The position numbers and the translations under genes were made by a program. Positions 1 through 64,000 of a stretch of 64,000 nucleotides of DNA are shown here, piece by piece. Source of the stretch: Haloglomus salinum (GTDB lineage Archaea > Halobacteriota > Halobacteria > Halobacteriales > Haloarculaceae); assembly GCF_024298825.1 (NCBI RefSeq), contig NZ_CP101153.1, positions 558,001 to 622,000 of the forward strand, given 5' to 3'. Every line of letters begins with the position of its first letter. The stretch's first letter is position 1. The notes under the pieces are model-generated. The model was not told the DNA's origin. It ran no database searches and saw only the letters and a program-made list of their open reading frames with translations.

Positions 1-519
1 ACGCGCGTCCACGTCGTCTGCTACGGCGCCGAGGAGGTCGGGCTCCTCGGCTCCGGATACGACGCCACAGAGCGCGACCTCGACGACGTGACCGCCGTCG
101 TGAACAACGATGGTGTCGGCGTGGCCCGGACGCTGAAGGCGTACACGCACGGGTTCGACGGGCTCCAGGAGGCGGTCGACATCGTCGCCGACCGGTTCGA
201 CCACCCCATCGAGACGACGCCGCGACTCGGGCCACACAGCGACCACTGGCAGTACGTCAAGCACGGCGTCCCCGGCTACCACCTGACCAGCCACACCGGC
301 TCCGCGGACCGCGGCTGGGGGCACACCCGGGCGGACACGCTGGACAAACTGGAGGCTCGAACCCTCCGCGAACAGGCCGTCCTCCTGACCGAACTCGTCG
401 TCCACCTCGCCGACGAGGGGACGTCCGTCGAACACCGCGCCCCCGAGGCCATCGCCGCGCAACTGGAGGCCGAGGACTACGCCGAGGGGCTGAAGGTCAC
501 CGGCGACTGGCCGTACTGA
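1..519 (+). CDS. M28-family zinc peptidase, C-terminal part
   Basis: The frame is open from the first base of the window, so the gene starts outside it; about 172 codons are visible. The segment with residues GAEEVGLLGS near the window edge is the M28 (aminopeptidase Y / PSMA-like) signature in which the EE pair supplies the catalytic base and a metal ligand. A later NNDGVG stretch and the YVKHGVPGYHLTSH segment fit the remaining metal-binding and substrate-side region of the family. The expected role is hydrolysis of N-terminal residues from peptides. Whether the protein is exported cannot be judged because the N terminus is missing. The internal GTG at 88 is not a credible start, as it would cut off the catalytic EE motif. 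Confidence 0.8.
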   Translation, partial: TRVHVVCYGAEEVGLLGSGYDATERDLDDVTAVVNNDGVGVARTLKAYTHGFDGLQEAVDIVADRFDHPIETTPRLGPHSDHWQYVKHGVPGYHLTSHTGSADRGWGHTRADTLDKLEARTLREQAVLLTELVVHLADEGTSVEHRAPEAIAAQLEAEDYAEGLKVTGDWPY

Positions 520-616
520 CCGCCGGCACGCCCGCGCCCCCAGCAGTGTGCCCTCGCGGCCGGGACGGCCGGAGCGACGCGCAAGCGTTTAGTCCGGTCC
601 CGGATTGCGATTGCTC

Positions 617-1678
617 ATGCGCGAGGTACTCGCGGAGTGGCGGCCGGTCGTCGACGAGACCATCGAGGAGCTGCTCCCCCGCGAGATCGACGAGGACTAC
701 CTCACGGACTTCTTCGGCCCCGCAGCCTACCAGTACGACCCGGAGGCCATCCAGACGGCGCTGGCCGACCCCATCTGGGACCTGCTCGACCGCGGCGGCA
801 AGCGCTGGCGGGCGGTCCTCCTGCTCGTCCTCGTCGACGGCTTCGGCGAGGACCCCGAGGACTACCTCCAGTACGCCTGCATTCCGGAGATCCTCCACAA
901 CGGCACCATCATCGTCGACGACGTGGAGGACGGCGCCACGATGCGCCGGGGCGAACCCGCGCTTCACCACGAGTTCGGCGTCGACATCGCGCTCAACGCC
1001 GGCAACGCGATGTACTTCCTCCCGCTGAAGGTCCTCACCCGCAATCCAGCCGACCTCGGCGCGGAGACGCGGCTGGCGGCCTACGAGATGCTGATGCACG
1101 AACTCAACCGGACCCACCTCGGCCAGGGGATGGACATCCGGTGGCACAACGCCCGCGACGTGGCCCTCTCCGAGGACGAGTACCTCGAGATGTCGGCATG
1201 CAAGACGGGCGCGCTGGGCCGCATCGTCGCCCGGCTCGCGGCCATCATCACGGACAACGAGGCCGACGAACTCCACGTCGCCCGCTTCGCCGAGTCGATG
1301 AGCGTCGCCTTCCAGATCGCCGACGACATCCTCGACATCGAACACGCGATGGAGGCGGGCGGCGACTTCGGCAAGGGCGTCGGCAACGACATCCGCGAGG
1401 GCAAGAAGACCCTCCCCGTCATCCACGCCGTCACGCACGCCGACCGCGGCGACGCCGAACGACTCGTCGATATCCTCTGGAGCGACGAGAACACCGACGC
1501 GGAGGTCCGCGAGGCCATCGACCTGCTCCAGGAGTCCGGGAGCGTCGACTACGCCCGTGACCAGGCGAAGGCCCTCGCGGCCGACGCCCGCGACCACCTC
1601 GACGAGGCCGACCTGGAATCCGAGGCGGCCGAGCAACTCGCGGACTTCACGCGGTTCGTCGTCGAGCGCGACGTCTGA
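617..1678 (+). CDS. idsA: Polyprenyl (geranylgeranyl/farnesyl-type) diphosphate synthase
   Basis: 353-residue all-alpha trans-prenyltransferase. It condenses isopentenyl diphosphate with allylic diphosphates to supply the C20/C25 chains of archaeal ether lipids and quinones. Visible family marks are GGKR (residues 60-63, substrate phosphate binding), the first aspartate-rich motif DDVED (101-105) and the second motif DDILD (236-240). The ATG at 617 is preferred over the in-frame TTG at 605, because a TTTAG box lies about 27 nt upstream of it, as expected for a leaderless haloarchaeal gene. Chain length cannot be fixed from sequence alone. It is a single gene with its own promoter, not linked to the downstream minus-strand operon. 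A GGGP synthase that would use the product lies at 47025. Confidence 0.88.
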   Translation: MREVLAEWRPVVDETIEELLPREIDEDYLTDFFGPAAYQYDPEAIQTALADPIWDLLDRGGKRWRAVLLLVLVDGFGEDPEDYLQYACIPEILHNGTIIVDDVEDGATMRRGEPALHHEFGVDIALNAGNAMYFLPLKVLTRNPADLGAETRLAAYEMLMHELNRTHLGQGMDIRWHNARDVALSEDEYLEMSACKTGALGRIVARLAAIITDNEADELHVARFAESMSVAFQIADDILDIEHAMEAGGDFGKGVGNDIREGKKTLPVIHAVTHADRGDAERLVDILWSDENTDAEVREAIDLLQESGSVDYARDQAKALAADARDHLDEADLESEAAEQLADFTRFVVERDV

Positions 1679-1824
1679 TATCTCTCGGGTTCGGCTGGTT
1701 CTCGGATACTATCTGCTTGCTGGTAGATATGGCGCTGCCTATCAGCTTGTGCGGGTGGTGATGGAGAAATGCCGAGGGCAAGGAACGACGGCCGAGCGGC
1801 GGCCGTCACCGTACGGATTGTGTG

Positions 1825-2094
1825 TCAGTTCTCGGGTTCGCCGCGGTAGGCGCGCCGGGCCTCCCGCATCGCCGGGATGACGACCCAGAAGGTGATGGCG
1901 CCGAGGATGGCGAACCAGAACAGGACGTCCTTCAGGAGGAGCGCGACGGTATCGTAGAACGTCGCGGCCTCCGGTTCCGGTGCGATGAGCTGGGTGCTCT
2001 CGAAGCCGGCCGTAGTGTACCAGCCGGCCAGCGTCATCCAGCCCAGCCCCGCCGTCACGAGGATGCCGAAGCCCTTGGCGAACTCGTCTGCCAT
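1825..2094 (-). CDS. Small two-helix membrane protein of the cytochrome bc operon
   Basis: 89 residues with hydrophobic helices near residues 8-27 and 55-75, and a short charged C terminus. It is the last gene of the minus-strand respiratory operon and lies 8 nt after the preceding small membrane gene. I recognise the arrangement (small membrane proteins downstream of petD) from other haloarchaea, where these belong to uncharacterised DUF families (I believe DUF7314). It has no cofactor-binding motif. From position alone, an accessory or assembly subunit of the bc-type complex is plausible, but no function is established. Confidence 0.7.
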   Translation of the reverse strand: MADEFAKGFGILVTAGLGWMTLAGWYTTAGFESTQLIAPEPEAATFYDTVALLLKDVLFWFAILGAITFWVVIPAMREARRAYRGEPEN

Positions 2095-2102
2095 ACTCGC
2101 GC

Positions 2103-2483
2103 TTAGCTCTCGCCGTCTTTAGGGTTTCCCATTCCCGCCGTCCGGAACCGCGTGGAGAACGCGTACACTGCGGCCCCGGCGGCGATGCTCAGCAGGCCCG
2201 CGACCGCCAGCACGACGTTCACCTCGCTCAGGTCGCGGCTCGCTCGGCCCGTCGCCGTGTCGAGCAGGATGAATCCCGCGAGGACGGCGACGACCGCGAA
2301 CAGCGTCGAGAAGACCGTGATGCGCTTGTACAGGGCCAGCGGCACGACCACGTCGCGCCCACCGGCACCCTCGGGGTCGACCTCGGCGTCCGAGACCGAC
2401 GGCCCCTCGTCGTGCTCCGGGTCGGGTGCGTGGTCCGGCGCCGGCTCGCCAGCGTCCGCGTTCGCGCCCTCGCTGTCCGTCAT
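2103..2483 (-). CDS. Membrane protein of the cytochrome bc operon, acidic N-terminal tail
   Basis: 126 residues. The first ~45 residues are acidic and probably disordered, followed by two membrane helices (roughly 58-80 and 92-112) and a short basic tail. The ATG at 2483 is chosen over an in-frame GTG one codon upstream. It lies between the cytochrome b C-terminal gene and another small membrane gene on the same strand, though a gap of about 150 nt separates it from petD, so a secondary promoter is possible. It probably corresponds to an uncharacterised haloarchaeal family (DUF7315 by recollection). Function unknown; the operon suggests a respiratory accessory protein. Confidence 0.68.
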   Translation of the reverse strand: MTDSEGANADAGEPAPDHAPDPEHDEGPSVSDAEVDPEGAGGRDVVVPLALYKRITVFSTLFAVVAVLAGFILLDTATGRASRDLSEVNVVLAVAGLLSIAAGAAVYAFSTRFRTAGMGNPKDGES

Positions 2484-2635
2484 CACGCCGACTACGCGAG
2501 GGACGCACTTGAGGATTGAGAGTGCGGCACGATGCGCGAGCCGACCGAACCACGGCGAGCCGACCCGGAAGCGCGGTCGCTGTCGGGCGGGAAAACAGCG
2601 AGAACGACCGGGAGGACGGGCGGGCGGGGTCGGCG

Positions 2636-3433
2636 TTACTTCGGTGGCCGCAGGCGGTAGTAGCGTCGGTTCAGCTCGAACATGTACCCCTCCCGCATCG
2701 ACTTCAGCACCGCGTACGCCAGGAAGCCCCCGACGAACGGGAGCAGGAACGTCAGGTCGAACAGCAGGTGCGCGTCAAGCGGTGCGAGGTTCTTGACCGA
2801 GAGCGCGCTGATGGTGAACGCGAAGATGACGCCGAAGACGCCGACCGCCGCCCAGAACGGCTGCTCGACGGGCCGCCGGGCCGCACCCTTGTTCAGGAAC
2901 GGCACGATGGCGATGAACCCGACCACGACCAGGTTGGCGACGACGCCGTAGGTCCGGTCGGCCATCAGCTTCTCCCCGCCCAGCAGCGCCAGGTCCGGGT
3001 TCAGCGGCCCCAGCTTGAGCAGCCCGAACGACCAGTACAGATACCAGTCCGGCAGGATGACCGCCGGCGTCTGCGAGGGGTTGGCCGGCGCCCCGATGTG
3101 GGGCGGCAGCGCCGCCGAGAGGAAGACGACCATACCGACGAAGAAACTCGTCAGCGCGAGATTCCGGATCATCTCGTGGGGCCACACCGGGAACGCCAGC
3201 ACGTCGCGCTCGACGTAGTCGCTCTCGGTTCGCAGGTCCTGGTCCTCGCGCCGGGCCCGCTCGAAGTACTCGTAGGTGAGCTGTGAGAGCCCCTGGGTGC
3301 GCTCCTTGCGCTCGCGCCACGTGGGCGTCTCGTCGTCCGGGGCGACGATACCGCTCCCGTCGGCTGCGGTCTCCTGCCCACCGTCTGTCGCGGTCTCGTT
3401 GTCCGCGTCCGTGGTAGTGTTGGTGTCGCTCAT
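2636..3433 (-). CDS. petD: Cytochrome b subunit, C-terminal half (PetD-like)
   Basis: 265-residue membrane protein matching the C-terminal domain of cytochrome b (subunit IV in b6f nomenclature). It carries a PDWYLYW segment at about residue 125, the haloarchaeal form of the PEWY quinol-oxidation motif, with Asp in place of Glu. The N-terminal ~70 residues are an acidic extension before the first helix. The start lies 7 nt from the petB stop, so the two halves of cytochrome b are made in tandem, as in b6f and other split complexes. With the upstream Rieske and cytochrome b genes it forms the quinol-oxidising core passing electrons towards halocyanin. The family match is firm; the exact electron acceptor is inferred from the operon. 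Confidence 0.88.
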   Translation of the reverse strand: MSDTNTTTDADNETATDGGQETAADGSGIVAPDDETPTWRERKERTQGLSQLTYEYFERARREDQDLRTESDYVERDVLAFPVWPHEMIRNLALTSFFVGMVVFLSAALPPHIGAPANPSQTPAVILPDWYLYWSFGLLKLGPLNPDLALLGGEKLMADRTYGVVANLVVVGFIAIVPFLNKGAARRPVEQPFWAAVGVFGVIFAFTISALSVKNLAPLDAHLLFDLTFLLPFVGGFLAYAVLKSMREGYMFELNRRYYRLRPPK

Positions 3434-3440
3434 TGTTCGA

Positions 3441-4235
3441 TTAGTGCGGCTCCGCGATGCCCTGCATCCAGACGATGCCGATGTGGATGGCGATGAGCGC
3501 CGTCGTGATGAACGGCAGGAAGAACACGTGCAGGATGTACATCCGCTGCAACGTGGCCTGGCTCAGGGTGAACCCGCCGAACAGCAGCTGGGCCACCCAC
3601 TCACCCGCCAACGGCACTGATAACGCCATCTCGACCCCGATCTGCCCGGCCCAGAAGGCCAGCTGGTCCCACGGGAGCAGGTAGCCCGTGTACCCGAAGA
3701 CCATCGTCAGCGAGATGAGGACGATGCCGATGATCCAGTTGAGTTCGCGGGGCTCCTTGTACGCGCCCGTGAAGTAGACGCGCAGCATGTGGAGGAAGAC
3801 CGCCGCGACCATCACCTGCGCCGACCAGCGGTGGAGGCTCCGCAGGAAGAAGCCGAATCGCAGGTCGGTCATGATGAACGTGATGGAGTTGTACGCGGTA
3901 CTCGGGTCGCCCGTGGTGGCGGGCGAGTAGTAGAAGCCCAGCAGTGCGCCGGAGATAGCTGCCACTACGTAGGCGATGGTACTGAAGCTCCCCAGCGCGT
4001 ACAGTGGGTACCAGTACCAGAACTTGTTGTCCAGGTTGTACTGTTCCGTGTGGCTCTTTGGCATCTGCATGTTGATCTTGTAGTACAGGTCCTCGAGCAG
4101 TTCGAGGTAATCAACGATGCGGAGCCGCTTGTCGAGCCACATCAGTGTCGTGAGGTAGACCGTCTCGACCGGAGTCAGGTCTCGCTCCTTCATCCAGCCC
4201 TCGTGGTCGTACTCGTCCTTGCGTTCCAGACTCAT
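3441..4235 (-). CDS. petB: Cytochrome b, N-terminal haem-binding half (PetB-like)
   Basis: 264 residues with four membrane helices, corresponding to the di-haem-binding N-terminal domain of cytochrome b. The histidines in the HRWSAQVMVAAVFLHMLRVY region and in the later VFFLPFITTALIAIHIG helix are in the positions expected for axial haem ligands. A conserved WDQLAFW segment follows the second helix pair. It sits between the Rieske gene (91 nt upstream) and petD (7 nt downstream) in the minus-strand operon. In the complex it would carry quinol electrons across the membrane between the two b haems. There is no sign of truncation. Confidence 0.9.
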   Translation of the reverse strand: MSLERKDEYDHEGWMKERDLTPVETVYLTTLMWLDKRLRIVDYLELLEDLYYKINMQMPKSHTEQYNLDNKFWYWYPLYALGSFSTIAYVVAAISGALLGFYYSPATTGDPSTAYNSITFIMTDLRFGFFLRSLHRWSAQVMVAAVFLHMLRVYFTGAYKEPRELNWIIGIVLISLTMVFGYTGYLLPWDQLAFWAGQIGVEMALSVPLAGEWVAQLLFGGFTLSQATLQRMYILHVFFLPFITTALIAIHIGIVWMQGIAEPH

Positions 4236-4326
4236 GTTGTGTGGTTCCCGTCTCCCGGTTTCCGTGGTGACCGCCTGCCCGCTGTTACGAACCGATTCGA
4301 CTTATAGCCGTGGTTCCCGATGCCCG

Positions 4327-5169
4327 CTACTCCGGCCGCGGTAGCGCGACGAACGACACGTTGACGATGCTGAAGGGGTCGTAGATGGACTGGTGACACT
4401 GGCAGTAGACACCGTCCTCCCCGCCGAACTTCGCACTGCCCTCGTAGGCCTTGAACGCCGGCACGCAGCAGAAGTGCGTGCATTTGTCGACCCACGCCAT
4501 GAACCCGTCCTCGGTGGTGGTGGCGCGGAGCCAGTCGCCGTCGATGTCTTCCGGCGGGTTCTCGCGCATCTCGATGATCTTCGGCGAGCGGAGTACCTGC
4601 ACCGGAATCGTCGAGGACGGCGGCACGTCCTCGGAGCGCCAGTTGGCCATCGCGGGCTTGCCGAGTCCGGCCTTGCCGATGCCACCGTTCCACTCGCGGA
4701 AGTCCTCGAACAGGTCCGCCGTGATAGGGTCGCCCGGCTCCAGCTGCTCGGCCTGCCAGTCGTACGGCGGCGAGGCGGCCGCCTTGAACACGTTGTTCTG
4801 GTCGGCACCGGGCTGCACACCGGGGTAGGTCTGCACCCCGCAGTACTGGAACGCGGCCGAGGTGTACGTCGAGCCGCCCAGCTGCATCTTCGCGACGCCG
4901 TCCTCGACGGTGTCGGGCCAGATACCCACCAGCTCGCCGGCGTCGTTCTTCTTCACTGGTACCTGCGGCATCCCGCGTGGCGCGGGCCCGTCGGTGTTCT
5001 CGATGGCGAAGTACTGCGTGATACCACCGCCAGCTCCGGAGGACGAGGTCGCGGTGTTGACCGCGACCGCCGAGCCGGTACCGATACCGGCCAGGGTCGC
5101 GCTCCCGACGACGCCCTTGACGAAGCGCCGTCGACCACTCTCGGCCGGGTACTTGTCGTCTGCACTCAT
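4327..5169 (-). CDS. petA: Rieske 2Fe-2S protein of the cytochrome bc-type complex
   Basis: 280 residues, starting at the ATG whose A overlaps the last base of the upstream stop codon. An N-terminal twin-arginine-like SGRRRFVKG precedes a hydrophobic anchor (residues ~17-38). The Rieske domain is C-terminal: CTHFCC at 230-235 (Cys230 and His232 as ligands, Cys235 for the disulfide) and CQCH at 256-259 (Cys256 and His259 as ligands, Cys258 for the disulfide). The insert between anchor and cluster is longer than in mitochondrial Rieske proteins. It accepts one electron from quinol bound to cytochrome b and passes it to a soluble acceptor, here presumably the halocyanin encoded two genes upstream. 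Confidence 0.92.
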   Translation of the reverse strand: MSADDKYPAESGRRRFVKGVVGSATLAGIGTGSAVAVNTATSSSGAGGGITQYFAIENTDGPAPRGMPQVPVKKNDAGELVGIWPDTVEDGVAKMQLGGSTYTSAAFQYCGVQTYPGVQPGADQNNVFKAAASPPYDWQAEQLEPGDPITADLFEDFREWNGGIGKAGLGKPAMANWRSEDVPPSSTIPVQVLRSPKIIEMRENPPEDIDGDWLRATTTEDGFMAWVDKCTHFCCVPAFKAYEGSAKFGGEDGVYCQCHQSIYDPFSIVNVSFVALPRPE

Positions 5170-5555
5170 TATTTCTTGTAGTAGGGGTAGACCGCGCGCT
5201 TCACCGACTCCCAGGCGTCGGGTAGCGAATCGGTTCCGTACATATCCTCCTCGCGAACGTAGAGGTCCTCCCACTTGCGACGCCGCTTCTTGACGATCAT
5301 CACGTCCGGGAGGAACTCCTTCCGGTACAGCAGCAGGATGAACGCCAGGTCCAGGAAGATGACCGCGAGCATCCCGCCGAGGAACATGTTCCCGAACTCG
5401 GACATCGCCCAGCCCGCGACGAGCCCGTAGGTGAACAGGCCCACGAAGACGACCTCCACGACCGTCAGGAGGACGATACCGATGAGAGCCGCTGTCGACT
5501 CGCTCGGGGGCTCGTACCGGTGGATGGCGCCGTAGGTGTTGTTGCCCGAACTCAT
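5169..5555 (-). CDS. Two-helix membrane protein between halocyanin and Rieske genes
   Basis: 128 residues starting at the ATG at 5555, which lies directly after the halocyanin stop; a GTG three codons upstream would overlap that gene. There are two membrane helices (about residues 22-46 and 55-76), then a basic stretch (KKRRRKWEDLY) and an aromatic C terminus ending in YYKK. Its stop codon overlaps the Rieske start by one base, so translational coupling is likely. I believe the family is catalogued as DUF7318, known only from haloarchaeal bc clusters. It has no redox-cofactor motif, so a structural subunit or assembly factor is the cautious reading. Confidence 0.72.
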   Translation of the reverse strand: MSSGNNTYGAIHRYEPPSESTAALIGIVLLTVVEVVFVGLFTYGLVAGWAMSEFGNMFLGGMLAVIFLDLAFILLLYRKEFLPDVMIVKKRRRKWEDLYVREEDMYGTDSLPDAWESVKRAVYPYYKK

Positions 5556-5556
5556 C

Positions 5557-6117
5557 TCAGTCACCCCCGCTCGCGTGCGGGCTCTCGCCGTACTTGAGCA
5601 TGAAGAACGTGAACATCACCGACACGAAGATGGCGAGGATGGTCGCGATGCCCACGAAGTGTGCCTGGATGGGGACCCCCATGTGCTTGGGGTCGGCCTC
5701 CTTCTGTCCGCCGCCCCCGCCGCCGGGCTTTTTCCCTTCCTCGTTGACGATGACCTGCCCGGCCATCGACGGGGCGTGCGGGAAGCACTGGTACTCGTAG
5801 GTGCCCTTCGTCTCGAACGTGTGCTCGTACTCGTGGCCCGTGTTGTACGTCTTCGTCTTCGGGCCCTCCGTGCCCTCCCAGGTGGCGCCCTCCGGCGTGG
5901 AGAGGACCTGGATGTTGTGGTTGTCCGAATCCCAGACCCACTTCACGGTGTCGCCCGGTTTGACGTACACCTCAGAGGGCTCGTAGACGAGGTTGCCGCC
6001 GGGGCCGACGGTGACCTCGGCGGCCTGGGCGCTGGCCGTGCCCGCGGTGCTGGCGGACGCTGCCGCGGCGACGGCGGTCGCCCCGGCCCCGGTCCGCAGA
6101 AACTCCCGTCTGTTCAT
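5557..6117 (-). CDS. Halocyanin (type 1 copper protein) with C-terminal membrane anchor
   Basis: 186 residues. A Tat signal (NRREFLRTGAGATAVAAAAS) is followed by a plastocyanin-like fold with the type-1 copper ligands His (DNHNIQV), Cys (QCFPH), His in that same CFPH segment, and Met (SMAGQ). After a glycine-rich linker a single C-terminal helix (about 150-175) would anchor the domain outside the membrane. The ATG at 6117 is preferred over upstream TTG and GTG because a TATA box lies about 30 nt before it. As first gene of the bc operon it is the likely electron acceptor from the Rieske protein. A second, lipoprotein-type halocyanin lies at 11346. Confidence 0.88.
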   Translation of the reverse strand: MNRREFLRTGAGATAVAAAASASTAGTASAQAAEVTVGPGGNLVYEPSEVYVKPGDTVKWVWDSDNHNIQVLSTPEGATWEGTEGPKTKTYNTGHEYEHTFETKGTYEYQCFPHAPSMAGQVIVNEEGKKPGGGGGGQKEADPKHMGVPIQAHFVGIATILAIFVSVMFTFFMLKYGESPHASGGD

Positions 6118-6144
6118 ATACACCAAGGACTCGGGTTTACGCGC

Positions 6145-6151
6145 CTATAAA
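6145..6151 (-). promoter_or_regulatory. TATA box of the respiratory (halocyanin-bc) operon
   Basis: On the minus strand the sequence reads TTTATAG about 30 nt upstream of the halocyanin ATG (6117). This is the spacing expected for leaderless haloarchaeal transcripts. No Shine-Dalgarno sequence is visible before the ATG, in agreement with leaderless initiation. Confidence 0.5.
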
Positions 6152-6259
6152 CTCACCGAACGCGGGGCCGCGGCGCCGGCCTCGGTAGGGTCCGAGGACG
6201 GCACACACGCCGGTTCGTATCCGGGTGTGCCACCCGGCTGTGACCGCCGGTCGGGAGGG

Positions 6260-7108
6260 TCAGGCGGTCGACTCGGCGTCGTCGTCAGGTTCGACCAGCT
6301 CGGGGTGCTCCTCGACCAGGTCGTCCATGAATGCCGGCCGGTCCTCGCCCTCCATCCCGAGGGCCCGCAGACGGTTCCGGTACTCCTCGGCCCGGAACTT
6401 GTCCGAGAGCCGGGCGTTGGCCACCGTGAAGAAGAGGACGAACGCGATGAGGAGGAAACCGAGGCCCACGACAATGAGCAGCGGGCCCGAGTCTCCGCCG
6501 GCGAACAGGCCGCCGCCGAGCAGGATGAGCCCCGCCAGCACCTGCACGCCGGCGACGAGTTGCAGCATCAGGTTGCCGCGCTCGCCGCTCCCCTCAGGCA
6601 CCTCCATCGGGTCCGGCAGCAGCTCGCCGTCGGGCATCTCGTCGGGCTCGTACTCCTCCATCGAGCAGAGCGCTACCACCGGCTTCACGTCTCGCAGGAC
6701 CGTCCCGGAGCCCTCGATACTCCCGTCCCCGTAGACCACGGCGTACCCCTCGTCGGAGTAGGCCACGATGCGGTCGGGGTCGTGGAGTCGCTCTATCCGG
6801 GCGAACACGTCCCGGCGGACGACGGCCGCCTTGATGTCGGCCTCCACCCGGTCCATCAGCTCCTCGCCCGTGATCCACGAGTCCGGGTCGAACGCGGCGT
6901 CCCACTCCTTCGGAGACATCCGCTTCATGTCCTCGGGGGTGAAGTCCTCGAAGTCGTACTGCTCCTCGACCTGGGCACGGAGCTCCTCGGTGGAGCGCTC
7001 GCCCGCCGAAGAGTCGCCGCTTTCCCCCTCCTCGCTCCCGTCGCGGTCGGCGTCGGGGTCGCCCTCGCCCTCGGCCTCGTCACTGGGGGTCGATCGGGAG
7101 TCAGCCAT
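6260..7108 (-). CDS. Membrane protein with acidic N terminus, next to the bc operon
   Basis: 282 residues from the ATG at 7108 (another in-frame ATG lies two codons upstream). The first ~45 residues are highly acidic. The middle (50-195) looks like a soluble alpha/beta domain and contains a segment rich in DPDRIVAYSDEGYAVVYGDGS. Two helices follow at about 200-245, then a charged tail. It is separated from the halocyanin start by about 140 nt containing that gene's promoter, and is transcribed in the same direction. I believe this is the family listed as DUF7319, consistently near haloarchaeal bc complexes. No catalytic motif is recognisable; an accessory role is inferred only from context. 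Confidence 0.68.
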   Translation of the reverse strand: MADSRSTPSDEAEGEGDPDADRDGSEEGESGDSSAGERSTEELRAQVEEQYDFEDFTPEDMKRMSPKEWDAAFDPDSWITGEELMDRVEADIKAAVVRRDVFARIERLHDPDRIVAYSDEGYAVVYGDGSIEGSGTVLRDVKPVVALCSMEEYEPDEMPDGELLPDPMEVPEGSGERGNLMLQLVAGVQVLAGLILLGGGLFAGGDSGPLLIVVGLGFLLIAFVLFFTVANARLSDKFRAEEYRNRLRALGMEGEDRPAFMDDLVEEHPELVEPDDDAESTA

Positions 7109-7241
7109 TGGCATCCAGTACGTCTGCTCGCGGTAAACCGTTTCCGACGCCGGACGACCCGGCCGCTGACTGGCGTCCCCCCCCTCGGCCGGGGCGGAAA
7201 GGGGCAGAGACTATGCACGTCCGTACCTCACGGACGTATCG

Positions 7242-7883
7242 ATGCCGGACGTTCGCGAGGCCGTGTTACATATCGACCGCACCCAGTTGGAGGCCCTCGG
7301 GATGGACGGGCTGTTCGAGGCCGCCACCGAGGCCGGTATCCGCGACGTGCAGGACCTCGTCTGGCGCGGTTCGAGCGGAATCGTCCTCATCCGCCTGGAG
7401 AACCCGGTCGCCGACGGGCGGATCGACGACCTCGAACCCATCGTCTGGTGGGAGCGTATCGAGGATGACGGTTCCGGCACCACCTATCTCTGCGAGATCA
7501 GCATCCCCGAACTGCCTGAAGAGCAGGACGCCATCACCCGGAACGTCCGCGGGATGAACGAGCGCGGCATCCAGGTGTCCGTCGTCGGGTCCCAGGAGGA
7601 CATCAGCCGCGGTGTCGAGCGCCTCGGCGAGGTCGGTATCAACGCCCGTGTCGAACGATTCGCCGACTACCGCGGCCCCTCGGCCCCACTGGACGCGCTC
7701 ACCGACCGCCAGCGCGAGGTCGTCAGTGTGGCCCACGAGCTGGGCTACTTCGAGGTCCCCCGCTCGGCTACCCCCGAGGACATCGCCGCCGAACTCGACC
7801 TCGAACCCTCGACGGTCGGCGAACATCTCCGCCGCGCCCAGGCGAACCTGATCGACCACCTCCTCGGAGAACACGGGGACTGA
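7242..7883 (+). CDS. Bat-type helix-turn-helix transcriptional regulator
   Basis: 213 residues. The C-terminal ~60 residues (from LTDRQREVVSVAHELGYFEVPR through AAELDLEPSTVGEHLRRA) form the HTH_10 domain of bacterio-opsin activator (Bat). The N-terminal 150 residues are the sensory region seen in many haloarchaeal paralogues, without an evident cofactor site. It is divergent from the respiratory operon (134 nt between starts), so regulation of that operon or of the adjacent membrane gene at 7975 is a reasonable guess. A second protein of the same type is at 47877. The domain call is firm; the target is not known. Confidence 0.85.
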   Translation: MPDVREAVLHIDRTQLEALGMDGLFEAATEAGIRDVQDLVWRGSSGIVLIRLENPVADGRIDDLEPIVWWERIEDDGSGTTYLCEISIPELPEEQDAITRNVRGMNERGIQVSVVGSQEDISRGVERLGEVGINARVERFADYRGPSAPLDALTDRQREVVSVAHELGYFEVPRSATPEDIAAELDLEPSTVGEHLRRAQANLIDHLLGEHGD

Positions 7884-7974
7884 GGCCGCCCCGCGTCCGG
7901 GCCCACGCGAGGGTCGACCCGCGCTCCTTCCGCCATCGGGACCCTCAAACGACTCGGCGCCCTACCACCGGGTG

Positions 7975-8478
7975 ATGGTCTCGGACGCCCTCGTCGCCAC
8001 CCTGGTCGCCGTGGCGGTGACGCTGTCGCTCCCCTGCTTCCTCTACGGCGCGTGGATCATGATCGACGCCGAGGCGGTGACCTGGGGTGTCCTCACCTAC
8101 CACCTCAAGTTCATTTTCACGGGCCTGACGCTGACGACGGTGCCGCTCGTCGGCTGGATGTTCCCCCGACTGTTCGGTATCTGGGGGCACAGCGCGCAGT
8201 TCGGCGGCTACTCCGCCGTCCACGCCTTCATCGGCCTCACCGCCTACGCGTTCCTCCTGTTCGCGTTCACCGGCATCGTCCGCATCTTCCGCGCGAAGTG
8301 GGAACACGACCTCTACCACGACTACGACGAGGACGTGCTGCTGGAGGAGATCGGCTCCGAGCGCATGAGCCACTGGCGCTCGCGCCTGCGCGTCGGCGTG
8401 TTCGGCTACACCATCTTCTGGATCATCGCGTGGCTGACGGGGGTCTCGCGGTTCGTGCTGCGGTACGTGGTGACCTGA
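7975..8478 (+). CDS. Four-helix membrane protein near the bc operon
   Basis: 167 residues from the ATG at 7975 (a GTG directly precedes it). Four hydrophobic helices are visible (about 4-28, 43-64, 80-101 and 138-160), with a charged cytosolic loop of about 35 residues between the last two. Conserved-looking histidines sit near helix ends (YHLKF, GHSAQ, VHAFIG), which in membrane proteins can bind haem, but no haem motif is recognised. It follows the Bat-type regulator and may be co-transcribed with it. I believe it belongs to an uncharacterised haloarchaeal family (DUF7321). A respiratory accessory role is inferred from location only. Confidence 0.65.
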   Translation: MVSDALVATLVAVAVTLSLPCFLYGAWIMIDAEAVTWGVLTYHLKFIFTGLTLTTVPLVGWMFPRLFGIWGHSAQFGGYSAVHAFIGLTAYAFLLFAFTGIVRIFRAKWEHDLYHDYDEDVLLEEIGSERMSHWRSRLRVGVFGYTIFWIIAWLTGVSRFVLRYVVT

Positions 8479-8568
8479 CCCGACGCCGATACCATGATCA
8501 GGTATCGAGATATTCAGGCTGTTCGTCCCGTGCAGCCGAAGTTACCGAGTAATCATGACGGCTGCCGT

Positions 8569-9252
8569 TCACCACGCCTCGCCGCTCGCGAGGTCCACGT
8601 CCGCGTCGCCCTTCTCGGAGGGACAGATGTCCGCCAGGGTACAGTCGGCACATGAGGGGTTCCGCGCCGTACACGTCTCCCGACCGTGACTGATGAGCAG
8701 GTGGGTGAGTTCCCGCCACTCCTCCTCCGGGACGATATCCATGAGGTCCTGCTCGATGGCGTCCGGCCGCTCTTCCTCGGTCAGCCCGAGCCGCCGGGAG
8801 ATGCGCTGGACGTGCGTGTCGACCACGATGCCCTCGACGACCTCGTGGCCGTGCTGGAGGACGACGTTCGCGGTCTTGCGCCCGACGCCCGGCAGGTCCG
8901 TCAGCGCCGACATCGTGTCCGGGACCTCGCCGTCGTGCTCCTCGACGAGAATCTCGCCGATGCCCTTCAGGTAGCCACCCTTGTTGTTGTGGAAGGTGAT
9001 GCCGTAGATATCCTCGGCGAGCTGCTCCTCGCTCGCTTCGGCGTAGTCCGCGGCCGACTGGTACGTCTCGAACAGGTCGTCGGTCACCTCGTTGACGCGC
9101 TCGTCCGTACACTGCGCGCTGAGGACGACCGCGACGAGCAGTTCCAGCCGGTTCGAGAAGTCCAGCGATATCTCCGGCTCCGGGTACTGCTCGTACAGCC
9201 GGTCGACGACTTCGGCGGCCTGTGCCTCCCGCGACGGAAGCGGCGTGCCCAT
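8569..9252 (-). CDS. nth: Endonuclease III (DNA glycosylase/AP lyase)
   Basis: 227 residues from the ATG at 9252; upstream in-frame codons have no family similarity. It removes oxidised pyrimidines and cleaves the abasic site in base excision repair. The helix-hairpin-helix LPGVGRKTANVV holds the catalytic Lys126, and VDTHVQR carries the catalytic Asp145. Four cysteines near the C terminus, spaced Cx6Cx2Cx5C, form the [4Fe-4S] loop. Length agrees with bacterial and archaeal Nth. It is transcribed alone, convergent with the preceding membrane gene. Confidence 0.93.
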   Translation of the reverse strand: MGTPLPSREAQAAEVVDRLYEQYPEPEISLDFSNRLELLVAVVLSAQCTDERVNEVTDDLFETYQSAADYAEASEEQLAEDIYGITFHNNKGGYLKGIGEILVEEHDGEVPDTMSALTDLPGVGRKTANVVLQHGHEVVEGIVVDTHVQRISRRLGLTEEERPDAIEQDLMDIVPEEEWRELTHLLISHGRETCTARNPSCADCTLADICPSEKGDADVDLASGEAW

Positions 9253-9359
9253 ACCGGAGACGGGAGCGGGTGCCCCTTGAGTCGTGGGCTTCCCGGCGGC
9301 CCCGGCCGGCTTCACCCGGTGGCCGGGAGCCTCAAGTCGCTCCGAGCCCCCGACCGCGC

Positions 9360-9926
9360 ATGGAACGGCCCTCGTTCACCGTCCGGTATCCGGAGTACGG
9401 CCACCTGGAGGCGGCCATCGCGTTCGGGCTGTTCGCGCTGGTCGTCCACCGGGCGACGCCGGTGCTGGCGGGGCCGCTCGCGGAGGCTACCGGAGCGACG
9501 GCCGCGGGAGTCCGGCTCGGCTCCGCGGGACTGCTGTGGCTGGCACTCGCCGTCGCCGCGGTCGTCTCGTACGCCCGCCAGCGGCGCGGGCGTGCCCCGG
9601 AGTTCGCCGCACGCGACGTGCTCGTGAAGTTCCTCGAACAGCACCGCCCGGACCCGGCCCGCCACGCCGTCCACGGGGCCGCTGCACTGGGTGGGTTCGT
9701 CATCGTCGTCGTGGGGTACGCCCGGTTCGTCGACGCACTCGACGGCGCCATCGTGCTCGCCCGGCGACTCGTCGCGGGGGTGCCGCTGGGCGGGGCGGCC
9801 CTCACCAGCGTCGCGTGGGGCGTCATCTTCCTCGCTGGCCTCGTCGGCCTCGCTGTGGGCGGCGACCGATTCCTCGTCGGCCTCGCCCGGGAAGCGCTCT
9901 ATCGCTACCACTCGGCGAGACTGTGA
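9360..9926 (+). CDS. Predicted four-helix membrane protein
   Basis: 188 residues; the ATG at 9360 begins with ERPSFTVRYPEYGHLEAA. Four membrane helices are predicted by eye (about 14-35, 50-70, 97-120 and 138-160), separated by short Arg-rich loops. Only 107 nt separate this start from the divergent nth start, so the two may share a promoter region. No family is recognised and no catalytic residues stand out. Codon use is like its neighbours, so there is no hint of recent transfer. Confidence 0.6.
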   Translation: MERPSFTVRYPEYGHLEAAIAFGLFALVVHRATPVLAGPLAEATGATAAGVRLGSAGLLWLALAVAAVVSYARQRRGRAPEFAARDVLVKFLEQHRPDPARHAVHGAAALGGFVIVVVGYARFVDALDGAIVLARRLVAGVPLGGAALTSVAWGVIFLAGLVGLAVGGDRFLVGLAREALYRYHSARL

Positions 9927-10113
9927 CCCTCGGGCTCGACCCGGTTCCGCAGTCGCCAGTGCGGCCGCTCGCGGGCTGGAACGGCGGTGCGGGTCCTCCC
10001 CTACCCGGGGACCCGCGTGGGGAACTCCGAATTTCAGGGGGAAACCTCTTGTGGGCCGGTAGCCGGACCCCCTACGGGGAATCCTCGCGCTTCAGCGCGG
10101 GGAGGATATCAAA
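9927..10113 (+). mobile_element. Solo IS200/IS605-like right end (decayed)
   Basis: The intergenic stretch ends in TCCTCGCGC-TTCA-GCGCG with a following GGGAGGATATCAAA. This resembles the subterminal hairpin and terminal sequence of haloarchaeal IS1341/IS605-type (TnpB) elements, whose right end also encodes the guide (omega) RNA. A second hairpin (arms GCGGGTCC and GGACCCGC, at about 9989-10016) lies upstream. There is no tnpA or tnpB frame, so only an end remains. The terminal bases coincide with the stop codon of the acyl-CoA dehydrogenase at 10109. The assignment rests on remembered element ends, not on a search. Confidence 0.4.
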
Positions 10114-11251
10114 GCCCGAGTTCGCGACCGATGACGAGATGCTGGATCTCGCTGGTCCCCTCGCCGATCTCCATCAGCTTCGCGTCGCGGTAGAAACGCT
10201 GAGGGGCGAAATCCTCCGTGTAGCCGTAACCCCCGAGCGTCTGGACGGCCTCCTCGGCGACCTCCCGGCTGACCTCGGAGGCGTCCAGCTTCGCGAGCGA
10301 GGAGATGCGAGTGACGTTCTCGCCGTCGTCGTACATGGTGGCGGCCTTGTGGGTGAGCAGGCGGGCCCGCTCGATCTTCCGGTCCATATCCACGACCTTG
10401 TCGCGGATGGCGTCGAACTTCGAGATGGGCTTGCCGAACTGCTCGCGCTCGGTGGCGTACTCCTTCGCGGCCTCGAACGCGCCCTGTGCGAGGCCCGTCG
10501 AGAGCGCCGCGATGGAGATGCGGCCGCCATCGAGGGTCTTCTTCGTCTGCTTCCAGCCCTCGCCCTCCTCGCCGAGGAGACGGTCCTCGGGGATGCGGAC
10601 ATTGTCGAGCTGGAGCTCACACGTGGGCGAGGCGTTCAGCCCCATCTTGTCCCACACCGTCGAGACCTCGAAGCCGTCGTCGTTCTCGGGGTCCACGATG
10701 AACGTGGAGATGCCGTCGTAGCCCGCGCCCGGCTCCGTGACGGCCTTCACGAGCACGGAGTTGGCCACGTTCGCGTTCGTGATGAACTGCTTCGTCCCGT
10801 TGATGACGTACTCGTCCCCGTCCTTCTCGGCCATCGTGTCCATGTCCGAGGCGTCGCTTCCCGACGAGGGCTCGGTGAGTGCCCACGCGCCCATCTCCTC
10901 GCCCTCCGCGAGCGGCCGGAGCCACTCCTCCTTCTGTGCCTCGGTGCCGAACGCCTCGATGGGCTTGCTCCCCAGGGAGGTGTGGGCGACGTACGAGAGG
11001 CCGATGGAACCGGAGACGCGCCCGAGTTCCTCGGCGACGAGCGAGTACATGAGGTAGTCACCGCCCGCGCCGCCGTACTCCTCGGCCACCGGGACCCCCA
11101 TCAGGTCCAGGTCGCCCAGCTCCTCGAACACCTCGGCGGGGAAGCGGTGTTCGTCCTCGATCTCCTGGGCGATGGGCTCGATTTCGGCCTCGCAGAAGTC
11201 ACGAACCGTGTCCCGGATCATCCGATGCTCGCCGGGTAGCTCGAAGTCCAT
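10109..11251 (-). CDS. Acyl-CoA dehydrogenase
   Basis: 380-residue flavoprotein of the acyl-CoA dehydrogenase superfamily, which oxidises acyl-CoA to 2-enoyl-CoA and passes electrons to ETF. The mid-domain substrate/FAD motif is seen as WALTEPSSGSDASD (~125-138), and the C-terminal EIGEGTSEIQ holds the probable catalytic glutamate, as in the YEGT motif of medium-chain enzymes. The ATG at 11251 begins MDFELPGEHRMIRDTVRDF, the usual N-terminal helix. It stands alone, with no ETF or thiolase genes nearby, so the substrate (fatty, branched or amino-acid derived) is open. Its stop codon abuts the IS605-like end. Confidence 0.88.
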   Translation of the reverse strand: MDFELPGEHRMIRDTVRDFCEAEIEPIAQEIEDEHRFPAEVFEELGDLDLMGVPVAEEYGGAGGDYLMYSLVAEELGRVSGSIGLSYVAHTSLGSKPIEAFGTEAQKEEWLRPLAEGEEMGAWALTEPSSGSDASDMDTMAEKDGDEYVINGTKQFITNANVANSVLVKAVTEPGAGYDGISTFIVDPENDDGFEVSTVWDKMGLNASPTCELQLDNVRIPEDRLLGEEGEGWKQTKKTLDGGRISIAALSTGLAQGAFEAAKEYATEREQFGKPISKFDAIRDKVVDMDRKIERARLLTHKAATMYDDGENVTRISSLAKLDASEVSREVAEEAVQTLGGYGYTEDFAPQRFYRDAKLMEIGEGTSEIQHLVIGRELGL

Positions 11252-11345
11252 GTCCAATGCTCCGGTCCAGTGGCCATAAAACTCACTCCAACCCCCGACC
11301 ACGGACGGGCCGTGGTCACTGGCTCGTGCGCCGGTCGAGCAGCCA

Positions 11346-11810
11346 CTACTCCACGGTGAGCGTCCCGACCATCCCCTGGCCCCGGTGGGGCTGGCAGAAG
11401 TACTCGTAGGTGCCGGCCGTCGAGAACGTGTGGACGTGGGTGTACCCCTCGTCGTACGTCTCCTCCCCGGTGCCGTTCCAGTTCTCACCCTCGGGCCGAC
11501 TCTCGACGGTTACCGTATGGAAGTCCGACTCCCAGGTCCACTGGACCGTCGCGCCCGTCGAGACGGTCACCTCAGCCGGGTCGAACACGAGCGAGCCACC
11601 GGGGCCGACGAGTATCTCTTGGTCGGGCTCTTCTGTCGGCCGGTCCGTCGGGGTGGTGTCACCGCCGTCCCCAGCATCACTGCTACCGTCGCTGCCGTCG
11701 GCCCCGCCGCCTCCACCGTCCCTCCCGTCCTCGCCACAGCCGGCCAGCGTGGTCGCCAGCGCGGTTCCGCCGAGTGCGAGCAGTCGTCGCCGCGTCGTCC
11801 GGTCGGTCAT
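11346..11810 (-). CDS. Halocyanin-like copper lipoprotein
   Basis: 154 residues. The N terminus TDRTTRRRLLALGGTALATTLAGC combines a twin-arginine-type start with a lipobox (LAGC), so the protein is probably exported and lipid-anchored. A Gly/Asp/Ser-rich linker of about 45 residues leads to a halocyanin domain with ligands His (DFHTVTV), Cys and His in CQPH, and Met (GMVG). It differs from the operon halocyanin at 5557, which uses a C-terminal helix as anchor. It probably serves as a mobile electron carrier at the outer membrane face; its partners are unknown. The start at 11810 is chosen because it gives a complete signal peptide. Confidence 0.82.
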   Translation of the reverse strand: MTDRTTRRRLLALGGTALATTLAGCGEDGRDGGGGGADGSDGSSDAGDGGDTTPTDRPTEEPDQEILVGPGGSLVFDPAEVTVSTGATVQWTWESDFHTVTVESRPEGENWNGTGEETYDEGYTHVHTFSTAGTYEYFCQPHRGQGMVGTLTVE

Positions 11811-12080
11811 GCCCACGCCTTCCGGCGGGGCCATCAAGTAACCGAAGGGACACACCGTCCCGCTCTGGGAGTCAGGGACGGACCGAGGGTCGCTCGTCCG
11901 CTGGACCGGGGCTGCATCTGTGGCGATCAGATATGCGTGGCCGACGTGAGCGACCGTGAGAGTGTGTGGAAAGCCCGCGCGTTCGGAGGCGTTCCGGGGG
12001 ACGGTCGCTCGCGCCGTGGGCCCCTGCCGAGTCACGTTGTCGCCGGGAGGCTTTTGCTCCGGCCCGCCGAGAGGCGACGC

Positions 12081-12449
12081 ATGAAGGTACTGCTGGGCGT
12101 CGGTGGGAGCGACGACTCGCTCCGAGCGCTGGAGCGCGCCGTCGAACGAGCCCGAGAGGCCAGCGACGAGTTGACCGTCGCCGTCCTCGACAACCCGGAG
12201 AGCGCCGCCGCCGTCGACGATGTCGAGGAACGGGTCCGAGACACGCTCGCGGCGGCTGATGTCGACGCCGCGGTCCGGCGGCTGGAGGGCGACCCCGGCA
12301 GCCGGCTCGTCGACGTGGCCGAGCGCGAGGGCTTCGACCGCATCGTCCTCGGCGGCGGCGAGACCAGCCCGCTCGGGAAGATCCAGCTCGGGAGCATCGC
12401 GGAGTTCGTCGTCCTGAACGCCAGCGTCTCGGTCACCCTCGTCAGATGA
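12081..12449 (+). CDS. Universal stress protein (UspA) domain protein
   Basis: 122 residues with a single Usp domain: an N-terminal MKVLLGVGGSDDSLRAL strand and loop, and a C-terminal GGGETSPLGKIQLGSIAEFVVLNA segment in the position of the G-x2-G-x9-G(S/T) nucleotide-binding motif. The spacing in this segment departs a little from the canonical motif, so ATP binding is not certain. It overlaps the downstream GNAT gene by 4 nt (ATGA), implying co-translation. The general role is stress-related nucleotide-dependent signalling; the specific role is unknown. Confidence 0.82.
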   Translation: MKVLLGVGGSDDSLRALERAVERAREASDELTVAVLDNPESAAAVDDVEERVRDTLAAADVDAAVRRLEGDPGSRLVDVAEREGFDRIVLGGGETSPLGKIQLGSIAEFVVLNASVSVTLVR

Positions 12450-12991
12450 CTCGCGACTACCCCGACACGGTCGCCGGACCGTACGAACCGCCGCCGCGAA
12501 CGTTCACCGACCGCGCCGACCGTGAGCTCACCATCCAGGTGTACGGCGAGGGGCCCCGCGACGACCTCGAAGCGCTGGTGGAGATGTACGAGGGCTACGA
12601 CCCCGAGGACCGCGCCCAGGGCATCCCGCCCGCCGGCGAGGAGCGCATCCGGAGCTGGCTCGACACCATCACCGACGACGACTGCCACAACGTCGTCGCG
12701 TGGCACGACGACTGGCCGGCCGGCCACGCCACGCTCGTCCCGGACCGCGGCGGCGCCTACGAACTTGCCATCTTCGTCGACAGCGACTACCAGAACGCCG
12801 GCATCGGCACCCAGCTCATCGAGGGCCTGCTGGGTCACGGCCACGACATCGGCATCGAACGGGTGTGGCTCACGGTCGAACGCTGGAACGAACCCGCCAT
12901 CAGCCTCTACCACAAGGTCGGCTTCGAGCGAACCGGCGACGGCAGCTTCGAACTCGAGATGACGGCACGGCTAGTGGAAGAAGCGGAGTAG
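12446..12991 (+). CDS. GNAT-family N-acetyltransferase
   Basis: 181 residues. The GNAT fold is recognisable from the acceptor-side strand ELAIFVDSDYQNAGIGTQLIEGLL, with the acetyl-CoA pyrophosphate-binding motif Q/R-x-x-G-x-G/A present as QNAGIGT, followed by WLTVERWNEPAISLYHKVGFE, the typical beta-4/alpha-4 end. It starts inside the stop of the UspA gene (ATGA overlap). The first 40 residues are unusual for a GNAT and might contribute to substrate choice. The acceptor cannot be predicted. Confidence 0.83.
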   Translation: MTRDYPDTVAGPYEPPPRTFTDRADRELTIQVYGEGPRDDLEALVEMYEGYDPEDRAQGIPPAGEERIRSWLDTITDDDCHNVVAWHDDWPAGHATLVPDRGGAYELAIFVDSDYQNAGIGTQLIEGLLGHGHDIGIERVWLTVERWNEPAISLYHKVGFERTGDGSFELEMTARLVEEAE

Positions 12992-13040
12992 GCGGTCGAC
13001 TCCGTCTTCGAAGATTCTGGTAGATTCGGCGACAGCCAAA

Positions 13041-13285
13041 CCATCTACGAAGCCCTCCTACCTCATCACAACGACAGTAACGAATGGTCCACCTACGAAG
13101 CCCTCCTACCTCATCACAACGATAGTAACGAATGGTCCACCTACGAAGTCCTCCTACCTCATCACAACGATAGTAACGAATGGACCACCTACGAAGCCCT
13201 CCTACCTCATCACAACGATAGTAACGAATGGTCCACCTACGAAGTCCTCCTACCTCATCACAACGATAGTAACGAATGGACCACC
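13041..13285 (+). repeat. 48-bp tandem repeat array (five units) ending at dispersed element A
   Basis: Five head-to-tail units of exactly 48 bp follow one another without spacers. Copies differ only at a few positions (GCC/GTC, GGT/GGA, GAC/GAT). Each unit contains TACGAAG(C/T)CCTC, at 13046, 13094, 13142, 13190 and 13238; the next occurrence 48 bp further on (13286) is the tip of the dispersed element. The unit length is a multiple of three and two forward frames stay open, one reading the 16-residue unit YEALLPHHNDSNEWST. There is no start codon with promoter that would make this a convincing gene. Confidence 0.9.
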
Positions 13286-13801
13286 TACGAAGCCCTCGCG
13301 CTCTCGACCACTCCGGGACTCGCTGCGGTCCTCGGCCTCACTCCGTTCGGCCTGCGGTCCTTGCGTCGTCCGGGAGGGACCGAGAGCGCTCGCCCTTCGA
13401 TTCCGCCAGGAACGTGGAACGTGTCACGGAGCGGCACCCCTGCCCTTCCCCAGGTCGCGCGGGTTCGCCCGCAAGGGGCTCACCACGCGCTCCCGGCCGG
13501 GGAGTGGTTGCCCGATTTTCGGTTCCGGGACCAGGAAGCGCGCGGGCGCGCCCCGGGTGAGCCCCGAGCCAACGGCGAGGGGGCGAACCCTCACGCCGCG
13601 CCCGCGCGGGGAGGTGTGGGGGCGCTAGCGCTCCGCTGGAACCAGCACCCCCAGACACGCGGCCGGAGAACCGAGTCCTGGCGGACTCGAAGGGCGAGGG
13701 CTCTCGACTCGCACGCCTCGCTGCGCACTTCCCTCGCTCCCGATGGTCGCTCGGTGCAGTGCTTGCGTCGTCGTGCTTCGCCGAGAGCGCGAGGCTTCGG
13801 A
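13286..13801 (+). repeat. Dispersed structured repeat element, copy A
   Basis: About 516 bp bounded by imperfect inverted ends (TACGAAGCCCTCGCGCTC on the left, its near reverse complement ending at 13801). Nested inside is a second inverted pair, CGATTCCGCCAGGA (13398) and TCCTGGCGGACTCG (13676). Two cores, GGTTCCGGGACCAGGAAG (13521) and GGGGAGGTGTGGGG (13608), are identical in copies B and C. Copy A has the same orientation as C and the opposite of B. It also holds short perfect palindromes such as GCGCTAGCGC. Long frames run through it but overlap each other on both strands; no protein family is recognised. It resembles a non-autonomous, MITE-like or structured repeat. From 13802 to 13931 the DNA is AT-rich with no gene seen. 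Confidence 0.8.
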
Positions 13802-13931
13802 GGAGGTTGTATCGCACTCTGCAGAAGTATCTTCAGTATAGATTTCACCTTGAAAGCCGACAATATCTGAACAGAATCTGCCACGCAAAACAGAAGAGAC
13901 CAATCCGAAGAAAATATCGCAGGTTCAGCAG

Positions 13932-14519
13932 TTACGGCGTCTCGCCCGTCTCGAGCGACAGGTCGTCCGTCGGATGGGCCACGCAGGTCAGCGTGTAGCC
14001 GTCGTCCAGCTCCTCCTGCCCCAGCATCTCGTTGTTGGAGTGGATGATGTAGTCGTCCGTGGCGCCGTTCGTGATGTGGCCCGCACAGGAGACACACTGG
14101 CCCTCGCGGCAGGCGTAGGGGAGGTCCCAGCCCTCGTCCTCGCCGGCCTCGAGCAGCGTCTCGTTCTCCTTGACCTCGACCGTCTCACCCTCCTTGACGT
14201 ACTCGACCTCGAAGACCTCGGCCTCGTCGTCCGGGATGACCGACGGGTCGTCGGAGGGGTCGACCTCCTCCTCTTCGTCACCGAGTTCGCCGGCGGCCTC
14301 GCCCTCGGCGCCACCGACGGCGGCGACCGCGCCGCCACCGCCGATGGAGCGGTTCATCGGTTCCGCGAAGTCCGTCTCGGGTACCTGTGCGGCCCGCCGC
14401 TCGGTGACCTCCTGTGCGATGTCGTCCGGGATGGACTTCTCCGTCCCCTTGGAGAAGTGGATGCCAATCACGAGGAGGGTCAGCGTCGCCCCCAGCGCGA
14501 CGGCGAGTGCATCGACCAT
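13932..14519 (-). CDS. Membrane-anchored 2Fe-2S ferredoxin
   Basis: 195 residues: an N-terminal hydrophobic helix (about 3-22), a variable acidic linker (to about residue 105), then a plant-type ferredoxin domain. The cluster ligands are visible as CREGQCVSC (the CxxxxCxxC signature) plus a distal cysteine in YTLTCVAHP. It is an electron carrier tethered to the inner membrane face. It is unlike the soluble Halobacterium-type ferredoxin at 54642, which has an extra acidic domain and no helix. It lies next to dispersed element A; the AT-rich spacer 13802-13931 sits at its 3' side. Confidence 0.85.
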   Translation of the reverse strand: MVDALAVALGATLTLLVIGIHFSKGTEKSIPDDIAQEVTERRAAQVPETDFAEPMNRSIGGGGAVAAVGGAEGEAAGELGDEEEEVDPSDDPSVIPDDEAEVFEVEYVKEGETVEVKENETLLEAGEDEGWDLPYACREGQCVSCAGHITNGATDDYIIHSNNEMLGQEELDDGYTLTCVAHPTDDLSLETGETP

Positions 14520-14605
14520 ACGCGCGGTTGGGAAAGGCGCTTCAAAGCCGTTGTGATTGCCCGCGCCCGACGTGTGGGGAATCTATCGACCGAGCGCTCG
14601 CGGGA

Positions 14606-15514
14606 CTACTCCTGGCGCGCGACCTCGTGCCGCCCGAAGCCGTAGCGCAGGCGGTTCGCGAGCTTCCGGGAGAACCGCCCCTCGCCGTCGCCCGTCGCCC
14701 GGCTGTTGAACCGCTCGGACAGCGCCGCGTACACCAGCGGCATCGGGACCTCCTGTGCGAGTGCCTCCTGCACCGTCCACGTCCCCGTCGAGCCGCCCGC
14801 GACGTGGTCGGCCACGTCACCCAGCTCGTTGCCCTCCTCGCGGAACGCCTCCTCGCACAGCTCCAGCAGCCACGACCGGATGACCGCGCCGTTGTTCCAC
14901 GTCCGTGCGACCGACTCCATGTCGAGGTCGTAGCGCCCCTCGTGGAGCAGCTCGAACCCCTCGCCGTACGCCTGCATCAGCGCGTACTCGACGCCATTGT
15001 GGACCATCTTCACGTAGTGGCCCGACCCCGACCGACCCATCCGGTCGTGGCCAGCGGGCCCCGTCGCCACCGCGTCGAAGACCGGCGTCAGCTCCTCGTA
15101 CGCCCACGCCGGGCCGCCGACCATCAGCGAGAAGCCGAGTTCGGCCCCGGCGGGGCCACCCGACGTGCCACAGTCGAGATACGCCGCCTCGGTCGCGTCC
15201 GCGCGCCGCACGGAGTCCTCGAAGTGGGAGTTCCCCCCGTCGACGACGACGTCCTCGCCGCTCACGTGCGGTTCGAGGTCGTCCAGCGCGGCGTCCACGG
15301 CGTCGCCCGCGGGCACCATCAGCCAGACGCGCTTTTCGTCACCGAGGCGCTCGGCGAGGTCGTCGACCGACTCGGCCGGCTCCGCGCCCGCGTCGGCCGC
15401 GTCCGCCACCGCCTCGGGGTCCACGTCGAACGCGACCACGTCGTGCCCCGCGTCGAGTACCCTGTCGACCACGATACGTCCCATCCGACCGAGTCCGATG
15501 ACGCCGAGTTCCAT
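14606..15514 (-). CDS. gnd: 6-phosphogluconate dehydrogenase, short archaeal type
   Basis: 302 residues. It decarboxylates 6-phosphogluconate to ribulose 5-phosphate, the step that makes pentose in the oxidative branch. The Rossmann motif LGVIGLGRMG starts at residue 3, the substrate loop appears as DCGTSGGPAGAELG, and the catalytic lysine region as VKMVHNGVEYALMQAYGEG. The protein is far shorter than the ~470-residue bacterial/eukaryotic enzyme, as known for the single-domain-type archaeal enzyme. Cofactor preference (NAD or NADP) is not decided here. The product can be converted by RpiA (28012) in the same window. Confidence 0.88.
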   Translation of the reverse strand: MELGVIGLGRMGRIVVDRVLDAGHDVVAFDVDPEAVADAADAGAEPAESVDDLAERLGDEKRVWLMVPAGDAVDAALDDLEPHVSGEDVVVDGGNSHFEDSVRRADATEAAYLDCGTSGGPAGAELGFSLMVGGPAWAYEELTPVFDAVATGPAGHDRMGRSGSGHYVKMVHNGVEYALMQAYGEGFELLHEGRYDLDMESVARTWNNGAVIRSWLLELCEEAFREEGNELGDVADHVAGGSTGTWTVQEALAQEVPMPLVYAALSERFNSRATGDGEGRFSRKLANRLRYGFGRHEVARQE

Positions 15515-15642
15515 GCCCGGAGTGGCAGGGGCGCGCTACTGAGGGTTGTGGTGTGACCGCGGGGCGCCCGAGCCGATGGTCGATATAAACGACCCGCTAC
15601 AGACGCCAGCAACGTCAGGGAGGGACGCTCCGCATCCCCGCC

Positions 15643-17133
15643 ATGGACAAGCACGACGGACCACGAGAGACGGCCGACGGTACCGGTACCGGGGGCGAGA
15701 GCGAGAGCACGGGCCTCTCACGCCGGAGCATCCTCCGGTCTGCGGGTGCGACGGCGGCAGGCGTCGTCACGATGGCTGGCACGGCGAGCGCCGCAACCGA
15801 CGGCAGCGACGACCCCGAGTACCCCTCCGCCGCGTGGTTCCAGCGCGAGCAGGCCAACTACGCGAAGACACAGGAGGCACCGCGCGAGCAGGCCGAGGAC
15901 CCCGCGTTCCAGCAGCGCTGGCAGACCCAGAGCGCCACGAACATCGCCGACTTCCGCACACGCACGGTCGAGGAACCCGGCTGGAACAGCGAGGGTAACC
16001 TCTGCAAGGAGTACGCCGAGCAGTGCACGGGCGACCCGTTCGGCTACCCCATTGGGACGACCTACGAGGAGCAGCACTCCTACGACGGCGTCGAGCGCCG
16101 GCGCGTCGTCTTCCACGACTCCGGCCTCGACAGCGACGCCGGGGGCGCCCGGCTCTCCGGGTGGGTCTGGGCCCCCGCCGACAGCGACCCCGGCGGCGAC
16201 CTCCCCGGCGTCGTCATCACCAACGGTTCCGTGCAGGCCTCCCAGACGCTGTACTGGTGGTTCGCGGACACGCTCGCCCGGAACGGCTACGTGGTCATGA
16301 CCTACGACCCGCGCGGCCAGGGACGCTCGGACACGGCGACGCCCGACGGGACACTGGGCACGAACGCCAACTCGACCGTCTTCGTCACGAACCAGGTCGA
16401 CGCCATCGACCTCTTCCGCTCGACGCCCGAGAACCGCTACCCCCACAACACCGAGGCTCCCGGCGCGGTACCCGCCCCCGTCGCGGAGTACAACCCCTTC
16501 CACGACCGGCTGGACCGCTCGCGACTCGGCATCGTCGGGCACTCGCTGGGCGCGACCGGCGTCAGCGTCGTCCAGGGTATCCCGGACGAGGACTGGCCCG
16601 GTACCGTCGACGACACCAACCCCGTCGACGCCGCGGTGGCGTGGGACAACCTCACGGCGCCAGGCGAGTCGCTCGCCGGCTTCGAGGTCCGGCCCCGCGT
16701 CCCCGCGATGGGCCAGTCCGCGGACTATGGACTCACCCCGCAACCGAAGACGGAGCCACCGAACGAGGACGCGAAGGCGACCGCCCAGGCGGCCTGGAGC
16801 GAGGCCGGCGTCGACACCTACCAGGTGAACGTCCGCGGCGGCACCCACTACGAGTGGGCGCTCATCCCCACCTTCCCGACCACCTCCTGGGACTTTGGCA
16901 ACCCGATGGCCGACCACTACTCGCTCGCGTGGCTCGACCGCTATCTCAAGCATCCCGGAGAAGAGGGGTTCCACGACGCCGACGACCGGCTGCTGGCCGA
17001 CGACCGCTGGCGCGACCGCCTCTCGTTCTACTACCGCTCGGCACGCGACTTCACGACACGAAACCAGCAGGTCAGAGACTGTCCCGACATCAAGGCCGGC
17101 TGTGACGGCCCCACGCCCCCCGGACAGGACTGA
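15643..17133 (+). CDS. Tat-exported alpha/beta hydrolase
   Basis: 496 residues. The signal region LSRRSILRSAGATAAGVVTMAGTASAA is a classic twin-arginine leader, so the enzyme is secreted folded. The alpha/beta-hydrolase nucleophile elbow is GHSLGATG (GxSxG), an oxyanion-side PGVVITNG strand precedes it, and a C-terminal GGTHYEW supplies a plausible catalytic histidine. A DPRGQGRSDT segment is typical of prolyl-oligopeptidase/dienelactone-hydrolase-like enzymes. The C-terminal dipole ends with Cys-containing segments (DCPDIKAGCDG) that could form a disulfide outside the cell. The substrate is unknown. Monocistronic. Confidence 0.82.
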   Translation: MDKHDGPRETADGTGTGGESESTGLSRRSILRSAGATAAGVVTMAGTASAATDGSDDPEYPSAAWFQREQANYAKTQEAPREQAEDPAFQQRWQTQSATNIADFRTRTVEEPGWNSEGNLCKEYAEQCTGDPFGYPIGTTYEEQHSYDGVERRRVVFHDSGLDSDAGGARLSGWVWAPADSDPGGDLPGVVITNGSVQASQTLYWWFADTLARNGYVVMTYDPRGQGRSDTATPDGTLGTNANSTVFVTNQVDAIDLFRSTPENRYPHNTEAPGAVPAPVAEYNPFHDRLDRSRLGIVGHSLGATGVSVVQGIPDEDWPGTVDDTNPVDAAVAWDNLTAPGESLAGFEVRPRVPAMGQSADYGLTPQPKTEPPNEDAKATAQAAWSEAGVDTYQVNVRGGTHYEWALIPTFPTTSWDFGNPMADHYSLAWLDRYLKHPGEEGFHDADDRLLADDRWRDRLSFYYRSARDFTTRNQQVRDCPDIKAGCDGPTPPGQD

Positions 17134-17142
17134 ACCCGCCCG

Positions 17143-17412
17143 TCAGTCCAACCGTTCGACCCCGAGGTCCCCCTCGATGTCGCCCAGCCGCCGGGCCCGG
17201 GCCCGGGCGTCGGCGGGGTCGCTCGCCACGACCACGACCTCGGCGTCGTCCCCGGTGACGCCGTAGGGGGCCGTGCCGTCGGTCTCGAACTGGGTCGCGT
17301 ACGTCCGGACCGTCCCCCGAACGCGGCGCTCCAGCGTCGACAGGTCGCACTCGCCGTTCTCGAACTCGCGGAGCGCGTCCTCGACGTTCCGGAGCGCGGA
17401 GATGCGGTCCAT
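17143..17412 (-). CDS. Conserved-looking small haloarchaeal protein
   Basis: 89 residues from the ATG at 17412 (a GTG nine codons upstream would extend it). An N-terminal helical part (DRISALRNVEDALREFENGECDLSTLERRVRGTVRTYATQF) is followed by a compact alpha/beta end that contains VVVVASDPADARARAR. It is convergent with the hydrolase gene, with only 9 nt between stops. I recognise the look of a single-domain haloarchaeal DUF protein but cannot name it with confidence. No catalytic motif is seen. Confidence 0.6.
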   Translation of the reverse strand: MDRISALRNVEDALREFENGECDLSTLERRVRGTVRTYATQFETDGTAPYGVTGDDAEVVVVASDPADARARARRLGDIEGDLGVERLD

Positions 17413-17506
17413 GGATTCACGTATCGGTGGATGGGCCACTTACCGATTCTGTTCGTCTCGAGAACTGGCGCCCCGCCAGGAGCCGGGAAACTCCGTGGAC
17501 TGCCCC

Positions 17507-18424
17507 TCAGAGTTCGTCGCCACGCCGCCAACCGTCGGGCCACGCAACCTCCGCATCGGGACCCTCGACAGCGTTCTCGCCACCGTCGGCTGCGTCCATC
17601 ATGGTATCTCCACTCTCCTCGGTGGCACCCGTCTCCGCCGGAGCGTCGCGACGGCCGATACACTCGCCCGGCGTCGCGCGTCCCAGCGTCTCCTCGGGGT
17701 CCAGCACGTCCGGGACGGGGACCCCCGGACCGCCGTCCGCCCGTTCCGAACCGTCGGCATCGGCGCCCGAGACAGGACCGGCCGCCAGCCCCGGGACGCC
17801 TTCGGCGACAGCGTGGCTCTCGGGGACCATTATCGGTGGACGGCGCGTGCCGGGGCCAGACTGTGGGAGCGACAGCGACGCGACCGGCACTGCGAGCGAG
17901 GCGTCACAGACACGGATGTCGGGGTCGCCACCGCCGGGCGGTCGGACAGGCGGGAGGCCGGGAGCGTCGGGGAGCTGATTCTCGAGGGCAGGCGCGGCCG
18001 GGAGGCGGTCGCGGACACGAGCGCGCCCAGAGAGGCCACCACGGATGTCACGGACGGTCGGCACCCGGTCCCGCCACGACCGGCCGCTGATGTCGGCGAG
18101 ACTGGGTGGGGCATCACTGCGGGACCGATAGCACTGGACCGACACGACGAGCCCCACCGTGAGGAACGTGACCGAGAGACTCACGAGCCCCCACGCGACG
18201 CTCCGGGGCAGTCCGAGGAGGACGTGCAACTGAGAGAGCGCAGGCGGCCGGACCAGTGCCGGCAACTGCTGTGTGAGTGCCACCAGCCGTTGCCAGCCGC
18301 CCAGTGCGATGGCCAGATAGACCGAGAAGTAGGTGACGACCCCGACGCGCTTCAGCCGGTCGGCGTCGACGATCGACCGGAACGCCTCGAGTCGGCCGGA
18401 GTCGTCACCGAACAGCCGTATCAC
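17507..18424 (-). CDS. Hypothetical two-helix membrane protein with long Pro/Gly-rich tail
   Basis: 305 residues from a GTG at 18424. The first ~30 residues are charged (GDDSGRLEAFRSIVDADRLKRVG), then come two hydrophobic helices (about 31-52 and 80-105). The remaining two thirds are low-complexity, rich in Pro, Gly, Ala and acidic residues, without recognisable domains. The long tail could be an extracytoplasmic or cytosolic disordered region. Other frames are also long here because of high GC, so the gene rests mainly on the membrane helices and on lying clear of annotated neighbours. Its start is uncertain. Confidence 0.45.
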   Translation of the reverse strand: MIRLFGDDSGRLEAFRSIVDADRLKRVGVVTYFSVYLAIALGGWQRLVALTQQLPALVRPPALSQLHVLLGLPRSVAWGLVSLSVTFLTVGLVVSVQCYRSRSDAPPSLADISGRSWRDRVPTVRDIRGGLSGRARVRDRLPAAPALENQLPDAPGLPPVRPPGGGDPDIRVCDASLAVPVASLSLPQSGPGTRRPPIMVPESHAVAEGVPGLAAGPVSGADADGSERADGGPGVPVPDVLDPEETLGRATPGECIGRRDAPAETGATEESGDTMMDAADGGENAVEGPDAEVAWPDGWRRGDEL

Positions 18425-18563
18425 TCGCGTGTCCCCCCCGGGCCCGTGACGCCGCGAGGGGGCGAGAGAGCAGCGGGCGACCGACTCGTGTTCGTCATGG
18501 CCGTGGTCTGGGTGGCGCCGGGCCTTGCTTATGGTCGCCGTAACCGGGGACCGGGCGCGGCGG

Positions 18564-21500
18564 TCACGTCGTCCGGAGGTGCCCCTGCGACGGCTCGTAC
18601 ACCTCACCGCGCTGTTTCAGCTTCTCGATCTCGTGCTCGGCCTTGTCGCGGTCGGTCCCGTTCTCGACGGCCATCTCCAGCACCTCGTCGTACGGGGCCC
18701 CCTCCTCGTACTCGTCCTCGAGCTCCTGGATGATGGCCTTCAGGCCCTTGATGCGGTCGCGCTGGCTCTTCGAGTGGCCCGCCTCGATCATGTCCGCGTC
18801 GAACTCGTTGGTCTCGGGGTCCATCCCCACGTCCTCCAGCGACTTGCGGACGATGTCGATGACGCGGTCGGCGTCCTGCTGCTCGACGGTGTCAGAGAGC
18901 CGGACCCGGGCGCTCGCCTCCGCGAGCCGCACCAGCGCCTCCAGCTTCCGGGCCGTGACGGGCACGGGCGCGTCCTCCCCCTCGCCATGCGAGCGCAGGT
19001 CCACGTAGAACTCCTCGATGGCGCTCCGGGCCTCGTCGGTCATCGTCGGGTAGCAGGAGCGCTTCGCGTGCGCGACGTACTTGCGGAGGAGGTCTGCGTC
19101 GATGGCCGGCTCCACGTCCTCGGTCGCGGCCTGTAGCTGCTCCTCCGAGACGTTCGAGGTCGGCACGTTGTTGCGGTGGGTGTTCAGCTCCCCCGCGTAG
19201 TTCGTCTCGATGATGTGCCGGGCCAGCTTGCGGTCCTCCTCCTCGTTGGGCTTGTCCGTGATGGTGAAGATGAGGTCGAACCGGGAGATGAGCGCCGGCT
19301 CCAGGTCGATCTGCTCGGAGATGGACTCGTACTCGTCGAAGCGACCGTACTTGGGGTTCGCGGCGCCGAGCAGCGAGCAGCGAGACTTGAGAGTGGCATT
19401 TATTCCAGCCTTGGCTACGCTAATAGATTGCTGCTCTAGCGCCTCGTGCATGGCTGAACGGTCACCGGCGTCCATCTTGTCCAGCTCGTCGATGGCCGCG
19501 ATACCCTTGTCCGCAAGGACGAGTGCGCCAGCTTCGAGGGACCACTGATCACCTTCGCCGAAGTCGTCTCTCACCGCTGTTGCTGTTAAACCTGCCGCAG
19601 AACTCCCTTTCCCTGAAGTATAAACCGAACGTGGTGCGATATTCTTGACATACTGGAGGAGTTGTGAGTTGTGTGAGACGACCCCGTTCGAGAGGTAGTT
19701 GTGTGTCCCCTCAACTTCGAGGTCATACACCCACTCCTCGGCTGGCTCTACGGCGTTGATCGACTCGATACGGTCCCAAGAGAGGTCGTCACTCGCCAGC
19801 GCGGAGAGCGCTCCCAGTTCTGCTTCGATATCGGTACCACCATCGGCGACGGCAGCAGCCCCCTCGGCAGACTCGAAGGAATCCAGAACAGTTCGTAGGC
19901 TCGCTCTGCTCGGATTCCGGTCACCACGCTCGTAATGCTGGTAGGTCGACCGAGGGAGCCCACAATCGGCCTGTGTGAGTCCCAGCCCCTCTCGAACGCT
20001 CCGGAGTCGTTCACCTGCGACAGGAACGACGTCACGATTGGGGTTCGACGAGCCGCCAGTCATCTCCTCTGCGGCAGCACGCTTGCGGCCGGTGACGAAG
20101 CCGATCTGGGACACGTAACGGTCGAAATCGTCACCGCTGATACGAAGCCGGTAGCTCCCGTTCTCACGCCCATGGAGTTGCGATTCGATGCCGAACGAGA
20201 GCAGCAGGCTGCGAACGTCCTCCAGTAGCGAACGACTCATCGAGGCGGTGACCACCGACCGCTGCTTCGGTGAGATGGTCCCCTCGCCATCGATGTAGGC
20301 ACGGAGGAAGGCTCGGGTTACTGGGCTCGTCGCTCGGTGGATCGGTTCCGGGACTCGCTGTTCAGCGGAGTTCTTGAGCAGAGCCGGTTCGAGTCCCCCC
20401 AAGAAACTCACCAGTTCGCTGGACGAGCAAACGATTTCGTTCGCATCCTTGCCCTTGTGGGGGGTTCGTTCGGTGGGATTGAGGCCGAGTCGTTCGAGCG
20501 CCTGCCGAACATCATCGAGGATCTCCCGGTCGTTGTTCGTGACGTACAGCGTTCCACTTCCTGAATCGTGGTCCTGTATGTGTCCTTCTGCAACGATGTA
20601 GCCAAGAAGCCGTGCAAACCACGGTTGCAGTTCTTCCGGCGGGTCGAGTCTGACAGCGTTGTTCGCTCGCGACCGGCGGTAGGAGACATCCAGTTCGTCG
20701 TGTCCCGCGGTTTCGAGGGAAGCGGGAGTCGCGACGAACTCTCCTTCGGTTAGGTCGTCGGCGATAACGGCCTCGACATTCCCGTCCTGGGCGACGAACA
20801 GCGGGTGTGACGGCGTCACCGTCAGTTCTCGACCGCTCTCGGTCGTGAGCTCGTACATCCGCTCTGGTGCCTCCCGCTTCCAGACCTTCGTTGCCCGCCG
20901 TGTCCCCAGAGAACCATCGGGGGCCATCGACGGTACCTCCATATCGACATCGTCCCAGACCCCGTCATCGACCGGCTTCGGATCGTCGAGGTTCGACTCC
21001 ACGAGGTCCCGAATCCGAGGCTCGGAGCCGTCCGAGAGAGTCACTCTCGTATCGCCGTCGAGGCACTTACCCGTACCCGGATCGCCTATCAGGAGCATAT
21101 GCAGGTCACCCCGAATCCGCGAATTGTCGGGGAGTCGCTTCGTCACGCCGGAGAACAGCTGGAAAATGATGGCCTTCTTGTGGGTCTCGTAGCCCCAGAT
21201 GGAGGGCGCCATCGACGCGACCATCTTCTCGTAGATGTCGGGGTCGTTGGAGAGTCCGATGATCTCCTGTTTGTCCTCCTCGGTGATGTCCATCTCCTCG
21301 AACTCCTCGTCCTCGACCTCGACGGAGACGCCCTGCATGTACTTCTCGAACATCAGGGACTTCTCCTGCTGGTTGCCCTGCTGTTCGAGCCGGAGGATAC
21401 CCGTGACCCGAACGTGGTCGCCCGCCGTGACCTCGCCGGTGATGTCGTCCTCGATGTTGACGTCGATGGCCTCGGGCGTCTGCCCGCCGCGCAGGCCCTC

Positions 21501-22055
21501 GGGCGACTCCTGGACCCGCAGTGTCTGGGCGTCGACGAATTCGGACTGCTCGAAGTTGATGTTGAACGGCCCCTGTCGTTCGCAGCCCTCGCACTGGTGG
21601 GGTTCGGTGAAACCCGAGTGCTGCGGGATGTACGAGAGGGTACCGCAGCGCTGGCACTCGAAGGCCGCCTCGCGCAGCTTCGGGCGGACGCTCGTGGCCT
21701 TGTTGACGGTGCCCTGGACGGCGATGAGGTTCCCGTGGTGGCGCTCACGGATGTCGCGGATACCCGTCGAGTCCCCGAGGTTGGTCATCCGGACGTGGGC
21801 GTTTCCCAGCTTCACGTCCGCCGGCAGGTCGTAGAGCCGGAGCGCCTCCTCGGCGTAGTCCTGCATCTGGCCGGGCTGGGCGACGTAGTCCTCGGCCATG
21901 TCGCGGTCGAACCGGTAGAGGTCCTGCCAGTCGATGTAGAGCGACTTCCGGTCGTTGGGGTAGGCCTGGGCCAGCTGGCCGATGTCGTCGGCGCAGTAGG
22001 TCCGGTAGAACTCCAGGAACCGGTCGATGATTTCGGTGTTGTCCGGGCGGTCCAT
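18564..22055 (-). CDS. mcm: MCM replicative DNA helicase precursor interrupted by an intein
   Basis: 1163 codons; removing the 466-residue intein leaves a 697-residue MCM of normal archaeal length. The N-terminal domain includes a zinc motif (CQRCG and CEGC, residues 134-158). The AAA+ core has Walker A GDPGTGK (324-330), split from the following Ser by the intein, then Walker B IAAIDELDKM and the arginine-finger-side SRFDL. A winged-helix end follows. It unwinds duplex DNA ahead of the replication fork as a hexamer. The ATG at 22055 begins MDRPDNTEIIDRFLEF. It is divergent from ligA with 158 nt between starts. Extein codons beside the intein are unusually AT-ending (see findings). Confidence 0.95.
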   Translation of the reverse strand: MDRPDNTEIIDRFLEFYRTYCADDIGQLAQAYPNDRKSLYIDWQDLYRFDRDMAEDYVAQPGQMQDYAEEALRLYDLPADVKLGNAHVRMTNLGDSTGIRDIRERHHGNLIAVQGTVNKATSVRPKLREAAFECQRCGTLSYIPQHSGFTEPHQCEGCERQGPFNINFEQSEFVDAQTLRVQESPEGLRGGQTPEAIDVNIEDDITGEVTAGDHVRVTGILRLEQQGNQQEKSLMFEKYMQGVSVEVEDEEFEEMDITEEDKQEIIGLSNDPDIYEKMVASMAPSIWGYETHKKAIIFQLFSGVTKRLPDNSRIRGDLHMLLIGDPGTGKCLDGDTRVTLSDGSEPRIRDLVESNLDDPKPVDDGVWDDVDMEVPSMAPDGSLGTRRATKVWKREAPERMYELTTESGRELTVTPSHPLFVAQDGNVEAVIADDLTEGEFVATPASLETAGHDELDVSYRRSRANNAVRLDPPEELQPWFARLLGYIVAEGHIQDHDSGSGTLYVTNNDREILDDVRQALERLGLNPTERTPHKGKDANEIVCSSSELVSFLGGLEPALLKNSAEQRVPEPIHRATSPVTRAFLRAYIDGEGTISPKQRSVVTASMSRSLLEDVRSLLLSFGIESQLHGRENGSYRLRISGDDFDRYVSQIGFVTGRKRAAAEEMTGGSSNPNRDVVPVAGERLRSVREGLGLTQADCGLPRSTYQHYERGDRNPSRASLRTVLDSFESAEGAAAVADGGTDIEAELGALSALASDDLSWDRIESINAVEPAEEWVYDLEVEGTHNYLSNGVVSHNSQLLQYVKNIAPRSVYTSGKGSSAAGLTATAVRDDFGEGDQWSLEAGALVLADKGIAAIDELDKMDAGDRSAMHEALEQQSISVAKAGINATLKSRCSLLGAANPKYGRFDEYESISEQIDLEPALISRFDLIFTITDKPNEEEDRKLARHIIETNYAGELNTHRNNVPTSNVSEEQLQAATEDVEPAIDADLLRKYVAHAKRSCYPTMTDEARSAIEEFYVDLRSHGEGEDAPVPVTARKLEALVRLAEASARVRLSDTVEQQDADRVIDIVRKSLEDVGMDPETNEFDADMIEAGHSKSQRDRIKGLKAIIQELEDEYEEGAPYDEVLEMAVENGTDRDKAEHEIEKLKQRGEVYEPSQGHLRTT
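19668..21065 (-). mobile_element. Intein with LAGLIDADG endonuclease in the MCM Walker A motif
   Basis: 466 residues inserted between Lys330 and the Ser that completes GDPGTGKS. It begins CLDGDTRVTL (block A, nucleophilic Cys1), has block B with TPSHPLF, two LAGLIDADG-type motifs (LLGYIVAEG at ~153-161 and FLRAYIDGEG at ~253-262) with acidic residues in place, and ends with VYDLEVEGTHNYLSNGVVSHN before the +1 Ser. Splicing residues and endonuclease motifs look intact, so it is probably active. Between the endonuclease and the C-terminal splicing block is a Cro/C1-like HTH (LRSVREGLGLTQADCGL to about residue 397), possibly for target recognition. Confidence 0.93.
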
Positions 22056-22213
22056 CGGATTAGGGTGGGTTGTGCGCCACCGGGTAAGAAGTTTCGCGAT
22101 GCAGGGCGGAAGTGGTCGCGGGGAGTCACAGTCGAGCGGTTTCGCCGAACGGCCGTCGAGCGTGGATTCCGGTGAGCCGGGCTTTTTGCCGGGGGGAATC
22201 GTAGCAGCGTCCA

Positions 22214-24307
22214 ATGAGCGACGCCGCGCAGGCAGCCGACGACAATCCCTACCTCCGGGACCCACCGACCGACTTCGAGCCGGTCGACGACCTCGACCAG
22301 GAGACAGCGGTCGAGCAGGCCCGGCGACTCCGCGAGGCCATCCGCTTCCACGACCAGCGCTACTACGTCGAGGCCGACCCCGCTATCGACGACCGGACGT
22401 ACGACCAGTTGTTCGACCGGCTGGAGGCACTCGAGGCCGCGTTCGACCTCGATGCGACGAACTCGCCGACGAATCGCATCGGGGGAGAGCCGCTGGACGA
22501 ACTGGAGACCGTCGAGCACGTCGCGCCGATGCTCTCCATCGCCTCCTCGGGCGACCCCGACGAGGTCCGGGAGTTCGACCGCCGAGTCCGGGACCGACTG
22601 GCCGACGCGGATATCGAAGCCGAGGTGACCTACGTCTGCGAGCCGAAGTTCGACGGCATCTCCGTCGAACTCGTCTACGAGGACGGCAACCTCGAACGCG
22701 CGGCGACGCGCGGCGACGGGTACGAGGGGGATGATATCACCGCCAACATCCGGACCGTCGGCTCCATCCCGCAGCGGCTGCGTGGCGACCCGCCGGAGTA
22801 CCTGGCCGTCCGGGGGGAGCTGTTCATGCCGCGCGGCCCGTTCTCGGCGTACAACTCCGAGCGGGTCGCCGAGGGGAAGGAGCCGTTCGCGAACCCGCGG
22901 AACGCCGTCGCGGGGACGGTCCGGCAGCTCGACCCGTCGACCGTCGCCGAGCGGCCACTGGACTGCTTCTTCTTCGACGTCCTCGAGTCGAGTGCCGACT
23001 TCGAGACCCACACCGAGCAGGTCCGTCAGCTCCCGGAGTGGGGGCTGAAGACGAGCGCGAAGGTCGAGCAGGTCGACACCATCGAGGACGCGCTGGACTA
23101 CCGCGACCGGCTGCTCGCCGAGCGCGACGACCTCTCCTACGAGGTCGACGGGACCGTCATCAAACTCGACGACCGCGCGGCGTGCGAGGCGCTGGGGGCC
23201 ACGTCGCGGGCGCCGCGCTGGGCGTTCGCCTACAAGTTCCCCGCACGGACCGAGGAGACGACCGTCCGTCAGATCGCCGTGCAGGTCGGTCGGACGGGGC
23301 GACTGACGCCGGTCGCGATGCTCGACCCCGTCGAGGTCGGTGGCGTCACCGTCTCGCGAGCGACCCTCCACAACCCCGACCAGATCGCCGACCTCGGCGT
23401 CGATGTGGGCGACCGCGTCCGCATCCAGCGTGCGGGTGACGTCATCCCGTACGTCGAGGAGGTGACGGAGTCCTCGTCGGCAGGGCACTTCGAGTTCCCC
23501 GACCACTGTCCCGCGTGTGACAGCGCCGTCGAGCGCGACGGCCCGAACGCGTTCTGCACCGGTGGGCTGGCCTGTCCGGCACAGCTCCAGCGTGCGGTCC
23601 AGCACTACGCCGCCCGAGCCGGGCTGGACATCGAGGGGCTCGGCGAGAAGATGGTCGCGCAGCTCATCGAGGAGGGACTCGTCGAGGGCATCCCGGACCT
23701 GTACGACCTCACGGTCGAGGAACTGGCCGAGCTGGAGGGGTGGGGCGAGACGAGCGCCGAGAACCTCGTCACGGAACTGGAGGCCGCGACGGAGCCGCCG
23801 CTGGCCGACTTCCTCGCCGCCATCGGCGTCCCGGAGGTCGGCAAGACCACGGCCACGAACCTCGCGCGCCACTTCGGCACGCTCGACGCGGTGATAGACG
23901 CTTCCGAGGAGGAACTCGAGGCCGTCGACGACGTGGGCCCCATCGTCGCCGAGGAGATCTACGAGTTCTTCCGGAGCGAGCGGAACCGCGCGGTGGTCGA
24001 CGCCCTCCGCGATCGCGGCGTCGAGCCACAGGAAGCCGAGACCGAGACCGGGGACGAACTCGACGGCCTCACATTCGTGTTCACTGGCTCGCTCGATGGC
24101 TACACCAGAGGCGAGGCTCAGGACCTCGTCGAGCGCCACGGCGGCAACGCCACCAGCAGCGTCTCCGGGAACACGGACTACCTCGTGGCCGGCTCGAATC
24201 CGGGTGCCAGCAAGCAGGACGACGCCGCGGCCAACGACGTCCCAATCGTCGACCAGGAGCGGTTCGAGGAACTCCTCGCCGAGCACAGTGTCGAGATGGA
24301 GGAGTGA
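22214..24307 (+). CDS. ligA: NAD+-dependent DNA ligase
   Basis: 697 residues, the usual LigA size. It seals nicks with NAD+ as adenylate donor, a bacterial-type enzyme found in haloarchaea beside the ATP-dependent ligase. The adenylation lysine is Lys145 in CEPKFDGIS (KxDG). The Ia domain that binds NMN is at 1-80, the OB fold follows the adenylation domain, and a four-Cys zinc finger is visible (CPAC ... C ... C in the DHCPACDSAV-ERDGPNAFC region). Helix-hairpin-helix repeats follow (EGWGETSAENL, PEVGKTTATNL, DDVGPIVAEEI), and a C-terminal BRCT starts near residue 617 (DGLTFVFTGSLDGYTRG). Intact. Confidence 0.95.
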   Translation: MSDAAQAADDNPYLRDPPTDFEPVDDLDQETAVEQARRLREAIRFHDQRYYVEADPAIDDRTYDQLFDRLEALEAAFDLDATNSPTNRIGGEPLDELETVEHVAPMLSIASSGDPDEVREFDRRVRDRLADADIEAEVTYVCEPKFDGISVELVYEDGNLERAATRGDGYEGDDITANIRTVGSIPQRLRGDPPEYLAVRGELFMPRGPFSAYNSERVAEGKEPFANPRNAVAGTVRQLDPSTVAERPLDCFFFDVLESSADFETHTEQVRQLPEWGLKTSAKVEQVDTIEDALDYRDRLLAERDDLSYEVDGTVIKLDDRAACEALGATSRAPRWAFAYKFPARTEETTVRQIAVQVGRTGRLTPVAMLDPVEVGGVTVSRATLHNPDQIADLGVDVGDRVRIQRAGDVIPYVEEVTESSSAGHFEFPDHCPACDSAVERDGPNAFCTGGLACPAQLQRAVQHYAARAGLDIEGLGEKMVAQLIEEGLVEGIPDLYDLTVEELAELEGWGETSAENLVTELEAATEPPLADFLAAIGVPEVGKTTATNLARHFGTLDAVIDASEEELEAVDDVGPIVAEEIYEFFRSERNRAVVDALRDRGVEPQEAETETGDELDGLTFVFTGSLDGYTRGEAQDLVERHGGNATSSVSGNTDYLVAGSNPGASKQDDAAANDVPIVDQERFEELLAEHSVEMEE

Positions 24308-24431
24308 CTCGGAGGGGGCGAACAGGCAGGTCCTCCGGCACGCGAGGCGACGGACCGCACGCTTTCCGCGGCCCGGTCGATTCCGGCCCGCGCTCGGGGC
24401 TCGCGCCCCATCTGCCCGCCTCGCGATGGCA

Positions 24432-24475
24432 CGTCAGGTCACGGGGCGTCTGGTCGCATTCTCGTACTTGAACCT
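24432..24475 (-). repeat. 44-bp block shared in inverted orientation with 45361-45404
   Basis: Read on the minus strand, this block matches 41 of 44 bases of 45361-45404 on the plus strand. In the same frame both read RFKY(E/D)xATRRPVT followed by a stop, so they look like the same 3' gene end or terminal sequence left at two sites. The DNA next to it (24476-24600) is AT-richer than the surroundings. No intact gene is attached. The rest of 24308-24431 contains nothing I can identify. Confidence 0.6.
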
Positions 24476-24617
24476 GAGGTCGGGGAGGAATTCGTAGCAG
24501 ACAACAAACCCGATACGATTCGAGTTCAGATACAATACTCGACGTAGCACCTCAGGCCACCATATATCATAGCATATGGGAATCGATTGAGTATGTCTCT
24601 GCATCCGCGCGAGCGCA

Positions 24618-24744
24618 GCGAGCGCGGTTCTCCGGCCGGAGCGCGCGAAGCGCGCGGAGGCCGGCTTTTTTGGTGCAGATTTTTTGCGCGAGTGGTGCCG
24701 CAGGCGCGGCGAAGCCGCGCCGAGGACACCCGAGCGCAAAAAAA
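24618..24744. terminator. Bidirectional hairpin and oligo-T terminator block
   Basis: On the plus strand, a hairpin with outer arms CCGGCC/GGCCGG and inner arms GCGCGC-GAA-GCGCGC (24632-24664) is followed by T6, then by another T6 about ten bases later. A second perfect hairpin, GGCGCGGC-GAA-GCCGCGCC (24703-24721), follows. On the minus strand a T7 run (24738-24744) lies directly after the stop codon of the gene at 24751. Archaeal transcription stops at oligo-T tracts, so the block can end transcripts of ligA from the left and of the DUF5789-like gene from the right. Confidence 0.55.
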
Positions 24745-24750
24745 GGTGCG

Positions 24751-25038
24751 TTAGAAGGAAACCTGCTCGTGCCCGCTCTCGCCCAGTCCGGGGGCATCGC
24801 GGTCCGAGTAGCCGACGCGACCGACGGCCTCCTCCGAGAGCGCGGAGTAGGCGGTGAGACGGACCTCCTCGGCGTCGTCGAACGTCTGCTCGCCCAGCAG
24901 CGCGATGAGTTCGCCGAAGGTCTCGGTCCCGTCGACCGTCTCCAGCTCCAGTTCCCCGTACGCCTCGACCAGTTCCTCGGTCGTCGCGGGGTAGGAGTGG
25001 GCGTCGATCTTCTCGTCCACGTCGTTCATGAAGCGCAT
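24751..25038 (-). CDS. Small acidic haloarchaeal protein (DUF5789-like)
   Basis: 95 residues, strongly acidic. The segment KIDAHSYPATTEELVEAYGELELETVDGTETFGELIALLG resembles the uncharacterised haloarchaeal DUF5789 family, in which a YPxTxxELxxxYG core is typical (assignment from memory). Two in-frame ATGs (25038 and 25029) are possible starts. It is divergent from the PHP gene and followed by an oligo-T terminator. No catalytic site is visible; the function is unknown. Confidence 0.7.
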   Translation of the reverse strand: MRFMNDVDEKIDAHSYPATTEELVEAYGELELETVDGTETFGELIALLGEQTFDDAEEVRLTAYSALSEEAVGRVGYSDRDAPGLGESGHEQVSF

Positions 25039-25191
25039 CGTACCTGCACTCTACTCCGAGACCTTCATAAATGTTCTCTACAAACGACTCCAGCAATCTA
25101 CAAGGAAGATAATGATATACTAGGCCACGGCGTGCGTGAACACTACTCATGCCAGGCAGGGACTTTTGCGTCGCCCCACCGGACCTGTCGT

Positions 25192-25971
25192 ATGGTCGTC
25201 GCGGACCTCCACACGCACACGACGAACTCGGACGGGGAGATGACGCTGGCCGAGGTACCGGCAGCCGCTCGTCGGGCCGGCGTCGAGGTGGTCGCGGTGA
25301 CGGACCACGACCGACTCCACCCCGGACTGGACGCCTCCGTAACCGAGCGCGACGGCGTGACCGTCGTCCACGGCATCGAGCTCCGGGTCGAGAGTCCCGC
25401 GGGGCGCGTCGACCTGCTCGGGTACGGGGTCCGCGAGACGCCGGCGCTGGCCGACCTCGTCGACCACCTCCAGCGGGACCGGGTCGAGCGCGGCCGGGCG
25501 ATGGTCGAGCGGGTCGAGAACCACCTCGATATCGACCTCGACGTGACCGTCGAGCCGGGCTTCGGCCGGCCGGACGTCGCCAGGGCCGTCGCCGCAGCCA
25601 CGGAGTACGAGTTCGGCGAGGTGTTCGACGACCTCATCGGCGAGGACCAACCCTGCTACGTCGCGCGCGACATCCCGACGTTCGAGGCCGGCCGGGAGGT
25701 ACTGGCCGGGGCCTGCGCGCTGGTCGGCCTCGCACACCCGTTCCGGTACGAGGACCCCGCAGCCGCACTCGAGCTGACGGCGGCCCTCGACGCGGTAGAG
25801 CGGTACTACCCCTACGGATTCGACCCGGAGGTTTCTGCCGTGGAGGCGGCGATGGACGCGAACGACCTGCTGGCGACCGGCGGCAGCGACGCGCACGACC
25901 ACCAGTTCGGCCGAGCCGGGCTGGAGCGGTCGGAGTGGGAACGGGTTCGGGTCCGGTTGCCGGACCCGTAG
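25192..25971 (+). CDS. PHP-domain phosphoesterase (TrpH / nucleoside bisphosphatase type)
   Basis: 259 residues. The PHP metal motifs are complete: DLHTHTTNSDG (first), AVTDHD (second), HGIEL (third), LAHPFRY (fourth) and GSDAHD (fifth). Enzymes of this TrpH-like class hydrolyse phosphate esters such as 3',5'-nucleoside bisphosphates, or take part in tRNA/NAD-related phosphate chemistry; which applies is unknown. The ATG at 25192 starts directly at MVVADLHTH, the expected N terminus. The next gene begins 32 nt downstream on the same strand and may be co-transcribed. Confidence 0.85.
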   Translation: MVVADLHTHTTNSDGEMTLAEVPAAARRAGVEVVAVTDHDRLHPGLDASVTERDGVTVVHGIELRVESPAGRVDLLGYGVRETPALADLVDHLQRDRVERGRAMVERVENHLDIDLDVTVEPGFGRPDVARAVAAATEYEFGEVFDDLIGEDQPCYVARDIPTFEAGREVLAGACALVGLAHPFRYEDPAAALELTAALDAVERYYPYGFDPEVSAVEAAMDANDLLATGGSDAHDHQFGRAGLERSEWERVRVRLPDP

Positions 25972-26003
25972 CACTGAAACGGACAGCCACCGCAGTGTCG
26001 AGT

Positions 26004-26162
26004 ATGCAGTGCCACTACTGCGACGAGGACGCCGCTCTCGCCGTCGAGAAAGACGGCATCAAGGTCGGGCTCTGCGAGGACCACTTCCAGGAACGCCTGG
26101 AGGAGCTCTCCGAGTCCGGCTTCCTGGAGGATATCCAGGAGGACCTCGATATCGACCGATGA
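26004..26162 (+). CDS. Zinc-finger micro-protein (DUF6757-like)
   Basis: 52 residues beginning MQCHYCDEDAALAVEKDGIKVGLCEDHF. A CxxC pair at residues 3-6 and a later C-x2-H (CEDH) form a likely zinc site, followed by an acidic helix. I believe the family is DUF6757. It starts 32 nt after the PHP gene. Small single-domain zinc-finger proteins are numerous in haloarchaea and some affect stress survival or biofilm; this one has no known role. Confidence 0.75.
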   Translation: MQCHYCDEDAALAVEKDGIKVGLCEDHFQERLEELSESGFLEDIQEDLDIDR

Positions 26163-26174
26163 GGACCGTCGCGG

Positions 26175-26453
26175 TCAGCGTTCTTCCGTCCGTTCGGTAT
26201 CTACACCGGTCTCGCTCTCGGCCAGTGCTGCCTTCGCGTCGTGCGAGAGCTGTTTGAGTTCGTACTCGCGCGACATCGCGGCCGACCGGTCCGGGAACGC
26301 CTCCAGATGGACCAGTTCCACGGGCGTCCGACCCCGGGTGTACTTCGCCCCCTCGCCGGCGTCGTGCTCGGCGACGCGTCGTTCGGGGTCCGTCGTGTAG
26401 CCGGCGTAGAACGTCCCGTCGGCACAGCGCAGCAGATAGGCGTAGTGACTCAC
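26175..26453 (-). CDS. GIY-YIG domain protein (UPF0213-type)
   Basis: 92 residues from a GTG at 26453. It begins SHYAYLLRCADGTFYAGYTTDPERRVAEHDAG: the GIY-YIG motif is present as AYLL ... YAGYT, with the catalytic Arg (ERR) and His/Glu residues of the YhbQ-like stand-alone family. These small proteins may cut flap or branched DNA structures, but the physiological role is unsettled. It is convergent with the zinc-finger gene (12 nt between stops). The C-terminal ~15 residues are acidic and variable. Confidence 0.85.
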   Translation of the reverse strand: MSHYAYLLRCADGTFYAGYTTDPERRVAEHDAGEGAKYTRGRTPVELVHLEAFPDRSAAMSREYELKQLSHDAKAALAESETGVDTERTEER

Positions 26454-26516
26454 GGGTCGACGGTGGGCCGATAAGATGAGGGCACCCTGTGGTTACTGCG
26501 CGATTCCACGGCCCGT

Positions 26517-26672
26517 TCAGGACCGTGTTTCGTGTGCGCGCTCTCTCGATACCTCGGCGATACCCGCGTTCGCCGAGCAGTTCGGACACGCGTGGATATC
26601 CCCGCGTTCGTCGGCGAACACGCGCGCGAACCGGTCCGAGACGTGCGCGTCGCAGTGGTCGCACCTTGGCAT
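26517..26672 (-). CDS. Zinc-finger micro-protein (DUF7563-like)
   Basis: 51 residues: MPRCDHCDAHVSDRFARVFADERGD then a CPNC pair. Two Cys pairs (C4xxC7, and the CPNC near residue 32) form a treble-clef or rubredoxin-like knuckle. It closely resembles in layout the protein at 30441 (FARVFADERG versus YARVFTPNGV), so the two are paralogues. Such CPxCG-related micro-proteins are common in Haloferax and relatives. Function unknown; nucleic-acid or protein contacts are the usual suggestion. Confidence 0.75.
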   Translation of the reverse strand: MPRCDHCDAHVSDRFARVFADERGDIHACPNCSANAGIAEVSRERAHETRS

Positions 26673-26787
26673 GCTGGTGACCGACTCGGGCAGGGGCCCC
26701 TCGCCGGTGCCACAGCGTACGTGGCCGATGCGTAAAACTCCCCCGACAGATGATGACACACCACCCGACCGCGGGCCGGCGTGGCGG

Positions 26788-27561
26788 TCACTCGGACGCC
26801 TCCCGGGCGGCGCTGACGGTCCGGGCGACCAGGCCCGCCTGCGACCCCGCAGTGAACCCCGCACCGATGTTGACGACCGTCAGCGGCGTGCAGGACTGGA
26901 GCATGCCCGACAGGGCAGCCTGTCCCACTCCACCGTGGCCGTAGCCGGTCGCAACCGGGAGCCCGATGACGGGCGCGTCGACCAGCCCCGCGACCACCGT
27001 GGGGAGCGCCCCCTCGCGCCCGGCGGCGACGACGAGCACGTCCGGCTCGCGGATCTCGGGGAGCGCGTCGAGTACCCGGTCGATGCTGGCGACCCCCACG
27101 TCCTCGACGAGCCGGATATCGGCCCCCATCTCACGGGCGACCGTGACCGCCTCGCGTGCCGGCTGGGCGTCGGACGTGCCGGCGGTCACGACACCCACGC
27201 TCGCCGACAGCGCGGGCGGTTCGTAGTCGGGGGCGTGGACGACGACCGTCCGGCCGCGCTCGTCCCACGCGACGGTCGCATCCGGTTCCTCGGCCGCGAG
27301 CACGCGCCGGACCGCCGTCGCGTCTTCGGTATCGGCCCGCGTCACGAGCGCGTGGCCGGTCGTCTCGACGGCGGCGGCCGCGAGTGCCGCCACCTCGGGC
27401 GCAGTCTTCCCCTCGGCGAGAATCCCCTCGGGAATCCCCGTCCGTCGCTCCCGGGCGGCGTCGAACCGCCCGGCGTCGAGCGTCGTGTACCCACGGAGTT
27501 CGGCCTCGGCGGTCGCCGGGCTCGTCTCACCGCGAGCGACCCGTTCGAGCAAGTCGCGCAT
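26788..27561 (-). CDS. larB: LarB-type pyridinium-3,5-bisthiocarboxylate synthesis carboxylase
   Basis: 257 residues. The C-terminal two thirds show the AIR-carboxylase (PurE) fold typical of LarB: VGVVTAGTSDAQPAREA, then VLVVAAGREGALPTVVAGLVDAPVIGLPVATGYGHGGVGQAALSGML. LarB carboxylates and hydrolyses NaAD to start the nickel-pincer cofactor of lactate racemase-type enzymes. No larC, larE or larA lies nearby, so the pathway is either scattered or the protein serves another purpose. The ATG at 27561 gives the family N terminus (MRDLLERVARGETSPATAE). Confidence 0.85.
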   Translation of the reverse strand: MRDLLERVARGETSPATAEAELRGYTTLDAGRFDAARERRTGIPEGILAEGKTAPEVAALAAAAVETTGHALVTRADTEDATAVRRVLAAEEPDATVAWDERGRTVVVHAPDYEPPALSASVGVVTAGTSDAQPAREAVTVAREMGADIRLVEDVGVASIDRVLDALPEIREPDVLVVAAGREGALPTVVAGLVDAPVIGLPVATGYGHGGVGQAALSGMLQSCTPLTVVNIGAGFTAGSQAGLVARTVSAAREASE

Positions 27562-27644
27562 ACCCGGCCTCTGCGCGCGCGAGCGGACGTGCCTGTCGGT
27601 TCCGCCCGTCGATACCCGACCGGGGCGACCCGTAGCCGCAAAGA

Positions 27645-27745
27645 ATATATAAAACCCCCTTGGACCGTAACGGTTCGGCGTTTCAGAGGCCCCAAAACGG
27701 CCGATAGAAGCGGCGAAACCACCCGGCTTCAGTCACTATTATAAA
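27645..27745 (+). promoter_or_regulatory. Two TATA-like boxes upstream of the DUF1931 gene
   Basis: A box with TATTATAAAG (centre near 27741) lies about 28 nt before the ATG at 27770, as for a leaderless transcript. A second, stronger-looking box with ATATATAAAA lies at about 27647-27656. The second could drive a longer leader on the plus strand or, being AT-symmetric, the divergent larB gene, whose ATG is 85 nt away on the minus strand. Confidence 0.4.
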
Positions 27746-27769
27746 GGGGGCCTGTCAACGGGAATCCGT

Positions 27770-27937
27770 ATGGCAGACCTGATCGTCAAGGCCGCTGTGA
27801 AGGACGCACTGGACGACATGAACGTTGCTTCGGACTTCTACGACGCGCTCGACGAGGAAGTCGAGGAGCTCCTCGAGGACGCCTCCCGCCGAGCCGACGC
27901 CAACGACCGGAAGACGGTCCAGCCGCGCGACCTGTAA
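27770..27937 (+). CDS. DUF1931 histone-fold protein
   Basis: 55 residues: ADLIVKAAVKDALDDMNVASDFYDALDEEVEELLEDASRRADANDRKTVQPRDL. The closing ANDRKTVQPRDL is the histone-fold L2/alpha-3 hallmark (R-K-T-V-x-P-x-D). The protein corresponds to the short haloarchaeal DUF1931 family, one histone-like helix-strand-helix core with acidic surface. It may bind DNA or protect it, or may act as a tiny transcription-related factor; this is not settled. It has a clear TATA box 28 nt upstream and is transcribed alone. Confidence 0.85.
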   Translation: MADLIVKAAVKDALDDMNVASDFYDALDEEVEELLEDASRRADANDRKTVQPRDL

Positions 27938-28011
27938 ACCGGTTCGACCCTCTCGATTCTTTCGCGCACTCCACCCCGTAGCCGCATCTCTCGCGGTCGT
28001 CGAGGATAGTC

Positions 28012-28743
28012 TCAGAACTCGTGGACGACCGTGTCGTCGACCAGCCCCACGTGGAGTTCGGCGGCGAGGTCGACGAAGAGCCCGTGCGCAACGACGCCCG
28101 GTATCGCGTCGAGTTGCGTGGCGAGGTCCCCGGCCGCCTCGATGGTTCCGAAATCGCAGTCGAGCACGAGGTTCCCGTTGTCGGTCACGACCGGGCCGTC
28201 CTTGCGCTCGGCGGCCCGGAGGGACGGTTCACCACCGAGGTCACGGACCCGCGTTTCGACCGTCGGGACGGCGTCCGGCAACACCTCGACCGGGACGGGG
28301 TGGTCGGGTACCGGCGCGAGCTTCGACTCGTCTACCACGACCAGCAGCCGGTCTGCCGCCGCGTCGACGACCTTCTCGCGGGCGTGTGCGGCCCCGCCGC
28401 CCTTCACGAGGATGGTCCCCTCGGCGTCGGCGAACCCGTCGCCTGTCACGTCACCGACCCCGAGCGGCGCGACCTGGTCCGCGCCGTCGATGGCCACGTC
28501 GGGCGTGGCGTCCTCCAGCGTCGTCAGCGGGAGGCCGGCCTCCCGGGCGAGCGCCCGGGACTGATGGGAGGTCGGGATGCCCCGGATATCGAGCCCGCCA
28601 TCGACGACCCGCCCGAGCGCCCGGATGGCGTGGGCGGCCGTGCTCCCCGTGCCGAGGCCGACGACCTCGCCGTCGCTGACTCGGTCGGCGGCGGATTCGC
28701 CGGCCCGGCGCTTGGCCGCTGCCGCCCCGTCGTTCGACTTCAT
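28012..28743 (-). CDS. rpiA: Ribose-5-phosphate isomerase A
   Basis: 243 residues. It interconverts ribose 5-phosphate and ribulose 5-phosphate. Family motifs are the phosphate loop GLGTGSTAAHAI (~29-40), the DGADQVAP region with catalytic Asp residues, and the KGGGAAHAREKVV motif with the catalytic Lys/Glu pair. The ATG at 28743 gives MKSNDGAAAAKRRAGESAADRV, usual for haloarchaeal RpiA. It links with the 6-phosphogluconate dehydrogenase at 14606 in making pentoses for nucleotides. Transcribed convergently with the DUF1931 gene. Confidence 0.93.
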   Translation of the reverse strand: MKSNDGAAAAKRRAGESAADRVSDGEVVGLGTGSTAAHAIRALGRVVDGGLDIRGIPTSHQSRALAREAGLPLTTLEDATPDVAIDGADQVAPLGVGDVTGDGFADAEGTILVKGGGAAHAREKVVDAAADRLLVVVDESKLAPVPDHPVPVEVLPDAVPTVETRVRDLGGEPSLRAAERKDGPVVTDNGNLVLDCDFGTIEAAGDLATQLDAIPGVVAHGLFVDLAAELHVGLVDDTVVHEF

Positions 28744-28848
28744 GCGCGTGGCGTCTCGGTGGCGGGTATAGAAGCCACCGACAGCGAGCGTGGGGGGTCG
28801 GCGCGGGCCCGCGACAGCTTCGAGTCGTTCCGGAGCGAACCAGCGACC

Positions 28849-29049
28849 ATGCCCGCCTGCACCTACTGCGACGCGCCGGTCGAGAATCACGACCCGGTCT
28901 GTGTCTGCGAGTGCGACGACGGGACCGGCTCCAGCATCGACGCGCGGTTCTGCAACTACGCCTGTCTGGTCCAGCACGTCGAGGAGGCGGGGCTCACCCT
29001 CGGTGCGAGTTGCGAGTGGTCGCCCGACGGCGCCGGTGACCGCTGTTGA
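28849..29049 (+). CDS. Cysteine-rich zinc-binding micro-protein
   Basis: 66 residues: MPACTYCDAPVENHDPVCVCECDDG followed by FCNYACLVQHVEEAG. At least eight cysteines are arranged as CxxC, CxCxC and CxxxC, enough for one or two zinc sites. The FCNYACLxxH segment resembles the MYM/TRASH-like knuckle. It starts 105 nt upstream of rpiA on the opposite strand and precedes the phosphohexomutase by 63 nt. Family not named; function unknown. Confidence 0.7.
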   Translation: MPACTYCDAPVENHDPVCVCECDDGTGSSIDARFCNYACLVQHVEEAGLTLGASCEWSPDGAGDRC

Positions 29050-29112
29050 ATCCGGGCGGAAGCGGGGTGTAGGCCGAGCATATTTTTACGGCACCCGGCC
29101 GGGTCTCCAGCC

Positions 29113-30423
29113 ATGTTCGGAACCAGCGGCGTGCGTGGGCCCGTCGGCGAGGACGTGACCGCCGAACTCGCGCTCCGCGTCGGGCGCGCGCTCGGCGACC
29201 GCGACCGCGTCGTCGTCGGACGGGACCCCCGTGACTCGGGGCGGCTCCTCGTGGATGCGCTCGCGGCCGGCTGCCGGGAGTGCGGCGTCGAGGTCGTCGA
29301 CCTCGGCGTCGCCGCGACCCCCACCGTCGGCCGCGCGGTCGCGTGGGAGGACGCCGACGCCGGCGTCGCCATCACGGCCTCGCACAACCCCGCACCCGAC
29401 AACGGCATCAAGCTCTGGCAGCCCTCCGGGCAGGCGTTCGACGGGCCCCTGCGTGAGGAGATCGAGGGCCGCGTCCGCGCCGACGACCCCGACCTCGCGG
29501 CGTGGGACGGGCTCGGCGACCGGCGACGAGCAGACGCGACCGACCGGCACGCCGCCGCGCTGGTCGACGCCGTCGACGACTGCGAGCGCTCGGTCGCCCT
29601 CGACATCGGCAACGGCGCGGGCGGCGTGACCGCGACGGCGCTCGCCGACCTGGGCTGCCACGTCGAGACGCTCAACGCCCAGCCCGACGGCTCGTTCCCG
29701 GGGCGGCCCTCCGAGCCGACGCCCGAGCACTGCGAGAGCCTCGCGACGCTCGTGCGAGAGGGAAAGGCCGACCTCGGCATCGCCCACGACGGCGACGCCG
29801 ACAGGATGCGCGCGGTGGCGGGCGACGGCGAGTTCCTCTCCGGCGACACCCTCCTGGCGGTACTGGCAGGAGACGCGGCGAGCGACGGCGATTCCGTGGC
29901 TGTCCCTGTCGACACGAGCCTCGCGGTCGAGGACTTCCTCGCCGAGCGCGGCGTGGAGACGGTCCGGACACCCGTGGGCGATGTCTACGTCGCGGCCGCC
30001 GCGGCCGAGGACGGCGTCGCGTTCGGCGGCGAACCCTCGGGCGCGTGGATATGGCCCGAGGAGACGCTCTGTCCCGACGGCCCGCTCGCGGCCTGCCGGC
30101 TGGCCGCACTCGACGCCGAGCGACCGCTGGCCGAGCGTGCGGCCGACGTGCCGACCTACCCCATCCGCCGCGAGAACGTCGAGACCGAGGCGAAGACGGC
30201 GGTCATGGAGCGGATTCGAGAGACCGTCACCGCGGAGTACGACGCCGCCGACGTGTCGACGCTGGACGGCGTCCGCGTCGACCGGGGCGGCGGCTGGTTC
30301 CTGCTCCGCGCCAGCGGGACCCAGCCGCTCGTCCGCGTAACCGCCGAGGCACGTGACCCCGAACGGGCCGACGCGCTCCGGGAGACGGCGCTATCGCTGG
30401 TCGACGCTGCACGCAGTGAGTAG
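29113..30423 (+). CDS. glmM: Phosphohexomutase (phosphoglucosamine/phosphomannomutase)
   Basis: 436 residues, all four domains of the alpha-D-phosphohexomutase superfamily. The phosphoserine is Ser90 in TASHNPAPDNG, the Mg2+ loop is HDGDADRM (about 224-231), the sugar-binding loop GGEPSGAW (about 302-309), and the phosphate-binding loop RASGTQPLVRV is at the C terminus. Which sugar phosphate is used (GlcN, Man or Glc) cannot be told from sequence; the symbol reflects the closest naming habit. In haloarchaea it would feed nucleotide-sugar synthesis for glycoproteins. Confidence 0.88.
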   Translation: MFGTSGVRGPVGEDVTAELALRVGRALGDRDRVVVGRDPRDSGRLLVDALAAGCRECGVEVVDLGVAATPTVGRAVAWEDADAGVAITASHNPAPDNGIKLWQPSGQAFDGPLREEIEGRVRADDPDLAAWDGLGDRRRADATDRHAAALVDAVDDCERSVALDIGNGAGGVTATALADLGCHVETLNAQPDGSFPGRPSEPTPEHCESLATLVREGKADLGIAHDGDADRMRAVAGDGEFLSGDTLLAVLAGDAASDGDSVAVPVDTSLAVEDFLAERGVETVRTPVGDVYVAAAAAEDGVAFGGEPSGAWIWPEETLCPDGPLAACRLAALDAERPLAERAADVPTYPIRRENVETEAKTAVMERIRETVTAEYDAADVSTLDGVRVDRGGGWFLLRASGTQPLVRVTAEARDPERADALRETALSLVDAARSE

Positions 30424-30440
30424 GGGGCCGCAGAATCAGG

Positions 30441-30599
30441 TCAGGTTCGTCGGGTCGAGCGCGCCTCTCGTACGTCCGCGCCGTCGCGGATCTTATCCTC
30501 ACACCGGGGGCAGACACGGGGGCTCTCGACACCGTTCGGTGTGAAGACCCGAGCGTATGCTGCCGTTACGAACGAAGAACAGTTCTGACACTCCGGCAT
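30441..30599 (-). CDS. Zinc-finger micro-protein (DUF7563-like)
   Basis: 52 residues: MPECQNCSSFVTAAYARVFTPNGVE then CPRCEDKIRDGADVREARS. Two CxxC pairs form the zinc site. It is a paralogue of the protein at 26517, and its C terminus (RDGADVREAR) is well known to me from haloarchaeal genomes. It is convergent with the phosphohexomutase gene (17 nt between stops). No function is established. Confidence 0.82.
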   Translation of the reverse strand: MPECQNCSSFVTAAYARVFTPNGVESPRVCPRCEDKIRDGADVREARSTRRT

Positions 30600-30774
30600 A
30601 CACCTACACAATGGGCTGGGTTTCACATAATGATACTGTGTGAAACGATACCACGATTCCGAAGCTAGAACTTGAACGTTCCGGCAACGGAAGGTGGCGC
30701 CCACATATTGCTGTGTCCAGCCGGTGACACGCGACCGGCCAAGAGCTAAGCATCGGGCGGCCGAGTTCGCCCCC

Positions 30775-31470
30775 GTGACACACACCACCGTCATCGCCGG
30801 GGTCGGGCCCGGGCTCGGCGAGTCGCTCGCCCGTCGGTTCGCGGCGGAGGGCTGTGAGGTCGCGCTGCTCGCGCGCAACGCGGACTACCTCGACGAACTC
30901 GCCATCGACCTCGACGGCAGCACCGCGGGCGAGGCGCTCGCGATTCCGACCGACATCAGCGACCGCGACGCCGTCCACGAGGCGTTCGGCGCCGTCCGCG
31001 AGGCGTTCGGCGACGTGGACGTCCTCGTGAACCACGCCTCCGCGGCCGCGTGGGACGGCCTCCTCGATGCGGACCCCGAGGCGTTCCGCCGCGCGCTCGG
31101 CGTCAACGTCGAGGGGGCCTTCCACTGCTCGCAGGAAGCCGTCGCGGACATGGTCGACGGCGACGGCGGCACCGTCATCTTCACCGGCGCGACGACATCG
31201 GTGCGGGGCCGCGAGAACGCCGTCGGCTTCTCGGCCGCGAAGTTCGGCGCCCGCGGGCTGGCCGAGTCGATGGCGCGCGAACTGGGACCCGAAGGCGTCC
31301 ACGTGGCGCACGTCGTCATCGACGGGATGATCCGGCCGCCCGGCTCGGACGACGACGAGCAGTACCTCGACCCCGACGCCATCGCCGAGGAGTACTGGAA
31401 GCTCGTCCAGCAGGACCGCTCGACGTGGACGCTGGAGCTCGACCTCCGGCCACACGTCGAAGAGTTCTGA
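30775..31470 (+). CDS. SDR-family protein lacking the usual catalytic Ser/Tyr
   Basis: 231 residues from a GTG at 30775 (THTTVIAGVGPGLGESLARRF). The Rossmann loop GxGxGLG is present near residue 8-14, and NHAS replaces the usual NAG. In the active-site segment the tetrad Tyr is Phe (GFSAAKFGARGL keeps the YxxxK lysine), and the residue at the Ser position is Ala (GATTS). It therefore binds NAD(P) by fold but may not be a classical dehydrogenase; a divergent SDR group with FSAAK is known in bacteria. The C terminus is longer than usual and acidic. Confidence 0.78.
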   Translation: MTHTTVIAGVGPGLGESLARRFAAEGCEVALLARNADYLDELAIDLDGSTAGEALAIPTDISDRDAVHEAFGAVREAFGDVDVLVNHASAAAWDGLLDADPEAFRRALGVNVEGAFHCSQEAVADMVDGDGGTVIFTGATTSVRGRENAVGFSAAKFGARGLAESMARELGPEGVHVAHVVIDGMIRPPGSDDDEQYLDPDAIAEEYWKLVQQDRSTWTLELDLRPHVEEF

Positions 31471-31626
31471 TAAAAACCCGACATTGTCAAGGTCCGGTGC
31501 TATGGTCGGTTCCTCCGTGCGGGACGGACGGATGCGACACAGGCGACAGCACGGTGCCGGAGATGTACCATCCCCGGACCGGACATCGACGGGTTATTCA
31601 AATCCAGCGGACACAGCGCAGTCATT

Positions 31627-32937
31627 GTGAGCCTGCTCAAGGACCCCGAACGGCGCCGGTGGCTCGTGTTCGCCGTGCTGGCGGGAGCGTTCCTGCTGGT
31701 CAACGTCCACCGCCTCTCCACCGCCGTCCTGGCCGACCCGCTCGCACGGTCGTTCGACACGACGGCCGCCGAACTCGGAACGCTGCACGCCGCGTTCTTC
31801 TACGTCTACGCACCGCTCCAGGTCGTCGCCGGCGTCCTCGCCGACCGCGCGGGCATCCGCTGGACCGCCGCCATCGGCACCGTCGTGATGAGCGTCGGCG
31901 GCGTGGCGTTCGCGGTGGCGCCGTTCTTCCCGGCGGCGTTCGCCGCGCGCCTGCTCGTCGGCCTCGGCGGGAGTGTCATCTTCATCGCCACGCTCCGGTT
32001 CTGCGCGAACTGGTTCCGCCCCGACGAGTTCGCCACCATGTCCGGCGTCACCATCGCCATCGCGGGCCTGGGCGGTATCGTCGCCACCACGCCGCTCGCG
32101 CTACTGGTCGAGCGGACGGGCTGGCGACAGGCGATGCTCGGCCTGGGCCTCGTCGGACTGGTCGTCGGCGCCATCGTCGCGGTCGCCGCGCGGGACTCGC
32201 CGGCCGACGCCGACCTGCCCGCCATCAAGGGCGTCCCGTCGGCCGAGACCCTCTCGCTGTCGGGCGTCCTCACGAACGCGAAGCGCGTCCTGGGCGGCGC
32301 CGACACCTGGCTCGTCGGCATCGTCCTCTTCTGCGAGATCGGGGTCAACCTCACCGTCATCGGGCTGTGGGGCGTCCCCTACATGGTGCAGAACTACCCG
32401 GCTGTCGGCGTGACGGAGGCCTCGACGTACGCGCTGGCGGGGAGCGTCGGCCTCCTGCTCGGCCCACCGCTCATCGGCCGCCTCTCGGACCGACTGGAGC
32501 GCCGGACGGCCCTGATGGTCGTCGGCGGAGTCATCTACACCGCCGCGTTCGGCATCCTCGCGCTGGGCACGCCCCCGAAGTTCGTCGTCGGCGTCGTGCT
32601 GTTCACGGCAGGCGCGCTCGGCGGCGCGTTCGCGCTGGGCTACGCCGTCGTCAAGGAACAGCACAGCGCCGCCGCCTCCGGCGTCGCCACCGGGACCGTC
32701 AACGCCATCGGCTTCTCCGGCGCGGCCGTCTTCCCGGTCGCGATGGGCGTCATCCTCGACGCGTACTGGACCGGCGAGACGGTCGCCGGCGCGCGCGTCT
32801 ACACGGAGTTCGGCTACCAGGTCGCGTTCGGCCTGGCGACGCTCGCGGGCCTGGTGGCGCTGGCCTGCGCGCTCGCGCTCCACCGGCGCGTCGGCGCGCC
32901 CGCCGCGGCGCAGGACGCCGCCGCCAGCGACGACTGA
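31627..32937 (+). CDS. Major facilitator superfamily transporter
   Basis: 436 residues from a GTG at 31627, with twelve hydrophobic helices by eye. The MFS loop between helices 2 and 3 reads GVLADRAGIRWTAAIG (the G-x-L-a-D-r-x-G-r-R motif), and the corresponding loop in the second half is GRLSDRLERRTALMV. FFPAAFAARLLVGLGGSVIF matches helix 4/5 of drug or organic-anion carriers. The substrate is not predictable. The C-terminal tail is short, Ala/Asp-rich. No linked enzymes. Confidence 0.85.
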   Translation: MSLLKDPERRRWLVFAVLAGAFLLVNVHRLSTAVLADPLARSFDTTAAELGTLHAAFFYVYAPLQVVAGVLADRAGIRWTAAIGTVVMSVGGVAFAVAPFFPAAFAARLLVGLGGSVIFIATLRFCANWFRPDEFATMSGVTIAIAGLGGIVATTPLALLVERTGWRQAMLGLGLVGLVVGAIVAVAARDSPADADLPAIKGVPSAETLSLSGVLTNAKRVLGGADTWLVGIVLFCEIGVNLTVIGLWGVPYMVQNYPAVGVTEASTYALAGSVGLLLGPPLIGRLSDRLERRTALMVVGGVIYTAAFGILALGTPPKFVVGVVLFTAGALGGAFALGYAVVKEQHSAAASGVATGTVNAIGFSGAAVFPVAMGVILDAYWTGETVAGARVYTEFGYQVAFGLATLAGLVALACALALHRRVGAPAAAQDAAASDD

Positions 32938-33036
32938 GAACCGACCGCCGCCCGCCGCTCCTACGACCTCCGCGTCCCACGACCACTTCCACCGCGCGGG
33001 CGCGCCGCTCAAGTGCGCGCGCGCCCTGCCACGTGT

Positions 33037-35109
<2,073 letters not shown>

Positions 35110-35114
35110 AACCC

Positions 35115-37442
35115 CTACTTCAGCGTCTCGACGCCGGTGAACTCGAAGCGGGCGCCACCGGTCTCGCTCTCGGTCGCGGCCACCGCCCAGCCGTGCGCGG
35201 CAGCGACGGTCTCGACGATGGTGAGGCCGAAGCCGGTCCCGCCGGCCTTCGTGGAGTACCCCTGGTCGAACACCGAGTCACGCTCCTCGGGAGGGATGCC
35301 GGGACCGTCGTCGGCGACGTAGAAGCCGCCGCCGCCGTCCGCGAGCGGGCCGACGGTGACGACGACCTCCGGGCCGGCGTGCTCGACCGCGTTGCGGTAG
35401 AGGTTCTCGAGGAGCTGGGCGAGCCGGTCGGGGTCGGCCGCGATTCGGGGGGTCGACGGGTCGACCGCGAGCGTCGCACGCGGCGTCTCGACGTTCCCCC
35501 ACGCGCGTTCGGCCAGCGCCGACAGGTCGACGGTGCGGGTCTCACCGACCGCTTCCCCCTGCCGGGCCAGCGTCAGCAGGTCCTCGATGAGTCGCTCCAT
35601 GCGGTCGGCGGCGTCGGCGATGCGGTCGAGATTCTCGTCGTCGTACCTCTCGGCGGCGAGGTCGACGCTCCCCTGGATGACGTTCAACGGGTTCCGGAGG
35701 TCGTGGCTCACGATGCTGGTGAAGGCATCGAGGCGTTCGTTCTCGCGCTCGAGCTGCTTGCGCTCGGAGATGTCGACGTAGAGCGCCAGCGAGCCGACGA
35801 CCTCCCCGGTCTCTCCCTGCCGCGGCACGGCACGGAGCAGCGCGTCAACGCGCTCGCCGTCGCTGGTGACCAGCCCCCGCTCCTCGTGGGTGAACTGGTC
35901 GGTCAGGGCCCGGTCGTATCCCCCCTGGTCGAGGAGTTCGTCCACGGAGCCGTCCGTGTAGAACGCCGCGAGTGGACGACCGAGAACCTCGTCGCGCTCG
36001 TAGCCCAGCGTGTCGAGGAAGAGCTGGTTGCAGGCGTCGACGACGGGCGTGCCGTCCTCGTTCCGGGTGAGCACACCCATGACCGGTGCCTCCTCGAACA
36101 GGTCGCGGTACTGCTCGCGGAGCCGGTCGGTCAGTTCCACGCGGTTGATAGCGTGGGCGACGGTGGTCCCGAGCTCGTCGAATACGGCGAGTTCGCGCTC
36201 GCCGAACGCCCCGGGGCGGTCGGCGTAGACGTTCAGGACACCGTACAGCGTCTCCTGATAGACGAGCGGCACCGCGGCCGAGGACTGGAACCCACGCTCA
36301 CGGGCGGCCTCGCGCCACGGCTCGAAGTCGGGGTCCTCGAGGATGTTCTGGACGGCCTGTGGCTCGTGCGTGCGTGCTGCCCGGCCACCGGGGCCGAGGC
36401 CCGTCTCGCTCCGGTCGGTCGTGACCGTGATGCTGTCGAGGTAGCCCTCGTCGACACCCGCCCAGGACGCCGGGACGATAGTCGAGTCCTCGGTCACGTG
36501 CCCGACCCACGCGAACACGTACGGTTCGGAGTCGGCCAGTTGCTCACAGAGCACCTGGTCGATATCGTCCCTGCTCTCGGCCTGGACCACCGCCTGTGTG
36601 GTCTCGCGGAGCGTCCGGTTGATGCGGTTCAGCTCCGCAATCTCGTCTTCGCGCTGTTGACGGTCGCTCGCGTCGCGGATGGTAGCGACGATCTCGGCGT
36701 GGTCGGCGATCTCCATCGGGCTGAGGCTGACATCGACCGGGAACTCCGTCCCGTCCTTGCGCCGGCCGTGCAGGTCTCGGTCGGTCCCCATCGGTCGCTG
36801 CTCCGGGTCGCGCATGTACGACTCGCGGTAGTCGACGTGTTCCTCGCGGTACCGCTCCGGAACGAGCGTCTCGACGGGTTCACCCTCCAGCTCCGTCGCC
36901 TCGTAGCCGAACAGCCGCTCAACCTCCTCGTTGGCGCGTCGGATCCGCCCGTCGGTACCGACGATGACGATACCGTCGGGAGCAGCATCCATGTGTTTCG
37001 AGACACGCTCTTCGGCCCGGCGCTTCGCGACGGCGTTTTTCACCTGCCGAGCGAGTACCTCGTAGTGGTCCGTCCCGGTCTCCTTCTGGAGGTAGTTGGT
37101 GACGCCGGCCGAGATGGCCTCGCTGGCGAGGTCCTCGCTGCCCTTCCCCGTGAACAGGATGAAGGGGATATCGGAGCCCCTCGCCCGAATCTGCTCCAGG
37201 AACTCGATGCCGTTCGTCCCCGGCATCTGGTAGTCCGAGACGACACAGTCGAACGGCTCGTCGGCGAGTCGGTCGAGCCCCGCGGCCGCATCGTGTTCCA
37301 CGACGACGTCGAGCGATTCGTCTGCTCGCTCGAGGAACCGCGACGTGATGTCGGACACCCCCGGATCGTCATCTACCAGCAGTACGCGTACGGCGGTATC
37401 TCCGTCCGGACGCGGCCGGGCCGTGGCTCTGTTGGCCGCCAT
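35115..37442 (-). CDS. Hybrid sensor histidine kinase: REC-PAS-GAF-PAS-HisKA-HATPase
   Basis: 775 residues. The N-terminal receiver (17-135) has Asp70 in VVSDYQMPG as phospho-acceptor and Lys100 in FTGKG. PAS 1 lies at about 145-265, GAF at 285-435, PAS 2 at 445-560, the dimerisation/phosphoacceptor helix with His580 (IVSHDLRNPLN) next, then HATPase_c with ENLYRNAVEHA, DDGPGIPPE and GTGFGL. It has no membrane helix, so it senses cytosolic signals. A receiver at the N terminus is typical of many haloarchaeal kinases. No partner response regulator is adjacent. Confidence 0.9.
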   Translation of the reverse strand: MAANRATARPRPDGDTAVRVLLVDDDPGVSDITSRFLERADESLDVVVEHDAAAGLDRLADEPFDCVVSDYQMPGTNGIEFLEQIRARGSDIPFILFTGKGSEDLASEAISAGVTNYLQKETGTDHYEVLARQVKNAVAKRRAEERVSKHMDAAPDGIVIVGTDGRIRRANEEVERLFGYEATELEGEPVETLVPERYREEHVDYRESYMRDPEQRPMGTDRDLHGRRKDGTEFPVDVSLSPMEIADHAEIVATIRDASDRQQREDEIAELNRINRTLRETTQAVVQAESRDDIDQVLCEQLADSEPYVFAWVGHVTEDSTIVPASWAGVDEGYLDSITVTTDRSETGLGPGGRAARTHEPQAVQNILEDPDFEPWREAARERGFQSSAAVPLVYQETLYGVLNVYADRPGAFGERELAVFDELGTTVAHAINRVELTDRLREQYRDLFEEAPVMGVLTRNEDGTPVVDACNQLFLDTLGYERDEVLGRPLAAFYTDGSVDELLDQGGYDRALTDQFTHEERGLVTSDGERVDALLRAVPRQGETGEVVGSLALYVDISERKQLERENERLDAFTSIVSHDLRNPLNVIQGSVDLAAERYDDENLDRIADAADRMERLIEDLLTLARQGEAVGETRTVDLSALAERAWGNVETPRATLAVDPSTPRIAADPDRLAQLLENLYRNAVEHAGPEVVVTVGPLADGGGGFYVADDGPGIPPEERDSVFDQGYSTKAGGTGFGLTIVETVAAAHGWAVAATESETGGARFEFTGVETLK

Positions 37443-37571
37443 TCTGCGGGTCGTACCCGACCGACAGAAATATGCTTTGGCATCGAATCGAGCGGTGGGA
37501 GACGTGCGCCGATACGGGTTCGCTCCTCGTGGAGGCACGGTCTTTTACCCCCCACCGCCGAATCCGGAGCC

Positions 37572-38009
37572 ATGCCCGACCTCGTCGACACACGCATCCA
37601 GAACCGGTGGATGGTCCAGCCCAATCACGCGAACAACCTCGGCGCCGCTCACGGGGGGAACGTCCTGAAGTGGATGGACGAGGCCGGTGCGATGAGCGCC
37701 GTCCGTTTCTCCGGGGAGATCTGCGTCACCGCACACATGGACGAGGTGAACTTCAAACAGCCCGTTCCCGTCGGGGAGACGGCGTTCATCGACGCCTACG
37801 TCTACGGCGCCGGCCGGACCAGCGTGAAGGTCCGCACGCAGGTCTACCGTGAGGACCTCAAGAGCGGCCGCCGGGAGCTGACGACCAACTGCTACATGGT
37901 GTTCGTCGCCATCGACCAGGACAACGAACCGGTCCCGGTCCCGGACCTGACCGTCGCCACCGAGGAGGGCGAACGGCTCCACGCGGAGGCGCTGGCGGAC
38001 GCACCGTAG
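37572..38009 (+). CDS. Acyl-CoA thioesterase, hotdog fold
   Basis: 145 residues. The hotdog/BFIT-type acyl-CoA hydrolase pattern is seen as QPNHANNLGAAHGGNVLKWMDEAGAM, where N and the later D act in catalysis, and FKQPVPVGETAFIDAYVYGAGRTSVKVRTQVYRED for the second strand pair. It hydrolyses acyl-CoA thioesters; chain preference is unknown. The ATG at 37572 starts MPDLVDTRIQNRWMVQP. The gene diverges from the kinase (130 nt between starts). Confidence 0.88.
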   Translation: MPDLVDTRIQNRWMVQPNHANNLGAAHGGNVLKWMDEAGAMSAVRFSGEICVTAHMDEVNFKQPVPVGETAFIDAYVYGAGRTSVKVRTQVYREDLKSGRRELTTNCYMVFVAIDQDNEPVPVPDLTVATEEGERLHAEALADAP

Positions 38010-38070
38010 CTGGACTGGAGCTCGGGCGGAGACAAGTCGAATTACACAGATAGCACCTAGTCAGACAATT

Positions 38071-38086
38071 TATAACACGCGTTATA
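38071..38086. promoter_or_regulatory. TATA-containing palindrome
   Basis: TATAAC-ACGC-GTTATA is a perfect inverted repeat with a 4-nt centre in an AT-rich stretch between two convergent-ending genes. It is placed about 27-34 nt before an ATG at 38105, so it can act as a plus-strand promoter, and its symmetry would allow regulator binding. The frame from 38105 soon runs antisense to the sugar isomerase gene. No known gene is served by it. Confidence 0.35.
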
Positions 38087-38215
38087 GATGTCTGCGACAC
38101 ACAGATGAAAAATGCCCGCCAGCATGGAATGATACCATCCACCAGCGGGGAGTCTGCCGGTGCTGGTCGGGGACACTTCACCTTCGCCGTCTCGCTTCTG
38201 GGCAGTCGGAGCGGA

Positions 38216-39055
38216 CTACCGGCCCAGCAACCGGTCGACATGCCGTTTTCCCAGGGCGATGCTGTCGAGGTCTCGGGTCCCCACCTCGAGCGTCGCGGGA
38301 CCCGACCAGCCGTCCAGCGCCGCGAACAGACCGGCGAAATCGAGTTCGCCCATCCCGGCGGGGAGATGCTCGTCACCGCCACCGCGGGTATCCGAGAGGT
38401 GGAGGTGGTCGATGCGGTCGGCGTTAGCGGCGGCGTACTCGCCCAGTTCGACGGGTGGGTCCCCCAGAACTGCGTGTGCGGTGTCGAACGTCGTTCCGAG
38501 GCCGTCGGCTGCTCCGTCCTCGGCGAGCGCGTCGACCAGGTCGTCGAACTCCGGCGCGACGAAGGGCCCGTGGATGACGTTCTCCGGCACCGGCGTGACG
38601 CCCCGCTCCCGTGCGGCTCTGACGACGCGTCGGGTCCCGTCGACCACGAACTCCCGGACCTCGGTGTCGGTCCAGCCGAGGTCCCACGCATCCGAGGCGG
38701 GGTGGAACACAGCCTTCTCGGCCCCGAGGTCGGCCGCCAGGTCGAGACAGGCCCGGCACTCGCGGACGGCCCCGTCCCGGACAGGACCGAACGGCGAGCC
38801 GAGGTCGAGCGTGAACGGGAGGTGAACGACGAGCGAGAGCCCAGTGTCGTCGAGGGCGTCCGCGAGGGGGTCGCGCCAGGCATCGGCGCGGGAGCGAGCG
38901 TGTGGTCCGTCCAGCAGTACCTCCACGAGGTCGAACCCCTCGCTCGCGGCCCACTCGACCGTCGACCCCACGTCGCGGTGCGGGAGGGTGAACCCCAGGT
39001 CGAGGTCGACCGAGGCGTCGACCGGGTCCGGGTCCGGGTCTGGGCGGGTGAACAC
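38216..39055 (-). CDS. Sugar phosphate isomerase/epimerase-like TIM barrel protein
   Basis: 279 residues from a GTG at 39055; an ATG at 39169 would add 38 residues of low-complexity sequence, so the start is uncertain. The AP-endonuclease-2/xylose-isomerase-type TIM barrel is indicated by GFTLPHRD, LSLVVHLPFTLDLGSPFG, KAVFHPASDAW, VPENVIHGPF, FDTAHAV, HLHLSDTRGGGDEHLPAGMGELDF and LEVGTRD, which supply the His/Glu/Asp metal ligands. It probably isomerises or epimerises a small sugar or polyol, or acts as an endonuclease-like hydrolase. The substrate is unknown. Confidence 0.82.
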   Translation of the reverse strand: MFTRPDPDPDPVDASVDLDLGFTLPHRDVGSTVEWAASEGFDLVEVLLDGPHARSRADAWRDPLADALDDTGLSLVVHLPFTLDLGSPFGPVRDGAVRECRACLDLAADLGAEKAVFHPASDAWDLGWTDTEVREFVVDGTRRVVRAARERGVTPVPENVIHGPFVAPEFDDLVDALAEDGAADGLGTTFDTAHAVLGDPPVELGEYAAANADRIDHLHLSDTRGGGDEHLPAGMGELDFAGLFAALDGWSGPATLEVGTRDLDSIALGKRHVDRLLGR

Positions 39056-39224
39056 GGTTGGAGGTCGTCGGCCGCCGTGTTCAACCTCATGGTCGGTGGC
39101 ACGCTCCGGCGATGCCGCCACCCATGCCGGCGAGCGCGGCCGGGACGCCGGTCGTCGGTCGGTCGTCATCGGCCCGTCCGACACCGCCGACACCCCTTTG
39201 ACCGGGAGGGCCCCACGCCACGGT

Positions 39225-39944
39225 ATGACCGACGAGGCCGACGGACGACCGGAGGGGGAGCCGGACGTCGATGGGATGGGAACCGCGCCGACGCCCCGTG
39301 ACCCCGGGGCGACGGAGTCGGCGGTCCGACGGGTCGAGGCGGCCGACGACCCGACGACACCGATGGCGCCGGACGTCCCCGAGGACGTGCGCAAGTACGA
39401 CCGCTTCAAGAAGATGGACGGCGCCACCTACGACCGCGCCAACGAGTTCCTCCGGGACCGGACCTACATCACGGCCCGGGAGTGGGCCATCGCGCGGCTG
39501 TGTGCGGACTTCCGCACGGAGACGGGCGTCGAGATGACGAAAATCGGCGAGAACCTGCCCCACCTCGTCCCGTTCATGACCGATACCTACTCGCCCCAGG
39601 CGGTGAACCAGGCGCGGGCCTCGTTCAAGGAGAAGGTCCGAAAGTCCGGCGCGACCTTCCTCTACGGCGCGATGTGTGATTTCTACACCGCCGAGGAGCT
39701 GGACGAGTTGATGTACGAGGTGACCGAGGTCGCGAAGTTCCTGCTGGAGGTCGAGGGCGTCGAGCTGACCGTCGAGGAGGAACTCGCCGCGGAGGACCGC
39801 ATCGGCGACGTGATGCGCGAGGTGCGCGAGTCCTCGGCGGCACTCCGACACGACCACGTCACCTGCCCGGAGTGTGGCCACGAGATCGAGGGCGACGGTA
39901 CGAACCACGAGAGCGACCACGAACCCGCCAGCGCGGACGACTGA
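39225..39944 (+). CDS. Conserved haloarchaeal protein (DUF5806-like)
   Basis: 239 residues. An unstructured N-terminal ~45 residues is followed by a well-conserved-looking helical domain (PEDVRKYDRFKKMDGATYDRANEFLRDRT ... REWAIARLCADFRTETG) and, near the C terminus, a CPECG half zinc knuckle. I believe this is the DUF5806 family, present in most Halobacteria. No enzymatic motif is visible. It is divergent from the isomerase gene with about 170 nt between starts. Confidence 0.78.
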   Translation: MTDEADGRPEGEPDVDGMGTAPTPRDPGATESAVRRVEAADDPTTPMAPDVPEDVRKYDRFKKMDGATYDRANEFLRDRTYITAREWAIARLCADFRTETGVEMTKIGENLPHLVPFMTDTYSPQAVNQARASFKEKVRKSGATFLYGAMCDFYTAEELDELMYEVTEVAKFLLEVEGVELTVEEELAAEDRIGDVMREVRESSAALRHDHVTCPECGHEIEGDGTNHESDHEPASADD

Positions 39945-40016
39945 CGGCCCGCCGGCACTGTTCCTCCGCGACGAGTCCGGGGTGGCATACGGAACGTCCC
40001 AGCCAGGAGTCCCGAG

Positions 40017-40652
40017 CTACGCGTCCTCGTCGGGGTCCGTCTCGGTCCCCTCGGCCGCCGACCGGTCCGACGTTCCCGGCGTTCCCTCGCGGGTTCGGGC
40101 CGTCCGTGGCATCCCGGCGCCGGGGAAGAACAGGCTCGGGTCGTCGTGGGTGAACGAGACGGTGGCGTCATCCTCGGGGGGCGTGACGTGGGTGTAGAAC
40201 GTATCGTCGACCACGGTACGGAGCCCCTCGAGCCGGTCCTCGTCGACCGCCGCGGGGACGAAGATGGCCACCTCGGCGTCCGCGCTGTAGAGGATGGTGA
40301 GGAACTGTATCTCGCCCGGGAGGTCGGCCCGGAGGACCTCGTACTCGTCGATCTCGTGGACGCTGACGACCTCGTCCAGCCCGTCGAACTCCTCGCGCTG
40401 GACGACCACGCCCACGCCGGGCTCGTCGTCGTCGATGACGCCGCTGGCAGTCGGGTGGAGAACGGTGGTCCGCCAGCCGGCCTTGCGGTGCTCGTCGGCG
40501 GACTGTTCCATCTCCAGCACGAGCTGTTTCCAGTGGTTCTCCGTGGCGCCGTCGGGGACCTCCCCCGGGTCGACATCCTCGCCGGCTTCGGGAGCCTCGT
40601 CACCCTGGGACGCCTCGCTGTGCGCGTCCGTCCCTGCGGTCTCGTCGTCCAT
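40017..40652 (-). CDS. Conserved-looking haloarchaeal protein of unknown function
   Basis: 211 residues. The acidic N and C termini look disordered; a central alpha/beta domain (residues ~38-175) includes HWKQLVLEMEQSADEHRKAGWRTTVLHPTASGV and EIQFLTILYSADAEVAIFVPAAVDE. It resembles haloarchaeal proteins listed only as DUF7529 (from memory). It is convergent with the DUF5806-like gene and followed by dihydroorotase on the same strand with 54 nt between genes in the upstream direction. No motif gives a function. Confidence 0.7.
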   Translation of the reverse strand: MDDETAGTDAHSEASQGDEAPEAGEDVDPGEVPDGATENHWKQLVLEMEQSADEHRKAGWRTTVLHPTASGVIDDDEPGVGVVVQREEFDGLDEVVSVHEIDEYEVLRADLPGEIQFLTILYSADAEVAIFVPAAVDEDRLEGLRTVVDDTFYTHVTPPEDDATVSFTHDDPSLFFPGAGMPRTARTREGTPGTSDRSAAEGTETDPDEDA

Positions 40653-40706
40653 GTCCTCACTCCGGGGCGGGGACGTGAAAACCTGTTCGCCGCGGCGGCG
40701 GGCGAC

Positions 40707-42005
40707 TCAGGCGCCGTCAGCCCGGTCGTCACGGACGTTCTGCCCCTGCGTCTCGGCGAAGGCGTTCGCATCGCCGTCGTAGACCACCTCACCGCGGAGC
40801 ATCGTCCACTCGGGGAAGACCCCTTCCCGGCCCTCGAACGGTGTCCAGCCACACTTCGAGTGCAGGTCCAGTCCCCGGATGGGACGCGTCTCAGCCGGGT
40901 CGACGAGGACGAGGTCGGCGTCGCGCCCCGCCTCGACACGGCCCTTCGACGGGAGACCGAATATCTCGGCCGGGTTCGTGGCGGTCACGTCCCGCACCCG
41001 CTCGTAGGAGAGTTGCCCGTCGCGGGCCGCCGCGAGCAGCAGGGGCAGCGCCGTCTCCACGCCGGGCACGCCCGAGGGTGCGTCCCAGATGCCGGCGTCC
41101 TTCTCCTCGCGGGTGTGGGGCGCGTGGTCGGTCGCGACCACGTCGACGGTCCCGTCGGCGAGTCGCTCGAACAGCGCCTTGCGGCGGGCCTCACTCCGGA
41201 GGGGCGGGTTCATCCGACCGTACGTCCCCAGCTGGTCGAGGTCGTCGCGCGACAGGAACAGGTGGTGGGGCGTCACCTCACAGGTCAGGCCCGCGTCGAC
41301 GGCCGCGTCGACGCCTTCGGGCGTGGAGGTGTGGGCGATGTGGACGGTGGCGTCGTGGTCGGCCGCGACCTCGCCCGCGCGCTCGACCGCGGCGGCCTCG
41401 GCCTCGGGTGTGCGGTAGGCGCTCCACGCGTCGGCGTCGTCGTCGGGCCGGTCGAGTGCCTCGTCCGCGAACAGGTCGGCATCCTCCGCGTGGACGGTGA
41501 CGGCCACGTCCTCGGCGGCCGCACGCGCGACGGCGTCGTCGAACAGGTCGGCGTCGATACCCATGTCGCCGGTCGAGTCCGCGAGGAACACCTCGCCGAG
41601 GGCGAAGAGGGGGCGGTCGAACAGCGAGTCCGGGTCCCAGTCGGCCGTGACGCCGCCATTGAGACCGTAATCGACGGCCGAGGCGCGGGCGAAGGCGGCC
41701 TTCTCGTCGAACGCGTCGCCCGTCGTGGTGGGAGGGTCGGTGTTGGGCTGGTCGACGACGGTGGTGACGCCGCCCGCGGCGGCTGCCTTCGAGCCCGTCG
41801 TCCAGTCCTCCTTGTGGCCGAACCCCGGCTGGCGGAAGTGGACGTGAACGTCGATCATTCCGGGGAGGAGGCGTTTGCCGGTCGCGACCAGCACGTCCTC
41901 GTCGTCGGCCGCCGGCAGGTCCTCCGCGACGGCGGCGATGGTTTCGCCCTCGATGCGGACGTCGCGGACGCGCCCGTCGGCGAGCGTGGCATTTCGGATA
42001 AGCAT
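40707..42005 (-). CDS. pyrC: Dihydroorotase
   Basis: 432 residues, amidohydrolase superfamily type I dihydroorotase, the third step of pyrimidine synthesis (carbamoyl-aspartate to dihydroorotate). Metal ligands and signatures are DVHVHFRQPG (about 52-61), HAED, HIAHTS, and VATDHAPHT with the catalytic Asp. The bridging Lys normally carboxylated is not obvious: the segment after HFRQPG reads FGHKEDW, where Lys is present. The ATG at 42005 starts MLIRNATLADGRVRD. Related hydantoinases are an alternative but the HFRQPG signature favours DHOase. Confidence 0.88.
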   Translation of the reverse strand: MLIRNATLADGRVRDVRIEGETIAAVAEDLPAADDEDVLVATGKRLLPGMIDVHVHFRQPGFGHKEDWTTGSKAAAAGGVTTVVDQPNTDPPTTTGDAFDEKAAFARASAVDYGLNGGVTADWDPDSLFDRPLFALGEVFLADSTGDMGIDADLFDDAVARAAAEDVAVTVHAEDADLFADEALDRPDDDADAWSAYRTPEAEAAAVERAGEVAADHDATVHIAHTSTPEGVDAAVDAGLTCEVTPHHLFLSRDDLDQLGTYGRMNPPLRSEARRKALFERLADGTVDVVATDHAPHTREEKDAGIWDAPSGVPGVETALPLLLAAARDGQLSYERVRDVTATNPAEIFGLPSKGRVEAGRDADLVLVDPAETRPIRGLDLHSKCGWTPFEGREGVFPEWTMLRGEVVYDGDANAFAETQGQNVRDDRADGA

Positions 42006-42092
42006 ACTCCGTGCTCGCGGGGCGGGCGCGTAAGTGTCCCGGACCCGGGGCGAAGAGGTAGCGATATGTGCCGGGGCGCAGAACGCCGGGGC

Positions 42093-42740
42093 ATGTCCGG
42101 CGACGAGCCCACGGGCGGCGACGTGCCACCGGCGGCCCGAGCGGAGGCGGTCCAGGCCGTCCGGCGGGCGCTCGCGGAGCACGGCTACGCCGGCCTCACG
42201 ACGAAACGAATCGCCGCCGAGTCCGAGAAGAGCGAGGCCTTCCTCTTCTACCACTACGACAGCAAGGAGGACCTGGTGCTCGCGTTCATGGACTGGGCGA
42301 CCGGCCGCGTCACCGACCGACTGGAGGGAGCCGAGGGGACCCCGGCACAGCAGCTCTACGGCCTCTGTGACGCGCTCGTCGGCGACCCCGGCGACGACAT
42401 CGAGCGCGGGACGAACGTCGCGATGATGGAGTTGCTGGCGCACGCACGGCACAACGGGGCGTTCCGCGACCGACTGATAGCCTACGAGGAGGCCATCATC
42501 GGCGACACCGCCGACCTCATCCGCGAGGGCATCGCCGCCGGGCAGTTCCGCGACGTGGACCCGGAGTCGACGGCCGCGTTCATCCTGACGCTCGCGGACG
42601 GCACCGTCGGCGCGGTCCAGGCACTCGGGATGACCGAGGTCGGCGAGGGGGTCCGCGAGCGCCTCTTCGAGTACCTCGCACGCGAGGTGCTGGCCGAGGG
42701 CGTCGAACCGCCGACGCCGGGCTCGGTCAGTCGCCGTTGA
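42093..42740 (+). CDS. TetR/AcrR-family transcriptional regulator
   Basis: 215 residues from the ATG at 42093; a second in-frame ATG at 42066 is possible. The N-terminal DNA-binding domain is clear: AVRRALAEHGYAGLTTKRIAAESEKSEAFLFYHYDSKEDLVLAFMDW, which includes the helix-turn-helix and the FYHYxSK recognition helix end. The C-terminal ~140 residues form the variable ligand-binding part. It is convergent with the SHOCT gene (14-nt overlap at the ends). It probably controls the nearby DUF4188 gene, whose promoter has a matching palindrome at 43775. Confidence 0.88.
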   Translation: MSGDEPTGGDVPPAARAEAVQAVRRALAEHGYAGLTTKRIAAESEKSEAFLFYHYDSKEDLVLAFMDWATGRVTDRLEGAEGTPAQQLYGLCDALVGDPGDDIERGTNVAMMELLAHARHNGAFRDRLIAYEEAIIGDTADLIREGIAAGQFRDVDPESTAAFILTLADGTVGAVQALGMTEVGEGVRERLFEYLAREVLAEGVEPPTPGSVSRR

Positions 42741-43194
42741 GACGCGGGGGAACGTCCGACCCAGCCCGGTTCTCCCCCTCGAGGCGGTCGTCACCACGCC
42801 CGCTGGCGTAGGTGCGGGCCGCGGCCGTGTCCTCGGTCAGCAGCAGGCGCTCCAGCCGTGATTCGAACGCCGCCTCGTCTAGCTCACCGTTCGCGTACCG
42901 TTCGCGGAGGCGTGCCAGGGCCGCGTCCTCGTCGGCCGTCCCCGGAGAACGGTCGCCGCGGCCGTCGTGCCAGCGGTCGGTCCGTGACGTGCGCTCGTGG
43001 CCGCGTCGCTTCGCCGCCCCGACCGCGACCGGCATGACGCCGCCGAAGCCGACCGGGAACACGACCCAGAACCAGCTCACCCCCAGTGCCGCCAGCGTGA
43101 ACGCAGTCCCGAGGGTCAGCATCGTCACCAGTCCGGCGACGGCTCCGGGGTCCGAGTCGGCCGGGAACCGGCGGAGGCGGGCGTGCCGAGTCAT
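42727..43194 (-). CDS. SHOCT-domain membrane protein
   Basis: 155 residues with two hydrophobic helices (about 17-37 and 39-58) and, after a basic/acidic linker, a SHOCT helix-turn-helix-like domain: DEDAALARLRERYANGELDEAAFESRLERLLLTE. SHOCT domains are short C-terminal modules of unclear, possibly oligomerising, function. Start 43194 overlaps by 4 nt the stop of the DUF4188 gene, so the two are co-transcribed and likely co-regulated. The 3' end overlaps the TetR gene end by 14 nt. Confidence 0.78.
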   Translation of the reverse strand: MTRHARLRRFPADSDPGAVAGLVTMLTLGTAFTLAALGVSWFWVVFPVGFGGVMPVAVGAAKRRGHERTSRTDRWHDGRGDRSPGTADEDAALARLRERYANGELDEAAFESRLERLLLTEDTAAARTYASGRGDDRLEGENRAGSDVPPRLNGD

Positions 43195-43769
43195 CGGCGG
43201 TCACCTCCGTCCGTCGCGACCGACCCGTCCGCCGCGCCGGGACCCGCGTCGGCGGTGACCGCCCCGCCGTCGGGTGCGACCGGCGCGTCCGAGCCGTCGG
43301 TCACCCCGAGCCGCCCGCCGGCGGTCTCTCGCTGGCCGGACGCGGGCACGTGGTCGGTCCCGGCCGCCGCCCCCAGGCCCGTCGGCGGCATGTTCCGGTA
43401 GACCGTCTCGTACTCGTCCTGGCGGACGAGGTAGGTCTCGTGCCAGATGCCGACCGCGCCGTCGGCCAGCTCGCCGTTGAACCGTGACCACATCGAGCGG
43501 TGTTCCTCGCCCTCGCGGGCGTAGTCCCGGAGTGCCTCGAACGACTCCCAGTACTGGACGAACTGGAACTCCCGGGGGCTCACCATCATCGACCGGGACT
43601 CCAGCAACCCGACCGGGTCGGCCTCCTGCTCACGGACCATCCGCGGCGCGCTCAGGAACACCGGCAACCACCGGTGAACCGCCCGGAAACGGTTGATGCG
43701 CATCCCGACGAGGAAGACGACGAAGTCCCCCTCCCGCTCCGCGTGGAGCCGCTCACGATTCACGTTCAT
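43191..43769 (-). CDS. DUF4188-type protein (dimeric alpha/beta-barrel, monooxygenase-like)
   Basis: 192 residues from the ATG at 43769. The core is a dimeric alpha/beta-barrel like heme- or antibiotic-type monooxygenases: FVVFLVGMRINRFRAVHRWLPVF, ESRSMMVSPREFQFVQYWESFEALRDYARE, MWSRFNGELADGAVGIWHETYLV. This is the DUF4188 pattern (fumigatin-oxidase-like family). The last ~45 residues are Gly/Ala/Asp low-complexity. First gene of a unit with the SHOCT gene, under the palindromic operator at 43775. A role in detoxifying or modifying a small molecule, induced through the TetR protein, is inferred. Confidence 0.82.
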   Translation of the reverse strand: MNVNRERLHAEREGDFVVFLVGMRINRFRAVHRWLPVFLSAPRMVREQEADPVGLLESRSMMVSPREFQFVQYWESFEALRDYAREGEEHRSMWSRFNGELADGAVGIWHETYLVRQDEYETVYRNMPPTGLGAAAGTDHVPASGQRETAGGRLGVTDGSDAPVAPDGGAVTADAGPGAADGSVATDGGDRR

Positions 43770-43774
43770 GTTTC

Positions 43775-43788
43775 TGAGTAAGCACTCA
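43775..43788. promoter_or_regulatory. Palindromic TetR-type operator between TATA box and start of the DUF4188 gene
   Basis: TGAGT-AAGC-ACTCA is a perfect inverted repeat with a 4-nt centre, 6 nt upstream of the ATG at 43769 and directly downstream of a TATA-like GATTTATGC (43793-43801, about 27 nt from the ATG). A degenerate second copy (TAGGT-GAAC-ACTCA) lies at about 43801-43815. Placement over the start site would block transcription when a repressor is bound, as is usual in archaea. Confidence 0.6.
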
Positions 43789-43887
43789 CTCAGCATAAAT
43801 CTAGGTGAACACTCAGTGGCACCGAGGGTCGGGTGAATCGAGACGGAATCGGCGGCGCAGAAGCAGTAGAGCCGTGTTACAGACCGA

Positions 43888-45192
43888 CTACGGACTCAGT
43901 CGCTGGCGATCCCGCGGGAACAGCACGGCCTCACGGATGTTGGCGAGGCCGAGCATCGTCATGACCAGCCGCTCGACGCCGTACGCCCAGCCCGCGTGGG
44001 GCGGCATGCCGTACTTGAACATCTTCGTGTAGTACTCGAACTGGTCGGGGTCGAGGCCCTGCTGCTCGAAGCCCGCGACGAGTTCCTCGTAGCGGTGCTC
44101 ACGCTGGCCGCCCGAGACCAGTTCCATCCGCGGGTGCATCAGGTCGAAGCCCTTCGAGTACTCGGGGTCGTCGTCGTAGTCCTGGATGTAGAACGGCTTG
44201 ATCTCCGCGGGCCAGTCCGTGATGAAGTAGTGCCCGCCGACATCGTCGCCGAGGGCCTTCTCGCCCTCGGTGGGGAGGTCGTCGCCCCATGAGAGGTGCT
44301 CGTCGAGTTCGCCGGTCGCGTTGATGCGCTCGATGGCCTCCTCGTAGGTGAGCCGCGGGAACCCCTCGTCGGGCACCTCGAACGCCTCCGTCATGTCCAG
44401 GGTCTCCAGTTCGTCCTGGCAGTTCTCCGCGACGGCCTCGTACGCGGCCATCAGGGTGCCCTCACAGACATCCATCGCCTCGTGGTGGTCGATGAACGCG
44501 GATTCGAAGTCGATCATCGTCGCCTCGTTCAGGTGGCGCGGGGTGTTGTGCTCCTCCGCGCGGAAGATGGGCCCGACCTCGAAGACGCGCTCCAGCCCGG
44601 AGCCGACCATCAGCTGCTTGAACAGCTGCGGGCTCTGGTTCATGAACGCCTCGCGCCCGAAGTACGTGACCGGGAACAGCTCCGTCCCGCCCTCGGTTCC
44701 CGTGGCGACGATCTTCGGCGTGTTGATCTCCGTACAGCCCTCGCCGCGGAAGTAGTCACGCACCGCGCGGAGGACCTCGGCGCGGATCTCGAAGATGGCC
44801 TGCGCCTCGGGACGGCGCACGTCCAGGGTGCGGTTGTCCAGGCGGGTCGGGAGTTCGGCGTCGACCTTCCCGGAGGGGTCGAGCGGCAGCTCCGGCTCGG
44901 CCGGGGCGATGACCTCGACGGACTCGGGGACGACCTCGACGCCCGTGGGGGCGCGCTCCTCCTCCTCGACGGTGCCGGTGACCTGCACGACGGACTCGCG
45001 CGTGACCTCGGTGCCCGTCTCGACGAGGTCGTCGTCCATCTCGTCCTTCTCGAACTTGACCTGTATCTTGCCGGTCGTGTCCCGGACGATGAGGAAGGCG
45101 ATGCCGCCGAGGTCGCGGATCTCGTGGGCCCAGCCGGCGACCGTCACGTGGTCGCCCGGCTCGGCGTCCGCGGTGTACGTTCTGTTGTCCAT
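43888..45192 (-). CDS. aspS: Aspartyl-tRNA synthetase (archaeal type)
   Basis: 434 residues, archaeal/eukaryal-type class IIb enzyme. N-terminal OB fold binds the anticodon ([25 protein letters not shown]). Class II motif 1 region is around [19 protein letters not shown], motif 2 is [28 protein letters not shown], motif 3 is [32 protein letters not shown]. In archaea it can charge both tRNA-Asp and tRNA-Asn if AsnRS is absent; that is not decided here. Own promoter region faces the remnant/element region at 45193-46261. Confidence 0.95.
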
Positions 45193-45360
45193 ATCCGTGG
45201 TTCTCGTACCGGGGCCGAAAACGTGTCGTTACCGTGTGAACGCTTCCGTGACCTCGAAACCCGAGTTCAAATCGATAAATCCGAGGATACAGTTTGGAAG
45301 TCGGGATTCCACCGCGTGTCTACCTTATATCTCGATAATCTGCATATCACGCGCTCCCCG

Positions 45361-45404
45361 AGGTTCAAGTACGATACCGCGACCAGACGCCCCGTGACCT
45401 GACG
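45361..45404 (+). repeat. 44-bp block shared in inverted orientation with 24432-24475
   Basis: Matches the reverse complement of 24432-24475 at 41 of 44 positions, and in the same frame reads RFKYDTATRRPVT then stop. The DNA upstream (45235-45360) is AT-rich and contains TTATATCTC-like sequence. Nothing attached to it forms a complete gene. The rest of 45193-45600 contains no gene that I can support. Confidence 0.6.
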
Positions 45405-45600
45405 CATCAAGCGGGTCGGGCAATCCGGGCGCGGTATCGCACCGCGTGACGGTTCGGCCAGCGCGACACGACCGACCCGTCGCCGGTGGGAGTTCGTGGG
45501 CTCCCGCAGTGTCGCCTGTTCGCTAGACTGGGATGGTAGTGGTGGCGATGGAGACTTCGCTTCCCTCGCGCTCTCTCACGAACGCGACGGCAGGGACCGC

Positions 45601-46180
45601 TACGAAGCCCTCGCGCTCTCGACCGTCCGGGAGTCGCTGCGCTCCTCGCTCACTACGTTCGCTCCGGTGCTTGCTTCCTCCGGGACGAATCGAGAGCGCT
45701 CGCCCTTCGAGTCCGCCAGGGGGCTATTGCTCGGCCGAGCGTTCGTGCGTGGTGGTTCCACCGGAGCGCTAGCGTCCCCACACCTCCCCGCGCGAGCGCT
45801 GTGGTGGCTCCGCACGGCGCTGAGGCGCCGGCTCCGCCAGTGGTGGCGCTCGCCGCGCTTCCTGGTCCCGGAACCAACTGGCCGACCAGCCGCTCGGCTG
45901 GTGCGTGCTCGTCCGTCAGTCGTACCGGCGCGCGCTGGCAGCTGTGCCGCAGGCCAGCCGCCGCTACACGTGCGAGGGCCGAGAAGCGTCGTGCGAGAGA
46001 GCTTCGCTCTCTCGTGATCTCGAAAATCGAAGATTTTCGGCGACAGAGCGGGACTCCGTCCCGCTTGCAGTCGGACGTAGTCCGACGACAGCGTAGCGAG
46101 CATCGCAGGCGGTTGGAGAGGTGTGAGGCTCACGGACCCGGCTGACCAGCGTGCGGTCCTGGCGGCCTCGCCCTTCGGTA
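45601..46180 (-). repeat. Dispersed structured repeat element, copy B
   Basis: Begins with the same tip TACGAAGCCCTCGCGCTC on the plus strand (45601); the left inner repeat CGAGTCCGCCAGGG (45708) pairs with TCCTGGCGGCCTCG (46157). The cores CCCCACACCTCCCC (45776) and CTTCCTGGTCCCGGAACC (45858) are exact reverse complements of those in A and C, so B is inverted relative to them. The right outer tip is degenerate (near 46180). B carries about 250 bp not present in C, which include the hairpin array at 45994. The stretch just upstream (about 45565-45600) also matches the flank right of copy C. Confidence 0.75.
45994..46086. repeat. Array of four perfect hairpins with three-base loops
   Basis: Four consecutive stem-loops: arms CGAGAGAGC/GCTCTCTCG (45994-46014, loop TTC), CGAAAATC/GATTTTCG (46021-46039, loop GAA), AGCGGGAC/GTCCCGCT (46047-46065, loop TCC) and GTCGGAC/GTCCGAC (46070-46086, loop GTA). 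Stems are 7-9 bp and perfect, loops always 3 nt, spacers 4-7 nt. Chance alone does not produce this. It lies inside dispersed element B; no oligo-T follows, so it is not an ordinary terminator. Confidence 0.85.
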
Positions 46181-46261
46181 GACGACCCCTTATAAATGAT
46201 GACGAGGGAGCCAACCAGCGAAACCGTTAATCTGCAGTAACATCGCTCCCGAGACACACGG

Positions 46262-46906
46262 ATGTCGATGGGTGGGCTCGGGACACTGGCGGCGGTGCGG
46301 CACGCGATGGACCAGTGGCGACCGGCGGAGTCGGGAACTGTCGACGACCGTCGAACCACACTCGAAGGGCACCTCCGGAAGAAACTGGACAGCGCACGTC
46401 AGGTCGAGACCCACCGAACTACCGCGCTCCCGGACGTGGTCGTCGACGGAACCGTCGGCATCCTGTTCGTCGACGAGGTCTCGGGGCGGACCGTCGCTCG
46501 CATCGAGGAGCGGCTGGACCGCTTCGACGGCGAGTACCCACTATTGTTCGTCGTCGGAGACGTTCGGGAACAGGCGGTCTGGAAGCGGCTTCGGGAGGCC
46601 TACACGGATTCCGGCCCGACCGCCGGGCGAACCGAGTTCGTCTTCGAATCGCTGGGGAGCCTCCGAGCCCCGGACCACGACTGGGGCGACTGGGAGGAGT
46701 CCGACGAACCGTGGCACGACCTGCGGAGCGCGTGGGTCTATCCAGCGCTGGCGGCCTGCCTGTTACTGGTCGACGAACTGCTTCGCCACGTCGCCGGTGT
46801 TGACCCGTTCCTCCCCAGCGAACCGGTATGGCGGCTCTTCTTCCTGGGAATCGTTCTAATCGGGGTCATCGGCGAGGACCTGGTTCGACCGTGGCTGCAC
46901 GGGTGA
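46262..46906 (+). CDS. Hypothetical protein with C-terminal membrane helices
   Basis: 214 residues. Soluble N-terminal ~155 residues (alpha/beta, with VVVDGTVGILFVDEVSGRTVARIEERLDRF and YPLLFVVGDVREQAVWKRL) followed by two hydrophobic stretches (about 158-176 and 190-208). The soluble part resembles restriction-endonuclease-like or VRR-type folds only vaguely; no catalytic motif is claimed. It starts just right of dispersed element B and has no linked partner. A TATAAA box is 65 nt upstream. Confidence 0.55.
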   Translation: MSMGGLGTLAAVRHAMDQWRPAESGTVDDRRTTLEGHLRKKLDSARQVETHRTTALPDVVVDGTVGILFVDEVSGRTVARIEERLDRFDGEYPLLFVVGDVREQAVWKRLREAYTDSGPTAGRTEFVFESLGSLRAPDHDWGDWEESDEPWHDLRSAWVYPALAACLLLVDELLRHVAGVDPFLPSEPVWRLFFLGIVLIGVIGEDLVRPWLHG

Positions 46907-47024
46907 ACCCGGCACCCCCAGCCGCCCGCGACGGCCCGATGTCGTACCCCGACGGACGACGACCGAGCGCGCCGTTTCCCGACCCTTCCGACACGGTTTA
47001 GTCGCGCGGTAGCCACGCCCGCGT

Positions 47025-47744
47025 ATGAGCGGCACGCCGTGGTCCGACTGGACCCACATCACCAAGCTCGACCCCGACAAGGAGCTGGTCGACGGGGAGA
47101 CGTTCGGTGACGTCTGCGAGACCGGCACGGACGCCATCGAGATCGGCGGCACCACCGGGATGACCGAGGAGAAGATGGAGCGGGTCGTCGAGGCCTGCGT
47201 CGCCCACGACGTGCCCGTCTACATCGAGCCCTCCCATTCGGGCACCGTCGTCCACGACGAGGGGCTGGACGGCTACCTCATCCCCATCGTGTTCAACGCC
47301 GGCGACATCGCGTGGGTCACCGGCGCCCACAAGGAGTGGGTCCGCTCGGACCCCGACATCGACTGGGGCCGGACCCACACGGAGGCGTACATCGTCCTCA
47401 ACCCCGACTCATCCGTGGCGGAGTACACGCAGGCCGACTGCAACCTCGACGCCGAGGAGGTCGCGGCCTACGCCACGGCGGCCGAGCGCATGTTCGGCCA
47501 GGACATCGTCTACATCGAGTACTCGGGGACCCTGGGCGACACCGAGAAGGTCGGCGCCGCCCGCGACGCGCTCGACGAGGCCACCCTCTTCTACGGCGGC
47601 GGCATCCACGACTACGACTCCGCCTATCAGATGGGCGAGCACGCGGATACGGTCATCGTCGGCGACCTCGTCCACGACGAGGGCGCCGACGCAGTCCGGG
47701 AGACGGTCGAGGGTGCCCGTGACGCCCAGGCCGCGACGCGGTAG
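47025..47744 (+). CDS. Geranylgeranylglyceryl phosphate synthase
   Basis: 239 residues, PcrB/GGGPS family TIM barrel. It makes the first ether bond of archaeal lipids from sn-glycerol-1-phosphate and geranylgeranyl diphosphate. Signatures: [11 protein letters not shown] at the N terminus, [65 protein letters not shown] and [11 protein letters not shown] (phosphate binding). ATG at 47025 has a TTTAG box about 27 nt upstream. Functionally linked to the prenyl diphosphate synthase at 617 though far away. Confidence 0.93.
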
Positions 47745-47876
47745 ACGGGGGACCGTTCGGCGCACCGCGTGCAACCCCTGCGGCACGCCGGCCAACGCGA
47801 CACACCACCGACAGCGGTTTACGTGTCGCATCGAACCCGAGTGCATGCGGGAGTTCGACGGAGCCGGGGGCCGCAC

Positions 47877-48512
47877 ATGAGCGTCATCGCGGAGTACCGA
47901 CTCTCCGCAGACCGGCTCGTCCTGGGGTCGACGTTCGAGACGGTCCCCGACATCGAGCTGGAGCTGGAGCGGTCGTTCGCCACGGACCCGGACCATCCCA
48001 TCCTCTTCGCGTGGGGCCGGGGGCCGCTGGATGCGTTCGAACGCGCCGCGACCGACGACCCGACGGTCGCGGACCTGAACGTGCTGGACACCGTCGGCGA
48101 GAAGCGGCTCTACCGTATCGCCGTCGGCGACGCCACGGAGGTCGTGCTCTACCCGCGGTGGGTCGAACTCGGCGCCGAACGGCTCGAGGCGTGGTACGCC
48201 GACGACTGGTGGCACTCCCGGACGCGCTTCCCGGACCGTGACGCGCTCGCCGACTACCGGACCTACCTCGCCGACAACGACATCGCCTTCCAGCTGAAGC
48301 GGCTGTACGACGCCGAGCAAGCGACGGACGACGACCTCGGTCTGACGCCGGAACAGCGCGAGACGCTCGTGCTGGCCTACGAGATGGGCTACTTCGACAT
48401 CCCACGGGGCACCACCACCTCGGGGCTGGCCGAGGAGCTCGACATCTCGAACCAGGCCATCTCCGAGCGGCTCCGCCGTGGCTACAGTCGGCTGGTCGAA
48501 CAGCTCATCTGA
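47877..48512 (+). CDS. Bat-type helix-turn-helix transcriptional regulator
   Basis: 211 residues from the ATG at 47877. N-terminal ~150 residues: a sensory/BAT region (MSVIAEYRLSADRLVLGSTFETVPDIELELER and following, including WYADDWWHSRTRFP). C-terminal HTH_10: LTPEQRETLVLAYEMGYFDIPRGTTTSGLAEELDISNQAISERLRRG. The domain order matches the regulator at 7242, but the sensor part is a different subtype. It stands between GGGP synthase and topA, convergent with topA. Targets unknown. Confidence 0.88.
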   Translation: MSVIAEYRLSADRLVLGSTFETVPDIELELERSFATDPDHPILFAWGRGPLDAFERAATDDPTVADLNVLDTVGEKRLYRIAVGDATEVVLYPRWVELGAERLEAWYADDWWHSRTRFPDRDALADYRTYLADNDIAFQLKRLYDAEQATDDDLGLTPEQRETLVLAYEMGYFDIPRGTTTSGLAEELDISNQAISERLRRGYSRLVEQLI

Positions 48513-48566
48513 GCCTATCCTCGCACGAATCATCGACCACCGGACAGCTGCTATCCCGTTCCTGCT

Positions 48567-51068
48567 TCAGCCCGCGCTCTCGGCCTGTTCCTGCCAGTCC
48601 CGGATGCGGTCGGCGCTCACACCCGAGACGCGGCTGGCCACGTCGTCCGGGTCGGCGGCCTGCAGGTCCGCGAGCGACTCGATGTCCGCATCGGCCAGCT
48701 TCGCGGCGGTCTTCTCCCCCACGCCGTCGAGGTCGTCCAGGTCCCGGGTCGCCCGGCGCGCCTGGAACTCCTCGAAGTTGCAGATGGGACAGCCCAGCTC
48801 CCAGGGGTCGCCGTCGCCGTCGTGGATGACCAGCTCCGGCAGGTCGTGGTCGGGACAGAACTCGTCGGTCACCTCGATGTCGCCACGCCGAGGGAGCGGC
48901 AGCGAGTAGTCACAGTCCGGGTAGCGCGTACAGCCGACGAGCCGGCTCCCGCTCTGGAGGTGCTTGATGGCGAGTTCGCCACCGTGCTCCTCGCCACACT
49001 CCGGGCAGACGCCGATGACCTCGTCCTCCTGTGCATCGGCCTCCTCGGCCTTACAGATGGGACAGCCGTGGACGAACGTCGAGCGGCCGGCGAGCATCTT
49101 CACATGGTGGAGATGGTGCTCCTCACAGGAGTCCTCCATCACCGTCGGCTCGCCCGAGGAGGGGAGCTGGTAGGTGTTCTCGCAGTCCGGGTACCCCTCA
49201 CAGCCGACGAAGTACGACCCGCGCCGCGACCGCCGGACGATGAGCGTCTCGCCACACTCCGGGCACGGCCCCAGCCGCTTGTCGTCCTTCAGCGCCTCCC
49301 GGAGGTGGTCACCGATAGCCTCGCGGGACTCGTGCAGCTCGTCGAACACCCGCCCCAGCATCTCGCGGGACTCGTCGGTCACGTCGTCCAGCGTCGCCTC
49401 TCCGTTCGCGATGGCGGTCATGTCCTGCTCGAGTTGCTGGGTCATCGACTCGTCGACGACGAGGTCAGCGAACTCCTCGGCGGCCTCGACGACCGCCATC
49501 GCCAGCCGTGTCGGCCGCGGTGGGTCGTCCTCGATGTAGCCGCGGTCGTACAGTTTCTCGATGGTGTTGTGGCGGGTCGACTTCGTCCCCACCCCTCTAG
49601 CCTCTAGCTCCTCGATGAGCCGGGACTGTCCGCGCCGGCGCGGCGGCTGGGTCTGCTTTGCCTCCAGCCGCGCGTCCGTCAGGTCGAGCTCCTCGCCCTC
49701 GTCCACGTCGGGGACGAGGTTCTCGTCGGAGGAGGCGTAGGGGTAGACATCGAGGTAGCCGGGCTCGAGCAGGCGCTTCCCGTTGGCCTTCAGCTGGCAG
49801 CCGTTCGCCTCGGCCGTGACGCGGAGGTGCTCCCACTCGGCAGGGTCCGCACAGGTCGCGAGGAACCGCCGGACGACGAGTTCGTACACCTCCCACTCGT
49901 CGTCGCCGATATCGGCCTTGCCGGGAATCTCCCCGGTCGGGTGGATGGGCGGGTGGTCGGTCGTTTCCGTCTCGCCGCGGGTGGGCTCGATGTCCTCGCC
50001 GTCCTCGAGCAGCGAGGCGGCATCCTCGCCGAAGGCACCCGAGTCGGCGAACGTCGCCAGCAGCTCCTCGGGGTCGAGGTCCTCAGGGTAGACGGTGTTG
50101 TCCGTCCGCGGGTAGGTGATGTAGCCCGCCGTGTACAGTTCCTCGGCGATGCTCATCGCTCGACCGGCACCGTAGCCCAGCGAACTCGCCGCGCGGATGA
50201 ACTGGGTCGTGTTGAACGGCGCCGGCGGGTCGTCCGTGCGGGTGCGGCGGCGGACGCCCGTGACGGTCGCGCTGGCGGCCTCGGAGAGGGCGGCGTACGC
50301 GTCGTCGGCGTCGGCCTCGTTCCAGACGCGCTCGTTCTCGGTCCCGTCCTCACCCTCGTAGAAGTACTGCGCCTCGAACTCGACGGCGTCTTTGTGGAGG
50401 TCGGTGAACAGCTCCCAGTAGTCGTCGGGGTCGAACGCCTCGATCTCGCGCTCGCGGTCGACGATGAGCTTCAGCGTCGGGCTCTGGACCCGGCCGACGG
50501 AGATGAAGTCCTCGCCGAGCTGGCCCGCCGAGAGCGAGAGGAAGCGTGTGAGCGAAGCGCCCCACAGCAGGTCGATTATCTGGCGGGCCTCGCCCGCGGC
50601 CGCGAGGTCGAAGTCCAGCTCGTCCGGGTTCTCGAACGCCTCCGTCACCTCGCGCTCGGTGATGGAGGAGAACCGGACCCGCTGGATGGGGATAGAGGCC
50701 ACCTCGTCGACGAGTTCGTAGGCCTCCTTCCCGATGAGCTCGCCCTCGCGGTCGTAGTCGGTCGCGATGACCGCCTCGTCCGCCTCGCGCGCGAGTTGCT
50801 GGAGGGTGCGGACGATGTTCTCCTGGGTGGGTCGCTTCTCGATGTCGGCGTGCAGCAGTTCGACCGGCCGCACGTCGCGCCAGTCGTCGTACTCCGGCGG
50901 GAAGTCGACGCCGACGACGTGACCCGACAGGCCGACACAGACGGTCTCGCCACCGCCCCACTGGTAAACGTTGACCCCGTTCCGCCGGTCGGTCCCTGCC
51001 GACCCGTCGCTGAGGATGTCCGCGATGCGGCGCGCGGCGTTGTCCTTCTCCGTGATTATCAGCTCCAC
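48567..51068 (-). CDS. topA: DNA topoisomerase I (type IA)
   Basis: 833 residues. It relaxes negatively supercoiled DNA by cutting one strand. TOPRIM motif: IATDYDREGELIG (about 100-112), active Tyr in GYITYPRTDNTVYP. Three or four CxxC zinc ribbons follow near the C terminus (CPECGETL, CPICKAEEAD, CPECGEEHGGEL, CPICNFEEF), and the last ~50 residues form a helix-hairpin-helix (DDLDGVGEKTAAKLADADI). Archaeal type topoisomerase I rather than reverse gyrase. Start at MELIITEKDNAARRIAD. The region 51069-51296 upstream is GC-rich with hairpins and holds no gene. Confidence 0.95.
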   Translation of the reverse strand: MELIITEKDNAARRIADILSDGSAGTDRRNGVNVYQWGGGETVCVGLSGHVVGVDFPPEYDDWRDVRPVELLHADIEKRPTQENIVRTLQQLAREADEAVIATDYDREGELIGKEAYELVDEVASIPIQRVRFSSITEREVTEAFENPDELDFDLAAAGEARQIIDLLWGASLTRFLSLSAGQLGEDFISVGRVQSPTLKLIVDREREIEAFDPDDYWELFTDLHKDAVEFEAQYFYEGEDGTENERVWNEADADDAYAALSEAASATVTGVRRRTRTDDPPAPFNTTQFIRAASSLGYGAGRAMSIAEELYTAGYITYPRTDNTVYPEDLDPEELLATFADSGAFGEDAASLLEDGEDIEPTRGETETTDHPPIHPTGEIPGKADIGDDEWEVYELVVRRFLATCADPAEWEHLRVTAEANGCQLKANGKRLLEPGYLDVYPYASSDENLVPDVDEGEELDLTDARLEAKQTQPPRRRGQSRLIEELEARGVGTKSTRHNTIEKLYDRGYIEDDPPRPTRLAMAVVEAAEEFADLVVDESMTQQLEQDMTAIANGEATLDDVTDESREMLGRVFDELHESREAIGDHLREALKDDKRLGPCPECGETLIVRRSRRGSYFVGCEGYPDCENTYQLPSSGEPTVMEDSCEEHHLHHVKMLAGRSTFVHGCPICKAEEADAQEDEVIGVCPECGEEHGGELAIKHLQSGSRLVGCTRYPDCDYSLPLPRRGDIEVTDEFCPDHDLPELVIHDGDGDPWELGCPICNFEEFQARRATRDLDDLDGVGEKTAAKLADADIESLADLQAADPDDVASRVSGVSADRIRDWQEQAESAG

Positions 51069-51304
51069 GCGCGCTCACCCCGACCCGGGGGCTCCCCGGT
51101 CTCGACTGCAGTCATTACCGCCCCGTAGCCTCCACCGGTTGCTAAACGTTTCGGGCGAAATCACCGGACAGCGCGGGTGTGCGTGCGAACGGGCGGGCGC
51201 GAGAGCGCGACGGACGCGTGTCCGGGGGCGCGCCGGACGCGAGCGTGTGGGGCGGGTGAGTGGGCGCCCGGGCCCGCACCCGGGCACGCGCGCGAGGACT
51301 ACTT

Positions 51305-51367
51305 CGTACTCGGCGAACAGTTACTCGTACTCGGCGAACAGTTACTCGTACTCGGCGAACAGTTCGT
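51305..51367. repeat. 21-bp tandem triplication of a gene 3' end
   Basis: Three consecutive 21-bp copies of CGTACTCGGCGAACAGTTAC-type sequence (51305, 51326 and 51347). On the minus strand each copy reads LFAEYE; the copy inside the gene is followed by a stop (TAA), and the next copy again reads LFAEYE then TAA, so the end of the DUF3194 gene including its stop codon is repeated. The outermost copy lacks the stop. It looks like a recent slippage duplication. Confidence 0.85.
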
Positions 51368-51617
51368 CGACGGCCGACTGTGCGGCCAGCGCGGCGTCGT
51401 CGGCGACCTGTTCCGGGTCGAGGTCGCCCTCGGCCTCGGGCGCGTTGAGGTAGACATCCACCTCCAGCACGCCGTCCTCGAAGGTGACGGTCACGTCGAG
51501 GTCGCGGACATCGGACTGCTTGAACCGCGAGAGGACGAGCCCCTCGGCGGCCTCCGAGGCGGTGTTCACGACGGCCTCGTCGCTGGGGCCGTTGCCGTCG
51601 GTCGAGGAATCGGTCAC
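51342..51617 (-). CDS. DUF3194-family protein of the prefoldin operon
   Basis: 91 residues from a GTG at 51617, 10 nt after the prefoldin stop. SDEAVVNTASEAAEGLVLSRFKQSDVRDLDVTVTFEDGVLEVDVYLNAPEAEGD is typical of DUF3194, a small family always next to prefoldin beta and the KEOPS/ribosomal genes in Halobacteria and other archaea. Function unknown; conserved placement suggests a chaperone- or translation-linked role. The end of the gene lies in the 21-bp triplication. Confidence 0.82.
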   Translation of the reverse strand: MTDSSTDGNGPSDEAVVNTASEAAEGLVLSRFKQSDVRDLDVTVTFEDGVLEVDVYLNAPEAEGDLDPEQVADDAALAAQSAVDELFAEYE

Positions 51618-51627
51618 GGTCGGGCGT

Positions 51628-52035
51628 TCAGTCGCCGCCAGCGCCCGGGCCGCCCGGTCCCATCGGGCCACCGCCGCCCGGGCCACCGGCGCCGCCCTGG
51701 AGCAGCTGCTGGAGCTCCTCCTGAAGCTCCTCGAACTGCTCTCGGACTCGCTCCTCCTGCTTCTCGAGGGTCTCGACGCGGATCTCCAGCGAGTCGACCT
51801 TCTCCTCCAGCTCGTCGTACGCCTCGTCGTACTCGCTCTTCACGAGGAGCTCACCGACCTCGCGGTAGATCTCGGTGTCGTCCTCGACATCGTCGAGCGC
51901 CTCGAGGGCGTTCTCGGACTCGCGGAGGGTGGTCTCGGCCTGCTGCTTCTGGGCCGCGACCTGCTGTGCGGTCTCCTGGAGGTCCTGTAGCTCTTCGAGC
52001 TTCTCCTGGGCCTCCGGCGGAAGGTTACCCTGCAT
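51628..52035 (-). CDS. pfdB: Prefoldin subunit beta
   Basis: 135 residues. Two long helices of the coiled-coil (about 8-50 and 70-110) flank the beta-hairpin segment [16 protein letters not shown], where the hexamer contacts form; the C terminus is a Gly/Pro-rich tail ([16 protein letters not shown]). It holds unfolded proteins for the group II chaperonin. Alpha subunit is not in the window. In the operon eL43-rpoP-pcc1-pfdB-DUF3194, a well-known archaeal order. Confidence 0.93.
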
Positions 52036-52129
52036 ACCTGTCGGCTCGGGTTCGCCCGTGAAAAACCCCCGCTTCTCGGGCTCACGGCGACCCCACCCGT
52101 CGCGACTCGCGACCGGCCGACCCAGCTGG

Positions 52130-52414
52130 TCACTCCAGCGCCGCCGCCCGGGTGCGGTCGGCCACGTCGACCAGCGAGGTCCACGTGTTCAGTCCGGCCC
52201 GGAGCGCCGTCAGGTCGGCCGCACGGACGGTGACACGCACGGTGTCGCCCTCGTGGGCGACGGCTGCGGTGCTGCGGTCGCCGTCGATGCGGTCGATGTC
52301 CTGCCGGAGACTGGTCGCGACCAGCGCGGCTGCTTCGGAATCGTCGTAGGAGCAGTCGAGAACGGTCTCGTGTGGGAACCGGTCGCCGGGCGGGGCGTCG
52401 GCGGCGTCGGACAC
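52130..52414 (-). CDS. pcc1: KEOPS complex subunit Pcc1
   Basis: 94 residues from a GTG at 52414. Pcc1 forms the dimerising subunit of the KEOPS complex that makes N6-threonylcarbamoyladenosine at tRNA position 37. Sequence pattern: [33 protein letters not shown] ... [32 protein letters not shown], including the two alpha-beta halves and the final LRAGxNTxxxxxxV motif. It is 3 nt downstream of rpoP, consistent with co-transcription. Confidence 0.88.
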
Positions 52415-52417
52415 CTG

Positions 52418-52552
52418 TCAGTGAACGTCGATTTCTTTCACGTCACGGCTCCGCTCCTTCAGCAGGACGCGGTGGCCGCAGTACGGACAGCGGACGCCGC
52501 CGTACTCGTCCAGTTCGACGTCACGCTTGCAGCGGGAGCACTTGTAGCTCAT
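52418..52552 (-). CDS. rpoP: DNA-directed RNA polymerase subunit P (Rpo12)
   Basis: 44 residues: [44 protein letters not shown]. The zinc ribbon with CxxC ... CxxC (Cys5, Cys8, Cys22, Cys25) and the basic RVLLKxR end are diagnostic of RpoP. It joins RNA polymerase near subunits B and D/L. The ATG is 3 nt downstream of the eL43 stop. Confidence 0.95.
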
Positions 52553-52555
52553 CGG

Positions 52556-52828
52556 TTATGCTTCGTCGACTTCCTCGCCACCGGACAGGGCCGCGCGGAG
52601 CGAGCGGCGGACCGTCTTGCCCGCGGGGGTCTGGGCGCGGTAGGCGCCACCGGTGAACTTCTCGCCGGTCTCCTCGTCCACCCAGATGCCGGTGCCGACG
52701 CGCTTGACGTCGTTGCCGTCGACTGTCGCGCTGTTCGTGTCAGCCTCGATCTCGGCGACGCGGCGACGCGAGACACGCCCGTAGCGCGCGCCGAAGCGGC
52801 CCGCACTGCCCGTCTTGCTCTTGGCCAT
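52556..52828 (-). CDS. rpl37ae: Ribosomal protein eL43 (L37Ae), cysteine-free
   Basis: 90 residues: [30 protein letters not shown] ... [40 protein letters not shown]. The basic [14 protein letters not shown] start and the TxGGAYxPxTxAGK region identify eL43. The usual zinc-finger cysteines (two CxxC) are all missing; acidic residues take their place. It begins the operon with rpoP, pcc1, pfdB and DUF3194. The ATG at 52828 is the family start. Confidence 0.92.
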
Positions 52829-52903
52829 AGTACCCGACCGTGCGGCCCTCACCCGTATAAGCCCTGCGAGTTCCGGTACGGCGGGCCGGCACGGAGCCGC
52901 CGG

Positions 52904-53081
52904 TCACTCGGCTCCCGCCTCGCGCCCGTCGAGGGAGTCGTTCAGGAGGAGGGGACAGACGATACCGACGCCGAGGGTGATGGCGGAGACGGCTCGGCAC
53001 GCCGAACTGCAACGCATCGTACGTGGAGCGGAGGGCGAGCACGATGAACGCGATGCCGACCCGGTTCTCACGCGAGAGCAT
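52904..53081 (-). pseudogene. Frameshifted small membrane-protein gene (candidate)
   Basis: On the minus strand one frame starts at ATG 53081 with LSRENRVGIAFIVLALRSTYDALQFGVP, and a shifted frame continues with AVSAITLGVGIVCPLLLNDSLDGREAGAE and a stop at 52904. Each part alone looks like half of a small two-helix haloarchaeal membrane protein; together they make one, so a one-base indel is suspected. No TATA box is clear before the ATG. The remaining spacer 52829-52903 and 53082-53223 shows no gene. Sequence error is an alternative explanation. Confidence 0.35.
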
Positions 53082-53223
53082 GTATCGGAACGTGACACCG
53101 AGCCACGAGAAGGCTCCGGGCGCCCGGCCGATTCCCGGACCCGCTATCCCACCACGACTGGAGGGTAGTTACCTCCCCAGCCCACACCCGACAATACAAA
53201 CTCGGAGCTTGTCTGTCACATTA

Positions 53224-53251
53224 TTGAACAATATCGCCCATAATAGTTCAA
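53224..53251. promoter_or_regulatory. AT-rich inverted repeat upstream of the phosphate transporter
   Basis: TTGAAC ... GTTCAA with a 16-nt AT-rich interior, in a low-GC stretch about 75 nt before the GTG of the PiT gene. The core promoter proper (CGCTTAACTG) lies at about 53293, 30 nt before the start. The inverted repeat may be a regulator site, e.g. for phosphate control, but no known motif is matched. Confidence 0.35.
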
Positions 53252-53325
53252 AACAGCCAGATGAGTAGTTATCCCGACGCCGCGAAGGAGTACCGCTTAA
53301 CTGCGGTCGTCCCGAAGCCCGCGCC

Positions 53326-54531
53326 GTGATAGCGCCGCTCCTCGTCGTGGGGTTGCTGGTCGCGGCGTTCGTCGGGTTCAACATCGGCGGCTCCTCGACC
53401 GGCGTCGCCTTCGGTCCCGCCGTCGGTAGCGACACGGTCTCGAAGACCGCGGCGGCCGGCCTGATGACCGCGTTCGCCCTGCTCGGCGGCTACACCGTGG
53501 GCAAGAACGTCATCCGGACGATGGGCGGTGAGATCGTCCCGGCCTCGAAATTCAGCCTGGCAGCCTCGGTCGCCGTCCTGTTCTTCGTGGGGCTGGCGCT
53601 GCTGGTGTCGAACCTGTTCGGCGTCCCTGCCTCCACGTCGATGACCGCCGTCGGCGCCATCGCCGGGCTAGGCGTCGCCACGGATTCCATCGTCTGGCCC
53701 GTGATGGGCCGCATCGTCTCGTGGTGGCTGGTCGCTCCCATCGCCGCGTTCTGGGTCTGTGCGGTCATCGGGCGCTACCTCTACCCGTACCTCGACGCGA
53801 AGGTGCCGCTCGACTCGGCGGGAGGGGTCCTCGAGCGCCGCTACGCCGGACCGATTCCGTATCCCGCCCGCGCGCCCGACGCCGCGGTGAAGGATGTCAT
53901 CGGCGTTGTCCTCGTCGTCGCCATCGCCTGCTACATGGCGTTCTCCGCGGGCGCGTCGAACGTCGCGAACGCGGTCGCACCGCTGGTCGGGAGCGAGGCC
54001 ATCAGGCCGAACACGGGCGTCTTCCTCGCGGGCGGTGCCATCGGCGTCGGCGCGTTCACCATCGCCCGCCGGACGCTGGACACGGTCGGCAACGACCTGA
54101 CGGACCTGCCGCTGCTGGCCGCGCTCATCGTGGAGACGGTGGCGGCTTCGCTCATCACCTTCCTCTCGTTCATCGGCATCCCGGCCTCGCTCGCGGTCTC
54201 GGCGACGATGTCCATCGTCGGCCTGGGCTGGGGCCGCGCGACCCGGACGACCACGCTCTCGGAGGCCGCAGGCGCGGCGATGGCCGGCGAGGAGCCGACC
54301 GCGACGGCCCGCGTGGACGCCCTGGCCGCGGACGGACCGGGCGGCAGTGGCGAGGACGGCACCGGGACGCAGGCCGTGCCCCGCATCGGCGAGGAGGACC
54401 CCGACGACCTCGCGGCGACGGAACTGTTCGACCCCGCCACCACCGGCCGCGTCATCGTCCTCTGGATACTGACTCCATCCATCTCTGCGGCTGCCTCGTT
54501 CCTCCTGTTCGAGTACGCCCCGTTCTTCTGA
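53326..54531 (+). CDS. Inorganic phosphate transporter (PiT/Pho-4 family)
   Basis: 401 residues from a GTG at 53326. PiT proteins move phosphate with cations, here probably Na+. Both duplicated PHO4 signatures are seen: GFNIGGSSTGVAFGPAVGSD near residue 17 and SAGASNVANAVAPLVGSEAI near residue 208. About ten hydrophobic helices; a low-complexity linker in the middle (about 325-365: TARVDALAADGPGGSG...) lies between the last two helices. It is alone, without a PhoU-like partner, which in many archaea is adjacent. Confidence 0.88.
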   Translation: MIAPLLVVGLLVAAFVGFNIGGSSTGVAFGPAVGSDTVSKTAAAGLMTAFALLGGYTVGKNVIRTMGGEIVPASKFSLAASVAVLFFVGLALLVSNLFGVPASTSMTAVGAIAGLGVATDSIVWPVMGRIVSWWLVAPIAAFWVCAVIGRYLYPYLDAKVPLDSAGGVLERRYAGPIPYPARAPDAAVKDVIGVVLVVAIACYMAFSAGASNVANAVAPLVGSEAIRPNTGVFLAGGAIGVGAFTIARRTLDTVGNDLTDLPLLAALIVETVAASLITFLSFIGIPASLAVSATMSIVGLGWGRATRTTTLSEAAGAAMAGEEPTATARVDALAADGPGGSGEDGTGTQAVPRIGEEDPDDLAATELFDPATTGRVIVLWILTPSISAAASFLLFEYAPFF

Positions 54532-54641
54532 GCGACAGCCGGGGGGGCACTCGTCCGGAAACCTCCGGGAAACCTCCGAGAAACCGGTTTAGGCCCGCCT
54601 AACAGCAGCTTTGAAGGTAGGGGCGGGCGTAGCAGGTGGCG

Positions 54642-55031
54642 ATGCCTACAGTAGAATACCTCAACTACGAGGTCGTCGAGGACAACGGCTGGGATATGTA
54701 CGACGACCCCGTCTTCGACGAGGCCAAGGAGATGGACCTCGATGGCGAGGACTACGGCGAGCTGGACGTCAACGAGGGCGAGTACATTCTGGAGGCTGCC
54801 GAGGCCCAGGGCTACGACTGGCCCTTCTCGTGCCGGGCCGGCGCGTGTGCGAACTGCGCCGCCATCGTGCTCGAGGGCGACATCGACATGGACATGCAGC
54901 AGATCCTCTCCGACGAGGAGGTCGACGACAAGAACGTCCGCCTGACCTGCATCGGCTCACCGGCAGCCGACACCGTCCAGATCGTCTACAACGCGAAGCA
55001 TCTGGACTACCTCCAGAACCGCGTCATCTAA
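54642..55031 (+). CDS. 2Fe-2S ferredoxin, Halobacterium type
   Basis: 129 residues from the ATG at 54642 ([27 protein letters not shown]), the known N terminus of haloarchaeal ferredoxins; an upstream ATG two codons earlier is less likely. The cluster signature is CRAGACANC, with the distal ligand in LTCIG. The extra acidic N-terminal hyperacidic helix pair is a halophilic hallmark. It serves as electron carrier for 2-oxoacid oxidoreductases and nitrite reductase in Halobacterium. A palindrome TTAGGC-CC-GCCTAA lies about 45 nt upstream (54589-54602). Confidence 0.95.
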
Positions 55032-55168
55032 CGCCGCGTCTTCCGTCTTCGAGTCGGGAGCAGCCGTCCTGCAGTCACGACCGCAGCAGCGGGCTATGCG
55101 ACGCGCGCGACGGGCCGCGCCGTCGGCTGTCACGGCTGTATTATCTTCGCGCGCAGCACTCACCACAC

Positions 55169-55267
55169 ATGGACTGGGCCGACCTCTTCGACCGGGGCGA
55201 CGAGTACGGCGTCAGCGTCGCAGCCGTCCGCGAATCGCTTGCCGCACACCGGGAGGAACGCTCGTAG
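55169..55267 (+). CDS. Tiny acidic protein (candidate)
   Basis: 32 residues, MDWADLFDRGDEYGVSVAAVRESLAAHREERS. A TATA-like TATTATC lies about 27 nt upstream of the ATG (leaderless start), which is the main support. The sequence resembles small haloarchaeal proteins with a MDWADLFxR start (I recall such families). It is a single helix with no function known. Confidence 0.55.
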   Translation: MDWADLFDRGDEYGVSVAAVRESLAAHREERS

Positions 55268-55345
55268 CCCAACAGCCCCAGCGCGCCGAGGCGTCGGTTC
55301 GGGTGAACTAACTACACGGGACTGGAACCCCGGGTTAATCGAACG

Positions 55346-56728
55346 ATGAGTCAGCAGGAGGCGGGAACGATGGCGTGGAGGACTCGTCTCGTCGAGGCAC
55401 GACACGAGGTGCGGGGCTCGCCGACGGTGGTCGGTGGAACGGTCTTCGTGGGGTGCAGCGACCGTCTATGCGCCATGGACGCCGACACGGGCGAGCAGCG
55501 ATGGCAGTTCCGTCCGAGCGGGGGAAGCGGGCTGGTCTCCTCGGCCACGGTGGTCGGCGATGTCGTCTGCGCCAACTTCGAACACTTCAACCAGAAAGAG
55601 CGCCTGTACGCGGTCGATATCGCCACCGGCGAGCAGCGATGGGAGTTCGCCGAGCAGTCCCTCGGCATCGAGGGGTCGCCGACGGCCGCCGACGGGACCG
55701 TCTACGTGGCGGGGGAGAACCACGGGACGGAAGGAGACACCCTGTACGCGCTCGACGCCGACACCGGCAGGGTGCAGTGGCGGTTCAACCGCCGGGACGT
55801 GGGCTGGACGGGCGCGTCGCCGACGGTGGCTGACGGAGCCGTCTACATCAGCGGGGACTCGACGTACGGCCTGTACGCGGTCGACGCCGCTACGGGCAGC
55901 GAGGAGTGGACCTTCGAGGAGTCGGAGTGGGCCCCGTATTCGTCGCCGACGGTGGCCGACGGAACGGTCTACTTCGCAAGCAAGGACCTGTACGCAGTCG
56001 ACGCCGACACCGGGCGTGAGGAGTGGACGTTCACCGGCACCGACGACGGGACCTACTCGTCGCCGACGGTGTACGCGGGGACGGTCTACATCGGAAGCCC
56101 CGACGGGACGCTCTTCGCCATCTCGGCGACCTCGGGACGCCGGAAGTGGGCGTTCGACGTGCCGACCGGACTGTACCGCACCTCCCCGACGGCCGCCGAC
56201 GGGACGGTCTACATCAACGGGAAGGACGGCGGCGTGTACGCGCTCGATGCCGACACCGGCACACGGGAGTGGACGTGCTCGCGGGTCGTCGGTGCCAACA
56301 GGTCCTCACCGACCGTGGTAGACGGGACGCTGTACGCCGGCACGAACGGCGGCCAGGTGGTCGCCGTCAGAGCCGCCGGCACCAGCGAGGGGTCGCGGGT
56401 GCTGCTCGGCACGCTCGGCCATCACCACCGGCAGGCGACCGACGACCCGACGTTCGGCGCCGGGCGCTCGCTCCCCGGGTCGGGCCTGGCCTCGACGGTC
56501 CGCTCGGCCGTCGGGGACCTCGTGACATCAGACGACAGGGAGACGGCGACCGAGGCGACCGAGGCGACGACCGGGCATGACGGCGGTGCCAGCGAGCCCG
56601 ACGGCGAGACGCCCTCCGAGACCGACGCTGGGGGTGGGGACACGACCGAGACCTGCCCCACCTGCGGCGAGACGGTCGAGGAGAGTGACGAGCCGAGCTT
56701 CTGTTCGGCGTGTGGCACCCGGATGTGA
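55346..56728 (+). CDS. PQQ-type beta-propeller protein with C-terminal zinc ribbon
   Basis: 460 residues. About eight PQQ-like beta-propeller repeats, each ending with a (L)YAVDxxTGxxxW-type core and followed by a SPTVxDGTVY turn (residues ~20-355). The last ~25 residues form a zinc ribbon (CPTCGETVEESDEPSFCSACGTRM), after an acidic low-complexity linker. There is no signal peptide, so it acts in the cytosol, unlike BamB or PQQ dehydrogenases; it lacks the catalytic residues of the latter. Probably a protein-interaction or scaffold protein. The propeller/zinc ribbon fusion is unusual. Confidence 0.82.
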   Translation: MSQQEAGTMAWRTRLVEARHEVRGSPTVVGGTVFVGCSDRLCAMDADTGEQRWQFRPSGGSGLVSSATVVGDVVCANFEHFNQKERLYAVDIATGEQRWEFAEQSLGIEGSPTAADGTVYVAGENHGTEGDTLYALDADTGRVQWRFNRRDVGWTGASPTVADGAVYISGDSTYGLYAVDAATGSEEWTFEESEWAPYSSPTVADGTVYFASKDLYAVDADTGREEWTFTGTDDGTYSSPTVYAGTVYIGSPDGTLFAISATSGRRKWAFDVPTGLYRTSPTAADGTVYINGKDGGVYALDADTGTREWTCSRVVGANRSSPTVVDGTLYAGTNGGQVVAVRAAGTSEGSRVLLGTLGHHHRQATDDPTFGAGRSLPGSGLASTVRSAVGDLVTSDDRETATEATEATTGHDGGASEPDGETPSETDAGGGDTTETCPTCGETVEESDEPSFCSACGTRM

Positions 56729-56804
56729 GCCGTCGCCGGGTCACCGCGGCGCCGCCCGGGACGGGACCCCATCGTTTATCGTCGTCCTCGCCCCCACGGC
56801 TGGC

Positions 56805-57347
56805 ATGGACCAGGCCGAGCGTCCGAACCCCGCACGCGTCGTGGCCGACGCCGACGTGCTCGCGGCCGACCTGCTGTGTGGCGGGCCGGCCGACGCCGCG
56901 CCCGACGTGGACGGGCTCGATGCGGCCGGCGACGGCGCCGCGGCCCGCGCCGCGCTCGACCACCTCCGCGCGCACTCGTGGGCGACGCTGGTCGCGACCG
57001 GGCGTCTGCTCGACGACGCCGAGGCCGTCGTCGCCGATCTCGCGGACCCTGGGCTGGCGGCGGACTGGCGCGAGCGCATCGAGGACTGGGCCGTCGTCGT
57101 CGAGCAGACGCCCGGCGACCACCCCGCGCTGGCCGCCGCTCACGCCGGCCCGGCAGCGCACATCCTCACCTTCGAGGAGTCGCTGGCGAGCGCGGGCGCT
57201 GGCGCGACCCTCCGGAAGCATCTCGACGTCTCCGTACGGCATCCCCGCGCGTTCGCCCAGGTGTTCGACGCGGCCGCGCTATGGGCTGCCGTTCACGATG
57301 CCGACCCAGACGAGTATCCCGGGCCGGACCGCGACCCGCGGGAGTGA
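56805..57347 (+). CDS. Conserved haloarchaeal protein (DUF7384-like)
   Basis: 180 residues, mostly helical with ADADVLAADLLCGGPADAAPDVDGLD near the start, then a PIN-like feel (short acidic turns) but no clear nuclease motif. Alanine-rich. I recall related proteins as DUF7384. A TTTATCG box lies about 30 nt before the ATG at 56805, in line with leaderless transcription. Convergent with the SDR at 57369. Confidence 0.65.
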   Translation: MDQAERPNPARVVADADVLAADLLCGGPADAAPDVDGLDAAGDGAAARAALDHLRAHSWATLVATGRLLDDAEAVVADLADPGLAADWRERIEDWAVVVEQTPGDHPALAAAHAGPAAHILTFEESLASAGAGATLRKHLDVSVRHPRAFAQVFDAAALWAAVHDADPDEYPGPDRDPRE

Positions 57348-57368
57348 GCTGTCGCCGGGATACCGCGC

Positions 57369-58169
57369 TCAAGCCTCGTTCAGGCTCCTCGACAGCTTCC
57401 GGACCGTCGAGCGCGGGAGGAACGGTACCACGCGCGAGAGCAGTTTCAGGTCGGTGCCCGTGACCACGACGGCCTCGCCGGCGTGGACCCCCTCGTAGCC
57501 CGCCTCGGCCACGTCGGCCGCGTCCTGCCAGTTCGGGCTCAGCAGGCCGTCCGTCTCGCCGCCGCCGATGGGGGCATCCTCGTTCTCGGCGCGCGCCTGG
57601 AACTCCGTCTCCACGGGGCCCGGGCAGAGCGCCGTCACGGCCACCCCGTCCGCGGCGAGTTCCTCGTGGAGCGCCTCGGAGAACGAGAGCAGGTAGGCCT
57701 TGCTGGCGTAGTAGACCGCCATGAACGGCCCGGGCTGGAACGCTGCCGAGGAGGAAACGTTGAGGATGCGCCCGTCGCCGCGCTCGACCATGTCCGCGCC
57801 GAACAGTTTGGTGAGATGCGACGGCGTGGTGATGTTGAGCTCGATCTGCAGCAGGTCCCGGTCGGCGGGGATGTCGGTGTACTTGCCCTGCGTCCCGATG
57901 CCGACGTTGTTGACGAGCGTGTCGACCTCGATACCCCGCTCCTCGACGACCTCCTCGTACAGGGCCTCACGGTTCTCACGGCTCCCGAGGTCGGTCGGCA
58001 CGACGTGGGCGGTGCTGCCGTACTGCTCGAACTCCGCGGCCGCTTCCTGCAGCTTCTCCTCCCGGCGCGCGACGAGGACGAGGTCGTAGCCGTTCCGGGC
58101 GAACTCCTCGGCGAGCGCCCGACCGATTCCGGCCGAGGCGCCCGTCACGAGCGCGGTTCCGTGTGGCAT
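57369..58169 (-). CDS. Short-chain dehydrogenase/reductase
   Basis: 266 residues. Classical SDR: cofactor loop TGASAGIGRAL (about 9-19), NNVGIG, active-site Ser in NVSSSAAFQPGPFMAVYYASKAYLL with YxxxK. A final helical tail (RSTVRKLSRSLNEA) may associate with membranes. It probably reduces or oxidises a keto/hydroxy group of a lipid-like compound; the substrate is unknown. The ATG at 58169 is chosen over an upstream extension. The 5' side faces dispersed element C. Confidence 0.88.
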   Translation of the reverse strand: MPHGTALVTGASAGIGRALAEEFARNGYDLVLVARREEKLQEAAAEFEQYGSTAHVVPTDLGSRENREALYEEVVEERGIEVDTLVNNVGIGTQGKYTDIPADRDLLQIELNITTPSHLTKLFGADMVERGDGRILNVSSSAAFQPGPFMAVYYASKAYLLSFSEALHEELAADGVAVTALCPGPVETEFQARAENEDAPIGGGETDGLLSPNWQDAADVAEAGYEGVHAGEAVVVTGTDLKLLSRVVPFLPRSTVRKLSRSLNEA

Positions 58170-58260
58170 GTGTGGTTCGTGGGGTGGGTTGCGGGGGTAA
58201 AGTTCTGGCTCTCGCGTGCAGGAAGGTGAGACGGCCGAGGCGACGAGCCCGGTCTCCACG

Positions 58261-58337
58261 ACGACCGAGACACCTGAGCCGACGACGGAAACACCTCACC
58301 CCACGACGGAAACACCTCACCCCACGACGGAAACACA
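58261..58337 (+). repeat. 21-bp tandem repeats adjoining dispersed element C
   Basis: A degenerate first unit (58261) is followed by two exact 21-bp copies with ACGACGGAAACACCTCACCC (58282 and 58303) and a partial fourth (58324) that runs directly into the element tip TACGAAG at 58338. One frame reads repeated TTETPHP. The preceding spacer 58170-58260 shows no gene. Confidence 0.85.
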
Positions 58338-58674
58338 TACGAAGCCCTCGCGCGCTCCGATTCCGCCAGGATCCAGCTGTTCCACGGGCGCTGTGGCCCT
58401 GCCCTTCCCCAGGTCGCGCGGTCTCGCGGGCAAGCCGCTCGACACGCGCTCCCGGCCGGGGAGCGGCTGGTCGGCCGGCCGGTTCCGGGACCAGGAAGCG
58501 CGCTCGCGCCATCTGGCGGAGGCCGCGAACGCTAGTGAGCGTGCCGGAGCCCACTCGGCGCGAGTGCGGGGAGGTGTGGGGCCACCCTGCTCGCCCGGAA
58601 CCACCACGCGCGAACGCTCGGACGGACAACGGACTCCTGGCGGAATCGAAGGATGAGAGCGCGGGGGCTTCGTA
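58338..58674 (+). repeat. Dispersed structured repeat element, copy C (most compact)
   Basis: 337 bp. Left end TACGAAGCCCTCGCGC and right end (58657-58674) are inverted repeats with 16 of 18 bases matching. The inner pair CGATTCCGCCAGGA (58358) / TCCTGGCGGAATCG (58635) is a perfect 14-bp inverted repeat. The cores GGTTCCGGGACCAGGAAG (58481) and GGGGAGGTGTGGGG (58568) are identical to copy A and separated by the same 87 bp. No target duplication and no transposase. The flank to 58788 contains the leader of serS. Confidence 0.82.
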
Positions 58675-58788
58675 GCCGTCCCTGTCGTCCCCCGATTCGG
58701 TGACCACTCCATCGACATCTGCCCGTGCCACCCACTCCCGCGACACCGACACGACTTTTCCGGCCACCCGAGAACCTCACACCAACAG

Positions 58789-60171
58789 ATGATTCCCCGA
58801 CAGTACCTCCGCGAGCACCCCGACGAGGTGCGCGCGGCACTCGACGCACGCGGGTACGACGACGTGGACGTGGACGCACTCCTCGAGATAGACGAGGAGT
58901 GGCGCGACCTGAAGGCCGAGGGCGACGGGCTCCGGCACGAGCGCAACGAGGTGTCGAGCAAGATCGGCCAGCTCAAACAGGAGGGCAAGGAGGACGAAGC
59001 CCAGGAGGCCATCGAGCAGTCACAGGAACTCAAAGACGAGATCGAACGCGTCGAGGACCGCGCCGACGAACTGGAGGCCAAACTCGAGCAGGGGCTGCTC
59101 GAACTCCCGCAGATTCCCCACGAGGGCGTGCCCGTGGGCGCGGACGAGGCCGACAACGTCGAGCGCGAGCGGGTGGGCTTCGACGACCACCGCGACCTGC
59201 CCGACGAGGTGACGCCACACTACGACCTCGGCGAGGAACTCCAGATCATCGACGAGGCACGCGGCGCGAAGACGACCGGTGGCGGCTTCTACTTCCTGAA
59301 AGGCGACGGGGCACGGCTGGAGCACGCGCTCATCCAGTTCATGCTGGACATCCACCGGGAGCAGGATTACCACGACATCTTCCCGCCCGTCCCAGTCACG
59401 AGCGCGTCGATGCGCGGGACCGGCCAGCTACCGAAGTTCAACCACGACGCCTACCGGGTCGGCGGCGCCGAACAGGAGGACTACACCGACGACGACCTCT
59501 GGCTCTGCCCGACCGCCGAGGTACCCGTCACCAACATGCACCGCGAGGAAATCATGCTGGACGACGACCTCCCACTGAAGTACCAGGCCTACACCCCCAA
59601 CTTCCGGCGCGAGGCCGGCGAACACGGCACCGAAACGCGGGGCATCGTCCGAGTCCACCAGTTCAACAAGGTGGAACTGGTCAACTTCGTCCGACCCGAC
59701 GAGAGCTACGACCGGCTGGACGCACTCATCGGCGAGGCCTGCGAGGTCATCGACCGGCTCGGGCTGCCATACCGCACACTGGACCTCTGTACGGGCGACC
59801 TGACCTTCGCCTCGGCTCGCACCGTCGATATCGAGGTGTGGGCGCCCGGCACCGACAGCGAGGACGGCCCGGACCGAGGCGGCCGCTGGCTGGAGGTGTC
59901 GTCGGCATCGAACTTCGAAGACTTCCAGGCCCGGCGCGCCGGCATCCAGTACCGCCCGGAGCGCCACGAGTCGGCCGAGTACCTCCACACGCTCAACGCG
60001 TCGGGGACCGCCGTCGGCCGCGTGATGGTCGCTATCCTCGAGTACTACCAGAACGAGGACGGCACCGTCGACGTGCCCGAGGCGCTCCAGCCGTACATGG
60101 GCGGCACCGAGGTCATCGAGGGCCACGACCCCGTCGGGGAGTCGGCCGTCGGCGCGGGCGAGAAGGAGTAG
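58789..60171 (+). CDS. serS: Seryl-tRNA synthetase
   Basis: 460 residues of the common (bacterial-like) type. An N-terminal coiled-coil arm (about 30-105) contacts tRNA; the class II core has motif 2 as TPNFRREAGEHGTETRGIVRVHQFNKVELV and motif 3 as LHTLNASGTAVGRVMVAILEYYQNEDG. A serine-binding TAEVPVTNMH region precedes. The ATG at 58789 begins MIPRQYLREHPDEVRAALDARGYDD. Directly downstream of dispersed element C, and ends the core region before the AT-richer segment. Confidence 0.95.
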   Translation: MIPRQYLREHPDEVRAALDARGYDDVDVDALLEIDEEWRDLKAEGDGLRHERNEVSSKIGQLKQEGKEDEAQEAIEQSQELKDEIERVEDRADELEAKLEQGLLELPQIPHEGVPVGADEADNVERERVGFDDHRDLPDEVTPHYDLGEELQIIDEARGAKTTGGGFYFLKGDGARLEHALIQFMLDIHREQDYHDIFPPVPVTSASMRGTGQLPKFNHDAYRVGGAEQEDYTDDDLWLCPTAEVPVTNMHREEIMLDDDLPLKYQAYTPNFRREAGEHGTETRGIVRVHQFNKVELVNFVRPDESYDRLDALIGEACEVIDRLGLPYRTLDLCTGDLTFASARTVDIEVWAPGTDSEDGPDRGGRWLEVSSASNFEDFQARRAGIQYRPERHESAEYLHTLNASGTAVGRVMVAILEYYQNEDGTVDVPEALQPYMGGTEVIEGHDPVGESAVGAGEKE

Positions 60172-60541
60172 GCGTCCGTCGGAGCAGGGCGATAGAGAGT
60201 TACGCCGTTTCTGGGGAGATTCATCGTCTGTCCCCACCTTTTCACAGATTTATTCCCCATTATCCATAAACGCCACAAATACACCGCCAAAATTCCATAT
60301 TACAGGAGAACAGCTATCGTGCAGGGGCCACAGGCCGCCCGTGCTGGGTTGGAAGTTGAGACTACGGCGGGTTTAGCGGGGCTGTGATGCGTGGTTTCGG
60401 GCGATTTTTCGAGGCGAAGCCGCTTTGAATATCCTCTCGATGGTCTTCTCGTGTCGTACTACCAACTGGACTTGTGAATTTCCAAGATTCTCGACAGCGT
60501 TGCCACTCAGGAATCCGTACTGGCCCGAACAGAGGACCGCC
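60172..60541. other. Intergenic AT-richer segment at the left edge of the IS region
   Basis: 370 bp with GC clearly below the neighbouring core genes, including AT-rich runs (about 60235-60310) and no gene that I can support. It must contain the downstream end of the transposase element, but I found no inverted repeat matching the region upstream of the transposase start (62219-62335). Confidence 0.5.
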
Positions 60542-62218
60542 CTATCCAATTCCGGTCTCCTTCTTCAACAGCGTCAGCGTATTGTCGGCCGTCACAATAG
60601 GCGAGTGCTCGTACTCATCGGTCAACTCAACCTGCACGAGCAGATCGACCGCTCGCCAGATAGAGTACAGCAGACACGCAAACGCGAAGTAGAAGAATCG
60701 AAGCCCGAAATCCTTCGACGTCGTCGCTGCCATGAACCGTTTGATCGACCTGTACCCACTCTCGATCTCCCACCTGTAGCCGTACTCCGTGAGGTGTCCA
60801 CTCCCCCGATTCGTCATAAACACCGAATATTGTCGATGGTCGTCGTACTCGGAGTCCTCTTTCCGACGGTAGATTAGCGTCGTCTCGTGCCACTCGTTGT
60901 TCCCGAGGTGGAGCTTCCGGTCGGTCTCGTATCGGTCTTGGTCGCGCTGGAGCAACCGCTTCGCCTGCGCCTTCTCGCTGGTCTGCATCCGTTTCGGCAC
61001 GACGTAGGAGAGCCCGCGCTGGCTAATCATCTCCAGAACGTGTTGGCTATCGAACTCCCGATCCATAAGCACGTTATCAACGTGAACCAGGTCTTCAGCG
61101 GAGTCAAGCAGATCCTTGACGATCTCTTTTCGTGACTCGCCTTTCCGCACGGGGCGAGCATCAAGGACGAGCGGGACGGCGTTCCCGACCAACTGAACCG
61201 TCGCCCACTGGTACGCGTACTCGTCGGAGTTCTCTTTCGTTCCGATAATCTCATCTTCGTAACCAGTGCGGTCGCCTGTGAACGGGTCAGCTTCGGTAAT
61301 GTCGATTGCAACGATCCCTGCTCGGAAGAACTCCTCCGTCGCTGCAACCTCGTCAATGAGCTGGCGGACCGCCTGTCGATACATCTCGCGAATCTGATCG
61401 ATAGAGAGATTGCGGATGTGGTCGCGATGAGCGTGTCCGAGGGGTGTTCGATTCCGCGTCGACTCGTGGGTGAAGCTGCGAGCGCCTTCGTTGGCGGCCA
61501 AGTTCTCACGGAGTCCGAGATACGTCTGTAATTCCCAGTAGGCGTTCTCGGGAATCTCGGAGGCCTCGCCACGGTCAAGCGAGAACGCGGGAAAAATGAC
61601 TCGACTGACGTGATCAGTAATCGTCTCAGCACTGTCGAGGATAGCTCGGTTATCTGGCTGCGATTCGTTTGCGTCGGTACCCCGAAGCGGAAGGCTCTGT
61701 TCTGGGTCGCGCGGGACAGCGACATCCGCGTTTTGTGCTTTGACGAGGATTGTTCGAGCACCTTTCTCGACTGTCTCACGCAGATCTCTCGTGAAACGCT
61801 CGTTCCAAGTACGCCACAGTGTCGATTGGTCGGGGACTGTGTTCAACTGAAGATGTTCGCAGAGGTTAGGCTGGCTTTCGAGGTACTCTCGGAGTGATGT
61901 TTCGTGCTCCCAGCCGTGGAGTTCTTTCAGGACGAACACGCGAAACAACGTGTCCATCTCGTAGCGTGTCGAAGTCTGGTAACAGTCGTGGGCTTCAAAT
62001 CGGAAGTAGGCTATCGGAAGCTCACAGACGAACTGCTCAGCCGAGTCGTGATTTGGATGCATGAACCAGATCCCCGAGACGACTCGAATGTCCGATTCTA
62101 ATCCGGCAAGTGAAGCGCGGTCGTATAGCGGCGTCGAGTCGTATGCGGGCCACTCGACGTAGGGTTGTTGGGCGATTCGTCGAAAGACCGTGCGTTGTGA
62201 CTCATAGGAGGTAGCCAC
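60542..62218 (-). mobile_element. IS4-family DDE transposase (558 residues)
   Basis: A full-length transposase. The DDE triad is Asp306 (VAIDITEADPF), Asp386 (DNVLMDREFD) and Glu486; the last sits in YGYRWEIESGYRSIKRF, which matches the IS4 signature Y-(2)-R-(3)-E-(6)-K exactly (Tyr479, Arg482, Glu486, Lys493). The N-terminal ~150 residues include the helical DUF-like region typical of longer haloarchaeal IS4/ISH3-like enzymes. The frame is intact, so the element may be active. Terminal inverted repeats and target duplication were not found. Confidence 0.88.
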
Positions 62219-62334
62219 TATAAGATACTGGCCGCGACGCGCTCAAGAATCCGTCTAACTGATCGGTGTTCGTCATATCCTGTGTATTGCTCAGCTGGCA
62301 AGCTGATTTGATTCAGTTGTCTCTACGGAATCAG

Positions 62335-62754
62335 CTATGCGATCCCGGGCGCGACCACACCAAGATACGCCCAGATATTGTTGATGAAATGTAACAACCA
62401 TGCGCCCGTGAGATTGTTGAACCGGAGGCGCAGAATCGTCGGGAACACCGACCACGCGGCCATCGCGATCACGCCTGCGATTCCAAGCAGGGCAACGTGA
62501 AGCAACCCAAACGCAAGGATCGCGGCGCTACCAGCCACAACCGGCGACCAGCCCCGACCGAGCAAACTTCCCAGAACGAACCCACGAAACAGGACTTCCT
62601 CAGCAAAGGGGGCAACCAACACGGCTCCGAATACTACCGCCCCCACGGTAACTGGATCCCCGAGGGTGTATTCATATCCCCCAATCTCGAAGCCGAGGGC
62701 ACCTGCTACCACACTAGCTCCGAGAAACGTGGCCACCCCTAACGGAAAACTCAC
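62335..62754 (-). CDS. CPBP-family intramembrane protease, short at the N terminus
   Basis: 139 residues from a GTG at 62754. CPBP (Abi/CAAX protease-like) motifs are present: EEVLFRGF (EExxxR), FGLLHVA (motif 2) and HFINNIWA (motif 3). The usual N-terminal helix pair is absent: the frame stays open upstream to 62842 (reading FKRPSNTELTWTLV) but without a credible start, so the gene is probably truncated or uses a rare start. Base composition is less GC-rich than the core. Adjacent to the transposase, which suggests disturbance by insertion. Confidence 0.6.
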   Translation of the reverse strand: MSFPLGVATFLGASVVAGALGFEIGGYEYTLGDPVTVGAVVFGAVLVAPFAEEVLFRGFVLGSLLGRGWSPVVAGSAAILAFGLLHVALLGIAGVIAMAAWSVFPTILRLRFNNLTGAWLLHFINNIWAYLGVVAPGIA

Positions 62755-62996
62755 CAGCGTCCAGGTAAGTTCCGTATTGCTTGGCCGCTTAAATCGAAAG
62801 ACTACGGTCCACTCGCGCGCCGAGAGTGAGTGGAGGGCACGTCAGCCATGGGCTTCGTTATTGCCTCAGCAGTCTGTAGAGTTTTTGTCTCGTATCGTGG
62901 CATGGTTTGCCACTCATCTGTTTCAATTGTTTAACAGGCTAACAATAGCGGGAGGGTATAATAATTCGGTATGCGTGTTACGATGTAAACTACACG

Positions 62997-63890
62997 ATGG
63001 CCGGTATTGAAACACTCACAGAGTGGATCGCGCTGGCTGCTCGGGAATTCGGGTTCTGGGGAGGCGTGGTACTCCTTATCGTAGGTGCGATAGCCACGTA
63101 TCAAGGCTGGCAGCAACGGAAGTTGTACCGGATTGCTCTGGACACGCCGCTCAGTGACATTGGTGACATTACGGACCCAGGCCGCGTGCGTGTTCGCGGT
63201 GAGATCACGACGCAGGCACCGCGCGACCTATTCACCGCACCGGTCACCGGCGATGACGACACCGTCCTCGAAGCCTGGGAAATCAAAGAAACGTACGATA
63301 CACCAAAGCGCGAACGGACTGAGAAAGCGGCGTGGGGTGTCACTGCCGTCCCGTTCTACGTCACGGACGGGACAGGACAACTCCTCGTTGATATCGATGA
63401 TGTCGTTATGGGGGAATACGGATCGAGCGATAGTGAGTTCGTCTCCCCAGAAGCCCTGCATGCGGTGAACGGCGTCGCGTGCGACGGTGTCCACTGCGAA
63501 TTTGAAACATTCGACACCCAGGTCGAAACCGGCTACGACGATTCCCCACCGGCCCGCATCGCAGACTTCATCAGGCGGACTGGTGGTTTGTCCAGCGACC
63601 CGATGGTGACTGACATTGGAGAGTCCATTGTCGAGGATAGCAAACGCGCGTACCGTGGGCAAACGCTACAGGTCGGTGATGAAGTCAGTCTCATCGGACA
63701 CGTCGAACCGCAGCACGGTACCACTGCGGGACAAGCATTCGCACTACGGAACGACGGGACTGCGGACAACTGGTTATATGTATCCGAGCAGGAGTTCCGT
63801 AACCGGGCAACTGGCACCGGACTATTCGTATTCGCTGGCCTGATGGTCTGTTTCGCAGTCGTGTTGATTGCAGCCAGCCTCATCCTGTAG
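62997..63890 (+). CDS. GIDE-domain membrane protein
   Basis: 297 residues. Helix 1 at about 20-42; a middle domain (60-250) in which GRVRVRGEITTQAPRDLFTAPVTGDDDTVLEAWEIKE and VPFYVTDGTGQLLVDIDD match the GIDE domain of MUL1-like membrane proteins; helix 2 at about 270-292. No RING finger is present, as in most prokaryotic GIDE proteins. The TATA-like TATAATAATTC is about 40 nt upstream of the ATG. Codons are less GC-ending than in core genes. Function unknown. From 63891 to 64000 no feature is seen. Confidence 0.75.
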   Translation: MAGIETLTEWIALAAREFGFWGGVVLLIVGAIATYQGWQQRKLYRIALDTPLSDIGDITDPGRVRVRGEITTQAPRDLFTAPVTGDDDTVLEAWEIKETYDTPKRERTEKAAWGVTAVPFYVTDGTGQLLVDIDDVVMGEYGSSDSEFVSPEALHAVNGVACDGVHCEFETFDTQVETGYDDSPPARIADFIRRTGGLSSDPMVTDIGESIVEDSKRAYRGQTLQVGDEVSLIGHVEPQHGTTAGQAFALRNDGTADNWLYVSEQEFRNRATGTGLFVFAGLMVCFAVVLIAASLIL

Positions 63891-64000
63891 CGGGGTTCTG
63901 TGACATCGCCGCCGGTTCCGGAGCAAAAAGAAAGTCTCTCGTCACCGCAGAGCCGGGGCGGAAGTCCGGCACTCGGCCTGGTGCTCCGTTTCTTCGAGTT

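Follow-up and report, generated by a model that had tools for sequence, protein, structure and literature searches.

The 48-bp tandem array at 13041-13297 of the window (the whole 64-kb stretch of Haloglomus salinum DNA analysed here) is probably a minisatellite whose unit is the end module of a palindromic, transposase-less dispersed element of MITE- or BOX-like kind, this module having multiplied by slippage or unequal recombination. The result connects a minisatellite with the ends of a repeat that is widespread in haloarchaea, puts variable-number markers on offer for the typing of Haloglomus strains, and places the repeats at chromosomal rearrangement junctions. It also poses a clean testable question, namely a multiple-of-three rule that extends across genera on sequence which is otherwise not coding-like.

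Anatomy of the array and its element

The 12-mer TACGAAGYCCTC occurs at 13046, 13094, 13142, 13190, 13238 and 13286, and these six tip sites and their step of exactly 48 bp agree to the base with what an earlier, sequence-only reading of this DNA had reported. Tandem Repeats Finder returns the array as 13041-13297 (period 48, 5.4 copies, 95% match, score 472), the top-scoring tandem repeat in the window, and TACGAAGYCCTC with at most one mismatch has 11 matches in the window against 0.62 expected from shuffling. The array does begin at 13041, as that reading had it, but it ends at 13297 and not at 13309, since 13298-13309 are already element sequence. The features of the array, of the neighbouring genes, and of the three copies of the element family in the window (A, B, and C) are as follows.

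12446..12991, plus strand: neighbouring gene for a GNAT-family acetyltransferase (PF00583, E 1.8e-19)
13041..13045, plus strand: outermost edge of the array, where degenerate leader GGCGACAGCCAAACCATC precedes the units (placed from the leader consensus)
13046..13285, plus strand: five 48-bp units, each with the 12 conserved tip bases TACGAAGYCCTC and a diverged remainder of tip and leader
13286..13808, plus strand: element A, a GC-rich nested-palindrome intergenic repeat of ~520 bp (genome recurrence, fold, inverted repeats)
13286..13305, plus strand: type-1 tip of element A, TACGAAGCCCTCGCGCTCTC (block conserved across 201 distinct tips)
13381..13411, plus strand: left arm of the main internal inverted repeat of element A (31 nt, 94% complementary to 13676-13706)
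13676..13706, plus strand: right arm of the main internal inverted repeat of element A
13700..13790, plus strand: segment whose orientation is reversed in the H. halophilum orthologue of element A (95% identity)
13784..13803, minus strand: right-end tip of element A, inverted and imperfect, TCCGAAGCCTCGCGCTCTCG, shorter by one base than the left-end tip
13932..14519, minus strand: neighbouring gene for a protein with a 2Fe-2S ferredoxin domain (PF00111, E 2.5e-15)
45556..45600, plus strand: single degenerate 45-bp end module ahead of element B
45601..46170, plus strand: element B, of the same family as A (right edge approximate)
58261..58336, plus strand: leader array without tip, 21 bp x 3.6, ACGACGGAAACACCTCACCCC, adjoining element C
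58338..58674, plus strand: element C, with type-1-like tips in inverted orientation at both ends

Element A is intergenic, with the GNAT acetyltransferase gene on one side and the convergent 2Fe-2S ferredoxin-domain gene on the other, and its fold has a z of -5.5. The six tips of the window array are the maximum among the ends counted, and its unit length of 48 bp is the commonest one. The units retain the first 12 bases of the tip while the remainder has diverged from the element's own tip, and two of them carry GTC in place of GCC. Units 2+3 and units 4+5 have the same sequence, an exactly duplicated dimer of 96 bp, which implies that growth proceeded at least partly in multi-unit blocks, as slippage or unequal exchange would do. 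A 21-bp array had also been reported at the tip of element C, and it is indeed found there, at 58261-58336, abutting the tip at 58338, with units made of leader without tip. At 51304-51364, TCGTACTCGGCGAACAGTTAC is repeated perfectly in tandem (21 bp x 2.9), by inspection without relation to the tips. No known structured RNA family was recognised in 12900-14000, where Rfam 15 gave no match at E <= 1.

The repeated module is leader plus tip

In an alignment of 201 distinct type-1 tips, 20 bp are conserved as a block, and the ~25-30 bp on its outer side follow a weaker consensus, approximately GACRRCGACGACGGARACACC, which fades into unrelated flank without a sharp boundary. An element end is thus composed of a degenerate, triplet-rich leader (RRC type, ~25-30 bp) followed by the conserved 20-bp tip. 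Because the leader is conserved outside single tips as well as outside array tips, the sequence between the tips of an array is leader, and the repeat unit is leader plus tip. The element had been said to end at 13286, and the tip there does open the element, although weak conservation reaches ~25-30 bp farther out. A second end type, type 2 (GTTGAAAGCCCCCGCCCGCTC), is built like the first and forms similar arrays.

Distribution of the element and of tandem ends

The exact 12-mer TACGAAGYCCTC is present 53 times in the 4.19-Mb chromosome, and its reversed control is present zero times. DNA of element A (13286-13808) recurs across the H. salinum genome in 90 matched pieces, mostly at 71-92% identity, and has matches in three other genomes of the genus; from other haloarchaeal genera just segments match when element A is the query, and among named genomes the 21-bp tip is limited to Haloglomus species and one Halobacteriales metagenome bin. 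Dozens of element loci are found in the H. salinum genome, short, non-coding and intergenic, with ~260-700 bp between exact-tip pairs. In many copies the two ends carry tips in inverted orientation, which match imperfectly and in some cases belong to different types. Searches of the open-access literature turned up no description of these elements in haloarchaea and nothing relevant on Haloglomus repeats.

Two or more tips, counted at a fixed mismatch threshold, are carried by 30 of 93 H. salinum ends, by 21 of 94 from H. halophilum, and by 14 of 41 from a third genome (G001) whose ends were partly picked for arrays; the ends were sampled through ~190 fetched loci, a non-exhaustive set, and the counts of the three species are not independent because orthologous ends are common to the genomes. 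Most ends have one tip only, and tandem modules stand at about one-third of the H. salinum ends examined, which answers whether the same tip arrays occur at other copies. Of the 78 Haloglomus tandem tip arrays examined, 77 have element core no more than 700 bp inward of their last tip. This sustains the proposed tie of the array to the element, and arrays standing apart from any element, the case raised against that tie, did not turn up, the lone exception lying beside a very short element. Unit lengths in Haloglomus range from 36 to 61 bp. At L003 the element has four tips at either end, of type 1 with a spacing of 51 bp on one and of type 2 with a spacing of 54 bp on the other, and these two arrays are independent.

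Beyond the genus, a strict tandem type-2 pattern was recovered from 14 of 293 Halobacteriales genomes, which represent 7 genera and five families, with zero in the reversed control and up to 43 tandem type-2 pairs in one of these genomes. The tandem type-1 pattern was confined to H. salinum and one other genome in a sample that lacked other Haloglomus genomes. In a genome of another family, five or more 54-bp type-2 units, all identical, follow one another at G103:C1:1889829-1890111.

Change between species

Unit numbers, which the sequence-only reading had suggested comparing, differ at orthologous ends when species are compared with species rather than strain with strain, with counts that hinge on the mismatch threshold for degenerate tips. 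The end in the window has six tips and its orthologue in H. halophilum two, making one 57-bp unit of different sequence; the counts are 2 vs 3 tips at L014/L085 and, for either end of L003/L169, 4 vs 2, and other ends differ too. At L083 of H. halophilum, three identical 48-bp units lie beside an element, units and element carrying the tip variant TCCGAAG in common, and the H. salinum site (L177) is without the element.

Two adjoining modules would offer near-identical tips for replication slippage or unequal recombination to act between, and modules could then be gained or lost singly or in blocks. The L083/L177 pair, the unit differences at orthologous ends, and the dimer in the window together form the pattern that slippage or unequal exchange would give, and repeated copying of the tip would not be needed. 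As for the element, the likeliest reading is a non-autonomous interspersed repeat of MITE/BOX-like kind, with copies that also recombine among themselves.

Other changes were observed at element loci. The 91-bp internal segment 13700-13790 is inverted in H. halophilum at G002:C1:515575-515665 (minus strand in a plus-strand locus, 95% identity). At L179 of H. salinum (G000:C1:2779600-2781700), where H. halophilum has a full element (L107), a scar joins both tips, ACCTACGA/GGGCTTCG, with the leader retained, which from the comparison appears to be a near-precise loss of the palindrome. Much shortened copies stand where the orthologue is long at L087/L178, L003/L160 and L106/L181, indicating that internal deletion is frequent. 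Both flanks were mapped for 61 loci, and in 3 of these the flanks of a single element in a relative lead to two different element loci of H. salinum: L111 (G001:C1:3416500-3419800), L118 (G001:C1:4540900-4543700) and L129 (G003:C28:100800-103600), with counterparts at L001/L029, L028/L039 and L034/L040. Element copies thus lie at chromosomal rearrangement junctions, as would be expected from recombination between dispersed copies.

Multiples of three

In H. salinum, 37 of 44 tip-to-tip spacings are divisible by three, and in 24 of 30 arrays of that genome every spacing is (binomial 2e-7 under one in three). This observation was repeated by 18 of 18 spacings at held-out loci, fetched afterwards, and by 47 of 57 listed pairs outside the genus. 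The Haloglomus leader has an RRC triplet rhythm, a three-base compositional one, which makes triplet slippage a natural reading of these lengths; slippage within such a leader would shift unit length in steps of three. Spacers of G103 have little triplet composition, though their unit length is mostly 54, and with a leader that is not clearly triplet-like, triplet slippage would be a less natural account there.

Alternative explanations

The alternative that survives best, although we regard it as unlikely, takes the tip modules for putative binding sites of an enzyme (transposase, recombinase, or invertase) and the repeated end sites for functional ones, as the multiple end-binding sites of Tn7 and Mu are. 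The strong conservation of the 20-bp tip over 201 tips, the presence of modules at both ends, and the variation of elements by presence, by inversion of the internal segment, and by a nearly tip-to-tip loss scar would all accord with it. Unit number is nevertheless highly variable and a single tip suffices at most ends, and the window array has kept just the first 12 tip bases, with GTC for GCC in two units. Genes for Y1 transposases (PF01797), which are not tied to the elements, number 0-3 per genome (three in H. salinum, one each in G001 and G002, two in G103, none in the array-rich G139), so that a Y1 transposase as the obvious partner is unsupported. Less likely still is an order-wide haloarchaeal family in which tandem leader-and-tip modules would be putative recognition ends for a trans-acting enzyme, their multiple-of-three lengths being under constraint.

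A series of one-ended insertions or copying events at the tip, each adding one tip and its captured flank, is improbable. It would explain why every unit has a tip and why units match the tip variant of their own element, as at L083, but the sequence between tips is element leader and not random flank, the duplicated dimer requires block duplication, and the window units, diverged from the element's tip past base 12, were not freshly copied. The dimer is better matched by slippage or unequal exchange than by unit-by-unit one-ended copying. Of the two routes that the sequence-only reading had left side by side, one-ended copying or slippage seeded at the tip, it is slippage (or unequal exchange) that is favoured.

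Translation of the arrays, now or formerly, into peptide repeats such as YEALALSHDDSDDGDG would account for the multiple-of-three lengths across genera and for the three-base rhythm of the leader, and we consider it very improbable. Substitutions from unit to unit fall 15/10/8 by codon phase without an excess at the third position, stops between gene and tip (55/54/56) are not depleted in the tip frame, and some units contain stop codons; the reading was rejected on the absence of codon-phase bias and stop depletion. In the first set, type-1 tips appeared strongly coupled in phase to the neighbouring gene's stop codon, at 40/11/12, with flat internal-motif controls, and about 25 of 42 remained by hand count after orthologous sites were collapsed. 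At held-out loci, this coupling to the upstream gene fell to 7/5/6 for type 1, with 5/0/2 for type 2 from too few ends, and coupling of the tip to the neighbouring gene's frame was dropped on the type-1 result. A CRISPR-like array, which the regular alternation of a ~20-bp repeat with a ~28-bp spacer brings to mind, has practically no likelihood and was rejected, given that there are no unique spacers between repeats (they are near-identical within an array, 95% in the window and 100% at L083) and that the arrays are found at dozens of sites, each time at an end of a dispersed element.

Relation to known repeats

The array, as a minisatellite or VNTR, has tandem units within 10-100 bp and a copy number that differs between relatives, the relatives compared being species. 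The element, for its part, is short, non-coding, many-copy and intergenic and has terminal inverted repeats, as MITEs do. At the sites lacking a full element (L161, L162, L163, L177, L179), the intergenic flanks are too diverged for a target-site duplication to be read, and no inverted exact-tip pair longer than ~0.8 kb, as an autonomous relative would have, was found within a few kb in G000, G001 and G002 with exact 12-mer tips, which a diverged parent could escape. We do not file the element as a MITE because target duplications are unreadable and a parent with matching ends was not found; the MITE-like part of our reading draws on copy number, inverted tips, and presence or absence. REP/BIME sequences are intergenic palindromic repeats that form tandem arrays of variable number, and the Haloglomus arrays are similar in this variability but differ in that the array unit is not a palindrome, whereas the ~500-bp element is.

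Among haloarchaea, Haloquadratum walsbyi has transposase-free repeats (MITEs, SMRs, and PATEs), of which the SMRs are ~80-110 bp long, target other mobile elements, and have terminal inverted repeats, no target duplications, and an unknown mobilisation, according to the available part of that account (PMC3119063). The "SwitchRepeats" and core-deleted copies in the same part resemble the inversions and short copies of Haloglomus, while the tandem end modules of Haloglomus elements have no counterpart in what this part describes for H. walsbyi repeats (PMC3119063).

The BOX repeats of Streptococcus pneumoniae are transposase-less modular interspersed repeats with a variable tandem boxB, predicted stem-loops, and a proposed parasitic nature (PMC3049150). 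The Haloglomus element likewise is interspersed and transposase-less, and its tandem module varies in number, a likeness of architecture (PMC3049150). In the BrickBuilt/464-PgRS MITEs of Porphyromonas gingivalis, a 23- or 41-nt minisatellite unit stands between leader and tail, so that a minisatellite is again tied to a MITE-like intergenic element and its unit number varies among copies (PMC4596501). The repeated module of BOX is, however, internal to single, fixed ends (A-Bn-C), and the BrickBuilt unit likewise lies inside the element, whereas the module repeated in Haloglomus, 36-61 bp long, includes the tip, and thus the element end itself, and may be repeated at both ends.
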